44,569 bases of DNA from Elusimicrobiota bacterium (GTDB lineage Bacteria > Elusimicrobiota > Elusimicrobia > Elusimicrobiales > UBA9959). The stretch covers positions 1 through 44,569 of the forward strand of contig JACRER010000051.1 of the NCBI GenBank assembly GCA_016234365.1, in the 5' to 3' direction. The position numbers and the translations under genes are program-made. Below the pieces are notes generated by a model. That model was not told the origin of the DNA, did no database searches, and was given only the letters and a program-made list of their open reading frames with translations. Positions 1-44,569 of the stretch are shown here, piece after piece (positions within the stretch are counted from its first letter, which is position 1; the number at the start of each line of letters is the position of its first letter).

Positions 1-95
1 GCGTAAGCGCGAAGGCCGAGCATGGACGGCGGCAACGGTGTTGCCGACCGTGTGCCCGCCGGGCCCATACCCCCGTGCCCACCCCTTCCCCGGAC

Positions 96-123
96 AAAGA
101 AAAAGCCGCGCGGTTGCGCGGCT
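96..123 (-). terminator. Rho-independent terminator after glyA
   Basis: A perfect 8-bp stem with a 4-base loop (104-111 / 116-123) is followed on the minus strand by a T-rich run. It lies 23 bases past the glyA stop and would end the HD-GYP/rsmI/phosphatase/glyA transcript. The remaining left edge (1-95) holds only a small hairpin (30-36 / 40-46) and no supported gene. Confidence 0.85.
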
Positions 124-145
124 CTCCCTTTTGGGGGCTCTGGAG

Positions 146-1396
146 TTAGTTCTCGAAGCCCGGGTACATGGGGAAGCCGGCGCAGAGCTGTTTCACCTGT
201 TCCTTGATGCCCTTCAGCGCCTTGTCGTCCTTGGCGTGGGCTATGGCTTCGTCGAACAGCCCGGCGACGATGGAAATCTGTTTCTCCTTCATGCCGCGGG
301 TGGTGATGGCCGGGGTGCCCAGGCGCACGCCGCTGGTGATCATGGGCTTCTGGGGGTCGAACGGGATGGTGTTCTTGTTGACCGTAATCCCGGCCTTGTC
401 CAGCGCCTGCTCGGCCTCCAGGCCGGTGATGTTCTTGGCGCGCAGGTCCACGCTCATCAGGTGGCAGTCGGTGCCGCCGGAAACTATGCGGTAGCCGCGG
501 CCCTGCAGTTCGCGCGCGAGCTTGCGGGAGTTCTTGAGCACCTGGGTCTGGTACTCTTTGAACTTCGGGCTCAGCGCTTCCTTGAAGCAGATGGCCTTGC
601 CGGCGATGGCGTGCATCAGCGGGCCGCCCTGGTTGCCGGGGAAGTTGGTGCGGTCCACGTTCTTGGCGTAGCAGCCCTTGGAGAGGATCAGGCCGCCGCG
701 GGGGCCGCGCAGGGTCTTATGCGTGGTGGTGGTGACGATGTCGGCGTACTCCACCGGCGACGGGTAGATGCCCGCGGCTATGAGGCCGGCGTAATGGGCG
801 ATGTCGGTCACCATGAAGGCCTTCCAGGTGTCGGCGGCGCGCTTGATGCGGGCCCAGTCCCATTTGCGGGAATAGTTGGAGGCGCCGGCCATGATGAGCT
901 TGGGGCGGTGCTTCTCTATGAGCTTTTCCATCTCGTCGTAGTCTATCAGTTCGGTCTCCTGGGAGACGTTCATGGTGATGATCTTGAAGTAGCGGCCGGA
1001 GAAGTTGAGCGGGTGGCCGTGGGAGAGGTGGCCGCCATGGGAGAGGTTGAGGCCCATCACGGTGTCGCCGGGGTTGATGAGGGAGAGGTAGGCGGCGATG
1101 TTGGCCTGCGTGCCGGAGTGCGGCTGCACGTTGGCGTGCTCGGCGTGGAAGAGTTTTTTGGCGCGGTCTATGGCCAGCTGCTCGGCCACGTCCACATGTT
1201 CGCAGCCGCCGTAATAGCGCTTGCCGGGGTAGCCTTCGGCGTATTTGTTGGTGAGCACGGAGCCAAGGGCCTCCAGGACGGCCTTGGAAGTGTAGTTCTC
1301 GGAGGCGATAAGTTCCAGGTTGTTCTGCTGGCGCAGCACTTCGCCGCGGACGGCCTGGTAAAGCTGGGGGTCGTTCTTCTTTATTTCTTCGTACAT
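146..1396 (-). CDS. glyA: Serine hydroxymethyltransferase
   Basis: PLP enzyme that interconverts serine and glycine while loading tetrahydrofolate with a one-carbon unit, in the cytoplasm. The 416-residue product has the usual family length. Visible family segments are the N-terminal LIASENYTS, YAEGYPGKRYYGG, the PLP-lysine region TTTHKTLRGPRGG and the C-terminal TSGVRLGTPAITTRG. The ATG is preceded by a good Shine-Dalgarno (AAGGAG about 7 bases upstream). It is the last gene of a minus-strand cluster, 44 bases after the phosphatase gene, and is followed by a clear terminator. Identification is firm. Confidence 0.97.
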   Translation of the reverse strand: MYEEIKKNDPQLYQAVRGEVLRQQNNLELIASENYTSKAVLEALGSVLTNKYAEGYPGKRYYGGCEHVDVAEQLAIDRAKKLFHAEHANVQPHSGTQANIAAYLSLINPGDTVMGLNLSHGGHLSHGHPLNFSGRYFKIITMNVSQETELIDYDEMEKLIEKHRPKLIMAGASNYSRKWDWARIKRAADTWKAFMVTDIAHYAGLIAAGIYPSPVEYADIVTTTTHKTLRGPRGGLILSKGCYAKNVDRTNFPGNQGGPLMHAIAGKAICFKEALSPKFKEYQTQVLKNSRKLARELQGRGYRIVSGGTDCHLMSVDLRAKNITGLEAEQALDKAGITVNKNTIPFDPQKPMITSGVRLGTPAITTRGMKEKQISIVAGLFDEAIAHAKDDKALKGIKEQVKQLCAGFPMYPGFEN

Positions 1397-1440
1397 GTGA
1401 GGTCTCCTTGTAAGCTTGCCGCAAGAAATCCAAATCTATT

Positions 1441-1893
1441 TTACTTCTTTTTCAGCTTTTCAAGCGCCGCTTCCACGGCGGACTTTATCAATTTGAACAC
1501 TTCGAAATAAAAAAAGTCGTCCCGGCCGAAGGGGTCGGCCACGTCGCCGTTGCCAAAGCCCGCGTAGTCCACCAGGGTGTGCGTTTTCTTGGCGGCCCGG
1601 GCGTAGCGCCGGATTATCTCGGCCTTGTGCCCCGCAGTCATGGCCAGCACCAGGTCGTTGCTTTTTATCATTTTGCCGGTCAGCGCCACGGGGACATGTT
1701 TGAAATTTTTCACCCCTTCTTTGGCCAGCAGGTCCGCGACCGCTTTGGGCTGGGGGATATCCGGCGTGGCCTCCAGGCCCGCCGAGGTGAACGCGATCTT
1801 GAGTTTTCCGTCGGCGGCCAGTTTGGCCGCGTAATAGTGGGCCAGCACGCTGCGGCAGGTGTTGCCGGTGCAGACGAAGAGGACTTTTTTCAA
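1441..1893 (-). CDS. Low-molecular-weight protein-tyrosine/arginine phosphatase family
   Basis: A 150-residue member of the low-molecular-weight phosphatase fold. The P-loop CTGNTCRS (CX5R) starts at about residue 8, and the general-acid segment DVADPFGRD is near residue 118. The first bases after the loop resemble Wzb/YwlE-type enzymes, which act on phosphotyrosine or phosphoarginine; the substrate cannot be told from sequence. The start is read as TTG at 1893-1891, because the family begins right at KKVLFVCTGNTC and no closer ATG is in frame. This TTG overlaps the rsmI stop (TTGA), so translation is probably coupled to rsmI. Confidence 0.88.
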   Translation of the reverse strand: MKKVLFVCTGNTCRSVLAHYYAAKLAADGKLKIAFTSAGLEATPDIPQPKAVADLLAKEGVKNFKHVPVALTGKMIKSNDLVLAMTAGHKAEIIRRYARAAKKTHTLVDYAGFGNGDVADPFGRDDFFYFEVFKLIKSAVEAALEKLKKK

Positions 1894-2612
1894 GGCATGT
1901 CCGGCATCGGGTCGGTCCCGGCGTCGGCCTCTTCTTCTTCCGCGGCGTCCGGCGGGCGCAGCAGCAGCACTATCTCGCCTTTGACGTCGCCGGCGGCCTC
2001 TATTTTGGCTATGGTTTCGTCTATCAAGGCGCCGGTGAACTCCTCGTAGATCTTGCTGATCTCGCGGGCCACTATGGCGGTAAGGCCGGGGCCGAATTCT
2101 TCGCGGGCCATGGCCAGGAATTTCTTGAGGCGGTAAGGGGATTCGAAAAGGATGACCGTTTTCTTCAGTTCGAAAGCGGCTTTGAGGGCTTTCACTATTT
2201 TGCCGCGGGAACGCGGCAGGAAACCCAGGAAAACGAAAGAGTCGCAGGGCAGGCCGGACCCGGCGGCCGCGGCTATAACCGCGGACGGCCCCGGCAGCGC
2301 GGTGATCTTTATGCCGGTCTGGCGGGCCAGCGCCACCAGTTTTTTTCCGGGGTCGGAAATGCACGGCGAGCCGCCGTCTGTTACCAGCGCGGCGCTTTTG
2401 CCGCCGCGCAGCCAGGCCATGGCCCCGGCCACGGATTTCTCGTCGTGCTCGTTGTAGCGGAACAGTTTTTTCTGCAGGCCGAAATGGTTGAGCAGGTTTA
2501 CCGTGCGGCGCGTGTCCTCGCAGAACACGGCGTCCACTTCTTTGAGCGTTTCCAGCGCGCGCAGCGTGATATCTTTTAGGTTGCCGATGGGGGTGGGGAC
2601 TATGTAGAGCAC
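1890..2612 (-). CDS. rsmI: 16S rRNA (cytidine1402-2'-O)-methyltransferase RsmI
   Basis: Methylates the ribose of C1402 in the decoding centre of 16S rRNA using S-adenosylmethionine. The 240-residue protein starts with LYIVPTPIGNLKDITLRAL, the hallmark of this tetrapyrrole-methylase-fold family. It continues with CEDTRRT, YNEHDE, LVTDGGSPCISDPG and ALPGPSAV, all typical. The start codon is GTG at 2612, 13 bases after the stop of the HD-GYP gene, with no strong Shine-Dalgarno. The C-terminus is acidic (AAEEEEADAGTD). The gene overlaps the following phosphatase start. Confidence 0.95.
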   Translation of the reverse strand: MLYIVPTPIGNLKDITLRALETLKEVDAVFCEDTRRTVNLLNHFGLQKKLFRYNEHDEKSVAGAMAWLRGGKSAALVTDGGSPCISDPGKKLVALARQTGIKITALPGPSAVIAAAAGSGLPCDSFVFLGFLPRSRGKIVKALKAAFELKKTVILFESPYRLKKFLAMAREEFGPGLTAIVAREISKIYEEFTGALIDETIAKIEAAGDVKGEIVLLLRPPDAAEEEEADAGTDPMPDMP

Positions 2613-2625
2613 GGGGGTGTCCGGC

Positions 2626-3855
2626 CTATTTCACGAATTCCGGCCAGCCGGCTTTTTCAAGCTTCAGGAAAGCCGTAACCACCTGCGGGTCGAACTGTTT
2701 GCCGGAGCCTTTTACGAGCTGGTCCTCGGCGATCTCCACGCCGAGGGCCTTGCGGTAGGGGCGGTCGCTGCGCATGGCGTCCCACGCGTCTATGGTGGCC
2801 ACTATGCGCGCGCCCAGCGGGATCTCTTCGCCCTTGAGGCCTTCGGGGTAGCCCATGCCGTTGTACCACTCCTGGTGGTACAGTACCATCTGCGAGACCG
2901 GGCCCAGGAAATGGATGGGGGAAAGGATCTGGTAGCCTATGGCCGGGTGTTTCTTGATCTCGTCGTATTCCTCGGCGGTCAGTTTACCCGGCTTGGAAAG
3001 GATGGCCCCGTCTATGCCTATCTTGCCGATATCGTGCAGCAGCGCCGCGTATTCCACGTAGCGCAGCATCTGGTCGGGCATGTGCAGTTCTTCCGCCAGG
3101 CGGCGGGCCTTCTGGCGGGCACGGCCGGCGTGGTCGCCGGTGTAGGAATCCTTGGCGTCTATCACGCGCGCCAGCGTCTGCACCATCTCCAGATAGAAAT
3201 TCTCCAGGCTCTCGTAGAGCTTTATGTTCTCCAGCGTTATGGCGGTCTCGCCGGCCAGCAGCGTGAGGAACTTGAGGTCGTAATCGGTGAAGGATTCTTT
3301 TTCGCGCGACAGATGCAGGTTCAACACGCCGAAAGGCTTGTCCTTAAGTTTGAGCGGGATGGCTATGAAGGGGTCCTTCTGCTCTTCTTTGCCGATGAAA
3401 TCCTTGTACTGGTTGTTCTGCGCCGGGTCGGTGACAAAGATGGTCTCGCCCGTCTGGCACGCGCGGCCCGCTATGCCCAGGCCGGGCTTTATGCGGGTGT
3501 TCTCCACGACTTCGCGGGAAATGTTCTTGGAGGCGGCTATTTTCAGCTTGTCGGCCTGGGTGTCGTGGATCATGAGCGAGCCGCGGGGGGAGCTGATGAG
3601 CTCGCAGGCGCATTCCACCACGGTCTGGTAAAAATCCTCTTTTTTTATCTGGCCGGCGCTGACTATGCCTATTTCGTGGATGGTGAGCAGGCTGGTCAGC
3701 AGCTCATCGAACTTGCCCCAGGTGGTCTTAAGCGAGTTGTCGCGGCCTTCTGAGTCGGCCGCCTGGCGGCCAAGGCGCAGGTCGTAAACCTTGCGCAGCA
3801 GGGCGCCTACGGCGAAAAGGAGTATGAGTATTACCAGCGAGAGCAGGTAGATCAT
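2626..3855 (-). CDS. Membrane-anchored GAF / HD-GYP domain protein
   Basis: Probable cyclic-di-GMP phosphodiesterase or related signalling hydrolase. The 409 residues comprise one N-terminal transmembrane helix (about 3-20), a GAF domain (about 75-215) and an HD-GYP domain (about 225-400). The HD pair is in LLHDIGKIGI, and the GYP loop reads YHQEWYNGMGYPEGL. The usual His-His pair before the Glu is Tyr-His here, which would remove one metal ligand compared with three-metal members. A weak -10 (TATAAT, minus strand, 3900-3895) precedes the gene. It heads the cluster with rsmI. The ligand of the GAF domain is unknown. Confidence 0.9.
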   Translation of the reverse strand: MIYLLSLVILILLFAVGALLRKVYDLRLGRQAADSEGRDNSLKTTWGKFDELLTSLLTIHEIGIVSAGQIKKEDFYQTVVECACELISSPRGSLMIHDTQADKLKIAASKNISREVVENTRIKPGLGIAGRACQTGETIFVTDPAQNNQYKDFIGKEEQKDPFIAIPLKLKDKPFGVLNLHLSREKESFTDYDLKFLTLLAGETAITLENIKLYESLENFYLEMVQTLARVIDAKDSYTGDHAGRARQKARRLAEELHMPDQMLRYVEYAALLHDIGKIGIDGAILSKPGKLTAEEYDEIKKHPAIGYQILSPIHFLGPVSQMVLYHQEWYNGMGYPEGLKGEEIPLGARIVATIDAWDAMRSDRPYRKALGVEIAEDQLVKGSGKQFDPQVVTAFLKLEKAGWPEFVK

Positions 3856-3924
3856 CAGTAGTAAGAGAATAGCAAAAGATAATCAAATAAATCCATTATA
3901 AAAAGGATAAGGATATCGAAGGGG

Positions 3925-4113
3925 CGCCGGCAGGTCCTCCCCGGCCGCCGTTGAGGGCGCAGGGCCAAGTGCTGAAGCGGACGGCCTATCATTATGGCCG
4001 CGGCGGCGCTGTTTGACGAGCGCACTGTGTGCGCGAGGAGTTCGCCGCCGGCGCAAGCACGCCGGCCGTCTTCTGCCGCGCCCGGCCAGGCGGCCGGGGA
4101 GGACCTGCCGGCG
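3925..4113. repeat. Palindromic intergenic element with 25-bp perfect terminal inverted repeats
   Basis: Arms 3925-3949 and 4089-4113 are exact reverse complements. The 139 bases between them are also loosely palindromic: GGGCGC, ACGGCC and GGCGGCG blocks recur in inverted order on the two sides. The element fills most of the gap between the divergent HD-GYP gene and dapB and ends 17 bases before the dapB -35 box. I see no coding sequence inside. It could be a miniature inverted-repeat element, a folded leader RNA or a recombination site; the sequence does not decide. Confidence 0.8.
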
Positions 4114-4130
4114 ACCGCAACGGAGAGCTT

Positions 4131-4160
4131 TTGCTATTGGGAAGGGATAAAAATTATAAT
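4131..4160 (+). promoter_or_regulatory. Sigma-70-type promoter of dapB
   Basis: TTGCTA (4131-4136), an 18-base spacer and a consensus TATAAT (4155-4160). Only 7 bases separate the -10 box from the dapB ATG, so transcription should begin at or next to the start codon, giving a leaderless mRNA. Confidence 0.7.
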
Positions 4161-4167
4161 TTGGCTG

Positions 4168-4890
4168 ATGGGCAAGAAAGCTTTGAAGATACTGCTCTGC
4201 GGAGCGTCCGGCCGCATGGGGCGCGCCGTCCGGGCCGAAATAGCCGCCTGCGGCGACTTCGCGCTTGCGGGGGCCGTGGACGCCAGGCCCTCTCCCGGGG
4301 TAGACCGGGCCCAGGCCTTTGCCGGCCTGCTTGCCGGGGCGGATGTGGTCGTGGATTTTTCCGTTCCGCAAGCCGCCTGCCGCTGCGCCGCCGCCTGCGC
4401 CAAAGCCCGCAAACCCTTTGTGACCGGCACCACCGGGTTCTCGCCCAGGCAGCTGGCCGCCCTTAAGGCCGCCGCCCGCCGCACCCCCGTTTTTGTTTCC
4501 CCTAACATGAGCCCGGCCGTAAACCTCTGCTTTTGGCTGGCGGCTTTCGCCGCCGGCCGCCTCGAGGGCTTTGCGGCGCACGTGCATGAGGCCCACCACG
4601 CGGCCAAAAAAGATATCCCGTCGGGCACCGCCCTGCGCTTTGCCGCGGCCATAGCCGCCGTGCGCGGCGGCAAAAAGCCCCCCATCACCAGCGTCAGGGC
4701 CGGCGACATGGTGGGCGACCACACCGTGCTGTACGCCGGCCCGCACGAGCGGGTGGAGCTTACTCACCGGGCCCATTCCCGCGCCGTGTTCGCGGCGGGC
4801 GCGCTTAAAGCCGCCGCCTGGACCGCGGCCCGCGCCCCGGGATTCTATGACTATTTCGACCTGCTCGGGATAAGGAAACTCCTGAGATAA
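4168..4890 (+). CDS. dapB: 4-hydroxy-tetrahydrodipicolinate reductase
   Basis: Catalyses the NAD(P)H-dependent reduction step toward diaminopimelate and lysine. The 240-residue protein has the nucleotide-binding loop CGASGRMG near residue 11, VTGTTGF near 92, and the substrate/catalytic block EAHHAAKKDIPSGTA near 142. In that block the His-His pair, the Lys and the SGT phosphate-type loop are all intact. The ATG at 4168 was chosen because the homologous region begins there and a consensus -10 box ends 7 bases upstream; no Shine-Dalgarno is present. The next gene starts 3 bases after the stop, so the two are probably co-transcribed. Confidence 0.95.
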   Translation: MGKKALKILLCGASGRMGRAVRAEIAACGDFALAGAVDARPSPGVDRAQAFAGLLAGADVVVDFSVPQAACRCAAACAKARKPFVTGTTGFSPRQLAALKAAARRTPVFVSPNMSPAVNLCFWLAAFAAGRLEGFAAHVHEAHHAAKKDIPSGTALRFAAAIAAVRGGKKPPITSVRAGDMVGDHTVLYAGPHERVELTHRAHSRAVFAAGALKAAAWTAARAPGFYDYFDLLGIRKLLR

Positions 4891-4893
4891 TTT

Positions 4894-5844
4894 ATGAACA
4901 AAGCCGAACTGATCAACTGGTTGCTCTTTGCCCTGGCGTCGCTCGCCGCGAGCGCCGCCTATATCTCCTACAAGAAGAGCGCGTACATCATCCAGCCGCC
5001 GCGCAAAACGGCCGTGGCCTTTGCGCCGGACCAGTACCGGCTGGCGCACGAAACCGTGGAATTCGCCACCGCGGACGGCGTGCGGCTTAAAGGCTGGTTC
5101 GTGCCGGCGCCCGGCGGCGAAGCCGGCCGCACCATAATTTTCTGCCACGGCTGGGGCTCCAACCGCGGCGAAATGCTGCGCGACACCTGGTTCCTGGCCG
5201 AGCAGGGGTTCAACCTGTTCTATTTCGACTTCCGCGCCTCCGGCGAGAGCAAGGGTTCCGTTTCCAGCGTGGGCTACCTGGAGACGCGCGACTTCGACGC
5301 GGCTTATAATTTCCTTAAGACCAACCGGCCCCAGGCGGCCGCGAGCGTGGGCGTGTTCGGCACGTCCATGGGCGGCGCGGTGGCGGTTTACGCCGCCGCC
5401 AAATACCCGGAACTGGTCTGCCTGCTGGCCGAAAACACCTTCCTGTCCTACAACAGGGTAGTGGAGTACTGGAGCTGGAAACGGCTGAAGACGCCGTATT
5501 TCCCTCTGGTCTGGCTCACGCTGTTCTTTGTGCGGCGCAAGCTCAAGGCCGACCCGGAACCGTTCAGCCCCGTCTACAATATCACCGGGGTGAAGATGCC
5601 GGTGATGTTCATCAACGGCGACAACGACGACCTGGTGCCCGAAGCGGACGCGGAGCGGCTCTTCGGGCTTTGCCCGTCGGAAAAGAAGCAGATGTGGGTA
5701 GTGGCCGGCGCGTCGCACGCCAAGTGCGCCGAAGTGGGCGGCGAGGTGTACCGCAACAAGGTTTCAGCGTTCTTCAAAGACAACCTCCCGGAGCCCGTCG
5801 AAGAGCCGCAGCAGCTGCCGCCGCAGGCCAAAACCGCGGTCTGA
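4894..5844 (+). CDS. Membrane-anchored alpha/beta hydrolase
   Basis: A 316-residue serine hydrolase with an N-terminal transmembrane anchor (about residues 8-24). The fold is recognisable by the oxyanion segment CHGWGSNRGE, DFRASGESKG, the nucleophile elbow GTSMGG (about residue 155), an acid in NGDNDDLVPE and a histidine in GASHAK. It resembles the BAAT/YfhR-type hydrolases, whose substrates are mostly unknown. The C-terminus is Pro/Glu/Gln-rich. It follows dapB by 3 bases, but a link to lysine synthesis is not implied by the sequence. No clear terminator follows. Confidence 0.88.
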   Translation: MNKAELINWLLFALASLAASAAYISYKKSAYIIQPPRKTAVAFAPDQYRLAHETVEFATADGVRLKGWFVPAPGGEAGRTIIFCHGWGSNRGEMLRDTWFLAEQGFNLFYFDFRASGESKGSVSSVGYLETRDFDAAYNFLKTNRPQAAASVGVFGTSMGGAVAVYAAAKYPELVCLLAENTFLSYNRVVEYWSWKRLKTPYFPLVWLTLFFVRRKLKADPEPFSPVYNITGVKMPVMFINGDNDDLVPEADAERLFGLCPSEKKQMWVVAGASHAKCAEVGGEVYRNKVSAFFKDNLPEPVEEPQQLPPQAKTAV

Positions 5845-5865
5845 AATTATTTCTGAAATTACTTG

Positions 5866-5894
5866 TTGCATTCTCCGTCGGCATAATGTAGTAT
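5866..5894 (+). promoter_or_regulatory. Promoter of the small repeat-protein gene
   Basis: TTGCAT (5866-5871), 17-base spacer, TAGTAT (5889-5894). It is followed by a GC-rich leader of about 70 bases containing short G-run/C-run complements and then a strong Shine-Dalgarno. The arrangement closely matches the promoter at 10166-10194 of the other tiny basic protein. Confidence 0.6.
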
Positions 5895-5971
5895 TTCACT
5901 ATCGCTCCCGACGGGGGCGAAATTCTGCCCCGGCGAGAGCAGGGGGGAAAGCATAACGGAGGAGTAATAAC

Positions 5972-6208
5972 ATGGCAGAAATGATACAGAAAGTTGGTCT
6001 GAAGCGTGAGAAGGGTTACCTTTATTTCATCGACAAGAAAGGCGACATCTCCTGCGCGCTCATGGCTCGCGGCAAAAAGAAGGGCGGCAAAGCTAAGGTT
6101 GCCGTGAAGGTCGGCCTGAAGAAAGAAAAGGGCTACCTGTACTTCATCGATAAAAAGGGCAACGTCTCCCGCGCCATCATGAAGAATTCCGGCAAGAAAA
6201 AGAAGTAA
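5972..6208 (+). CDS. Small basic protein with two tandem GYLYFIDKKG repeats
   Basis: A 78-residue lysine-rich protein made of two near-identical units, residues 8-32 and 47-71. Each contains KVGLK, EKGYLYFIDKKG and a short tail (DISCALM or NVSRAIM). The spacer and C-terminus are runs of Lys and Gly. There is no signal peptide. GGAGGAG at 5958-5964 is a strong ribosome site, a consensus-like promoter lies upstream and a strong terminator follows, so it should be a well-expressed single-gene transcript. Function is unknown. The strong positive charge suggests nucleic-acid or ribosome association, which is inference. Confidence 0.85.
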   Translation: MAEMIQKVGLKREKGYLYFIDKKGDISCALMARGKKKGGKAKVAVKVGLKKEKGYLYFIDKKGNVSRAIMKNSGKKKK

Positions 6209-6226
6209 TCCTTCTTTCTCTTGACG

Positions 6227-6259
6227 AACCGCCCGGCCTCAAAACCGGGCGGTTTTTTA
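6227..6259 (+). terminator. Rho-independent terminator of the small repeat-protein gene
   Basis: Perfect 10-bp stem (6227-6236 / 6245-6254) with an 8-base loop, running into six or more T residues. It lies 18 bases after the stop codon. Confidence 0.92.
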
Positions 6260-6263
6260 TTCC

Positions 6264-6398
6264 CAACTTTGAGTTGAATAACTCAAAGTTGCCCGCGAAG
6301 CGGGTCGAGGCCAAGCGCTATGCGCGCCAGGCCGAGAGGAAGTATGCCGCACGCAGTGCCAGCGCTATGCGCTGGGGAAGTTCCAGCAGGAACTTCCC
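6264..6398. repeat. Cluster of short perfect hairpins
   Basis: Four consecutive perfect hairpins occupy this gap: arms 6264-6275 / 6280-6291 (12 bp), 6292-6296 / 6300-6304 (5 bp), 6359-6365 / 6369-6375 (7 bp) and 6375-6384 / 6389-6398 (10 bp), plus GCGC-TAT-GCGC at 6315-6325. The last two share a base and compete, since GCGC at 6369-6372 can also pair with the GGCGC just after 6398. None has a T-run. They may be REP-like sequences or a structured RNA. Confidence 0.7.
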
Positions 6399-6411
6399 GG
6401 CGCTTTGTTTG

Positions 6412-6417
6412 TACAAT
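6412..6417 (+). promoter_or_regulatory. -10 box close to the start of the exported-protein gene
   Basis: TACAAT ends 6 bases before the ATG at 6424, so a transcript from here would be leaderless. I cannot point to a convincing -35 hexamer; the expected position falls inside the last hairpin of the cluster upstream. Confidence 0.4.
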
Positions 6418-6423
6418 GTGCTT

Positions 6424-7137
6424 ATGAAATTTTTAATAGTGCTCCTGTTGGCGGCCGGGCCCGCCGCGGCGCAGTGGGGTTCCTCGGAGAATTCCGCCGC
6501 GGCGGGATTGCTGGCCGGCCGCGCGGAGATCTCCGTGATAAGCGGCCTGCCCCTGGTCGACATGCTGGCCGCGCGCGAGAAAGCCTCTCTGCCCGTGACC
6601 ATAGCCTCTGCCACCTTCCTGGCCACGGTGGTCTTTGACGACAACTGGGACACCTGGTTTGTGATGAAACCTGCTGATGGGTTTGGCGCCGGCGCCTGGA
6701 AAGAGACCGACCTGGCCTCCGGGGCCGTCTATAATTATAAAGGAAAGGCGTTCCTCCTCAAGGCGGCCGACGGCGTGGTGTCTGTGGCCTCCGGCGGCGA
6801 AAAGCTGGAGGTTTCCGTAAACGCGCTGTTCGACAAGCTCTACGCGGACTCTTTCCGCATCACCTACGGGGACGTTATAACCTACGCCGCGTTCCGCAAC
6901 CTGGCGCCGCTTTCCCAGGAGGAAGGCACCGTGGCCCTGCGCCTCGGGTCTGACGGCCTGTATTATTATTCGGTCACGCCCGACGCCCAGATAGAAGCGC
7001 AGCCGCGCTGGCTGCTGGCCATTAACTGGGTGCTTTACGGCCTGCGGGTACAGGACGCGTCGCTGCTCTTCGTTTCTAAACCCATAGAACAGGCCCCGCG
7101 CCTGCCGCTGCGCCCCGAACGCTCCCGGCGCCGCTAA
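6424..7137 (+). CDS. Exported protein of unknown function
   Basis: A 237-residue protein beginning with a signal peptide (MKFLIVLLLAAGPAAAQ, cleavage likely after AAA). I do not recognise a domain. The mature part has short beta-rich stretches (SLPVTIASATFLATVVFDDN, FVMKPADG, YNYKGKAFLL) and two tyrosine-rich patches, and it ends in a basic tail (RPERSRRR). The frame is open further upstream through the hairpin cluster, but the signal peptide and the -10 box at 6412 fix the start at 6424. There is no Shine-Dalgarno. A strong bidirectional terminator follows. Confidence 0.75.
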   Translation: MKFLIVLLLAAGPAAAQWGSSENSAAAGLLAGRAEISVISGLPLVDMLAAREKASLPVTIASATFLATVVFDDNWDTWFVMKPADGFGAGAWKETDLASGAVYNYKGKAFLLKAADGVVSVASGGEKLEVSVNALFDKLYADSFRITYGDVITYAAFRNLAPLSQEEGTVALRLGSDGLYYYSVTPDAQIEAQPRWLLAINWVLYGLRVQDASLLFVSKPIEQAPRLPLRPERSRRR

Positions 7138-7146
7138 GCCGCCGCC

Positions 7147-7182
7147 AAAAAAAGAGGCCCGCAAGCGGGCCTCTTTCTTTTT
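7147..7182. terminator. Bidirectional terminator between convergent genes
   Basis: Perfect 12-bp stem (7151-7162 / 7165-7176) with a 2-base loop, flanked by a run of A on the left and a T-rich run on the right. It can therefore terminate both the plus-strand exported-protein gene and the minus-strand redox operon. Confidence 0.9.
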
Positions 7183-7194
7183 GGCGGGCAATTG

Positions 7195-7548
7195 CTAGAT
7201 GTCCACGTAAAGATACCCGGCTTCCGCCGCTACGGGCCAGGTTTTGAGGCCGCGCGTTTTGAGCGCCGGGTCGGCCGGGTCTTTGTGCGTGCTTTCCGGC
7301 GCCGCGGGCGCCGGGCCGGAAAGGGCCTCGCCGGTACGGATGTCGAACTGCGCGTAGTGCAGCGGGCAGGTGAGGATCCAGCCGGTAAGCGCGCCGCGCT
7401 CCAGCCTGGCGCTGGCGTGCCCGCAGGCGCGTTCAACCGCGTAGAACTTTCCCTCGTAATTGCAGAGAACCAGCTGGTGAGCGCCGGCGGTGACGGCTTT
7501 CATGCCGCCCGGGGCTATTTCATTCTCCGAGGCGAGTTTTGTTTTCAT
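7195..7548 (-). CDS. Rieske-type [2Fe-2S] ferredoxin (distal copy)
   Basis: A soluble 117-residue Rieske protein. The cluster ligands are in CGHASARLERG (Cys-x-His) and CPLHYAQFD (Cys-x-x-His), 16 residues apart, as in bacterial Rieske ferredoxins of dioxygenase systems. It lacks the disulfide cysteines of the bc1-type Rieske proteins and has no membrane anchor. It is the last gene of a four-gene minus-strand operon, starting one base after the stop of the FTR gene. Role inferred: one-electron carrier for the disulfide reductase encoded just upstream. It shares little with the first Rieske beyond the ligand motif. Confidence 0.9.
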   Translation of the reverse strand: MKTKLASENEIAPGGMKAVTAGAHQLVLCNYEGKFYAVERACGHASARLERGALTGWILTCPLHYAQFDIRTGEALSGPAPAAPESTHKDPADPALKTRGLKTWPVAAEAGYLYVDI

Positions 7549-7549
7549 G

Positions 7550-7885
7550 TCAGGGGCGCTTTAACTTGGATTCGGGGAATTGCACCAGGCTGTCGGGGTC
7601 GGTAACGTCCTTATGCACGAACAGGCCGCACCAGCAGCGGCGCATGGCGTCGTAGTGTTCCCGGTGAAAAGGGATGCACGGGCAGATTATCTTCATGTTC
7701 TCGGCGCGGTCCTTGGAGCGGGCCTGGCAGGGGCAGTAGGGCATGCCGTGTTTTTCTTCCAGCGCGGCCTCCTGCTCCAGCAGAAAGTCCGCGTCCTCCT
7801 CGTTGGGCGTGAATTTGTAGCCGAGCTTGTCGACTATGGGCGCAAAAAGGAAGCGCAGCGCTTTCTTGCGTGCTTCCGCGTTCAT
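7550..7885 (-). CDS. Ferredoxin-thioredoxin reductase catalytic-subunit homologue
   Basis: A 111-residue protein of the FTR catalytic (beta) family, which uses a [4Fe-4S] cluster next to a redox-active disulfide to reduce a thioredoxin-fold partner with electrons from ferredoxin. Cysteine pairs appear as CPC (about residue 51), CPC (about 68) and CWC (about 84). The spacing differs from the plant pattern (14 and 13 residues between motifs rather than 16 and 8), and CHC is CWC. No variable (alpha) subunit is in the window. The ATG overlaps the glutaredoxin stop (ATGA), so the pair is translationally coupled. Confidence 0.88.
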   Translation of the reverse strand: MNAEARKKALRFLFAPIVDKLGYKFTPNEEDADFLLEQEAALEEKHGMPYCPCQARSKDRAENMKIICPCIPFHREHYDAMRRCWCGLFVHKDVTDPDSLVQFPESKLKRP

Positions 7886-8133
7886 TTTTTTTCCAGCAGC
7901 GTTTCGAATTCGTTGGGATTGTATCCCTGAGTGCATTCGCCGCCTATCTTGACGAACGGGAAAGTGACGGGGCAACCCGACGCGCGTATCTCCTTGGAGA
8001 TCTCTTCCTGCCGGACCTCGTCCTGCTTGTCGTACTCCACGGCTTCGAAGGGGATATTTTTTTCTTCGAAATATTTTTTGGTCTTTTTGCACCACAGGCA
8101 GGTGCTGAGCGTGTAGATGGTCACTTTTTTCAT
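7882..8133 (-). CDS. Glutaredoxin-like protein with a CLWC active site
   Basis: An 83-residue thioredoxin-fold protein of glutaredoxin length. The active site is TLSTCLWCKKTKKYF (CxxC near residue 12), and the cis-proline region is GCPVTFPFVKIGG instead of the usual TVP. The C-terminal GYNPNEFETLL resembles the glutathione-side helix of Grx/NrdH proteins. It sits between a Rieske gene and the FTR gene with ATGA overlaps on both sides. It is the obvious candidate for the disulfide substrate of the FTR homologue, by context only. Confidence 0.9.
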   Translation of the reverse strand: MKKVTIYTLSTCLWCKKTKKYFEEKNIPFEAVEYDKQDEVRQEEISKEIRASGCPVTFPFVKIGGECTQGYNPNEFETLLEKK

Positions 8134-8441
8134 GATAACCTCACGAACACTTTTCCGCCGCGGAGCTCCGCGGGGTAGGTCTTTATCGCTATCTCGGCGG
8201 CCGCCGCAAAGCCGCCGCTCCTTATGTCGAATTCCCAGTCGTGGCAGGGGCAGCGCAGGGTGTAGCCGTCCAGGCGGCCCAGCGCCAGCGGGCAGCCCAT
8301 GTGGGAGCAGCGGTTCTCTACCGCGAACAGCTCCGCCCCTTTCCTTATAAGGAGCACGGGCAGCCCTTTTGGGAAAACGGCGGTCAGCACGCCGTCTTTC
8401 AGCACGGAAAGGTCAACGGTCTCCAGCCACTCCTGCGTCAT
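8130..8441 (-). CDS. Rieske-type [2Fe-2S] ferredoxin (promoter-proximal copy)
   Basis: A small soluble Rieske protein (103 residues from this start) with ligand motifs CSHMGCPLALG and CPCHDWEFD. The second cysteines in CSHMGC and CPC are extra compared with the minimal motif and recall the disulfide-bearing Rieske type. I start it at the ATG at 8441 because a consensus -10 box ends 7 bases upstream; an in-frame ATG at 8450 overlaps that box. It is the first gene of the Rieske/Grx/FTR/Rieske operon and overlaps the glutaredoxin start by ATGA. Confidence 0.88.
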   Translation of the reverse strand: MTQEWLETVDLSVLKDGVLTAVFPKGLPVLLIRKGAELFAVENRCSHMGCPLALGRLDGYTLRCPCHDWEFDIRSGGFAAAAEIAIKTYPAELRGGKVFVRLS

Positions 8442-8448
8442 TAAGGCC

Positions 8449-8454
8449 ATTATA
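8449..8454 (-). promoter_or_regulatory. -10 box of the Rieske/Grx/FTR operon
   Basis: Consensus TATAAT on the minus strand, 7 bases before the ATG at 8441, with no clear -35 hexamer. The geometry implies a leaderless mRNA. The plus-strand permease gene is read divergently from the same 60-base gap. Confidence 0.5.
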
Positions 8455-8509
8455 CAACTTCGCGCTATTTTGTTATTATTTTGACGGGCCCGAGCCCCAA
8501 GGAGAGAAC

Positions 8510-10123
8510 ATGGCTGAAAACGCTAACCAGGCACCTTTCAAGTATGAGTGGTTCACGATGGGCGACATTAACGGCTTCTTCGGCCTGATGTTCGACAATA
8601 TCACGGTGCTGAGCATCATGGCCGGCATCCTGATCTTCGCCTTCGGCTTTCCCGCCGAGGTGGTCTACACTAAAATGTTCCCCGGCACCGCCTTCGGCGT
8701 GCTGTTCGGCGACCTGGTCTACACCTGGATGGCTTTCCGCCTGGCTAAAAAGACCGGCAACCCGCGGGTGACCGCCATGCCGCTCGGCCTCGACACCCCG
8801 TCCTCCATCGGCATCGCGCTCGCCGTGCTCGGCCCGGCCTTCATAGGCTTCAAGGCCAAGGGCATGGCCGAAATGGACGCGGCCATGATGACCTGGTACC
8901 TGGGCATGGCTACCATGGTGCTCATCGGCGTTTTTAAGTTCGGTTTCTCTTTCATCGGCGGCTGGCTGCAGCGTCAGATCCCGCAGGCGGGCCTGCTGGG
9001 GTCGCTTGCCGGCATAGGCCTGGCGCTCATCGGGTTCATTCCGATAGTGGAAGTTTTCAAGATGCCCATTATCGGCCTTATAGCGCTGGGCCTCATTATC
9101 TACACGCTGGTGGCCGGCATAAAGCTGCCCAAGAACTTCCCCGGCGTGTTCGGCGCCGTGGTGATAGGCACCGTGCTGTATTACATCCTGGCGCCGCACG
9201 GCCTGGCCGGCGGCCATTACCAGGGCCTAACCGCGCAGCTGCACTTCGGCCTGCCCATCCCTACGCTGGACTTCCTGAAGGGCCTGGGCGAGGCCATCAA
9301 GTACCTGCCCATAGCCATACCGTTCGCCATCCTCACGGTGGTGGGCGGCGTTAACGTTACCGAAAGCGCGCGCTGCGCCGGCGACGACTTTAACACGCGC
9401 GACATCCTGCTGACCGAGGCCGTGGCCACGCTGGTGGCCGGCATCTGCGGCGGCGTGGCGCAGAGCACGCCCTACATAGGGCAGCCCGCCTATAAAGCAA
9501 TGGGCGCGCGCGCGGGCTACACGCTGCTCACCGGCGTCTTCATCGGCCTGGGCGGCTTCCTTGGTTACGTCGGGTTCATTGTGGAGCTGATCCCGGCCGC
9601 GGTGATAGCGCCCATCCTTATCTTTGTGGCGCTGGATATTATGTGCCAGGCGTTCCACGCCTGCCCCGTAAAGCACGCGCCCGCCGTGGCCATGGCGTAC
9701 TTCCCCACGGTGGCGCGCCTGCTGCAGATAAAGCTCTCCAACCCCGGCATGGTGCCCACGGAGATCTTTGGCAAGCAGCTGGTGGCCATGGATAAAGGCC
9801 TGCCCGAGCTGCTGGTGACGGTGGCGCTGGGCAACGGCTTCATCCTCACCGGCATGCTGTGGGGCGCGTTCGTGGCCAAGCTGGTGGACCGCCAGGTGCG
9901 CGCCGCCGTGTTCTTTGTGCTGGTCTGCGCGGTGCTCACGTTCTTCGGCGTGATCCATTCCGCCATCCCCGACGGGAACATGTACCTGCCGTGGACGCTG
10001 CCCTTCCCGGCCAACCAGATACCCAAGCAGTTCACGCTGGGTTACCTGGCGCTGGCGGCGCTGCTGCTGGCGCTTTCTTTCTCCAAAGAAGTAAAAGAAG
10101 GCCACGCGCCGGACCATTATTGA
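8510..10123 (+). CDS. NCS2/AzgA-like permease
   Basis: A 537-residue polytopic inner-membrane protein with about 12-14 hydrophobic segments. It resembles the nucleobase-cation symporter-2 / AzgA purine permeases in the stretch VVGGVNVTESARCAGDD, followed by TEAVATLVAGICGG and STPYIGQPAYKAMGARAGY. The match is to an uncharacterised branch: the hallmark purine-specificity residues are not obvious to me, so the substrate is open. The start ATG has a good Shine-Dalgarno (AAGGAGA at 8499-8505). It is transcribed divergently from the redox operon; a -10-like TATTAT lies at 8474-8479. No clear terminator follows. Confidence 0.82.
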   Translation: MAENANQAPFKYEWFTMGDINGFFGLMFDNITVLSIMAGILIFAFGFPAEVVYTKMFPGTAFGVLFGDLVYTWMAFRLAKKTGNPRVTAMPLGLDTPSSIGIALAVLGPAFIGFKAKGMAEMDAAMMTWYLGMATMVLIGVFKFGFSFIGGWLQRQIPQAGLLGSLAGIGLALIGFIPIVEVFKMPIIGLIALGLIIYTLVAGIKLPKNFPGVFGAVVIGTVLYYILAPHGLAGGHYQGLTAQLHFGLPIPTLDFLKGLGEAIKYLPIAIPFAILTVVGGVNVTESARCAGDDFNTRDILLTEAVATLVAGICGGVAQSTPYIGQPAYKAMGARAGYTLLTGVFIGLGGFLGYVGFIVELIPAAVIAPILIFVALDIMCQAFHACPVKHAPAVAMAYFPTVARLLQIKLSNPGMVPTEIFGKQLVAMDKGLPELLVTVALGNGFILTGMLWGAFVAKLVDRQVRAAVFFVLVCAVLTFFGVIHSAIPDGNMYLPWTLPFPANQIPKQFTLGYLALAALLLALSFSKEVKEGHAPDHY

Positions 10124-10165
10124 GGCGCCGTTTTTTGCGCTGACGGAAAATATTGAAAATAACTA

Positions 10166-10194
10166 TTGCATTTCAATAGAACAATATATAGAAT
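10166..10194 (+). promoter_or_regulatory. Promoter of the 25-residue lysine-rich protein gene
   Basis: TTGCAT (10166-10171), 17-base spacer, TAGAAT (10189-10194) in a markedly AT-rich island. The start codon lies 40 bases downstream of the -10 box, with a normal leader and Shine-Dalgarno. Confidence 0.75.
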
Positions 10195-10234
10195 TCAAAT
10201 CAGCGCTTCAGTCGGCGCAAGGAGAAACTAAACA

Positions 10235-10312
10235 ATGCCTAAAGCCAAAAAGGTTGCGAAGAAAACCACGAAAAAGTCCGTGAAGAAAGCCAAGAAAGGC
10301 AAAAAGAAGTAA
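10235..10312 (+). CDS. Tiny lysine-rich protein (25 residues)
   Basis: The product is MPKAKKVAKK followed by TTKKSVKKAK and KGKKK, so 14 of 25 residues are Lys. It has the look of a histone H1 tail or a small ribosome- or DNA-associated peptide. The gene has everything expected of a real one: a consensus promoter (10166-10194), an AAGGAGA ribosome site at 10219-10225 and a strong terminator 18 bases after the stop. Automated callers usually miss a gene this short. Function is unknown; binding to nucleic acid is inferred from charge alone. Confidence 0.75.
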   Translation: MPKAKKVAKKTTKKSVKKAKKGKKK

Positions 10313-10330
10313 TCTGTAAATCAATAAAGA

Positions 10331-10372
10331 AGGCGGCGCCGAGCGGATGCTCTGAGCGCCGCCTCTCTTTTT
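10331..10372 (+). terminator. Terminator of the 25-residue protein gene
   Basis: Nine-bp GC stem (10331-10339 / 10356-10364) with an inner GAGC/GCTC extension, followed by CTCTTTTT. Confidence 0.88.
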
Positions 10373-10393
10373 ATCCCGTCGTGAACAAACTGC

Positions 10394-10399
10394 TAGAAT
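10394..10399 (+). promoter_or_regulatory. -10 box of the lipid kinase gene
   Basis: TAGAAT ends 6 bases before the ATG at 10406. It lies just after the preceding terminator, so the lipid kinase needs its own promoter here. A leaderless transcript is implied. The -35 region is unconvincing. Confidence 0.45.
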
Positions 10400-10405
10400 A
10401 CCCCT

Positions 10406-11326
10406 ATGGCGAGCACCGTCTTTATTCTCAATCCCGCGGCCGGCCACGGCCGCGCCGGGCGCATGTGGGAGTCCCTTAAGGGCGCCGCGCTGCGGCTGCA
10501 GCCGGATTCCGAGTGCGTTGTTACCGAGCGGCCCGGCCATGCCACGGAACTGGCGCGCTCGCTTGCCGGGCAAGGCGTCAGCCGTTTTATCGCCGTGGGC
10601 GGCGACGGCACCTTCAGCGAAACGCTGGAAGGCGTGATGGCCCTGCCCGAAGACGTGCGCCGCAATATCACCCTTGGCGCCATCCCGGCCGGCTCGGGCT
10701 GCGACCTGGCGCGGCACCTGCGCTATCCCTCAGATCACGACGGGCTGGTGGCCCTGCTCGCGCGCGGGTACGCGCGGCCGCTGGACGTGGGCCGCATAGA
10801 TTACGCCGGGCCCGATGGCGCCCCCCGACGCCGGCATTTTATAAACATCGCGGCCTTCGGCCTGGCCGGCGACGTGGCGCACCACATTAAAGCCATGGGC
10901 AAGCCGCTGGGCGGCACGGTGTCCTACCTGGTCTCTTCGCTGCGCGTGCTGCTTGGGGCCCGGGCCAAACCGGTGCGGCTCCGCGCCGACGGCGAGGATC
11001 TTTCCGGCGCGTACCACCTGGGCGTGCTGGCCAACACCAGCTCCATGGGCGGCGGCATGCTGGTGGCCCCCGGCGCGCTGGACGACGACGGCCTGATGGA
11101 CCTGGTGCTGGTGGCGGACATGAGCCGCCCGGCGCTTTTTAAAAGGTTCCCCAAACTTTATAAAGGTACGCACCTGGCCGAGCCGGGTGTTACGCTTAAG
11201 CTCGTGCGCCGGCTGGAAGCCTCTTCCGACGAGACGGTCTGGCTCAATATCGACGGCGAAGCGGACGGGAAATTGCCGGCCGTCTTCGAAGTCCTGCCGG
11301 GGGCGGTAAAGGTGCTGGTCCCATGA
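10406..11326 (+). CDS. Diacylglycerol kinase-family lipid kinase
   Basis: A 306-residue member of the DagK/YegS/sphingosine-kinase fold. The ATP-binding signature AVGGDGTFSET is near residue 70, preceded by the N-terminal FILNPAAGHGRAG. It continues with LGAIPAGSGCDLARHL and the C-terminal substrate-domain motif INIAAFGLAGDVA. It probably phosphorylates diacylglycerol or a related lipid at the inner membrane. No signal peptide is present. The start is fixed by the -10 box 6 bases upstream and by the homology. It overlaps the hemolysin III family gene (ATGA). Confidence 0.93.
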   Translation: MASTVFILNPAAGHGRAGRMWESLKGAALRLQPDSECVVTERPGHATELARSLAGQGVSRFIAVGGDGTFSETLEGVMALPEDVRRNITLGAIPAGSGCDLARHLRYPSDHDGLVALLARGYARPLDVGRIDYAGPDGAPRRRHFINIAAFGLAGDVAHHIKAMGKPLGGTVSYLVSSLRVLLGARAKPVRLRADGEDLSGAYHLGVLANTSSMGGGMLVAPGALDDDGLMDLVLVADMSRPALFKRFPKLYKGTHLAEPGVTLKLVRRLEASSDETVWLNIDGEADGKLPAVFEVLPGAVKVLVP

Positions 11327-11937
11327 AAAAACCCGAGATCTTCAACATTGTGACGCATATAGTGGGGGCGGTGCTGGCGCTGGCCGGGCTGGTGGTACTG
11401 GTGGTGTCCGCCTCCCTGCACGACGACGCCTGGCACGTAACCAGTTTTTCCATATACGGGGCAACGCTGTTCCTGCTTTATCTGGCTTCCTCGCTATACC
11501 ACGGCGCCACCGGAAACGTTAAAAAGATCCTGCGCATAATAGACCATCAGAGCATTTACCTGCTGATAGCCGGCACTTACACGCCCTTCACGCTGGTAAC
11601 GCTGCGCGGCCCCTGGGGCTGGTCATTGTTCGGAGTGGTCTGGGGCCTGGCGGCCTTCGGCGTGGTGCTGGACGCGCTGCACGGCAGCGGCAAACGCATC
11701 CCGCAGCTCATCATCTATCTCCTGATGGGTTGGCTGATAGTTCTTGCGCTGGGGCCGCTGTTCCGGGCGCTACCGCCGTGGGGCGTGGGCTGGCTCATGG
11801 CCGGCGGCCTGTTCTATACTTCCGGGGTGGCCTTTTACGTGATGGACAAGCGGTTCCCCTACTTCCACGGCATCTGGCACCTGTTCGTGCTGGCCGGCAG
11901 CCTCTGCCACTATTTCGCGGTGCTGTTCTATATCTGA
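11323..11937 (+). CDS. Hemolysin III / PAQR family membrane protein
   Basis: A 204-residue protein with seven hydrophobic helices. It shows the family's conserved metal-site residues: SSLYHGA (helix 2), DHQSIYLLIAGTYTPF (helix 3) and the C-terminal HGIWHLFVLAGSLCHYFAV. The eukaryotic adiponectin receptors use the equivalent histidines to bind zinc for a hydrolase activity; the bacterial role is unsettled (YqfA/TrhA affects membrane homeostasis). The ATG overlaps the lipid kinase stop, and the pairing with a lipid kinase fits a membrane-lipid role. Confidence 0.93.
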   Translation: MKKPEIFNIVTHIVGAVLALAGLVVLVVSASLHDDAWHVTSFSIYGATLFLLYLASSLYHGATGNVKKILRIIDHQSIYLLIAGTYTPFTLVTLRGPWGWSLFGVVWGLAAFGVVLDALHGSGKRIPQLIIYLLMGWLIVLALGPLFRALPPWGVGWLMAGGLFYTSGVAFYVMDKRFPYFHGIWHLFVLAGSLCHYFAVLFYI

Positions 11938-11972
11938 AAGCCGCAAATGTGGTAAAATTAACAATGAAGTAC

Positions 11973-12047
11973 GGGTGGTTAGCTCAGCGGTAGAGCGCTG
12001 TCCTCACACGACAGATGTCACAGGTTCAAATCCTGTACCACCCACCA
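11973..12047 (+). tRNA. tRNA-Val (anticodon CAC)
   Basis: The cloverleaf is complete: acceptor GGGTGGT / ACCACCC, D-stem GCTC/GAGC, anticodon stem CTGTC/GACAG with loop CTCACAC (anticodon CAC), T-stem ACAGG/CCTGT with TTCAAAT, and an encoded CCA end. A -10-like TAAAAT lies at 11953-11958, and a hairpin terminator follows. Confidence 0.95.
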
Positions 12048-12065
12048 GATTTTAAGCAGCCGAGA

Positions 12066-12089
12066 TTGCCGCCTGAAGGCGGCAATTTT
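12066..12089 (+). terminator. Terminator after tRNA-Val
   Basis: Perfect 8-bp stem (12066-12073 / 12078-12085) with a TGAA loop and a TTTT run, 18 bases after the tRNA. Confidence 0.85.
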
Positions 12090-12103
12090 CATTCGGGGGA
12101 GAA

Positions 12104-12772
12104 ATGGACATACTCGGGCACATCATAGACGGGCTGGTTTACGCGTTCCAGGTGTTCCTGCACCTGGACAAGACGCTGGGCGCGGTGATACAGGACTACG
12201 GCGCCTGGACCTACCTCATCCTCTTCCTTATAATCTTCTGCGAGACCGGCCTGGTGGTGACGCCCATCCTGCCCGGCGATTCCCTGCTGTTCGCGGTGGG
12301 AACGTTCGCGGCCATGCAGTACCTGGATATCTACAAGCTCTGGCCGCTGCTGGTCCTTGCGGCCATCCTGGGCGACAACGTGAACTACGCCGTGGGCAAT
12401 TATATCGGCCCCAAAGTTTTCCACTACGAGAATTCGCGCATTTTTAAGAAAGAATACCTGGCAAAAACGCACGACTTTTACGAAAAGTACGGCGGCAAGG
12501 CCATCATCCTCTGTAAATACGTGCCGATAATCCGCACGTTCGCGCCTTTTGTGGCCGGCGTGGGAGCCATGACCTACCCGCGCTTTCTCATGTTCAACGT
12601 GATAGGCGGCTTTACCTGGGTGACGCTGATAACTTTTGCAGGCTATTTCTTCGGCAATATCCCGGTGATCCGCAACAACTTCTCGTTCGTGGTGCTGGCC
12701 ATCATCGTCATCTCCGTCCTGCCCGCGGTCCTCGAGTACGTAAAGCACCGCCGGTCCTCCGCGGCCGCGTAA
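12104..12772 (+). CDS. DedA (SNARE-associated/VTT) family membrane protein
   Basis: A 222-residue inner-membrane protein of the DedA family, members of which flip undecaprenyl phosphate or phosphatidylethanolamine and support envelope integrity. The family motifs are visible: FCETGLVVTPILPGDSLLF (acidic residue and re-entrant loop), GDNVNYAVGNYIG, and KYVPIIRTFAPFVAGVGAM with the conserved Arg. Its C-terminal tail is basic (KHRRSS). A Shine-Dalgarno (GGGGGAG) precedes the ATG. The stop codon TAA forms the first three bases of the ECF-type promoter element for the next gene. Confidence 0.93.
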   Translation: MDILGHIIDGLVYAFQVFLHLDKTLGAVIQDYGAWTYLILFLIIFCETGLVVTPILPGDSLLFAVGTFAAMQYLDIYKLWPLLVLAAILGDNVNYAVGNYIGPKVFHYENSRIFKKEYLAKTHDFYEKYGGKAIILCKYVPIIRTFAPFVAGVGAMTYPRFLMFNVIGGFTWVTLITFAGYFFGNIPVIRNNFSFVVLAIIVISVLPAVLEYVKHRRSSAAA

Positions 12773-12796
12773 TACTTTGGCGCGCCGCGCGTATTA
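12770..12796 (+). promoter_or_regulatory. ECF-type promoter element (copy 1), before the sigma gene
   Basis: TAATAC (12770-12775), 15 bases ending in CCGCGC, then GTATTA (12791-12796). The same hexamers with the same 15-base spacing occur at 14468-14494. It sits 14 bases before the sigma factor ATG, which is the normal layout for an autoregulated ECF sigma. TAATAC and GTATTA are reverse complements, so an operator palindrome is an alternative reading. Confidence 0.75.
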
Positions 12797-12810
12797 ACCT
12801 GCAGAGGCCT

Positions 12811-13308
12811 ATGGATTTCGAAGAAGTGTACGACAAATACTTCGCGCGGATATATAACTATATCCGCTACCGGGTATTGGCGCGCGACGCCGCCGACGAC
12901 CTGGTGGCCGCGGTCTTCGAGAAGGTGCTGGGCAAGTTCGACACTTTCGACCCGGCCCGGGCGCCGCTGGAGCCGTGGCTGTTCGCCATAGCGCGCAACA
13001 CTTTGAACGACTATTTCAGGCGGCGCAAAATACTGGCGTGGCTGCCGCTGGGCGACCGGGAGGAGAGCCTGGCCTCCGGAGAATCCGTGGAGGGCGCGGC
13101 GCAGAAGAACGAGGAGAACGCCAGGCTGCTGGCGGCGCTGGCGAAACTGTCCGGGCAGGAGCGCGAACTGATAGCCATGAAGTTCACGCTGGGCCAGACC
13201 AACCGCGAGATAGCCGCGCAGACAAGCCTGGGCGAGAGCAACGTGGGGATAATACTTTTCAGGGCCATGAAGAAGCTGAAAGCCGAACTTGGCCCGGAGG
13301 CCATATGA
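12811..13308 (+). CDS. ECF-family RNA polymerase sigma factor
   Basis: A 165-residue group-4 sigma factor with region 2 at about residues 8-72 (YDKYFARIYNYIRYRV, DAADDLVAAVFEKVL, PWLFAIARNTLNDYFRRRK) and region 4 at about 105-160 (LSGQERELIAMKF, TNREIAAQTSLGESNVGIIL). The linker is acidic and alanine-rich. It is followed, with an ATGA overlap, by a probable membrane anti-sigma factor. The matched promoter elements before this gene and before the gene at 14524 suggest that it drives its own operon and a second unit. The inducing signal is unknown. Confidence 0.93.
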   Translation: MDFEEVYDKYFARIYNYIRYRVLARDAADDLVAAVFEKVLGKFDTFDPARAPLEPWLFAIARNTLNDYFRRRKILAWLPLGDREESLASGESVEGAAQKNEENARLLAALAKLSGQERELIAMKFTLGQTNREIAAQTSLGESNVGIILFRAMKKLKAELGPEAI

Positions 13309-13631
13309 AGCAGGAGCAGGACGGGGAATTCGGGCCGGAGCTGAGCCGGCTGGAGGCCAGGCTGCGCCGCGCCGATTTCAGCGGCGAGAGCCAGGTGCGC
13401 GACGTGCTGAAAGAGCGCCTGCTGGACCCGCAGGCGCGCCGCCGCCGCACGCCCGTGCTGGCCTGGCTGGTGCCGGCCGCCGCCGCAGCCGCGCTGCTGG
13501 TAATGTTCGCGCCGCGGCATAAGGCCCCCGCGCCGGCCGCGCAGGGGTCGTCCTACTCGCTGCCGGACGACGGTTACGGCGCCTGCGGCAGGCAGGGCCT
13601 GCAGGATTACCAGGCGGGGGAGAGGTTTTAG
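13305..13631 (+). CDS. Probable single-pass anti-sigma factor
   Basis: A 108-residue protein with an Arg/Glu-rich cytoplasmic N-terminus (about 1-45), one transmembrane helix (VLAWLVPAAAAAALLVMFA, about 48-66) and a short extracytoplasmic tail containing a single Cys. I see no zinc-binding HxxxCxxC motif, so it is not a ZAS-type anti-sigma. The call rests on size, topology and the four-base overlap with the ECF sigma gene. A small membrane protein of other function remains possible. Confidence 0.65.
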   Translation: MKQEQDGEFGPELSRLEARLRRADFSGESQVRDVLKERLLDPQARRRRTPVLAWLVPAAAAAALLVMFAPRHKAPAPAAQGSSYSLPDDGYGACGRQGLQDYQAGERF

Positions 13632-13639
13632 GAGCCATT

Positions 13640-14416
13640 ATGAGGAAAATAATAATTATAGCGCTGGCGCTCGCGGCCGGCCAGGCCTGGGCGCTGGAAA
13701 TAAAAAGCGCGGTCAATGCGCAGGGGCGGCTGGAAGATGATCTTAACCTCCCCTTCGTTAACGACCCCGCCTTGATAGGGACCTGGCGGGCCGTGGCCTT
13801 TGTGGCCAGCCCGGCCGAGTTCGCGCCGGGTGCGGCGCCGGCCGGGGACCTGTATCTGAAAGAACTGGTGTTCCTGCCCGGAGGCAAAAGCCCCAACGGC
13901 TGGCTCACCTGGATCAAGGGCGCGGTGCTGCACCACGGCGACAAGACCGCGGCGCGCTATGAAATAAAAAAACTGGGCGGCGCGGAGTACCTGTTCTTCG
14001 AATGGAAGAGCGGCGATTATACGCTGCGCCACGCCAAGCCGCAGTACTACGTGCTCAAGAAGCAGGCCGCTATCCGCCGCGACAATATAGACCTGCCTTT
14101 CCGCGACGACCCGGCGGTGCTGGGCGCCTGGGAGAGCGTGGATTTTGTGGAAGCTCCGGAGAAATTCAACCCGGGCGCCAGGGCCTGGCAGGGAGACCTG
14201 TACCTGAAGGAGCTGGTGTTCCTGCCCAAGGGCAAAGGCGCCAAACCCTGGTGGACCTGGACCAAAGGCGTGGTGCTGCACAGCGGGGACCAGACCGCCA
14301 GCAAATACGAGATAAAGAAGCTGGCCGGCGCGGATTATCTGTTCTTCGAATGGAAAAGCGGCGATTATATCTTCCGCGGCGCCAAGCCTTTCTATTACGT
14401 GCTTAAACGGAAATAG
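13640..14416 (+). CDS. Exported protein with two tandem WKSGDY domains
   Basis: A 258-residue protein with a signal peptide (cleavage likely after QAWA, residue 18) followed by two copies of one domain of about 110 residues, roughly 33-143 and 150-257. Each copy runs: LPFxxDPAxxGxW, FxPG, GDLYLKELVFLP, W-T-W-x-KG, VLHxGDxTAxxYEIKKL, YLFFEWKSGDY, and a final YYVLK. I know of no function and assign none. An AGGAG ribosome site precedes the ATG, 8 bases after the anti-sigma stop, so it belongs to the sigma operon. A strong terminator follows. Confidence 0.85.
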   Translation: MRKIIIIALALAAGQAWALEIKSAVNAQGRLEDDLNLPFVNDPALIGTWRAVAFVASPAEFAPGAAPAGDLYLKELVFLPGGKSPNGWLTWIKGAVLHHGDKTAARYEIKKLGGAEYLFFEWKSGDYTLRHAKPQYYVLKKQAAIRRDNIDLPFRDDPAVLGAWESVDFVEAPEKFNPGARAWQGDLYLKELVFLPKGKGAKPWWTWTKGVVLHSGDQTASKYEIKKLAGADYLFFEWKSGDYIFRGAKPFYYVLKRK

Positions 14417-14436
14417 TCCCGCGCGGACATTTCGGG

Positions 14437-14467
14437 AACCCCCGCCCAAAGCGGGGGTTTTCTTTTG
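14437..14467 (+). terminator. Terminator of the ECF sigma operon
   Basis: Nine-bp stem (14437-14445 / 14451-14459) with a 5-base loop and a TTTTCTTTT tail. It ends immediately before the second ECF-type promoter element, so the downstream gene needs that promoter. Confidence 0.92.
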
Positions 14468-14494
14468 TAATACTTTTCCCGGCCGCGCGTATTA
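14468..14494 (+). promoter_or_regulatory. ECF-type promoter element (copy 2), before the single-domain gene
   Basis: TAATAC (14468-14473), 15 bases ending in CCGCGC, GTATTA (14489-14494). The hexamers and spacing are identical to 12770-12796, and similarity continues for about 13 bases downstream (AGA and GGC shared). The next gene starts 29 bases after the element. Confidence 0.75.
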
Positions 14495-14523
14495 GCTTCT
14501 AGAAGGCAAACCAAGGAGGCGTT

Positions 14524-14994
14524 ATGAAACTCAAAGTTATGGCTATCATGGCGGTGCTGGCGGCGGGCGCGGCGTTGGTGACGGCCGGGGAAATAAAGAT
14601 AGGCGACCCCGAGGCGGCCGGCCGGCTGGTGGATAACATCGACCTGTCTTTTGTGGACGACCCCGCCGTGCTGGGCGAGTGGCGCAGCGTGGACTTTGTG
14701 CGCGAGCCGGGGGACTTTGTTCCCGCCTATAAGCGGTTCCAGGGCGACCTGTACCTGGGCGGGTTCAGGTTCTTCCCCAACGGGGCTATGGGGGTTATCC
14801 CCTTTGCGCCAGACAGCGCGCCCTGGTTCAAATGGACAAAGGGTGTGGTGACGCACAGCGGCGACAAGACGGCCAGCCGCTACCTTATAAAGAAGATCAA
14901 GGGCGCGGAGTACATGTTCTTTGAGTGGAAAAGCGGCGACTACACCATCCGCCACCGGAAACCGCAGTACTACGTGCTGCGGAAAGTGAAGTGA
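14524..14994 (+). CDS. Exported single WKSGDY-domain protein
   Basis: A 156-residue protein with a signal peptide (MKLKVMAIMAVLAAGAALVTA, cleavage near residue 21) and one copy of the domain that is duplicated in the protein at 13640-14416. The shared blocks are LSFVDDPAVLGEWRSVDFV, GDLYL, W-x-KW-T-KG, THSGDKTASRY, MFFEWKSGDY and KPQYYVLRK. AAGGAGG gives a strong ribosome site. It has its own copy of the ECF-type promoter, so it should be co-induced with the sigma operon. The function is unknown; the module as a whole suggests an envelope stress or sensing role. Confidence 0.85.
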   Translation: MKLKVMAIMAVLAAGAALVTAGEIKIGDPEAAGRLVDNIDLSFVDDPAVLGEWRSVDFVREPGDFVPAYKRFQGDLYLGGFRFFPNGAMGVIPFAPDSAPWFKWTKGVVTHSGDKTASRYLIKKIKGAEYMFFEWKSGDYTIRHRKPQYYVLRKVK

Positions 14995-15013
14995 CCCGGA
15001 GGGCGGCGCAAAA

Positions 15014-15042
15014 GGGCCCCCGCGTCCGCGGGCGGGGGGCCC
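15014..15042 (+). terminator. GC-rich hairpin after the single-domain gene
   Basis: A long GC stem (15014-15023 pairing with 15032-15042, one or two bulges) lies 19 bases after the stop. It lacks a T-run, so termination would be weak or factor-assisted. Confidence 0.5.
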
Positions 15043-15141
15043 GGAAAAGTGAATTTTGCGGTGTCTGGAATTCGCTGAAAAGTAATATAATTGGTTACGG
15101 TAAAAAATAACGATGCTCATTGCCGGCGGTCAGGGGGGGAA

Positions 15142-15501
15142 ATGCCTAAGATATTAGCCGCAGACCAGGACCTTTACGTCCTCGAGTGTTATAAGAAACT
15201 TTTTTCCGAGGCCGGAGTGGAAGTCTGCACCGCCGAGGACGCCACCAGCGCCATTTCGCAGTTCGGCCAGCATAAGCCGGACATCGTGATACTGGATATG
15301 GAGCTGGCCGGAGGCGGCGGCAAGGGCGTGCTGGAGCGGTTGCGCAATATCTTTATGAGCAAGGTTCCGGTGCTTATAGCCACCACGCACCCGGCCGAAG
15401 TGCTGGATATGAGCGAAGACCCCGACGTGTATATAGTTAAGAAGGATTTTAAGACGCCGGTGCTGCTGAGTACGGTGAGGCGCGTTCTTAAATTGGCCTA
15501 G
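15142..15501 (+). CDS. Stand-alone response-regulator receiver domain
   Basis: A 119-residue CheY-like protein with no output domain. The phosphoacceptor Asp is in IVILDMEL (about residue 53), the acidic pocket is AADQD (residues 6-9), the conserved Thr is in LIATTHP and the Lys is in YIVKKDF. GGGGGGAA precedes the ATG. A TATAAT at 15086-15091 is a possible -10 box. No histidine kinase is nearby, so its partner is elsewhere. A perfect terminator follows. Confidence 0.9.
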   Translation: MPKILAADQDLYVLECYKKLFSEAGVEVCTAEDATSAISQFGQHKPDIVILDMELAGGGGKGVLERLRNIFMSKVPVLIATTHPAEVLDMSEDPDVYIVKKDFKTPVLLSTVRRVLKLA

Positions 15502-15516
15502 GCTTAAGGCTGAACC

Positions 15517-15548
15517 GCAAGAGGCCCCGGAAGGGGCCTCTTGCTTTT
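15517..15548 (+). terminator. Terminator after the receiver-domain gene
   Basis: Perfect 12-bp stem (15517-15528 / 15533-15544), GGAA loop, then TTTT. It isolates the receiver gene from the TetR operon. Confidence 0.9.
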
Positions 15549-15568
15549 GCGGCGGGGCTCTTTTTCTG

Positions 15569-15621
15569 TTGACCTGCCGCGCGCGGCTGTGGTAGAATGT
15601 GTGTGAACGAACGCTCGTTCA
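15569..15621 (+). promoter_or_regulatory. Promoter and palindromic operator of the TetR/CoA-transferase/thiolase operon
   Basis: TTGACC (15569-15574), 18-base spacer, TAGAAT (15593-15598). It is followed at 15604-15621 by the palindrome TGAACGAACGCTCGTTCA (7-bp arms, 4-base centre), which covers the expected transcription start. This is the form of operator used by TetR-family fatty-acid/acyl-CoA regulators, so the adjacent TetR protein probably represses its own operon here. Confidence 0.78.
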
Positions 15622-15624
15622 TGT

Positions 15625-16257
15625 ATGGCCAAAACCGCTGTTAAAACCAAGAAGCCCGGCGCCCCTCCCAACCTGGAGCGCATCCTGGGCGCGGCCGCCC
15701 GCCTTTTTACCAAACAGGGCTTCCACGGCACCTCCACGCGAGACATCGCCGCGGAAGCCGGGGTGTCGCTGGGAAATATCTATAACTATTTCAAAACCAA
15801 GGAAGAGATCTTTGTACTGCTGCTGCAGACCTATGAAAAAGAGTATTTCCGCCCCGACCAGCCGCTGATAAAGGCGCTGATGGAAACCTCGTTCCCCGAC
15901 AATATCGAGGAGCTGGGTTTCGCGTCGCGCGACACGATAGAGAAGTTTTCCATCTATATCCTCCTTATCTATGTGGACGTGGTGGAATTCGGGGCAAGGC
16001 ACGTGGCCGGGATCTTCGCCAATATGCGCGCGGGCTACGCGCAGGCGGTTAAGGGGCGCGGCGCGGCCCAGTTGCGCAAAATAGCCCCGGACGTGGACCC
16101 GGTGGCGGCCCTGATGATGGTGACCTGGAACTATTACAACTATTTCGTAATGGAGAAACTGTTCAAGGTGAAGGGGCATTACGGCCTGCCGGAAACCGAG
16201 GCCGTTAAATTATTCGCGCGTGTTTTTAAACGCGGCATACTCAGGGGGAAGGCATGA
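15625..16257 (+). CDS. TetR-family transcriptional regulator
   Basis: A 210-residue TetR repressor. The N-terminal helix-turn-helix is at about residues 18-65 (AARLFTKQGFHGTSTRDIAAEAGVSL, then GNIYNYFKTKEEIF), and an all-helical ligand/dimer domain follows. The sequence just before the HTH is Lys/Pro-rich. The ATG at 15625 lies four bases after the operator palindrome and has no evident Shine-Dalgarno. Co-transcription with a CoA-transferase and a thiolase (ATGA overlap with the former) suggests an acyl-CoA as inducer, by analogy with FadR/PsrA-type regulators. Confidence 0.93.
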   Translation: MAKTAVKTKKPGAPPNLERILGAAARLFTKQGFHGTSTRDIAAEAGVSLGNIYNYFKTKEEIFVLLLQTYEKEYFRPDQPLIKALMETSFPDNIEELGFASRDTIEKFSIYILLIYVDVVEFGARHVAGIFANMRAGYAQAVKGRGAAQLRKIAPDVDPVAALMMVTWNYYNYFVMEKLFKVKGHYGLPETEAVKLFARVFKRGILRGKA

Positions 16258-17585
16258 TGGTCGCTGAAAAGACCCGGGTTACGCGCAAAAGCGCCTACGC
16301 CGAAAAATTGATAACCGCCGAAGAAGCCGCAGCGCTGATCAAGAGCGGCGACGACGTGGTGGTAGCGCAGTGCGCCTCCGAGCCGCAGGGCTGCATGAGC
16401 CAGTTCCACAAGGCGGCGCCCCGCGTTAAGGACGCGCGCGTGTTCTCCGTGCTGACGCTCAAACCCTACGATTTTTACATGAAACCGGAGATGAAGGGCC
16501 ACTTCGAGCTGGCCAGCTGGTTCCACGCGCCCGGTTCGCGCCAGGCGCTGGCCGCCGGCGCCGGCACCGTGACCTACGTGCCCAACATGCTGCACCGCGC
16601 GGCGCTGGACCGCCTGCAGGCCCGCAAGCCCGACATTTTCTTCGGCACCTGCACCCCGCCGGACGCGCAGGGTTTTGTTTCGCTTTCGCTGGGCATCACC
16701 TACGAAAAGGATATCCTGGAGGCCGCGGACACCGTGATCCTGGAAGTGAACCGCAACCTGCCGCGCACCTTTGGCGACACCCACCTGCACGTTGGCGACG
16801 TGGACTGGTTCGTGGAGCACCACCAGGAAGTGCCTTCGCTGCCGTCTCCCAACCCGGACGCCACCGAAACCACCATCGGCAACTACATCGCCGAGCTGGT
16901 GGACGACGGCGCCACCATCCAGCTGGGCATAGGCGGCATTCCCAACGCCTGCGCCCTGGCGCTGAAGGGCAAGAAGGACCTGGGCGTGCATACCGAAATG
17001 ATGGTGGACTCCATGATGGAGCTTTACCAGGCCGGCGTGGTGACCAATAAGCGCAAAGCGCTGCTCAAAGATAAATTCGTCTGCACTTTTGCCATGGGTT
17101 CGCGCAAACTTTACGACTGGCTCGACGACAATCCCGCGGTGGAGTTCCGCCGCGGCAGCTGGGTTAACGACCCCGCCGTGATCCGGCAGAATTCCCGCAT
17201 GGTGTCCATCAACACCTGCCTCACCGTGGACCTTACCGGCCAGGTGGCCAGCGAATCCATAGGCACCACGCAGTATTCCGGTACCGGCGGCCAGACCGAC
17301 ACCGCCGTGGGCGCCAAGGAAGCTTACGACGGCCTGGGCAAGAGCATCATAGCCTGCCGCGCCACGGCCAAGAAAGGGACCGTTTCCTGCATAGTGCCCA
17401 CGCTGGCGGAAGGCACCGCCGTTACGCTGCACCGCGCCAATACGGACAACATCGTTACCGAGTTCGGCATAGCGCGGCTGCGCGGCCGCACCGTGCGCGA
17501 GCGCGCCAACGCGCTTATCAGCGTGGCCCACCCCGATTTCCGCGCAGACTTAAGGAAGCAGGCGGAAAAACTGGGGTACCTGTAA
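16254..17585 (+). CDS. Acetyl-CoA hydrolase/transferase family CoA-transferase
   Basis: A 443-residue class-I CoA-transferase of the 4-hydroxybutyrate/butyrate:acetate type. Recognisable blocks are the N-terminal KLITAEEAAALIKSGDDVVV, QLGIGGIPNACA, the catalytic-glutamate segment LGVHTEMMVD and the C-terminal VTEFGIARLRGRTVRERA with HPDFR. It would move CoA between acetyl-CoA and a short-chain acid; which acid cannot be read. It overlaps the tetR stop by ATGA; an ATG at 16257 is an alternative start. Together with the thiolase it points to short-chain acyl-CoA (acetoacetate or butyrate-type) metabolism. Confidence 0.92.
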   Translation: MMVAEKTRVTRKSAYAEKLITAEEAAALIKSGDDVVVAQCASEPQGCMSQFHKAAPRVKDARVFSVLTLKPYDFYMKPEMKGHFELASWFHAPGSRQALAAGAGTVTYVPNMLHRAALDRLQARKPDIFFGTCTPPDAQGFVSLSLGITYEKDILEAADTVILEVNRNLPRTFGDTHLHVGDVDWFVEHHQEVPSLPSPNPDATETTIGNYIAELVDDGATIQLGIGGIPNACALALKGKKDLGVHTEMMVDSMMELYQAGVVTNKRKALLKDKFVCTFAMGSRKLYDWLDDNPAVEFRRGSWVNDPAVIRQNSRMVSINTCLTVDLTGQVASESIGTTQYSGTGGQTDTAVGAKEAYDGLGKSIIACRATAKKGTVSCIVPTLAEGTAVTLHRANTDNIVTEFGIARLRGRTVRERANALISVAHPDFRADLRKQAEKLGYL

Positions 17586-17625
17586 TTTTCGGTATTTCTT
17601 TAATTAACTTACGGAGGAGAATAAA

Positions 17626-18807
17626 ATGAAAGAAGTCTTTATAGTGGACGGCGTGCGGACGGCGATAGGCAGCTTCGGGGGGGCCTTGGCCGATTTCAGC
17701 GCGGTGGAACTGGGTAAAGTGGTGACCAAAGCGGTGCTGGAGCGGACCAGGGTGCCCGCCTCCGAGATAGACGAAGTGCTGATGGGCTGCATTTACCAGG
17801 CAGGCCAGGGCCAGGGCGTGGCGCGGCAGGTGGCCGTGGGCGCCGGCATCCCGGTGGAGAAAACCGCCGTGACGCTTAACATGCTGTGCGGTTCCGGCAT
17901 GCGCACCGTGGCCAACGCGGCGCAGAGCATTATGTGCGGCGACGCGGAAATGATAATAGCGGGCGGCACCGAGAGCATGACCAACGCCCCCTACCTGCTC
18001 AAAAAAGCCCGCGCCGGCTACAAGATGGGCCACGGCGAGCTCATCGACAGCATGATAGGCGACGGCCTTACCGACGTCTTCAATAATTACCACATGGGCA
18101 TGACCGCCGAGAACCTGGTGACCAAATATAACCTGACCCGCGAGGAGCAGGACAAGTTCGCGGCCGAGTCCCAGAACAAAGCCGAGAAGTCCCTGAAGGA
18201 GAATCGCTTTGCGGACGAGATCGCCCCGGTGGCCATCCCGCAGCGCAAAGGCGATCCTATAATGTTCGCCAAGGACGAGTATCCCAAGGCCGGAGTGACC
18301 GCCGAGGGCCTGGCTAAACTGCGCCCCGCGTTCAAGAAGGACGGCTCGGTTACCGCCGCCAACGCTTCCGGCATTAACGACGGCGCCGCCGCCCTGCTGA
18401 TAGCCTCCGCCGACGCGGTGAAGAAGCATAACCTTAAGCCTATGGCGAAGATAGTTTCCTACGCCTGGGCCGGCGTGGACCCGTCCATCATGGGCATCGG
18501 CCCCGCCGACGCCGTGCGCAAGGCGCTCAAGAAAGCCAACTGGCAGCTTAAGGACGTGGAACTGATAGAAGCCAACGAGGCTTTCGCGGCCCAGAGCCTC
18601 TCGGTCGCCAAGGAGCTCGGCTTCAACAAGGATATCGTCAACGTGAACGGCGGCGCCATAGCCCTGGGCCACCCCGTGGGCGCGTCCGGCGCGCGCATCA
18701 TAGTTACGCTCATCCACGAGATGAAGAAGCGCAACGTGAAGAAGGGCCTCGCCACCCTCTGCATAGGCGGCGGCATGGGCATAGCCATCTGCGTAGAGCG
18801 CCAGTAA
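17626..18807 (+). CDS. Acetyl-CoA C-acetyltransferase (thiolase)
   Basis: A 393-residue type-II thiolase that condenses two acetyl-CoA to acetoacetyl-CoA or cleaves 3-ketoacyl-CoA. The nucleophilic Cys is in LNMLCGSGMR (about residue 88), NEAFA is at about 315, the catalytic His is in GGAIALGHPVGASG (about 348), and the second Cys is in LCIGGGMG (about 378). All catalytic residues are present. A strong Shine-Dalgarno (CGGAGGAG) precedes the ATG, 40 bases after the CoA-transferase. It is the third gene of the TetR-controlled operon and is followed by a terminator hairpin. Confidence 0.95.
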   Translation: MKEVFIVDGVRTAIGSFGGALADFSAVELGKVVTKAVLERTRVPASEIDEVLMGCIYQAGQGQGVARQVAVGAGIPVEKTAVTLNMLCGSGMRTVANAAQSIMCGDAEMIIAGGTESMTNAPYLLKKARAGYKMGHGELIDSMIGDGLTDVFNNYHMGMTAENLVTKYNLTREEQDKFAAESQNKAEKSLKENRFADEIAPVAIPQRKGDPIMFAKDEYPKAGVTAEGLAKLRPAFKKDGSVTAANASGINDGAAALLIASADAVKKHNLKPMAKIVSYAWAGVDPSIMGIGPADAVRKALKKANWQLKDVELIEANEAFAAQSLSVAKELGFNKDIVNVNGGAIALGHPVGASGARIIVTLIHEMKKRNVKKGLATLCIGGGMGIAICVERQ

Positions 18808-18834
18808 CCCTATCAAGGTCCGGCCTCGATAGAC

Positions 18835-18866
18835 GAAGAGCCCCGGGTTTTGCCCGGGGCTTCTTC
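18835..18866 (+). terminator. Terminator of the TetR/thiolase operon
   Basis: Eight-bp GC stem (18840-18847 / 18853-18860) with a GAAGA...TTCTTC extension; the T-run is interrupted by C. It ends 18 bases before the next gene. Confidence 0.75.
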
Positions 18867-18883
18867 TCGCAGGCAACGGATAA

Positions 18884-19771
18884 ATGGATATTTGCAAACA
18901 TCTTTCGGACGACATGACCAGGCCGCGCTGTGCCGGGGTGCAGTTCAACGACTTGGCAAGCCTTGTTGCCGGCGTAAAGTCCGTGGTCTACACCAGCGTC
19001 TGCGGCAGAGAAGAAGCCCGCATCCTGAACGGGCTTTGCTCCGACCTTGGGTTGGATAAACTGGTCCTGGCGGACAAGACTAACGTCGCAGGCGAGCCGG
19101 TAACCGACCTGCTTATAGGCACCAGTATTAAAAAAATGCGCGCAGGCAGGAAGGCGTACGCCAACGTGCTGTCCCTGGAGTGGGGTGTCGCGCTGGATTA
19201 TCCGGAATGCTGCGTCAGGTCGTATATAAGCTGGCGCAAAGAAGAGGACCTGGTGCGGCATATCCGTTCGAACTCCCCCCGGGGGGCCGTTTTCCCGTTC
19301 TGGATGAATAATGTGTTCAATTATTATTCACGCCTGAGCAGCGCCTGCGAACAGCGTGATTTTATGGCCTTCTCGGGGATGAACCGCGGCCTGGAGCGGG
19401 AGTCTATAATCCCCTGGCATCCCTGCTCGTACCTTTGTCCCGGGACGCTGAAAAAAGGAAAGCGTATTTACGAGGTGCTGGAGCATTATATGCCGCTCGG
19501 GGCCGCCGCCAGGAAAACCGCGCTTTCAAAGCCGGTGGTCTTCTGGGATAAATTCATTTTCGCCGTCCTCAACGGGAGCTGCGTAAAAACCTCGGGCGGG
19601 TTTGCCGCCAAGTATGAAGGGCTGAGCGGGCCGCTGTCTCTTGTCGGGCCGGCGGCCGCAAAAATGCTGGCCGGGACCGGGACGCTTAAGGTTTCCGCGG
19701 GCGGGAAGATAACTCACCCACCCGGCTTGCGGCTGCCCGGGAACAGCGTCTTCCTGCCGTTCACCACCTGA
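18884..19771 (+). CDS. Cysteine-rich protein of unknown function, DUF483-like
   Basis: A 295-residue cytoplasmic protein (no signal peptide, no transmembrane helix). The middle carries LSLEWGVALDYPECCVRSYISW (about 100-121), and further on WHPCSYLCPGTLKKG (about 177-191). A Tyr-Pro-x-Cys-Cys motif paired with a Pro-Cys-Ser-Tyr-x-Cys motif resembles the uncharacterised DUF483 family from my memory of it, which I could not check. The four or more cysteines could hold a metal or cluster. It lies between a terminator and the promoter of a radical SAM gene. Shine-Dalgarno is weak. Confidence 0.7.
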   Translation: MDICKHLSDDMTRPRCAGVQFNDLASLVAGVKSVVYTSVCGREEARILNGLCSDLGLDKLVLADKTNVAGEPVTDLLIGTSIKKMRAGRKAYANVLSLEWGVALDYPECCVRSYISWRKEEDLVRHIRSNSPRGAVFPFWMNNVFNYYSRLSSACEQRDFMAFSGMNRGLERESIIPWHPCSYLCPGTLKKGKRIYEVLEHYMPLGAAARKTALSKPVVFWDKFIFAVLNGSCVKTSGGFAAKYEGLSGPLSLVGPAAAKMLAGTGTLKVSAGGKITHPPGLRLPGNSVFLPFTT

Positions 19772-19924
19772 AATGGTCCGGCCGCCGCCCGGAAGAAAAA
19801 CGCGCGACAAAACACGAAAAACAGCCCGCTTTTTGGCCGTCATAGGCGCATAGCGCTTGATACGGCACGGTCATAGGCCGGTTATTATAGCGGCAAGGGA
19901 AACTTTTGCACGTGGTCGTTCGGG

Positions 19925-19930
19925 TATAAT
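19925..19930 (+). promoter_or_regulatory. -10 box of the B12-type radical SAM gene
   Basis: Consensus TATAAT ending 8 bases before the ATG at 19939, again implying a near-leaderless mRNA. The 167-base gap before it (19772-19938) has short repeats GTCATAGG (19849 and 19872 region) and a weak resemblance at about 19800-19840 to the repeat at 35855-35890. Confidence 0.45.
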
Positions 19931-19938
19931 AAGGTCTT

Positions 19939-21285
19939 ATGCGAGTTGCGCTCATACTTCCGCTTTCCCCGGGCGGCCTGCGCCGCCTGTCCAACACCAG
20001 GTACGACGATTTTCCTTCCGGCCTGGGTTATATAGCCGCCTGCCTGCGCGACGCCGGCCATACGGCGGCCATCTTCATGCCGGACCCGATCTGGATGCCT
20101 ATGAAACGCGTCTGGCGGGAGCTGGAGGCTTTTAAGCCGGACCTCGTGGGCGTTTCCGCCTTCACGCAGAACTTCATGGAGGCGCGGCGCGTTATAGCCG
20201 AGGCCAAGCGGCGCTGCGCCTGCCCCGTGATCCTGGGCGGCCCGCACGCCACGGCGCTGCCGCGCTCCACGCTGCAGGGGCTGCCGGAACTGGACGCCAT
20301 AATACTGGGCGAAGGGGAATTGCCGGTGCTGGCGCTGGCCGCCGGCTTTGCCAAAAGCGGGAAAGTGGATCTTGAGACTATCCCCGGAGCCGCCTTCATA
20401 AAAGACGGCCGCTATACGGAGAACCCGCGGCCGGAACCCATAGCCGACCTGGACAGCCTGCCCTACCCGGCCCTGGACCTGCTCAACGGCGGGGGCAAGC
20501 CTTACGGTCACGCGAAGATAATTACCAGCCGCGGCTGCCCCGGCCAATGTAATTTCTGCGCCAACATCTGCATGGGGCGCAAATTCCGCCCGCACAGCCC
20601 GGAACGCGTGGTGGCCGAGATAGAACACCTGGTTAAAACCTACGGCATAATTTTCCTGCATATAATGGACGACTGCTTTACCGCGGATGTCGCCCGGGTG
20701 CACCGCATCTGCGACCTGCTGATAGCTAAAAAAATAAAGATCTTCTGGGAAGCCTGCGCCCGCGTGAATACTCTGGACGAAGCGCTGCTGGTTAAAATGA
20801 AACAGGCGGGGTGCATGCGCCTGGAGCTGGGGATAGAGACCGGCAGCCAGCGCCTGAACAACCTTATGGGCAAGGGGACCACGCTGGAGATGGCGGAAAA
20901 AGCCTGCGCGCTGCTGCGCAGGCAGGACGTAGATTCCCTGACCACCTTCATTATCGGCAACGACGGGGAGACCGCCGAGACTCTGCGGGAGACCCTGGCC
21001 TTGTCCCGGCGCCTGAAGTCCACCGTCAGCATGTTCACCACGCTCATCCCCTACCCGGGCACCGGTATCTTTGAAAAGTACTACAAGGAATTCGACAAGC
21101 CGGACACGGATTGGACCGGCTGGTGCGCGCAGGGGCCTTTCCGGCCCTATGAGCCCAGGCAGACGCGGCTGTCCGGGGCCACCCTTTGGCGCAACCTGGT
21201 CTGGGCGTATTTAAGCTACTTCCTGTCGCCTTCGCAGCTGCTGCGCATAGGGTACGCCGCGTTCAAATGGTTCCGGATCGGGTGA
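19939..21285 (+). CDS. B12-binding-domain radical SAM protein
   Basis: A 448-residue protein with an N-terminal cobalamin-binding-like Rossmann domain (about 1-150: VALILPLSPGG, SGLGYIAACLRDAGH, PVILGGPHATALP) and a radical SAM domain from about residue 190. The cluster motif is SRGCPGQCNFC (CxxxCxxC). Other family features are HIMDDCFTAD, the MRLELGIETGSQRLNNLM stretch and LIPYPGTGIFE. The classical DxHxxG cobalamin ligand is not seen, so base-off B12 binding is likely. Such proteins are often methyltransferases or act on lipids and hopanoids; the substrate is unknown. Confidence 0.9.
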   Translation: MRVALILPLSPGGLRRLSNTRYDDFPSGLGYIAACLRDAGHTAAIFMPDPIWMPMKRVWRELEAFKPDLVGVSAFTQNFMEARRVIAEAKRRCACPVILGGPHATALPRSTLQGLPELDAIILGEGELPVLALAAGFAKSGKVDLETIPGAAFIKDGRYTENPRPEPIADLDSLPYPALDLLNGGGKPYGHAKIITSRGCPGQCNFCANICMGRKFRPHSPERVVAEIEHLVKTYGIIFLHIMDDCFTADVARVHRICDLLIAKKIKIFWEACARVNTLDEALLVKMKQAGCMRLELGIETGSQRLNNLMGKGTTLEMAEKACALLRRQDVDSLTTFIIGNDGETAETLRETLALSRRLKSTVSMFTTLIPYPGTGIFEKYYKEFDKPDTDWTGWCAQGPFRPYEPRQTRLSGATLWRNLVWAYLSYFLSPSQLLRIGYAAFKWFRIG

Positions 21286-21360
21286 GCCGGTGTTTATTTT
21301 TAGAGGGCCGCGGCCCAAGTTTAATATAATTCAACTATAACCCAAATTTCCGGAGCCAAA

Positions 21361-21981
21361 ATGCCACACACTAAGAAGCGGCCTTACAAAATTTCCCTGG
21401 TCTCAACGCACGGCACCGGCAAGACCACGCTGTGCTATGAAGTGGCCGCCGAACTGAAGAAGCGCGGGGTGAAGGTGAAGGTCTTCTCCGAGATAGCCGC
21501 TACCGCTTTCGAGCAGGGCATCCCGATCAACGAGACCACTACGCTGCCGGCCCAGCTTTACATCATGATGCAGCACATCACCGAGGAGCTGCGCGGCACG
21601 CTGCGCAACTACCAGGTGGTGATCTGCGACCGCAGCGTCCATGACAACCTGGTCTACCTGGAGCGCCGCTGCGGCGAGCAGCCCTTCCTGCGCGACTTCC
21701 TGCGCGGCTACGCCGAAAAATTCCCGTACGACGTGATCTACAAGCTGCCCATGGTGGGCGAGCTGATGGACGACGGCATCCGCGACGCGCAGAGCCGCGA
21801 GTTCCAGCAGGACATCTATGACCGTCTCAACGGCCTGCTGGAGGGGATGAATATAGACCACCGCACGCTGCCGGCTCCCACTACGGAGCTGCGCCGGGAA
21901 TGGGCGGACCTGATAGTGAACGAGACGCTGGGCGCGCTGAAGATGGCGGAGCAGAAGGAAAAAGCCGCGGCGCGCGGCTAG
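21361..21981 (+). CDS. P-loop ATPase/kinase of the AAA_28 (NadR/Ttd14-like) type
   Basis: A 206-residue NTPase. The Walker A is VSTHGTGKTTLC (about residue 14), and the presumed Walker B/LID region is VVICDRSVHDNLVYLERR (about 95). It resembles the ribosylnicotinamide-kinase-like domain of NadR and small nucleoside-kinase-like proteins. There is no other domain. Substrate is unknown. A TATAAT at 21325-21330 and a CGGAG ribosome site precede it. Its stop overlaps the stop of the convergent pcp gene by four bases. Confidence 0.82.
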   Translation: MPHTKKRPYKISLVSTHGTGKTTLCYEVAAELKKRGVKVKVFSEIAATAFEQGIPINETTTLPAQLYIMMQHITEELRGTLRNYQVVICDRSVHDNLVYLERRCGEQPFLRDFLRGYAEKFPYDVIYKLPMVGELMDDGIRDAQSREFQQDIYDRLNGLLEGMNIDHRTLPAPTTELRREWADLIVNETLGALKMAEQKEKAAARG

Positions 21982-22595
21982 AGTACCGCTTTTACGGCGG
22001 CCTCGCCGGCCGTCAGCAAAGTTTTTAGCGGCAGCGAGGGCGCGATGGCCTTGCCGGAAGTTTCCGGCAGGGCCATTTCCATTGTAAGCGGCAGGTGCAC
22101 GAAGGCGAACCTGGCGCTCAGGCCCAGCGCGGCTATGGCGTGCAGGGCCTCGTACATTAAATGGTTGCAGACGTAGCCGCCGGCGTAATTGCTTACGTGG
22201 GCGGGGACCCCGGCGCGGCGCACCGCGGCCGCCAGCCTGCGCGGGTCGGCTGTCACAAAATAGGCGGCCGGGCCGTCGGGCCGTATCAGTTTGCCTTCGG
22301 GCTTGTAGCCGGCGTTGTCCTTAATGCCGTAATCCTGGATGTTCAGCGCGAACCGCTCTATGCGCACGGAGGTTTCCCCCGCGGCCAGGCCGAAGGAGAC
22401 CATAGCCGCGGGCTTGTGGCGCGCCAGCAGGGCGGGAATGATTCTGGAAACGGCTTTGCCGCTCACCGGGAGTTTTACTTTCACTACGCGCCAGCCGCGG
22501 TAGTCGGCCGGTTTAAGGCCCGCCATCACGCGCAGCGCGGGATTGTCCCCGCGGCCGGCGAAAGGCTCGAAGGCGGTGATGAGCAGGGTTTTCAC
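21978..22595 (-). CDS. pcp: Pyroglutamyl-peptidase I
   Basis: Cytoplasmic cysteine peptidase (family C15) that removes N-terminal pyroglutamate. The 205-residue protein shows ITAFEPFAGRGDNPA, the Glu-containing FGLAAGETSVRIERFALN, the nucleophile segment SNYAGGYVCNHLMY and the histidine in FVHLPL, so the Glu-Cys-His triad is complete. The start is GTG at 22595, which overlaps the stop of the upstream zincin gene (GTGA), so translation is coupled. The upstream in-frame extension belongs to that other gene's coding region in a different frame. Confidence 0.93.
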   Translation of the reverse strand: MKTLLITAFEPFAGRGDNPALRVMAGLKPADYRGWRVVKVKLPVSGKAVSRIIPALLARHKPAAMVSFGLAAGETSVRIERFALNIQDYGIKDNAGYKPEGKLIRPDGPAAYFVTADPRRLAAAVRRAGVPAHVSNYAGGYVCNHLMYEALHAIAALGLSARFAFVHLPLTMEMALPETSGKAIAPSLPLKTLLTAGEAAVKAVL

Positions 22596-23092
22596 GGCGG
22601 GCACGCCCCGGGGGTCTGTATGAAGTTTTCCCTGAACAAGGTCTGGAATTCCACCGCCTGCGGTTCGTAAGACGGGTCGTCCAGCGACAGGTCCCAGCCG
22701 CGGTAGCGGTGCTGGATGTAATGCGCGAATTCGTGCGCGAGCGAATCGTCCATGGCCCGGCCGTGGGAGGCGTACCAGGCCGCGTCGTCGAGCAGGTAGA
22801 TCTCGTTGCGGTCCCAGACGTAGACGTTGGTTACATAATCGGGGCGCAGACCCCACTGCGGCCACACCGCGTCCTGGAACTGGCCAAGTGAGACCTGGCT
22901 GGCGAAGTAAATGCGCGGCAGGGGGATATCGGGGCGGTAGGCCTGGTTCATCAGGCCGGCCACTATTTTAAGGACGCATACCGGCGGATACTTAAGGACC
23001 GCGGGCGCCGCCGCCGGCCCGCCGTGCGCGCCGCCCGGCAGGGCCGCCGCGGCCAGGAAGAGCGCCAGGGCTAAAGAGTACGGGCGCGGCAT
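22592..23092 (-). CDS. Exported zincin-like metalloprotease
   Basis: A 166-residue protein with a signal peptide (about 1-24) and a metalloprotease-type zinc site SLAHEFAHYIQH (HExxH at about 120-124), with a possible third ligand Glu in EPQAVEFQ about 27 residues later. This arrangement fits short bacterial gluzincin-like proteins of unknown substrate. The start is ATG at 23092, four bases from the rlmN stop, and the gene overlaps pcp. A peptidase pair (an exported zincin with pyroglutamyl peptidase) in one transcription unit is suggestive of peptide turnover but proves nothing. Confidence 0.8.
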   Translation of the reverse strand: MPRPYSLALALFLAAAALPGGAHGGPAAAPAVLKYPPVCVLKIVAGLMNQAYRPDIPLPRIYFASQVSLGQFQDAVWPQWGLRPDYVTNVYVWDRNEIYLLDDAAWYASHGRAMDDSLAHEFAHYIQHRYRGWDLSLDDPSYEPQAVEFQTLFRENFIQTPGACPP

Positions 23093-23096
23093 AGGG

Positions 23097-24119
23097 TTAT
23101 TTCCCGGCGAGCTGGCCGCAGGCGCCGGCTATGTCTTCGCCCAGGCTCTTGCGTACCGTTACCTCGAAGCCGTATTCCTCCATGAGGCCCGCAAAAACCT
23201 TCACGCGGTCCCTTTCCGGGGCTTTAAACCTGGCGCCGGTGCGGTTGTACGGGATGAGGTTGACGGTGAAATACTTGGGGGCCGCCACCGAGCGCAGCCA
23301 GGAACTGAGCCGGTTGGCCTGCGAGCGGCTGCTGTTGAGCCCTTCCAGCAGCACGTATTCCACGAAGACGCGGCGGCGCGTGCTGAAGATGTAGTCGTTG
23401 AGCGCCTTGGCCAGCTGCGAGAGCGGGTAGGTGATGTTGAGCGGTACCAGGTCGTTGCGCATCGCGTCTTCGGAGGCGTGCAGCGAAATAGCCAGGTTGC
23501 ACTGCGGGAACTCCTTGGCGAAGCGGCGGATGCCAGGCACGTGCCCGGCGGTGGACACCGAGATGTGGCGCTGGCCCAGGCCTATCATTTCCGGGTCGGA
23601 CATCGTGCGGATGGCTTCGGCCATGGACTCGTAGTTGTAGAACGGCTCGCCCATGCCCATAAAAATTACGCTGCCTATTTTCTGGCCGCGGGTCTTTTTA
23701 AGGTAGGCGGCTGCGGCCAGGAACTGGTCGGTTATCTCGTCGGGGGAGAGGTTGCGCTTGAGGCCTTTGCGGCCGGTGGCGCAGAAGGGGCAGCGCACCG
23801 GGCAGCCCACCTGCGTGGATACGCACAAGCTCCATTTTTCCGGCAGGAGGTTGAGCAGCACGGTCTCTATCTTATGGCCGTCCTTCAGCTCGAAGGCGAA
23901 CTTTATGGCGTCGCCTTTCTTGGAGACCAGCGTGGCCGCTTCTTCCACCGTGTGCAGGCGGAATTTATGCTTAAGCTGCTCCCTGAGCGGCGCCGGCAGG
24001 GCCGAGACCTCGTCCCAGGAGGACGCGAAATTCTTGTAAACGGCGTCGCGCACCTGCTTAAGGCGGAAGGCGGGCAGGCCGTTCTCTTGCAGGAAGGCGG
24101 AAAGTTTTTTGAAGTCCAT
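23097..24119 (-). CDS. rlmN: 23S rRNA (adenine2503-C2)-methyltransferase RlmN
   Basis: Radical SAM enzyme that methylates C2 of A2503 in 23S rRNA and A37 of some tRNAs. The 340-residue protein has the cluster motif CPVRCPFCATGRKG (about 118), MGMGEPFYNY, the two catalytic cysteines (Cys in CPVRC-type site excluded; the C-terminal one is in GEDIAGACGQL) and LIPYNRTG. Length is typical. The ATG lies only 9 bases from the inverted-repeat element at 24129-24201, so the promoter must lie in or beyond that element. It is probably co-transcribed with the zincin and pcp genes. Confidence 0.95.
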   Translation of the reverse strand: MDFKKLSAFLQENGLPAFRLKQVRDAVYKNFASSWDEVSALPAPLREQLKHKFRLHTVEEAATLVSKKGDAIKFAFELKDGHKIETVLLNLLPEKWSLCVSTQVGCPVRCPFCATGRKGLKRNLSPDEITDQFLAAAAYLKKTRGQKIGSVIFMGMGEPFYNYESMAEAIRTMSDPEMIGLGQRHISVSTAGHVPGIRRFAKEFPQCNLAISLHASEDAMRNDLVPLNITYPLSQLAKALNDYIFSTRRRVFVEYVLLEGLNSSRSQANRLSSWLRSVAAPKYFTVNLIPYNRTGARFKAPERDRVKVFAGLMEEYGFEVTVRKSLGEDIAGACGQLAGK

Positions 24120-24128
24120 AATTATAGA

Positions 24129-24201
24129 GGGGACGTTCTTAACTATTGGACTATTTTATAGGGAATTGTAGATAAATAGTCCAATAGTTAAGAACGTCCC
24201 C
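24129..24201. repeat. Perfect 28-bp inverted repeat (hairpin element)
   Basis: Arms 24129-24156 and 24174-24201 are exact reverse complements around a 17-base loop. The outer ends read GGGGACGTTCTTAAC. Such ends occur in REP-type or miniature inverted-repeat sequences, although I cannot confirm a family. The element fills the gap between rlmN and the secreted hydrolase gene. It is AT-rich inside GC-rich surroundings, and its loop strand contains -10-like TACAAT and TATAAA boxes toward rlmN. Confidence 0.9.
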
Positions 24202-24216
24202 GTTACCCGGAAAGCG

Positions 24217-25413
24217 TCAGTTAACGCAGACCGGCCGGGGCGATACGGAGCAATCCACCACCTGCGGAGCCAGCAGCGGCCTGAACACCGGCACGAAGAT
24301 CTCTTTGTGGATGGAGTTAAGCTCCGCCTTGTAGTCGAAGAAGTAGGCGCCGTGCCAGGCCTTGATGTCTCGCATCTTGAAGAGGTCCTGGCGGGCCAGC
24401 TTGCGCAGGATCTTTTTGTGGATGATGAGCTGGATCAGGGTGGGCTCCAGGTTCTCCACCTGGGCGTCGGCCTGGTAATTGGAGTCCGCGGCGGCGATGG
24501 CGTTGGAATACGCGTCGCGCATGGCCCAGATATTGCGCCAGACCGCTACGTTGGCCGGCTTGGAGACGCGCTTCTCCAGGCCTTCGCTCATCTTTTCCAG
24601 CTTCACGAACAGCCTCACCACCAGGTTGGCCGGCACCAGCGGGGAGCCGGCGGTTATAAGCTTGTCTATGCGCACGTCCGGGCGCTGGAGGTAGACGCGG
24701 TGCAGGGCCGTGTGGACCATCACCGAGCCCCAGCTGTGGGCCAGGATGTAGATGGGGCGGCCGGTGCCTTTATACTGGTCGTAGACGTCCGCTATCTTCT
24801 GCTGCAGGCGGGGCAGGGTTTCGCGGGTGTCCTTGGGGTCGCGGGACCAGGCGAAAGGGACTATTATCACGTCATGCTGGTCGTAGCCGGGGATCTCCCT
24901 GAGCTTGGCTTCCAGGTAGTTGTCCTCGAGGCGCAGAACGCGGTCCTGGGGCAATTCTCGGGCGTCGGGGTCCTCTTCTGGGAAGAAATAGCGCGGGTTG
25001 AACGACACCACGCCGTTCACTATCTCCGCTTCGGTGATGTTCTTGTTATGGAAGAAAAAACGGAAGAATTTTATGAGTTTCTTGAGTTCGAACGGGCCCA
25101 CGCCTATCTCGCCGAACCGCAGGCCGGAAATGGTGATGACCACCGGGTCCAGGCCGTTCCTGGTCGCAAGGGCTTCGTCCAGGGCGCGTATGGAGGAGGG
25201 GGCCTGCCGCGCGGAGGCCGCGGCGGCGTCCTCCCGGGCGGCTTCGCTGTCGGCCTGTTCCTCTATGGACAACTCGGGGGCGGGGACCGCCAGGTCGGAG
25301 GTCAGGGCGCGGACGTCGTCGGCTTTAAGGGTGTTGAGTTCGGCGGCGCGGACGGCCAGGTTAAGGGTAAAAACAACAAAAACGGCGACAAGTGCGGTTT
25401 TTATCAGTCTCAT
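24217..25413 (-). CDS. Secreted lipase-like alpha/beta hydrolase
   Basis: A 398-residue protein with a signal peptide (MRLIKTALVAVFVVFTLNLAV, cleavage near RAA) and an Ala/Glu-rich linker to about residue 80. The alpha/beta hydrolase body has PVVITISGLRFGE, the nucleophile elbow ILAHSWGSVMVH (about 235) and TAGSPLVPANLV. The segment resembles lipase class 3 or PGAP1-like proteins, which make lipid or ester cleavage likely. I set the start at the ATG at 25413, eight codons inside the longest frame, because the signal peptide begins there. The last residues contain two Cys that could pair. Confidence 0.8.
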   Translation of the reverse strand: MRLIKTALVAVFVVFTLNLAVRAAELNTLKADDVRALTSDLAVPAPELSIEEQADSEAAREDAAAASARQAPSSIRALDEALATRNGLDPVVITISGLRFGEIGVGPFELKKLIKFFRFFFHNKNITEAEIVNGVVSFNPRYFFPEEDPDARELPQDRVLRLEDNYLEAKLREIPGYDQHDVIIVPFAWSRDPKDTRETLPRLQQKIADVYDQYKGTGRPIYILAHSWGSVMVHTALHRVYLQRPDVRIDKLITAGSPLVPANLVVRLFVKLEKMSEGLEKRVSKPANVAVWRNIWAMRDAYSNAIAAADSNYQADAQVENLEPTLIQLIIHKKILRKLARQDLFKMRDIKAWHGAYFFDYKAELNSIHKEIFVPVFRPLLAPQVVDCSVSPRPVCVN

Positions 25414-25458
25414 AATTAATATAGAATATATTATCAAATTTGGAGTTGGTTTTTGACC

Positions 25459-27285
25459 ATGGTCAATACGTTTTCGGAAGATAAGGGCCCCCGGAGGCTG
25501 GCGGCTTTTCTAGGGCTTAATTTCTCGCTTTCGCTGGCGCTTTGCGCCGGTTTCCTGCTTTTTACCGGCGGCCACCCTCTGGAGCTGGCCTTCGCCGGCG
25601 CGGCGCTGGTCTCCAATACCGCCATGTTCTACGCCGCCCTGGCCCTGCCGGCCGCGCTGCTGTACGCTTTTGGCGCGGGGCGCCTGCTGCTGCCGCTCCT
25701 GGCGGTTTTCCAGCTTTTCCTGGCCACGGACCTGGCCGTTTATAAAATATTCAAGTTCCACCTGAACTCCATGGTGCTTAACCTGGTGCTGACCCCCGGC
25801 GGGCTGGAGTCGCTGGACCAGGGCTGGGCTACCAAAGCGCTGTTCGTGCTGGTGGCCATAGGCGCCGGAGCGGCGCAGTGGTATTTCTGGCGGCTGGCCC
25901 CGCGGCTGGCCCCCAAAGTCACCGGCCGGCGCGCCGCCCTGGCGCTGGCAGGCATACTGCTGTTCGCCGTCGCGGACAAGGGCCTGTTCGCATGGGGCAC
26001 GCTGTACGATTCGGTCTATATTACCCGCAACTCGCAGCTCTTCCCGCTTTACCAGCCGCTGCGCGTGCGCAGTTTTGCCAGCAAATATCTTGGCGTAAAG
26101 CTGGACAGGGAAGTCCGCGCCGGCGTGGACCTTAAATACTCCGGCCTGCGCTACCCGGCCGCGCCGCTCATGGCGGAGCCGCCGGCCAAGCCCCTTAACT
26201 TTTTAATTATCGTGGTGGACTCCCTGCGCCGGGACATGCTGACCCCGGAGATAATGCCGGAGACCTGGGCGTTGGGCCAAAAATCGGCGGTATTCACGGA
26301 CCATTACAGCGGCGGCAACTGCACGCGGTTCGGCATCTTCTCCGTGCTCTACGGAATTTACGGCAACTACTGGTTCCCCATGCTGGGCGAACTGCGCGGC
26401 CCCGTGCTGATAGACGCGCTGAAGGCGCAGGGCTACGACCTGCGGCTTTACGCCAGCGCCAAGCTGAGTTTTCCGGAATTCAACAAGACCTGCTTCGTGA
26501 GCGTGCCGCGGGATGGTATCCTGGACGAGCCGGCCGGGGAGAACGGCGCGCAGAAGGATAAAGCCATCTCGGAACGGTTCGCCGCCTACCTTAAGCAGCG
26601 CGACGGGAAAAAGCCGTATTTCTCCTTCATCTTTTATGACGCCTCCCACGGTAATTACGACGCCCTGCCGGGGCTGGAGAAGTTCCAGCCGGCTTTCCCT
26701 GTGAGCCAGCTGGCGCTTAATAAGGGCAACGTGGGCGGGCTGTTCAACCGCTACAGGAATTCCGTCCATACCGACGACTCGCTGGTGGGCGGCATACTGC
26801 GCGCCGTGCGCGACACTGGCGGCCTGAAGAATACGGTGGTGCTGGTGCTGGGCGACCACGGCGAAGCGTTTTTGGAGCGCGGCCGCTACGGGCATAACCA
26901 GGGCTACAGCCCGGAAGAGGTGCGCGTGCCGCTGGTGCTTTATGTGCCGGGCCGCGCGCCGCAGCGCGTAACGCGCCCCACCAGCCACCTGGATATAGTC
27001 CCTACGCTGCTGCCACTGACCGGGGTTAAAAACCCCGCGGCGGATTATTCCAGTGGGCAGAGCCTTTTCTCCGCCGGGGCGCGCCCCTTCCTCGCCGCTT
27101 TTTCCTGGGACACCGCAGGCATCATCACCTCTTCGCGCACGGCGGAGCTGCCGCTGGAGATGTACAAGGGCGGGGTAAAGGTTTTTGACGCGGATTATAA
27201 AGAAGTGCCGGGCCGCCAGGCCGCGGCCGAGTTCATGCCGCTTATAGGGCGGTTCCAGAAAGAAGCCAGGAGATTCAGCCGTTAG
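25459..27285 (+). CDS. YejM/PbgA-like membrane sulfatase-fold protein
   Basis: A 608-residue inner-membrane protein with about five N-terminal helices (1-180), a linker, and a periplasmic sulfatase-fold domain (about 250-590). The core resembles YejM/PbgA: FLIIVVDSLRRDML, FTDHYSGGNCTRFGIFSVLYG, VLGDHGEAF. In enterobacteria YejM binds lipid and controls LpxC turnover through LapB. Here the catalytic Thr position is in GNCTR, so an enzyme activity cannot be excluded. The ATG at 25459 is preferred over an in-frame TTG six bases earlier. It is divergent from the secreted hydrolase. Confidence 0.85.
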   Translation: MVNTFSEDKGPRRLAAFLGLNFSLSLALCAGFLLFTGGHPLELAFAGAALVSNTAMFYAALALPAALLYAFGAGRLLLPLLAVFQLFLATDLAVYKIFKFHLNSMVLNLVLTPGGLESLDQGWATKALFVLVAIGAGAAQWYFWRLAPRLAPKVTGRRAALALAGILLFAVADKGLFAWGTLYDSVYITRNSQLFPLYQPLRVRSFASKYLGVKLDREVRAGVDLKYSGLRYPAAPLMAEPPAKPLNFLIIVVDSLRRDMLTPEIMPETWALGQKSAVFTDHYSGGNCTRFGIFSVLYGIYGNYWFPMLGELRGPVLIDALKAQGYDLRLYASAKLSFPEFNKTCFVSVPRDGILDEPAGENGAQKDKAISERFAAYLKQRDGKKPYFSFIFYDASHGNYDALPGLEKFQPAFPVSQLALNKGNVGGLFNRYRNSVHTDDSLVGGILRAVRDTGGLKNTVVLVLGDHGEAFLERGRYGHNQGYSPEEVRVPLVLYVPGRAPQRVTRPTSHLDIVPTLLPLTGVKNPAADYSSGQSLFSAGARPFLAAFSWDTAGIITSSRTAELPLEMYKGGVKVFDADYKEVPGRQAAAEFMPLIGRFQKEARRFSR

Positions 27286-28402
27286 GCCGCAAGAGCCGGG
27301 TTAAAGGGAGATCCCGTATTCCGCCGCTGCGCCACCAGGACGGTACGAGCGGGTTTATTTTCCCGGCGTGGGCGCAGGCCGCGCAGGCGTTGGCGCCGGC
27401 GGGCCGCCGGCCCTTGGCCAGGAAAGCGCGGGCTTCCTTGAAAGAGCGGTTGTTGAAGAGTTCCCGCAGCGGCCCCGCTAACCCGTCCCCAAAGTCGTCC
27501 TTCTTGTCCTCCACGCCGCAGCACGGCGAAACCGAACCGTCGGAATTTACCACCGCGGCCAGCCACGGCCAGACGCAGGCGGGCAGGCCGGAGGCTTTTA
27601 CGCGCAGGTATTCCTGGTGGTTGAGCATGGTCTGAGCGCCGGCGGCGCCGGTCTCCGGGTAGAACGCCGCGCCCTCTTTCACCGGCACCCAGGCCGGGTC
27701 CGGGATGGCGGCCGGCGCCGGCAGGAACAGGTCCACGCCCAGCTCGGCGCTCATGGCGCGGGCTTTTTCTATTTCGTGCTCGTTGTGGCGGAAAACCAGG
27801 AATTTCCAGGCTATGTACGGGCGCCGCGAGCCGCGCCGCCGGCGCAGGTCCAGCAGCGTACGCAGGTTCTTCAGCGCCTTGTCAAAATCACCGCCGGCGC
27901 GGTAGCGCGAGTAAGTTTCCTGCGACGCGCCGTCGAAGGAGAGAATTAGGAAATCCAGCCCGCTGTCCAGCAGCCGGCCCGCGGCCTCTTCGTCCAGGTC
28001 GTTGAGGTGGCTGCTCAGGTAGGTTTCCATGGAGAACCGCTTGGCGTAGGCTATCATGTCGTAAAGCCGCGGGTTCAGCGTGGGCTCGCCCCAGTTGTAA
28101 AAATCAGTTTTAAGCAGGTACGGGCCCAGCTGGTCCATCACCTTCACGTAATCGTCCCAGCGCAGCAGCGTTTTGGGGCGGGTACCCTTGTCCCGGCCTG
28201 TGGGGCAGAACGGGCAGCGCAGCGTGCAGGCGCTGGCGGGGTCTATTATAAGGTGGTAGGGGAGGGCGCGAGCGGCTTCGCGCCCCTGGCGCAGGTCCCA
28301 TTCGGCCAGCAGGTAGTTGCCGAGCTTCTTCCACAGCCCCAGCCGGGCCAGCGCAAAGATCATGCCGGGCCGGAGCCCGTAGAAGAGGGAGCGCTCAGGC
28401 AT
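27275..28402 (-). CDS. Radical SAM/SPASM domain protein
   Basis: A 375-residue radical SAM protein. The cluster motif is SACTLRCPFCPTGRDKG (CxxxCxxC, about 58), followed by DFYNWGEPTLNP and SFDGASQETYSRYR. The C-terminal SPASM-like domain has Cys at ACVWPWLAAVV, SPCCGVED and ANACAACAHAG, enough for auxiliary clusters. Relatives modify peptides or nucleotides or act as anaerobic sulfatase-maturating enzymes. Its 3' end overlaps the convergent YejM-like gene by 11 bases, and its start overlaps the release-factor-like gene by 8 bases (ATGCCTGA). The substrate is unknown. Confidence 0.88.
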   Translation of the reverse strand: MPERSLFYGLRPGMIFALARLGLWKKLGNYLLAEWDLRQGREAARALPYHLIIDPASACTLRCPFCPTGRDKGTRPKTLLRWDDYVKVMDQLGPYLLKTDFYNWGEPTLNPRLYDMIAYAKRFSMETYLSSHLNDLDEEAAGRLLDSGLDFLILSFDGASQETYSRYRAGGDFDKALKNLRTLLDLRRRRGSRRPYIAWKFLVFRHNEHEIEKARAMSAELGVDLFLPAPAAIPDPAWVPVKEGAAFYPETGAAGAQTMLNHQEYLRVKASGLPACVWPWLAAVVNSDGSVSPCCGVEDKKDDFGDGLAGPLRELFNNRSFKEARAFLAKGRRPAGANACAACAHAGKINPLVPSWWRSGGIRDLPLTRLLRPNG

Positions 28403-28760
28403 CGGTATCCGCCGCCGGCCGCCGCGAGCGGGCTTTGCGGCGGCGCACGCGCGCTATCTCTTTAAGGCGTTCGGAAGTTCCGGGGGAGACGGCCATCTCC
28501 ACGCGGTCGGCCAGTTCGCGCAGGGCCAGAAAGCGGTTGACCGAACGTTTGCGTTCGCGCTGGCAGCGGATGACCAGCCCCATGGGAGGGTACTTGAGCA
28601 GCACCGCGTTGGAGGTCTTGTTTATTTTCTGCCCGCCCTTGCCGCCGCCCCGGATGAACTGTTCCTCCACCAGGCGCAGGTCCAGGCCGAGGCGCGCGAT
28701 GCGGGCCTTCAGCGCCTCCGTTTTTGCGGGGGTGATATCGGAAAGTTCCGGGAAGTTCAT
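28395..28760 (-). CDS. RF-1-domain peptide release / ribosome rescue protein
   Basis: A 121-residue protein consisting of one class-I release-factor catalytic domain. The GGQ loop reads IRGGGKGGQKINKTSNAV (about 36-53), and a basic tail (RVRRRKARSRRPAA) could enter the mRNA channel, as in ArfB/YaeJ. There is no codon-recognition domain. It therefore probably hydrolyses peptidyl-tRNA on stalled ribosomes. The sequence before the loop (LDLRLVEEQF) resembles the mtRF-R/C12orf65 and PrfH-like families more than E. coli ArfB, so I give no symbol. It lies 6 bases after the rel stop. Confidence 0.88.
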   Translation of the reverse strand: MNFPELSDITPAKTEALKARIARLGLDLRLVEEQFIRGGGKGGQKINKTSNAVLLKYPPMGLVIRCQRERKRSVNRFLALRELADRVEMAVSPGTSERLKEIARVRRRKARSRRPAADTDA

Positions 28761-28766
28761 GGGACG

Positions 28767-30209
28767 CTAGTCCGCCAGCTGGCCGTGTTCGCGCAGGTAT
28801 TTGCGGATGTGGCTGCGCGCGCCGGCGGTCTTTACCACGGAGAGCCAGTCTTTCTTGGGCGCGGAGTTGCGGCGGGTGATGATCTCGCAGATATCGCCGC
28901 TCTTGAGCGCCTCGTCCAGGCGCGCCATCTTGTTGTTAACCTTGGCGCCTATGCAGGCGTTGCCGATGTCGGTGTGGATGGAATAGGCGAAATCTATGGG
29001 CGTGGCGTCCACGGGCAGGGGCTTAACCTCGCCCTTCGGGGTGAAGATGAAGATCTGGTCCAGCTCCAGGTCGGTCTTGAAGCTTTCTATGAACTCGCGC
29101 GGGCTCGACAGGTCCTGCAGCCATTCCATCCACTGGCGCAGCCAGTTGAGCTTTTCGTCCAGGTGGCGGTCGGCGCCCTTCTCGCCCAGCTTGTAGCGCC
29201 AGTGCGCGGCGATGCCGTACTCCGAAGTGCGGTGCATCTCTTCGGTGCGGATCTGGATCTCTATGATCTCGCCCGAGGCCGCCATTACACTGGTGTGCAG
29301 GCTCTGGTAGAGGTTCATTTTGGGCACGGCGATGTAGTCCGTGAAAGAGCCGGCCACCGGCTTGAAGACGGAGTGCACGGTGCCCAGGAGGGCGTAGCAG
29401 TTGATGATGGTGTCGGTAATGACGCTCACGCCCAGGGCGTCCTGGATCTCCTCGAAAGGTTTTTCCTGGCGCAGCATCTTGCGGTAGATGGAGTAGAGGT
29501 TCTTGGCGCGCGAGACCACGCGGTGCGGCACCTGCGCGCCGCCCAGGTGTGTTTCCAGTTCCTTGCGGAAATCTTCCAGCAGTTTCTCGCGCTTGGCGTA
29601 GCGCAGCTGCACCTTGGCCAGCAGGCTCTGGTACTCGTCGGGAAAAAGGAATTTGAAGGAAAGGTCTTCCAGTTCGCTCTTGAGCTGGAAGATGCCCAGC
29701 CGCTGGGCGAGCGGCGCGTAAAGAGACAGCGTTTCGTGGCTGATCTCCAGCTGCTTCTCCCTGGGCAGGAAGTTGAGCGTGCGCATGTTGTGCAGGCGGT
29801 CCGCCAGCTTGATGACGATCACGCGGATATCCTTGGCGGTGGCCAGGATCATCTTGCGCCAGTTCTCGGCCTGGGCCTCGTCGCGCGAGGAGAAGCGGAG
29901 CGTCTCTATCTTGGTGACGCCGGCCACCAGGGCGTAAACCTCGTCCCCGAATTCTTTCTTGAAGGTCTCGTGCGGGATCTTGGTATCCTCCAGCACGTCG
30001 TGCAGCAGGCCGGCCGCCACGGTTTCCAGGTCCATCTTGTAATCCACCAGGATCTCGGCCACGGCCGCGCAATGGACGAAGTATTTTTCCCCGGAGGCGC
30101 GTTTCTGTTCCTGGTGGGCCTCGCTGGAGTAATTCCACGCGTATTCCAGCATGGTGGTGTCCTGCGAGGAGTACTCCCGGAATTTTTTAAGCAGTTCTTC
30201 CAGTTCCAT
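28767..30209 (-). CDS. Short RelA/SpoT-family (p)ppGpp synthetase/hydrolase
   Basis: A 480-residue Rel protein. The HD hydrolase domain is at about 25-180 (GLLHDVLEDTKI, IKLADRLHNMRTL), the synthetase domain at about 215-350 (RAKNLYSIYRKM, FTDYIAVPKMNLYQSLHT, EIQIRTEEMHRTSEYGIAAHW) and a TGS domain at about 395-460. Family members usually continue to 700 residues or more with zinc-finger and ACT regulatory domains, which are absent here. The stop is followed directly by the next gene, so truncation by frameshift is not apparent. Hydrolase and synthetase residues look intact. The start is placed at the ATG at 30209. Confidence 0.92.
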   Translation of the reverse strand: MELEELLKKFREYSSQDTTMLEYAWNYSSEAHQEQKRASGEKYFVHCAAVAEILVDYKMDLETVAAGLLHDVLEDTKIPHETFKKEFGDEVYALVAGVTKIETLRFSSRDEAQAENWRKMILATAKDIRVIVIKLADRLHNMRTLNFLPREKQLEISHETLSLYAPLAQRLGIFQLKSELEDLSFKFLFPDEYQSLLAKVQLRYAKREKLLEDFRKELETHLGGAQVPHRVVSRAKNLYSIYRKMLRQEKPFEEIQDALGVSVITDTIINCYALLGTVHSVFKPVAGSFTDYIAVPKMNLYQSLHTSVMAASGEIIEIQIRTEEMHRTSEYGIAAHWRYKLGEKGADRHLDEKLNWLRQWMEWLQDLSSPREFIESFKTDLELDQIFIFTPKGEVKPLPVDATPIDFAYSIHTDIGNACIGAKVNNKMARLDEALKSGDICEIITRRNSAPKKDWLSVVKTAGARSHIRKYLREHGQLAD

Positions 30210-30213
30210 GTGG

Positions 30214-30939
30214 TTATTCCGCTCCCAGTTTCTTGATGGCATAGACCACCGCGTAGCCGAACGGGTAGATAAAGCGCGAGAGGCGGTCGTGGCTCTTGTG
30301 CAGTTCCGGCAGGATGTCCGCCATGGCTATGTAAATGAACGAGCCGCCGCTAAGGCCCAGCAGCAGCGCCATGGCCGGCTGGGAAAGGCCGGCCAGCAGG
30401 GGCACGGTTATAAGGGCCCCCACGGGGGTCATGAGCGCCAGCAGGGCCGACAGCTGGAGCGTGCGGCGCCAGCTCCGGCCGCTCGCCAGCAGAAGTGAGG
30501 CCATAGCTATGCCGTCGTATAATTTATGGGTCACTACGCCCAGGGCCACGCTCAGGCCCGTGGAGCCGCCGCTCTTCACCCCCACGGCCAGGTTGGCCCC
30601 GTCGGTAAGGGAGTGCAGCGAGAGGGCGATGAAGGCCAGCGCGCCGAGGGAATGGACATGGCAGTCTTCCATGACCTCGTTGCAGGAGTGGACTACGGTA
30701 AAGCTCTCTATCAGGAAAAGTATCAACAGCGCGGCCAGGCAGCCCAGGTAGGCCATGTCGGGGTCCAGGGCGGTGCCGGCCGGCATGATATCCATGAAGG
30801 CCACCGAAACCAGCACGCCAGAAGAGAAGGCCAGGGACCAGGCCAGGAACCGCCGGTCCATGCCGCCGAACTTTATTACCAGCGCGGCGCCCGCCAGCGT
30901 GAACGCCAGGGCGGACGCGCTGAAGACCGCCGTCATCAT
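30214..30939 (-). CDS. ZIP-family divalent metal transporter
   Basis: A 241-residue inner-membrane protein with about eight hydrophobic helices. Metal-site motifs are present: ALSLHSLTDGANLAVG (helix 4) and VTHKLYDGIAMA (helix 5), the His/Asp pairs that carry zinc or iron in ZIP proteins. The last conserved helix has SFIYIAMADILPELH. A short loop before helix 4 contains a Cys/His cluster (VHSCNEVMEDCHVHS) that may bind metal. It overlaps the msbA-like start by ATGA and ends just before rel. Confidence 0.9.
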   Translation of the reverse strand: MMTAVFSASALAFTLAGAALVIKFGGMDRRFLAWSLAFSSGVLVSVAFMDIMPAGTALDPDMAYLGCLAALLILFLIESFTVVHSCNEVMEDCHVHSLGALAFIALSLHSLTDGANLAVGVKSGGSTGLSVALGVVTHKLYDGIAMASLLLASGRSWRRTLQLSALLALMTPVGALITVPLLAGLSQPAMALLLGLSGGSFIYIAMADILPELHKSHDRLSRFIYPFGYAVVYAIKKLGAE

Positions 30940-32699
30940 GCCTGGGCCTCGTACAGGCCCTTGTAGATACCGCCCAGTTTCAGCAGTTCCTCGTGCGTGC
31001 CGGTCTCGGCCAGCTCGCCTTTCTTCAGGACAAAGATCTTGTCGGCGTTGCGCACCGTGGAAAGCCGGTGGGCCACCATCACCACCGTGCGGCCGCCCAG
31101 GATGCGCTCTATCGCGCCCTGCACGGATTGCTCGCTGGCCGTGTCCAGGTTGGAGGTGGCCTCGTCGAGCAGGAGGATCTTGGGTTTTTTAATGATGGCG
31201 CGCGCTATGGCCAGGCGCTGGCGCTGGCCGCCGGAAAGCTTTACCCCGCGCTCGCCCAGCACGGTGTCGTAGCCCTGCGGCATGGCCTCTATAAAGGCGT
31301 GCGCATCGGCGGCCTTGGCCGCATCCACGACGTCCGCCATGGTGGCGCCGGGCAGGCCGATGGTGATGTTGCCAAAGACCGTGTCGTCGAAAAGTATGGT
31401 GTCCTGGGTGACCAGGCCCATGTGGGCGCGCAGCGCCGTGGTGTCCAGGTCCAGCATGTCATGGCCGTCCACGTCTATGCGGCCGGTTACCGGGTCGAAG
31501 AACCGCAGCAGCATGTGGATGACGGTGGTCTTGCCGGAGCCGGACGGCCCCACAAAGGCCGCCACCTCGCCGGGGTTTATGGTGAAGGAGAGGTCTTTAA
31601 GCACCTGGGTGTCGCGCGACGGATATTTGTAGCCGACGCTCCTGAACTCTATCTTCCCGTCCAGCCGGGAAATATCCTTGGTGGAGGCTTTCACCACCAC
31701 GGCGGGCTTTTCTTCCAGGATCTGGTAGATGCGCTCCCAGGCGGCCATGCCCTGCTGCAGTTTGGAATTGAGGTTGCCGATATTTTTGAGCGGCACATAG
31801 GCCGTTACGTAGCCGGCGATGAAGGAGAAGAAATGCGCGGTCGTCATGGTGCCTTCGAAGATGGCCCGGCCGCTCATGTAGATGATGGCGATAAGCACCA
31901 TGCCGCTGATGAACTCCATCACCGGGCCGCTCATGGCTGTGGCGCGCAGGTAGCGCATCATCTTGGAAAAATAGGCGTCGTTGGAGACCTTGAAGCGGGC
32001 GATGGCCTGGTCCTCGTAGTTGAAGGCCTTTACCACCGTGATGCCCTGCAGGCTCTCCTGGAAACGGTGGGAGATCTCGCCCACTATCACGTTGCTCTCG
32101 GCGGAGGCTTTGCGCATCTTTTTACCCAGGACGCCCAGCAGCGCCGCGATCAGCGGCAGCACCACCAGCGACACCAGCGCCAGCCGCCAGTTGATGTAGA
32201 ACAGCACGCCCACGCAGGCGATCACCGTGGTCACGTCCCGGATACCGTAGAGCGGGATGAACTGCACGGTGTTCTGCACGTTGTTGAGGTCGTTGATGAC
32301 GCGGCTCATCACGTCGGAGGAGCGCTTGCGCCAGTAAAATTCCAGCGAGAGGCGGTGGATGTGGGCGAAGAGGTCGCCGCGGATGTCCTGCACGGCCTTC
32401 TGCCCCACCCAGCTCATCAGGTAGGCGTTGGTGTATTCCACCAGCATGCGCAGCACGAACAGCACCGGCAGGCCCATAACGATGAGCTGCAGCAGGCGCA
32501 TATCCTTGTTCACGAATACGCCCTGGATGATGGGGCCGGAGATGTAGATGACCGCGTTCTTGATGGCGGCCAGCACTATCATGGAGCCCGCAGCCTGGAG
32601 CAGGCGGCCCTTGTAGGGCTTAAGGTACTGCACCAGGGCCTTTACGAGGACCTTGAACCTGGCCTTGTCCGTGACGGAGTGCGCGGCGGGGTCTGTCAT
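30936..32699 (-). CDS. msbA: MsbA-like lipid A export ABC transporter
   Basis: A 587-residue half-transporter with a six-helix ABC membrane domain (about 25-330) and an ATPase domain (about 345-585). Walker A is GPSGSGKTT, the Q-loop LVTQDT, signature LSGGQRQR, Walker B ILLLDEATSNLD and the H-loop VMVAHRLST. All ATPase residues are intact. It is a candidate for flipping lipid A-core across the inner membrane, because it follows lpxB by two bases. Assignment to MsbA rather than another lipid exporter rests on this context and length. A longer open frame continues upstream through lpxB but is not coding. Confidence 0.9.
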   Translation of the reverse strand: MTDPAAHSVTDKARFKVLVKALVQYLKPYKGRLLQAAGSMIVLAAIKNAVIYISGPIIQGVFVNKDMRLLQLIVMGLPVLFVLRMLVEYTNAYLMSWVGQKAVQDIRGDLFAHIHRLSLEFYWRKRSSDVMSRVINDLNNVQNTVQFIPLYGIRDVTTVIACVGVLFYINWRLALVSLVVLPLIAALLGVLGKKMRKASAESNVIVGEISHRFQESLQGITVVKAFNYEDQAIARFKVSNDAYFSKMMRYLRATAMSGPVMEFISGMVLIAIIYMSGRAIFEGTMTTAHFFSFIAGYVTAYVPLKNIGNLNSKLQQGMAAWERIYQILEEKPAVVVKASTKDISRLDGKIEFRSVGYKYPSRDTQVLKDLSFTINPGEVAAFVGPSGSGKTTVIHMLLRFFDPVTGRIDVDGHDMLDLDTTALRAHMGLVTQDTILFDDTVFGNITIGLPGATMADVVDAAKAADAHAFIEAMPQGYDTVLGERGVKLSGGQRQRLAIARAIIKKPKILLLDEATSNLDTASEQSVQGAIERILGGRTVVMVAHRLSTVRNADKIFVLKKGELAETGTHEELLKLGGIYKGLYEAQA

Positions 32700-32701
32700 G
32701 T

Positions 32702-33850
32702 TCAGTTGAGGTAGGTAAGGATCTTGTCGGCGGCGCGGACGGCGGCGCCGCGCTCGCCCAGCATGGTGCGCAGGCCGAGCAGTTCCTTGCGCGCGGACTT
32801 CATGCGGCCGGGGTTGTTGATGAAGGAGAACGCTTCCTGCGCCAGGTTGTCGTCGGTGGCGTCCTGCTGGATCAGTTCCTTGACCGCGGGGCGCTTGAGC
32901 AGGATGTTGACCAGGGAGATGTAAGGCGTCTTTACCACGCGCTTGGCCACCTCGTAGGTGAGCTTCTGCATTTTGTAGGCCACGGCCATGGGCACGCCAA
33001 GCAGGGCGTTCTCCAGCGTGGCGGTGCCGGAGCAGGTGAACGCGAAATCCAGGCGGGCTCGCTCGGCGTAGTCCTTCTCGCGGACTATCTCTATGTCCTT
33101 GGACCAGTATTTTTCCACGCCTTCCAGCGCCGGCACAATCTTGTCGTCCGGGAATTCCGGCACGGCGAACAGGTAGGCTTTGGCTTTGGGGTGGACTTCC
33201 TTGATACGGTAGAAAGCTTTTACGAAAAGCGGCAGGTGGCGGGCTATTTCGGTTTTGCGCGAGCCGGGCAGGATGCCTATGCGCCATTCGCCGCCGGCCG
33301 GGGGGAAGTCCCTGTCCAGGGGTTCGGGCATCAGGTCCAGCAGCGGGTGCCCCACGAAGGTGGCGTTGCCCTTGACCTTCTTGTAGATGTCGGCCTCGAA
33401 CGGGAAGATGACGAACATTTCCTTGGTCAGTTTGGCCAGTTTGGCGGCGCGGCCGGGGCGGCTGGCCCAGACCTGCGGGCTGATGTAGTAGAACGCCGGG
33501 ATCTTGCGGTGCGCGGCCAGGCCCAGCACCTGGTGGTTGAAGCCGTAGAAGTCCACCGCGATCACGCAGGCGGGGCGCTTCTCTTCCATGTAACGGCGCA
33601 GCAGCTTGATGAGCTTGAACCACAGCAGGAAATGTTTGAAAGGCTCGGCGAAACCCACCGCGCCTACGGAGACCAGGTTGTAGAGGAAGCGGTCCGAAAC
33701 TTCCTGCATGCGCACGCCGCCCATGGCGGTGACGGTGATCTCGGGGTCTTTGGCCCGCAGCGCCTTTATCAGGCCGGCCGCGTGCAGGTCGCCGGACGGA
33801 TCGCCGGCGACTACCAGGATGTTCTTGTTGGTGGGGGCTGTTTTAGCCAT
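32702..33850 (-). CDS. lpxB: Lipid-A-disaccharide synthase
   Basis: A 382-residue GT-B glycosyltransferase (family GT19) that joins UDP-diacylglucosamine to lipid X to form the lipid A disaccharide. Visible features are VVAGDPSGDLHAAGL at the N-terminus, SVGAVGFAEP, DFYGFNHQV, YYISPQVWAS, FVGHPLLD, LPGSRKTEIARHLP and CSGTATLENALLGVPM. The order lpxI-Gfo/Idh-lpxB-msbA is consistent with the pathway. The gene starts 13 bases after the stop of the Gfo/Idh gene. Confidence 0.96.
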   Translation of the reverse strand: MAKTAPTNKNILVVAGDPSGDLHAAGLIKALRAKDPEITVTAMGGVRMQEVSDRFLYNLVSVGAVGFAEPFKHFLLWFKLIKLLRRYMEEKRPACVIAVDFYGFNHQVLGLAAHRKIPAFYYISPQVWASRPGRAAKLAKLTKEMFVIFPFEADIYKKVKGNATFVGHPLLDLMPEPLDRDFPPAGGEWRIGILPGSRKTEIARHLPLFVKAFYRIKEVHPKAKAYLFAVPEFPDDKIVPALEGVEKYWSKDIEIVREKDYAERARLDFAFTCSGTATLENALLGVPMAVAYKMQKLTYEVAKRVVKTPYISLVNILLKRPAVKELIQQDATDDNLAQEAFSFINNPGRMKSARKELLGLRTMLGERGAAVRAADKILTYLN

Positions 33851-33863
33851 GGTGTGGAAGGCC

Positions 33864-34934
33864 TCAGTGCTTGTCTATGCCGGCGTTCTTGAGGCCCTCT
33901 TCCACCAGGACCTTGGTGACCTTGCCTATGTCGGCGAGGCGGCCCGCCAGCGATTCGGGAGCTTCTTCCGTCTTGGAGCCGGAGACCTCGAAGCGGCGCA
34001 TCTGGTTGGTGATGTCCAGCGCCAGGCGCAGCGCCTTAAGGCCCTTCTCGCCCGAAGGCGTGGGGGTTTTGGCGGTGCGGATGCAGTCTATGAAGTGCAC
34101 CAACTCTTCCTTGATGGGCTGCTTGGGCGCGAACTTGGGATAGGTGATCTCTATATCCTTGAGCGAGTTCACGACGGGCGTCTTTTTGGTGTAGATCTTC
34201 AGCTTGGAACTGACGTAATCCACGGAGATATAGGCGTCCTGCTGGTAGATGCGCATGCGGCGGGAAGCTTCCATGGTGGCGCGGCTGGCGGTGATATCCG
34301 CCACGCAGCCGTTCTTGAATTTTATGCGGACGTTGGAGATGTCCTCGTGCGCGCTGAGCATGCTGGCGCCGATGGCCTCGAACGAAGCGACCTCGGAGTC
34401 TATCATGGTCAGGATGATGTCCAGGTCGTGGATCATGAGGTCCAGCGTAACGCCGGTGGCGGCCACGCGCGGGTCGAACGGCCCCAGGCGCTCTATGGTG
34501 ACGTAGCGCGGGTTCTTAACGTGCTTCATGGTTTCCACCACCGCGGCGTTGAACCGTTCGGAATGGCCCACCTGCAGCACCACTTTGTTCTTTTCGGAAA
34601 TTTCCAGCAGCTTGCGCGCGCCTTCCTCGGAATTGGTGATGGGTTTCTCCATCAGTACGTGCACGCCGGCCGTGAGGGCCTTTGCGCCGAGCTCGGCATG
34701 GTACTCGGTGGGGGCGGCTATTACCAGCGCGTCCACCTGGGAGAGGAGTTCCTCCACGGTCTTGTAGGCCACGCAGTTGTGGCGCCAGGCCAGCACCTGC
34801 GCCCTGAGCAGGTTGGGGTCGGAAACGCCCACCAGTTCCACTTCGGGCATCGTTGAAAGGGTTTTAGTGTGAAAGCCGCCGAGCTTGCCGGCGCCTACTA
34901 CTCCGAAGCGAAGTTTCTTCTCTTTTTCAGCCAT
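33864..34934 (-). CDS. Gfo/Idh/MocA-family oxidoreductase, GnnA-like by context
   Basis: A 356-residue NAD(P)-dependent oxidoreductase: Rossmann loop GVVGAGKLGGFH (about 11-22), IAAPTEYH, the catalytic-Lys motif VLMEKPITN (about 96), and DLMIHDLDIIL. In organisms such as Acidithiobacillus and Leptospira, GnnA of this family oxidises UDP-GlcNAc at C3 so that GnnB can install an amine before LpxA, giving amide-linked lipid A. No GnnB aminotransferase is in the window, so this role is only suggested by its place between lpxI and lpxB. Another sugar dehydrogenase role is possible. Confidence 0.88.
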   Translation of the reverse strand: MAEKEKKLRFGVVGAGKLGGFHTKTLSTMPEVELVGVSDPNLLRAQVLAWRHNCVAYKTVEELLSQVDALVIAAPTEYHAELGAKALTAGVHVLMEKPITNSEEGARKLLEISEKNKVVLQVGHSERFNAAVVETMKHVKNPRYVTIERLGPFDPRVAATGVTLDLMIHDLDIILTMIDSEVASFEAIGASMLSAHEDISNVRIKFKNGCVADITASRATMEASRRMRIYQQDAYISVDYVSSKLKIYTKKTPVVNSLKDIEITYPKFAPKQPIKEELVHFIDCIRTAKTPTPSGEKGLKALRLALDITNQMRRFEVSGSKTEEAPESLAGRLADIGKVTKVLVEEGLKNAGIDKH

Positions 34935-34971
34935 AGTGTCCTCTGGACCGAGAAAATAACGGAAAAATAGA

Positions 34972-35000
34972 CTTAAAAGCCCCCTTTTAAGGGCGGGCTT
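34972..35000 (-). terminator. Hairpin terminator after the DUF374 acyltransferase gene
   Basis: Minus-strand stem of about 9 bp with a 2-base bulge (34978-34999) followed by TTTTAAG, located 40 bases past the acyltransferase stop. It would separate that gene from the Gfo/Idh gene. Confidence 0.65.
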
Positions 35001-35039
35001 CCATCTTATTATTCTACTAAATATGTACGGGGTACGGCT

Positions 35040-35684
35040 TCAGGCGCCGGCGGCGAGCAGTCGTTCGGCTTCTTCGGTGAGGGCGTTAAGGCTGTTCTCC
35101 ACTTCCAGGGCTTTGGCCGCCACGTCGTCGGTTTCGGCCACGTGGATGGGGTCGCCGTAAACCGCCTCGATGCGGCCGAAAGGCAGCGGGAACTGGTACT
35201 TGTCCCAGCTGCGCAGGATCTTTTTGCTGGAAAGGGCGCAAGCCACCGGGACTATGGGGACCCCTGCTTTCTGGGCGATGTAGGCTATGCCCGGTTGCGC
35301 TTTGAAGATGGGGCCTTTCGGGCCGTCGGGCGTGACGGCTATGGAATAGCCGCCCCTGGCCGCCCTGATGAGCGCGCGCAGCGCTTCCGAACCGCCGGTG
35401 GTGGTGGAGCCGCGGATAACGTTGAAGCCCATGCCCAGCAGGATACGGGCCATGTATTCCCCGTCCTTGCTCTTGCTGACCAGCCCTGCCACCCCCTGGT
35501 TGCGGTGCAGCCAGATCATCAGCACTTCCTGCCGGTGCCAGAGGGCGTAGACGGCCGGGCCCTGGTAGCGGTTGTTCCCTTTCACCGTGACGCGCGAAGA
35601 GAACCCGAGCAGCCTTATATAAAGCCGGGCCAGCAGCGAGAGGGCCCAATGGGCGGGAGAGTTCTTGTAAAGCAGTTCGTTCAT
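35040..35684 (-). CDS. DUF374-family acyltransferase, LpxJ-type candidate
   Basis: A 214-residue protein of the DUF374 lysophospholipid-acyltransferase-like family. It shows YALWHRQEVLMIW (family His), VSKSKDGEYMARI, NVIRGSTTTGGSEALR, VTPDGPKGPIFKAQPG and a C-terminal VYGDPIHV. The first helix (SLLARLYIRLLGF) could be a membrane anchor. Campylobacterota LpxJ, a late lipid A acyltransferase, belongs to this family, and the lipid A genes on both sides make that role plausible here. It has its own promoter (35710-35739) and terminator. Confidence 0.87.
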   Translation of the reverse strand: MNELLYKNSPAHWALSLLARLYIRLLGFSSRVTVKGNNRYQGPAVYALWHRQEVLMIWLHRNQGVAGLVSKSKDGEYMARILLGMGFNVIRGSTTTGGSEALRALIRAARGGYSIAVTPDGPKGPIFKAQPGIAYIAQKAGVPIVPVACALSSKKILRSWDKYQFPLPFGRIEAVYGDPIHVAETDDVAAKALEVENSLNALTEEAERLLAAGA

Positions 35685-35709
35685 TTAAATCACTGCAACA
35701 GGCGGAGTA

Positions 35710-35739
35710 ATTATAAGAATAAAGCGCCGGGGTAAACAA
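35710..35739 (-). promoter_or_regulatory. Promoter of the DUF374 acyltransferase gene
   Basis: Read on the minus strand: TTGTTT (35739-35734), 18-base spacer, TATAAT (35715-35710), 25 bases before the ATG at 35684. It lies close to the repeat-bracketed insertion, so the insertion separates this gene from the upstream lipid A genes. Confidence 0.7.
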
Positions 35740-35803
35740 CAAGCGCTGAGCGGGCGCCGATCCCCGACAAGCACGGGTTGACCTGCATGCTATTTCTTGC
35801 GCT

Positions 35804-36000
35804 GGAAGATTGACGACTGCACGCTGACAATTGCGCGCCCTCCGGGCGGAAAGGCCGCGCGCAAAAACGCGAAAACGCGGCCGGTTTTTGATACTATAAA
35901 CAAAACGCGCGGCGTGCAGCCTAAATTTTCAAAGAACGCGCCAGGGGATGGGGAAAAAGGCGGGAGGTGGAAACTGTCGGTAGCCGCGGTTATGTTTTCT
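35804..36000. repeat. Direct repeat, copy A (left flank of the inserted gene)
   Basis: It shares three blocks with copy B. 35845-35871 matches 39182-39208 with one mismatch in 27; 35936-35964 matches 39204-39232 with one mismatch in 29; 35989-36000 matches 39249-39260 exactly (12 of 12). Similarity of about 65% continues left to 35804. Copy A carries an additional segment of about 65 bases (35872-35936) bounded by ACGCG on both sides, containing a CAAAAAC/GTTTTTG inverted pair. The 324-base gap 35685-36008 otherwise holds only the promoter above. An inner hairpin at 35831-35864 has 8-bp arms. Confidence 0.85.
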
Positions 36001-36008
36001 GTAATTGT

Positions 36009-38978
36009 ATGGGTAAATATAAAATTCTTTTGATGACCTTATGTCTGTGGCTGCAGTGCGCGGGAGGGGTGCTCGCACAGGGGGATGCTGCAAAACTTTT
36101 TTCGTTCGAAATAGAAGACCTGAAAGGCCCGGTTCCGCCGCGGGTTACATTCAAGGTAAAGGTTTCTCTTAAAGGTGACTTTAGCGGGATGGCGAAATTC
36201 TACTCCTGCGACAAAACCAAGTTCATGCTGGTCGATATCGGCAATGCGGAGTTTGTGGAAAATATTAGCTATAAAATTTATGCCAGGAAGGGCCAGATAA
36301 CCAAATTTGATGCGATGTTTTATGGCATGACTGGCGGTAGTGTCCCGTTGGTCTGCGGAGAATACTCTGCCGGGACTGTGCAGGAGAATAATAGGTTCTA
36401 CGCCAATCGGGCCAATGAAATAATTTTCCGTCCAGACAATGACCAAGACTGGTACGGATCCAATATTATGGAGGCGCTGGAGCTTTCCGATCCATTTGCT
36501 GTGGCGCGCACACATAAACTGCTCACGAATTATTTCCCGGAAAGCATGGCCAAAGGGGTTATTCCCGGGCTGGTGGCATGGGCAGTAGAAGGTCGGAGCA
36601 CGGAAAGGGTGCAGCAAGTTCTTGGGGAGCTTATAAAAAAATATGGGGGCAGGGAGGTGGCCGCAGAAGCGGTTAAGTTGTTGAAGTCCGAGGATTGGAA
36701 TGCGCGCAAAACCGGCCTGGTCCTGCTGGACTATTGTGGTCCGGACGCTGATATTGCGCGGGACACCGTAGAGGAGATGTTGGCTTTTGAAAAGGACCCT
36801 GATTTGGTGCGTATTGCGCTGTTGCTGGCAGCTAACAGAGGATACGTGATACCTCCGAAATATTCAAAACCTGAAGAAATCCCTGATGCGAACGTGGCTA
36901 CGCACAAAAAAGAAATAGAAGAGGTGTGTGATAGGGCCGCTGGCGTGGATCTTGGTCAAAAAGAGGAATATCCGCGCTACTATGACGATACTGGGGTCCG
37001 GATCCCGGCGCCTCCTGCTGCGAAAAAGGCCATCTCTGACCTGGAAAGCCTTATAGGCAGGATGCCTAACTATCCTGAAATGGCGAGGGTGTATCTTCTG
37101 CTTGGCCGTCTTATGCAACGTTTCGAGAATCGATATGCACGGACTTATGATCCCGAGACATATGCGAGTGGTATGCCTTCCGAAGTGCAAGCAAGGAGCG
37201 AGCAGTACTCTTCTGGTGAGCCGGCGGCGGAATACTATTACAACGGATACCATTTCGACCAGTTGCTCAAGATCTTCCCGCACAGCGAATTTGCAGACGA
37301 TGCGGCATTCGAAAAAACAGCTGTGCTGCACGGAGGAGAGTGTGAAGGGGACGAGAATTGTTCCCTGGACTGGGGGGTGTGGCCTTACATTGGATTTTTG
37401 ACCGGGTACCCGCGCTCCGACCTGGCACCGAAAGCTATTGATGCGATAAATAAAGACTTTGAAGCACTGCCTGTTGACAAGACCGGAAGAATAAGCGGTT
37501 CCAGATATTTTTCTATTCAAGGCTTAAAGAATACCCTGGGCGCCTATGAAGTAGCGGTAAGTTCTGCTGCGCCAGAAGCGAAGGCGAAAGCGGAGGATGT
37601 GCTTTGTTCGTTATGGGAGAAGACTGGGGAGAAGGGCCATGCCGTGGCGGCGTGTCAGGCGGTACTTAAAGAATATCCCGCCTATCCGGCTGCGGCTGAT
37701 ATAAAAAAGCGTATTGAAAAGCTTGAGGTGGAAGATTTTGAGCTTAAGTCGAGGGTGTCCGGTGAGGATAATAGGCCTGCGCTTAGTTGGGCTTTAATAG
37801 AAGGTGTCGGGCAGTATGTTGTATATCGCTCCAGCGATGGAGGAGGATCCTTTGTAAAGCTTGCGAAAGTGTCCGGTGGAAACAGTTATCAGGATAACGC
37901 TTTGTTTCCGGGTACGACTTATACCTACTATGTCGAGGCGGGCTGGCGTGACGGCGTGGTGTATAGCCGCAACGTGACGGCGCTCATTCCTGATGATGGG
38001 GTGGTAAGGCAGTTGATGGCCGGTGGAGTTGAGATTGGCAGGGGAGGGGCTGGTGCGTTGTGGGATTTGGGGAGGGAGGGAAGGGATAAAGTCGCTTTGC
38101 GGTTATACCACTATCTTGCCGAAGGAGATCCGGAGTTGCAGGATGGTGCGAGGAATGCGATACGATCAATGGGTAGCCATGGAAGTGCGCTTTTGCCATT
38201 GATGTTGGATAAGTTTAGAAAAAATGGCACAGATTTGGACCTGATAGCCTCTATGGGGCCTGGCGCGCTGTCTGCTGTGCCAGAACTTGTCAGGATGCTG
38301 AAGGAAAGCCCTTCCCCTGAATTGGTCGCGGCGCTGGAGCGTATTGGCGGTTATGATTCTATCGGCCCGTTAGCGGACTATCACTTGGCGCGGATGAATG
38401 CGGAGATTAAAAAGCTTGACGCTGGCAATGTTGATTTGCGCAAACCTGGGAGTTTGCCGCAGGGCTGTATTATGCGGGAACTGGCGCCGGAGCGTTTGAT
38501 GACTGCGCTGGGGAAATTACGGATAGATGGGGTTTCTTTCGAGATCTCCACAAGCCCTGTCTCTGGTCGTACAGGGATGTCATTTGATGCGGCGCGCGTT
38601 TCCGAACTTATTGGAAAAAAAGTTTATCTTGAGAGAGGTGCCTGTCTTGTTCTCTCAAATTGCTTTGTCAAAAAGCCAGTTGCTGACGAAATCCGCAGAA
38701 GACTTGGGAGAGACTTGAGACCCATTTTTGCCCAAGAAGGGTGTCAGCCGAGAGTAGCCTATCCGGACGTCGTGAAGGGCATCGTGCCGGAGCAGGCGGG
38801 TTATTTAGGGTTGGAGTTGCAATGGGGGGCATCAAGGACAGGTTGTCGGATGACTGCCGGTTGCAAATTGTTCATGAAAGCGGAATTCGAAAAGTTGTTC
38901 GGGATAGTGATGGACGATTATGCGCCCGCAGAAGTTTTCTCCATAGAGCCATGCAGGCTCGATAGTGATTATCAGTAA
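36009..38978 (+). CDS. Large exported repeat protein of unknown function
   Basis: A 989-residue protein with a signal peptide (MGKYKILLMTLCLWLQC, cleavage after VLA near residue 23). It has alpha-helical HEAT-like repeats (about 155-290), TPR-like helices (about 365-590), one fibronectin-III-like domain (about 600-655: PALSWALIEGVGQYVVYRSS), more HEAT-like repeats (about 665-810) and a Cys-containing C-terminal part. I know of no named family. Codons are clearly more AT-rich than in the neighbours, and the gene opposes the lipid A operon. The start was set at the signal peptide ATG; no Shine-Dalgarno is seen. It may be an acquired scaffold or surface protein. Confidence 0.85.
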   Translation: MGKYKILLMTLCLWLQCAGGVLAQGDAAKLFSFEIEDLKGPVPPRVTFKVKVSLKGDFSGMAKFYSCDKTKFMLVDIGNAEFVENISYKIYARKGQITKFDAMFYGMTGGSVPLVCGEYSAGTVQENNRFYANRANEIIFRPDNDQDWYGSNIMEALELSDPFAVARTHKLLTNYFPESMAKGVIPGLVAWAVEGRSTERVQQVLGELIKKYGGREVAAEAVKLLKSEDWNARKTGLVLLDYCGPDADIARDTVEEMLAFEKDPDLVRIALLLAANRGYVIPPKYSKPEEIPDANVATHKKEIEEVCDRAAGVDLGQKEEYPRYYDDTGVRIPAPPAAKKAISDLESLIGRMPNYPEMARVYLLLGRLMQRFENRYARTYDPETYASGMPSEVQARSEQYSSGEPAAEYYYNGYHFDQLLKIFPHSEFADDAAFEKTAVLHGGECEGDENCSLDWGVWPYIGFLTGYPRSDLAPKAIDAINKDFEALPVDKTGRISGSRYFSIQGLKNTLGAYEVAVSSAAPEAKAKAEDVLCSLWEKTGEKGHAVAACQAVLKEYPAYPAAADIKKRIEKLEVEDFELKSRVSGEDNRPALSWALIEGVGQYVVYRSSDGGGSFVKLAKVSGGNSYQDNALFPGTTYTYYVEAGWRDGVVYSRNVTALIPDDGVVRQLMAGGVEIGRGGAGALWDLGREGRDKVALRLYHYLAEGDPELQDGARNAIRSMGSHGSALLPLMLDKFRKNGTDLDLIASMGPGALSAVPELVRMLKESPSPELVAALERIGGYDSIGPLADYHLARMNAEIKKLDAGNVDLRKPGSLPQGCIMRELAPERLMTALGKLRIDGVSFEISTSPVSGRTGMSFDAARVSELIGKKVYLERGACLVLSNCFVKKPVADEIRRRLGRDLRPIFAQEGCQPRVAYPDVVKGIVPEQAGYLGLELQWGASRTGCRMTAGCKLFMKAEFEKLFGIVMDDYAPAEVFSIEPCRLDSDYQ

Positions 38979-39140
38979 CATAATCACGCTCATGTCCCTG
39001 CAATTTTAGCCGCTTTTATCAAACCTAAGAAAAGACTGAAAAGCTTAAAAATAAGGCCCGTTCCTGGGCGGCTTGCCTGGCAAAGACAGCCAACTTAACC
39101 CGCTGGCGGACCAATACGACTCAATAGACCCGCCCGCTCC

Positions 39141-39260
39141 GGAAGACTGACACTCACACACTGATTACCGGGCGACTGCCCGGCGGAAAAGCCGCGCGCA
39201 AAAACGCGCCAGGGGATGGGGGAAAAGGCGGGGGCTGACGATAACTGCGTTATGTTTTCT
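39141..39260. repeat. Direct repeat, copy B (right flank of the inserted gene)
   Basis: Same orientation as copy A (35804-36000) but lacking its internal 65-base segment. The right edge runs into the lpxI stop codon (39259-39261). A 6-bp hairpin at 39169-39184 is specific to this copy. The rest of the 280-base gap 38979-39258 shows no gene; a short GCCC/GGGC hairpin lies near 39057-39071. Confidence 0.85.
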
Positions 39261-40089
39261 ACAGTTTTAAGTTGTCGTCGGCGCCGAGCACCGTAATGCC
39301 GGTTTCTTTGGCGGCGGCGAGGAAATCTTCCATGCCGAGGATGAGGGTTTTTCCGGCTTCGAGGACCAGCGTGTGCGCCCCGGCGTGTTTCATGACGTGC
39401 AGGGTCTGCGCCCCGGCCACGGGCAGGTCGAAGCGCATGTCCTGGCCGGGCCTGGCTACTTTCACCACCGTAAGTTCCCCGCCCTTCTCGCGCGTCAGCG
39501 CGCCGGCGCGCTTGATGCACTCGTCGGTGCCTTCTATGCCCTCGGCGGCCACCACCACCTGGTCGCGCAGTACCACGGTGAGCCCTATGTCCAGCGCAGC
39601 CAGCGCCTTGGCGGCCTTCCAGCCGTAGGCGGCGGTGCGCAAGGCGTCCGAGTCCGGTTTTTTTCCGGCCAGCAGGCCCGGTTTCACCAGGAGGTGTTCG
39701 AGCAGCGTGGCAGAACTCGCCACTTCTATGCCGTCGGCGGCCAGTTCTTCGGCCAGAGCGGCGAAAATGGAATTGGCTTTCTTGTCGCGCAGCCTGAAAA
39801 GCAGCTTGGCCCCGCGCAGGTCGGGGATGATGCCGCCGAAAATGGAAACGTGCGGCACGGAACCAGCCAGCAGCGTGCGGGTAACGCCCTGGTTTTTGAG
39901 GAACTCGATGGGGCCGCCCACGTTGCCTAGGCGGAACCATTCCACCGCGGCGGCGTTCTTTTCTATCTCTTTGGAAGTGATGCCGGTCAGGGCCACCGCG
40001 CAAACTTCGCGGCCGGCCTTTTTAGCCTCGGCCGCGAACAGCAGCGGGAAATTCCCGCCGCCCGCGATAAGCCCTATACGTTCGGCCAT
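39259..40089 (-). CDS. lpxI: UDP-2,3-diacylglucosamine pyrophosphatase (LpxI, DUF1009)
   Basis: Cleaves UDP-diacylglucosamine to lipid X and UMP; it is the LpxI alternative to LpxH. The 276-residue protein opens with RIGLIAGGGNFPLLFAAEA and has GSVPHVSIFGG, DGIEVASS, GLTVVLRDQVVVAAEGIEGTDE and the VVKVARPGQDMRFDLPVAG segment, all characteristic. The ATG directly abuts the lpxA stop (TAAATG). It is the last gene before the inserted plus-strand gene, and the repeat B sequence begins at its stop codon. Confidence 0.95.
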   Translation of the reverse strand: MAERIGLIAGGGNFPLLFAAEAKKAGREVCAVALTGITSKEIEKNAAAVEWFRLGNVGGPIEFLKNQGVTRTLLAGSVPHVSIFGGIIPDLRGAKLLFRLRDKKANSIFAALAEELAADGIEVASSATLLEHLLVKPGLLAGKKPDSDALRTAAYGWKAAKALAALDIGLTVVLRDQVVVAAEGIEGTDECIKRAGALTREKGGELTVVKVARPGQDMRFDLPVAGAQTLHVMKHAGAHTLVLEAGKTLILGMEDFLAAAKETGITVLGADDNLKL

Positions 40090-40902
40090 TTAGTCGTTAG
40101 CCGCGGTTTCCAGTTCGCGCGCATTGCGGCGCGGGCGCGCCACGCCGCGCTTGGAGGTTTCCACGAAGTCCAGGATAAGGGCGGCTTCCGGCGGCAGGTT
40201 CTCGGCGCGCAGTTTGGCTATAGCGTCCTTGAGCAGCAGGCCGCGGAAGAACAGGGTTTTGAAGACGTGCTTGATGGACTTGATCTGGTCGGGGGTGAAG
40301 CCGTTGCGGCGCAGGCCCACGATGTTGAGCGTAACCGGGCGGGCGCGGTCGCCCTGCGCTATGACGTAGGGGATGATGTCCTGGTTCACCATGCCGCCGC
40401 CCGACACCATGGCGAACTTGCCGATGCGGGTGAACTGGTGGATGCCGGACAGGCCGGAGATGGTGGCGCGGTCGCCTATCTGTACGTGGCCGGCGGGGGA
40501 GGAACAGTTGACCAGAATGACGTTGTTGCCCACCCGGCAGTCGTGGCCCAGGTGCGAGTTGGCCATCAGCATGCAGTTCGATCCCATGGAGGTGAGGTTG
40601 GTGGCGTGGGAGCCGCGGTGCAGGGTGACGTTCTCGCGGATGACGTTATTGTCGCCCATGGTGAATCGGGTATGCTCGCCGTGGTAGCTCCAGTCCTGGG
40701 GCGGCATGCCTACGTAGGCCGCGCCGGTGAACAGGTTGTTTTTGCCTACGGTGCAGAACTCGAAAATGCAGTGCGGGCCTATCTTGGTGCCGTCGCCTAT
40801 CTGCACGTCTTCGCCTATCACTACGAAGGGGCCTATCTCCACGTTCTCGCCGAGCTGGGCCTTGGGGTCTATTACCGCGGTGGGGTGTATCTTGGTAGCC
40901 AT
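40090..40902 (-). CDS. lpxA: Acyl-ACP--UDP-N-acetylglucosamine O-acyltransferase
   Basis: First committed lipid A step, adding a hydroxyacyl chain to the 3-position of UDP-GlcNAc (or of the 3-amino analogue). The 270-residue protein is a left-handed beta-helix with hexapeptide repeats from residue 4 (IHPTAVIDPKAQLGENVEIG), the catalytic-His region NVTLHRGSHAT, GSNCMLMANSHLGHDC and the C-terminal helices (VGLRRNGFTPDQIKSIK). The C-terminus carries an added basic stretch (KRGVARPRRNARE). Whether it uses UDP-GlcNAc or UDP-GlcNAc3N is open, given the Gfo/Idh gene nearby. Confidence 0.96.
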   Translation of the reverse strand: MATKIHPTAVIDPKAQLGENVEIGPFVVIGEDVQIGDGTKIGPHCIFEFCTVGKNNLFTGAAYVGMPPQDWSYHGEHTRFTMGDNNVIRENVTLHRGSHATNLTSMGSNCMLMANSHLGHDCRVGNNVILVNCSSPAGHVQIGDRATISGLSGIHQFTRIGKFAMVSGGGMVNQDIIPYVIAQGDRARPVTLNIVGLRRNGFTPDQIKSIKHVFKTLFFRGLLLKDAIAKLRAENLPPEAALILDFVETSKRGVARPRRNARELETAAND

Positions 40903-40918
40903 GTTATCCTCCGGAAAA

Positions 40919-41380
40919 CTAGCCTATCGCAAAGGTCAGTTCGGCTTCGGCGGCGGACTCGTCGCCAACCCAGGCGCGGGCCCTGACCTTGCCCACGCTG
41001 CTCTTGAATTTTATTATCTCCACGTGCATGTTAAGCACGTCGCCCGGCACTACCTGGCGTCGGAATTTGGCGCGGCTTATGCCTGCGAAGAACCCCAGGC
41101 GGCCCTTGGTCTCGGGCAGGTCCATCATCATGGCGGCCGCGGTCTGGGCCATGCCTTCCAGCATCAGTACGCCGGGCATTATGGGTTTTTCCGGGAAGTG
41201 GCCGTGGAAATAAAGTTCGTTGGCGCTGACGCATTTTACGCCAACGCAGTACTTGCCTTCCTCCACCACTTCCACGCGGTCCACCATCATAAAGGGATAG
41301 CGGTGGGGGATGATCTTGAGGATCTCTTCGCAGGGGATGACGCGGACGGGCTTGTAATGGGGGGCTTTATTGTCGGTCAT
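40919..41380 (-). CDS. fabZ: 3-hydroxyacyl-ACP dehydratase FabZ
   Basis: A 153-residue hot-dog-fold dehydratase of fatty-acid elongation, commonly placed between lpxC and lpxA because it competes for the same hydroxyacyl-ACP. The catalytic region is YFHGHFPEKPIMPGVLMLEGMAQ, with His in HGHFP and Glu in LEGMAQ. The N-terminal ILKIIPHRYPFMMVDRV is typical. The ATG at 41380 follows the lpxC stop by one base; a longer open frame extends upstream but overlaps lpxC. Confidence 0.96.
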   Translation of the reverse strand: MTDNKAPHYKPVRVIPCEEILKIIPHRYPFMMVDRVEVVEEGKYCVGVKCVSANELYFHGHFPEKPIMPGVLMLEGMAQTAAAMMMDLPETKGRLGFFAGISRAKFRRQVVPGDVLNMHVEIIKFKSSVGKVRARAWVGDESAAEAELTFAIG

Positions 41381-41381
41381 G

Positions 41382-42212
41382 TTAACCAGCCTTTTCCAGC
41401 AATAGTTTAGCAAAATTGACGTTGGCGGCATGGCCGGGGCGCTCGGCCTCGATATAGACGTTATTCAGCGGCAGGCCCGTCAGCGCGAGGTCGCCTATAA
41501 GGTCCAGGAGCTTGTGGCGGGCGAACTCGTCCGCAAAGCGCAGGCCGCCCTTTGCCATAACTTCGTTCTCGGCTATCACTATGGCGTTATCCAGCGAGCC
41601 GCCCAGCGCCAAGCCCGCCTTTTTAAGGGCTTCCAGCTCGTGCGAGAAGCCGAACGTGCGGGCCGGCGCCACCCGCACCAGGTATTCTTCCGGCGTAAGC
41701 ATTAATTCTATGGTCTGCCGCCCTACCAGTTTGTGGGGATAGTCGTAAGTGAGTTTTATGAAGACGCAGTCCTTCATGGGCCGGGCCAGGTAGCGTATCC
41801 CGTCCTTGGACATTTCCAGCTGGCCGGTGAGGGCCAGCGTTTTGCGCTCCTGCTCCGGCTTTTCGCGCAGGCCGGCTTTCCTGAGCGCGGTGGCGAAGAG
41901 CAGGGCGGAGCCGTCGGCGGCCGGCGGTTCTTCGCCGGAGATCTCTATGTCCAGGTCGTCCAGGCCAAGGCCGGCGGCGGCGGAGAGCAGGTGTTCCACG
42001 GTGTAGAGGGTATTTTTGCCGTCGGTGATGTTGGTGCCGCGTACGGTGCCGGAGACGCGGTCCAGGCGGGCGGGCAGGGGTTGGGCGAAGGCGGGGCCGA
42101 GGAAGCGGTAGCCGGTGGCGCCGTCCGCCGGGCGGAAGGTGACCTTGGAGGGCAGGCCCTTGTGAAGGCCGATCCCCTCTATCGTCGCCGGTTCTTTTAT
42201 CGTCGTTCTCAT
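41382..42212 (-). CDS. lpxC: UDP-3-O-acyl-N-acetylglucosamine deacetylase
   Basis: Zinc deacetylase that commits the cell to lipid A synthesis. The 276-residue protein starts with TIKEPATIEGIGLHKG and has the zinc-ligand region TVEHLLSAAAGLGLDD and the second ligand/catalytic region FADEFARHKLLDLIGDLALTG. There is no degradation-tag-like extension: it ends LLLEKAG right after the C-terminal catalytic block, whereas E. coli LpxC has a tail. A -10-like CACAAT (minus strand, 42224-42219) ends 6 bases before the ATG, so an internal promoter is possible. Confidence 0.96.
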   Translation of the reverse strand: MRTTIKEPATIEGIGLHKGLPSKVTFRPADGATGYRFLGPAFAQPLPARLDRVSGTVRGTNITDGKNTLYTVEHLLSAAAGLGLDDLDIEISGEEPPAADGSALLFATALRKAGLREKPEQERKTLALTGQLEMSKDGIRYLARPMKDCVFIKLTYDYPHKLVGRQTIELMLTPEEYLVRVAPARTFGFSHELEALKKAGLALGGSLDNAIVIAENEVMAKGGLRFADEFARHKLLDLIGDLALTGLPLNNVYIEAERPGHAANVNFAKLLLEKAG

Positions 42213-42296
42213 CGAAATATTGTGCGCAGCTCCGGCACGCCGCCCGTTCGCGACTTTAGTGCGCAGGGCCGGTCCGCAGTAGGCCAGCCGGCTTTC

Positions 42297-43325
42297 TTAC
42301 ATCCCGAGGTGCTTCTTTATCTTGCTCAGGGTCCGGTGCATTTCGGGCAGCTTGCCCAGTAAAGCTTCTATCTTCATGGCCGTAATACGCGGGCGGGCCG
42401 TATGGCCGAAGACTATCTGGTTGGGGGGCAGGTTCGCCATAACTCCTGTCTTACCCATTACCACGGAATTGTCGCCGATGGTAAGGTGGTCGGAGATCAC
42501 GGCCTGGCCCGCTATGATAACGTTGTCGCCCAGTACGGTGGAGCCCGCTATAATGGCCTGCGCCATGATCAGGCAGTTCTTGCCCACCTTTACGTTGTGC
42601 GCTATGTGCACCAGGTTGTCTATCTTGGTGCCGGCGCCGATGAGCGTGGTTTCCAGCGCCGCCCGGTCTATGGCCGTGTTGGCGCCTATCTCCACTTTGT
42701 CTTCCACTATGACCTTGCCCAGTTGCGGGATCTTTTCGTGCGTGCCGCGCGGGGAGATGTAGCCGTAGCCGTCGGAGCCTATCACCGCGCCGGCGTGGAG
42801 TATGCACTCCACGCCCAGTTCGCAGCCGTCCATTATCTTTACGCCCGGGTACAGGCGCGTGGCCCGGCCCACCTTGGCCCCGCGGCCCACGTAGCACTGC
42901 GCGCCGATCACGGCGCCGTAGCCTATCACCGCGCCGTCCTCTACCACGGCGCAGGGGCCCACATGGGCGGAGGGTTCTACCTTGGCGGAAGGGGCTACTA
43001 TGGCGGAGGGGTGCGTGCCGGGCCGGGGCTGCGGGCGCATTTCTTTCTCTACCAGGCGCAGCGCCAGCATAAAGGCGTACTTGGGGTTTTTGGTAAAAAC
43101 CACGGCGCCTTTGAAATCTTTAAAAGCCTCTTCGGTGCCGCGCGGGGCCAGCAGGCAGCCGGCTTTGGAAGCCGAAGCCGCGGCCGCCATGGCGGGGTCC
43201 GCCAGGAAGGCCAGGTCGGAGACGCCGGCCTTGTCCAGCGGCGCGGCGGAGAGCACGGGGGTGGCGCCGTCGCCTTTCAGGTCGCCCTCGGCGAGCTTGG
43301 CTATGTCGGCGGCGGTCAGCTTCAT
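42297..43325 (-). CDS. lpxD: UDP-3-O-acylglucosamine N-acyltransferase
   Basis: Adds the second hydroxyacyl chain to the 2-amine. The 342-residue protein has the N-terminal uridine-binding domain (about 1-95), a left-handed beta-helix (about 100-300) with repeats such as PSAHVGPCAVVEDGAVIGY, and the catalytic-His region DNLVHIAHNVKVGKNC. The GSDGYGYISP segment is typical. It overlaps the skp-like stop by ATGA and is separated from lpxC by 84 bases that contain no gene. Confidence 0.96.
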   Translation of the reverse strand: MKLTAADIAKLAEGDLKGDGATPVLSAAPLDKAGVSDLAFLADPAMAAAASASKAGCLLAPRGTEEAFKDFKGAVVFTKNPKYAFMLALRLVEKEMRPQPRPGTHPSAIVAPSAKVEPSAHVGPCAVVEDGAVIGYGAVIGAQCYVGRGAKVGRATRLYPGVKIMDGCELGVECILHAGAVIGSDGYGYISPRGTHEKIPQLGKVIVEDKVEIGANTAIDRAALETTLIGAGTKIDNLVHIAHNVKVGKNCLIMAQAIIAGSTVLGDNVIIAGQAVISDHLTIGDNSVVMGKTGVMANLPPNQIVFGHTARPRITAMKIEALLGKLPEMHRTLSKIKKHLGM

Positions 43326-44146
43326 ATCCCGGGCTCCTCCAGTTTTTTAAGCAGTTTGCCGGTAAGGTCCACGGCGTTCTGGCCGAAAAGGATGTTGCGC
43401 TTGTCCACGATGACGCTGACTTCCTCTTTGACGGCCAGTTCCCGGAGCGCGACGTAAATGCGGCCCAGCAGGATCTCGCTGCGGCGGCTCTCGTATTCCA
43501 GCAGTTCGCGCTCGGCCATGCGCTGGAAGACCCGGAGTTCCTCTTCCTTGGTGCGCAGGGCTTCCTCTTTTTTAGCGATGGCGGCGTCTATCTCCGGCAC
43601 GGCCGTGGAGACGGAGAATTTGAAATGGTTGACCGGTACTTTCACCACGCCGGGCATATCTATGCCGTCCAGGCCGGGCAGGCCCCGCAGGTTAGCCGGG
43701 AGCGGCGCTGCCGCGGCGGTCTCTGTGGAGGCGGGTACGGCCTCTGCGGCGGCCTGCGCGGCCTCCGTGGAGCCGGTAACTTCGGGTTTTACGGGCAGGC
43801 GCACCGTCTGCGTAGAAGTCTTCGCGGCCGCCTCGGCCACGCTCTTCTGCGTTTCCAGCAGGGAAGGCAGCGTCAGCGCGAACTCGCGTTCCTGGCGCAG
43901 CTTGGCCAGTTCGGCCTTGAGGGTGAAGATGCCCGCCTTCTTGGCGTTCACGGCGTCCTCTTTGCGCTTTATCTCGGAAATGAATTCTTCCCGGGCGCCG
44001 GTGGTGCCGGAATATTCCTTGAAGACGCGGTCTATGTCCACGTAGCCTATGGTGCCGGACTCGCCGCGGTTCTCTTCCAGCAGCAGTTCCAGCGCGCCCG
44101 CCTTGAGCGGGAGCAGCGTAAGCAGCAGGAATGCCAGTCTTTTCAT
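43322..44146 (-). CDS. Skp/OmpH-family periplasmic chaperone with a long insertion
   Basis: A 274-residue protein with a signal peptide (MKRLAFLLLTLLPLKAGA) and OmpH-type features. These are the early beta-strand IGYVDIDRVFKEY, a charged coiled-coil (EEFISEIKRKEDAV) and the closing strand VSVIVDKRNILFGQNAVDLT. Between the two coiled-coil arms lies an Ala/Thr/Pro-rich stretch (about 100-165) where typical Skp, about 160 residues long, has none. It presumably guards outer-membrane proteins for the BAM complex encoded just upstream. It has a GGAAGG ribosome site 13 bases past the bamA stop. Confidence 0.82.
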   Translation of the reverse strand: MKRLAFLLLTLLPLKAGALELLLEENRGESGTIGYVDIDRVFKEYSGTTGAREEFISEIKRKEDAVNAKKAGIFTLKAELAKLRQEREFALTLPSLLETQKSVAEAAAKTSTQTVRLPVKPEVTGSTEAAQAAAEAVPASTETAAAAPLPANLRGLPGLDGIDMPGVVKVPVNHFKFSVSTAVPEIDAAIAKKEEALRTKEEELRVFQRMAERELLEYESRRSEILLGRIYVALRELAVKEEVSVIVDKRNILFGQNAVDLTGKLLKKLEEPGI

Positions 44147-44158
44147 GTTAACCTTCCG

Positions 44159-44569
44159 TTAGAATAGGTTGCCCAGCGTGAAGTAAATATCCGAGCGCTG
44201 TTCGCCCGACTTGTGGTTAAAGCCGTAGCCCCAGTCCAGCCGTATCGGGAAGGCCGGCGTGGTGAAGCGGATGCCAAAGCCCGCCCCGGTCTTGAGGTTG
44301 GTGGTGCCGCTGCCAAAGCGCCCGCTTACGTTGTTGAAATGCTCCCACGAGTTGCCGACGTCGAAGAAGAAGGCCCACTGGACGATGGTGCGCTTGCGCT
44401 CGCGCGCCAGCGGGAACTTGAACTCTATATTGGCCACGTCGTAGACGCGGCCGCCGTTGAGCGGGCCCACCTGGCCGTTGCTGGAGTAGCCGCGGATGGT
44501 CTCCGCCCCGCCCAGGAAGTAACGCTCGTACACCGGCACGTCCTTGGTGTCGCCGAAGTTCTTTACGAA
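44159..44569 (-). CDS. bamA: Outer-membrane assembly factor BamA, C-terminal part (cut by the window edge)
   Basis: The last 136 residues of an Omp85-family barrel; the 5' part lies beyond the window. RYFLGGAETIRGYSS contains the conserved RGY/VRGF motif of loop 6, and the strand NIEFKFPLARER, FFFDVGNSWE and the final GFGIRFTTPAFPIRLDWGYGF are typical. The protein ends on Phe (GNLF), the usual BAM recognition signal. The order bamA-skp-lpxD-(fabZ)-lpxA matches many Gram-negative genomes. Confidence 0.9.
   Translation of the reverse strand, partial: FVKNFGDTKDVPVYERYFLGGAETIRGYSSNGQVGPLNGGRVYDVANIEFKFPLARERKRTIVQWAFFFDVGNSWEHFNNVSGRFGSGTTNLKTGAGFGIRFTTPAFPIRLDWGYGFNHKSGEQRSDIYFTLGNLF

Follow-up and report, generated by a model that had tools for sequence, protein, structure and literature searches.

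The window, a stretch of 44,569 nucleotides from an uncultured Elusimicrobia bacterium, carries on its + strand two neighbouring transcription units that appear to belong to one regulon. The first begins with promoter P1 (12768-12796), which has a -35 element CGTAAT (12768-12773), a spacer of 16 nt and a -10 element CGTATTA (12790-12796); the sequence TAATACTTT at 12770-12778 spans its -35 region. Three genes follow: an ECF sigma factor of 165 aa (12811-13308), a putative membrane anti-sigma factor of 108 aa (13305-13631), whose start overlaps the sigma stop as ATGA, and an exported protein of 258 aa with a signal peptide and two WKSGDY domains (13640-14416). In this genome the TAA at 12770-12772 also ends the VTT/DedA gene that lies upstream, and the first possible leader between P1 and the sigma gene is only about 8 nt. 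The intrinsic terminator that had been proposed to close the sigma operon is real, with a 12-bp stem at 14434-14462, and its T tract runs into promoter P2 (14466-14494; -35 TGTAAT at 14466-14471, spacer 16 nt, -10 CGTATTA at 14488-14494). P2 would serve the second regulon unit, the gene of an exported protein of 156 aa with a single WKSGDY domain (14524-14994; domain at 14629-14991, modelled with pLDDT 95). The original prediction that the genes under the two elements encode exported WKSGDY proteins holds with one correction: the two-domain gene comes third in the sigma operon, and the pair therefore consists of the two-domain and the one-domain protein. A TetR protein gene (15625-16257) lies near the two units. 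No plasmid match was found for the locus.

The identity of the ECF sigma factor is confirmed by Pfam (Sigma70_r2, E 1.5e-12; r4_2, E 3.6e-10) and by NCBIfam, where TIGR02937 scores above its cut-off. The protein has regions 2 and 4, no region 3 and fewer than about 200 aa, which places it among the ECF sigma factors. Its best NCBIfam profile is TIGR02952, the BldN family, and this is its likeness to BldN-RsbN, an ECF sigma with a class III anti-sigma factor; however, the score of 132.2 bits falls below the family cut-off of 206.45, and the scans report no RsbN similarity. The product of 13305-13631 is a putative membrane anti-sigma factor in which some 50 residues on the cytoplasmic side are followed by a single membrane helix and an extracytoplasmic tail of conserved pattern, GYGxCGRxGLxDYxxxxRF (SYSLPDDGYGACGRQGLQDYQAGERF here). 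The tail is the best conserved segment of the protein (0.75 versus 0.52-0.66). No curated family and no Pfam family matched the protein. Its structural model is weak (pLDDT 63), with helices at 11-22, 30-40 and 55-68; in this low-confidence model the layout agrees with that of class II (CnrY-like) factors, namely at most about 50 aa with two helices and then a transmembrane segment, with no sequence match.

TAATAC-N15-GTATTA occurs exactly where it had been claimed, at 12770-12796 and 14468-14494. The chance expectation of these elements in the window is 0.01 by dinucleotide shuffles, and in the genome of 2.72 Mb there are just three such sites, the third being a perfect 27-bp palindrome on contig C68 in an unrelated context. 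With TAATACTTT-N11-CGTATTA at 0 mismatches only the P1 and P2 sites are found in the whole genome, and the next-best matches have 3 mismatches and are at control level. No additional site above background points to a wider regulon in this genome, and no motif copy accompanies either its WKSGDY::subtilase gene or the three other ECF-type sigma genes found in it. In a scan of 32 genomes allowing at most one mismatch, 35 sites were found and none with the reversed control; of these, 29 lie upstream of either this sigma gene or a WKSGDY gene, and four of the remaining six precede paralogous ECF sigma genes or RcpC-like exported genes. A chance origin of the paired elements is rejected by the shuffles and by both scans. 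The identical hexamers and spacing noticed earlier are present, but the true elements are shifted, to [T/C]GTAAT-N16-CGTA with canonical ECF spacing; before the sigma gene itself, GTAAT-N16-CGTA has, judged by sequence, the ECF spacing and CGT-type -10 of an autoregulatory promoter.

In about 19 related genomes the motif stands, with near-constant spacing, before both the sigma gene and the gene of the single-domain protein, and the WKSGDY operon is present in every one of the 19 genomes that have a sigma ortholog (identity at least 57%). Four of the relatives (G009, G025, G029 and G023) keep the promoter before a one-domain gene that is 7-11 kb away from the sigma gene or on another contig. 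In two genomes without this sigma (G016 and G024), the WKSGDY genes carry no motif. The relatives' sigmas include a TAAGAAAAC class besides the main promoter class, and where the -35 changes from TAATACTTT to TAAKAAAAM, it does so at both promoters together; the shift in -35 class accompanies changes in sigma region 4.2. Within a genome, the sigma and one-domain promoters differ by 19 mismatches, compared with 59 for shuffled pairs, and none of 100,000 shuffles matched as well, in a test that ignores shared ancestry, although the spacers differ and the promoters are no homologous copies of each other. For the -10 alone within the main class, 151 of 100,000 shuffles were as well matched. Since the motif is conserved at both sites, co-varies between them, is nearly restricted to these loci in the 32 genomes and is absent where the sigma is absent, the proposal of an autoregulated ECF sigma that would also control a second WKSGDY unit is strongly supported. 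Comparison supports the promoters and their pairing with the sigma; the original reading of the WKSGDY proteins as pure output calls for revision.

The shared blocks described earlier (GDLYL, W-T-KG, GDxTAxxY, FFEWKSGDY, YYVLK) recur in three copies over the two exported proteins, with small departures: one copy has W-I-KG, and the last block reads YYVLR in the single-domain protein. Structure prediction of one domain copy gave a confident model of eight strands (pLDDT 95.3), with an invariant GxW (G16 and W18) at the first strand, strand A. The best structural matches are avidin- and lipocalin-like, and of moderate strength (Z about 6-7; VIA, Z at most 7.1). With Foldseek, E values were at least 0.087 and none was below 0.001; the first row was the DUF4909 structure 4lqz, with a TM of only 0.28. 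The domain is predicted to be a small eight-stranded calycin/avidin-like barrel, a fold that comparison supports; it resembles the calycin-like barrels (lipocalin, avidin, DUF4909) in predicted structure but has no significant sequence match to any family, and a common fold says nothing on the type of ligand. No Pfam family match was accepted for 115 copies of the domain, and NCBIfam gave no domain-family match for the two window proteins. SSV1_ORF_D-335 was rejected as the family (best Pfam E 0.00086, over about 20 residues around YYVLK, and below cut-off for the window proteins), as was DUF4909, which matched weakly in just four of the 115 members. That the pairing of regulator and WKSGDY proteins is undescribed agrees with the literature searched, which held no account of the domain or the pairing, no occurrence of the string WKSGDY and nothing tying an ECF sigma and anti-sigma factor to Elusimicrobia.

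A second family (L066, L073, L076 and L082) preserves the order sigma, small transmembrane protein, two-domain protein, and comparison supports both this operon order and the fusions of the domain to regulators. A short N-terminus, a transmembrane segment and two WKSGDY domains are encoded at L084 and L087 by the gene that overlaps the stop codon of the sigma gene, and at L086 by a gene nearby. In Clostridia, both domains sit on the putative anti-sigma factor itself, and the motif was not found at these fusion loci. In other bacteria, BlaI genes are followed by BlaR1-type M56::WKSGDY genes, the domain forming the extracytoplasmic C-terminus of the M56 proteins, and PadR genes are followed by HAAS::WKSGDY proteins. 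Because other bacteria attach the domain to membrane-spanning regulators, it probably has a sensor role besides being a product of the response, and it is best read as a sensor module on the extracytoplasmic side. Given that anti-sigma-like, BlaR1/M56 and HAAS regulators elsewhere carry it as their extracytoplasmic portion, the two-domain protein more probably represents the sensing half of an anti-sigma system that has been split.

We consider it fairly probable that the locus holds an ECF sigma circuit that regulates itself and whose extracytoplasmic sensor is split from the anti-sigma factor. In this circuit the sigma would steer RNA polymerase to the (T)GTAATACTTT-N10-GCGTAWTA promoters of its own operon and of the one-domain gene. 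At rest, the small single-pass anti-sigma protein would hold the sigma, and its conserved tail would dock the exported two-domain protein. A ligand, a damaged envelope component or a protease may then alter the complex of tail and two-domain protein and free the sigma, resulting in more sigma, anti-sigma, sensor and one-domain protein. Because the last shares the sensor fold, its probable role is to buffer the signal or to act on the ligand to which the sensor would respond.

Other readings of the locus are less likely. One takes TAATAC-N15-GTATTA for a palindromic repressor operator, for example for the nearby TetR protein, and the hexamers are indeed perfectly inverted in this genome. The symmetry is missing in most relatives, however (TAATAC..GTAATA, ..GTACTA; TAAGAA..GTAATA), the conserved TTT and GCG flanks give the motif a direction, the site always points to a gene start, the -10 and spacing fit ECF promoters, and the repeat travels with the sigma. 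The operator is rejected on this comparison as highly improbable; the site is better read as a fuller directional ECF promoter, (T)GTAATACTTT-N10-GCGTAWTAAC, whose inverted symmetry, as the relatives indicate, is incidental.

More weight, though still not much, can be given to the earlier view that the response makes WKSGDY effectors, such as ligand scavengers or envelope protectants, with the two-domain protein outside sensing; we think it unlikely. Both WKSGDY genes do stand behind the predicted sigma promoter, extra copies have joined the regulon in some genomes (G017 has three promoters of this motif), three-domain versions exist, and lone WKSGDY genes occur without a sigma (L026, L029 and L077). 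There are also WKSGDY proteins with no regulator at their side (L077 and L060), which means that sensing is not the domain's role in every case. Against this, the two-domain gene is consistently inside the sigma/anti-sigma operon, and the regulator fusions of Clostridia and other bacteria argue for sensing. It is less probable again that the domain is an inhibitor or adaptor of an extracellular subtilase and that the circuit governs proteolysis, such as site-1 cleavage of the anti-sigma. WKSGDY::subtilase fusions occur in this genome (L007, on contig C10) and in G013 (L032), the L086 operon has the order sigma, subtilase lipoprotein, anti-sigma::WKSGDY, and L062 is an M56::WKSGDY::S8 fusion. 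Potempin E, a protease inhibitor, is also among the fold matches, but its Z of 6.6 is tied with the avidins and no better than that of other small barrels; the subtilase gene here is on another contig without the motif, and the Elusimicrobia sigma operons examined contain no subtilase.

The proposed split-sensor circuit has parallels in known systems. In CnrYXH of Cupriavidus metallidurans, the class II anti-sigma CnrY and the separate sensor CnrX act with the autoregulated ECF sigma CnrH (PMC4803752; PMC7406223). The likeness lies in a small anti-sigma in the membrane, putative here, whose short cytoplasmic part is predicted with low confidence to hold two helices, in a sensor that would be a separate protein and in a sigma that would be autoregulated; but the gene order differs, the predicted tandem beta-barrel sensor has no known relation to CnrX, there are no metal-efflux genes, and what would be produced is a further copy of the sensor domain. 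RpoE-RseA-RseB also combines an ECF sigma, a membrane anti-sigma and a separate periplasmic regulator (PMC7593790), matching the ECF sigma, putative membrane anti-sigma and separate extracytoplasmic partner here; by Pfam there is no similarity to RseA or RseB, and the anti-sigma here is much shorter. BlaR1/MecR1-BlaI/MecI is alike through the M56 proteins behind BlaI-type repressors, and differs in that the regulator here is an ECF sigma pair and a penicillin-binding domain is missing.

A broader proposal, which we hold tentatively at a little under even chances, is that the domain is an undescribed calycin-like extracytoplasmic sensor that evolution has placed on three signalling systems with no relation to one another (ECF sigma/anti-sigma, BlaI/BlaR1-M56 and PadR/HAAS), and that Elusimicrobia may have split it off as an exported partner, with a spare copy as an output that buffers or titrates its own signal. 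The promoter-sigma pairing, with its co-evolved specificity switch, is defined from sequence alone, in a phylum for which genetic tools are scarce. The analysis also singles out an extracytoplasmic domain that is common yet unannotated and is found repeatedly on anti-sigma-like, BlaR1-type and HAAS proteins. A ligand found in one WKSGDY system would suggest the signal for all, including the BlaR1-like receptors without a penicillin-binding domain.

The reading frames of the module agree with the original prediction. The ECF sigma gene (12811-13308; Pfam r2 and r4_2) is followed by a gene whose start overlaps the sigma stop and whose product, a 108-aa membrane protein, is the putative anti-sigma (13305-13631), and then by the gene for an exported protein of 258 aa that carries two WKSGDY domains (13640-14416). 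Beyond a terminator with a 12-bp stem lies the gene for a 156-aa exported protein with one such domain (14524-14994). Signal peptides and the membrane helix were assigned by visual inspection and helix prediction, not with a dedicated program. Between the module and an unrelated metabolic cluster (15625-18807: a TetR gene, then acyl-CoA transferase-like and thiolase-like genes) is a receiver-only response regulator (15142-15501).

The matched elements TAATAC-N15-GTATTA, claimed to drive the WKSGDY genes, are indeed present at 12770-12796, before the sigma gene, and at 14468-14494, before the one-domain gene, where 0.01 are expected in the window. The TAA of the former (12770-12772) doubles as the stop codon of an upstream VTT/DedA-family gene (12104-12772). 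A genome-wide scan, proposed as a check on the claim, finds one extra exact match only, on contig C68, in the host genome (G000; 2.72 Mb, the window being its contig C30), whose nearest named relatives are Elusimicrobia MAGs. With the longer motif TAATACTTT-N11-CGTATTA, both window sites have 0 mismatches and all other sites in G000 have 3, level with the reversed control. The C68 match (locus L003, G000:C68:105318-105344) is a perfect 27-bp palindrome, TAATACCCTTAATTATTAAGGGTATTA, and is probably an operator; it precedes an unrelated gene, whose product resembles by eye an AbiEi-type protein.

The comparison with relatives, based throughout on sequence, covers 52 loci with flanks and 25 further genomes with matches among 61 searched, most of the genomes being MAGs. 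The sampled Elusimicrobia as a rule have the genes in the order sigma, small membrane protein, two-domain protein, and TTTTG-TAATACTTT-N10-GCGTAWTA-AC recurs in front of the sigma gene as well as the one-domain gene, pointing at the gene in every case and with constant spacing in all promoters but one (L050). Because most relatives have GTAATA or GTACTA as the second half, the inverted symmetry of the window elements is, by this comparison, incidental. The repeated element is best read as an ECF promoter, in ECF terms [T/C]GTAAT-N16-CGTA. In several relatives (L037, L042, L043, L028) 7 nt separate the -10 element from the sigma ATG, which would leave the sigma transcript with little or no leader; the one-domain gene, unlike the sigma gene of these loci, is preceded by a leader of the normal kind, including a ribosome-binding site.

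Across 32 genomes of the genus, 35 sites match with at most one mismatch, against none for the reversed pattern, and 29 of them, counted from coordinates, precede the module's sigma or a WKSGDY gene. The other six precede a paralogous ECF sigma (G010:C44), exported RcpC-like genes (G025:C13, G002:C22 and G011:C77, the last grouped by sequence likeness of the site, not by gene translation) and a short uncharacterised ORF (G009:C5, G029:C54). These short ORFs (52-66 aa; L125 about 2000 in G009:C5, and L106 in G029:C54) each follow a strong motif copy and have a common DALAPLWAGLDIA stretch, with no signal peptide apparent. The sigma is present in 19 of the 32 genomes (at least 57% identity), all 19 of which have the WKSGDY operon. 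Eight of the 13 sigma-less genomes have no WKSGDY gene; in G013 a subtilase fusion is the only one, in G016 and G024 the WKSGDY gene stands alone and lacks the motif, and the loci of G020 and G030, included in the sigma-less count, are cut by contig ends. Where the one-domain gene is 7-11 kb off or on another contig (G009, G025, G029, G023), its promoter is retained.

The two promoters also vary together. Six loci or genomes have TAATAAAAM or TAAGAAAAM as the -35 block, at both promoters each time, and the sigmas of this variant class have different region 4.2 residues in common, among them S[AGT]R for TNR and GL[TS]ESN for GLGESN. Promoter strings from the upstream-region comparison and the 32-genome scan show 19 differing positions in total between sigma and own-genome one-domain promoters (19 genomes or loci), compared with 59 when shuffled. 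None of 100,000 shuffles is as low, and 151 of 100,000 are for the -10 alone in the main class; kinship being ignored, both figures measure matching and are not strict probabilities. Matched promoters belonging to this sigma are thus very probable on comparative grounds.

Many of the same genomes also encode a paralog of the sigma (43-52% identity), accompanied by a membrane protein of its own and by RcpC-like exported proteins; in L138-L148 and L127 the operon order is paralogous ECF sigma, membrane protein, RcpC/CpaB-like exported protein. Its autoregulatory promoter is TAATACTTT-N10-(C/G)CGTATTTAYTAGTAT, with CGTATCT in L138. The -35 block is common to the promoters of both sigmas and the -10 differs, being mostly CGTATTTAYTAGTAT in the sister, which fits the view that the ECF lineage of both sigmas is defined by TGTAATACTTT. 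In G009 and G025 the WKSGDY sigma has moved to TAAKAAAAM and the sister has retained TAATACTTT. The -10, and in some genomes the -35 too, seems to insulate the two sister regulons from each other.

No Pfam family describes the WKSGDY domain among 115 copies scanned, nor does any NCBIfam family in the two window proteins. AlphaFold2, given the 115-sequence alignment, predicts eight strands (pLDDT 95.3, pTM 0.89). G16 and W18 are invariant and give the first strand a GxW, a motif that lipocalins have at the same place. Structural comparison of the model returns avidin (Z 7.1), potempin E (6.6) and a Bacteroides lipocalin-like protein (6.4). As these values are moderate and tied, the fold class alone can be stated: the domain is predicted to belong among the small eight-stranded barrels. 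The sequence profile search also brings up beta-lactoglobulins, at E 0.3-1, no more than a hint.

The domain is also found on other proteins. In L084 and L087 the gene after an ECF sigma gene codes for a short N-terminal part, a membrane helix and a pair of WKSGDY domains; L086 has the two genes separated by one for a subtilase lipoprotein. In Clostridium, Anaerocolumna and Planctomycetota records the domain is on BlaR1-type M56 proteins behind BlaI-family repressors (BlaI by Pfam in L065, L069 and L058; M56 by Pfam in L065, L069, L079, L058 and L062; L080, L083 and L074 by inspection). In Planctomycetota it is borne by HAAS proteins encoded downstream of PadR genes (by Pfam in L057, with a HAAS match just below cut-off in L075, by inspection in L071). 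G000 itself encodes, on contig C10, a 536-aa protein in which the domain is fused to a subtilase domain (L007:289-1899, minus strand), and WKSGDY, M56 and S8 occur in one 1821-aa protein in L062. A subtilase of the L007 type is also found in the L086 sigma operon and, joined to M56, in L062. Attachment to the outer side of unrelated transmembrane regulators is the pattern that a sensor domain would show.

In a low-confidence model of the putative anti-sigma, two helices are predicted within about 50 cytoplasmic residues, and a single membrane helix leads to a tail, GYGxCGRxGLxDYxxxxRF, whose mean column identity is 0.75, against 0.63 for the cytoplasmic part. Anti-sigma regions under 50 residues are regarded in the literature as possible members of class II, of which CnrY, with two helices wrapped around CnrH, is the type example (PMC7406223). 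In CnrYXH the sensor, CnrX, is a separate protein (PMC4803752), as is RseB, the periplasmic partner of RseA (PMC7593790). These precedents, the short anti-sigma region and the conserved tail together lead us to propose a split sensor, which we regard as somewhat favoured: the two-domain WKSGDY protein would be a separate sensor docking on the tail of the putative anti-sigma, and the one-domain protein would be a product of the regulon with a ligand or partner in common.
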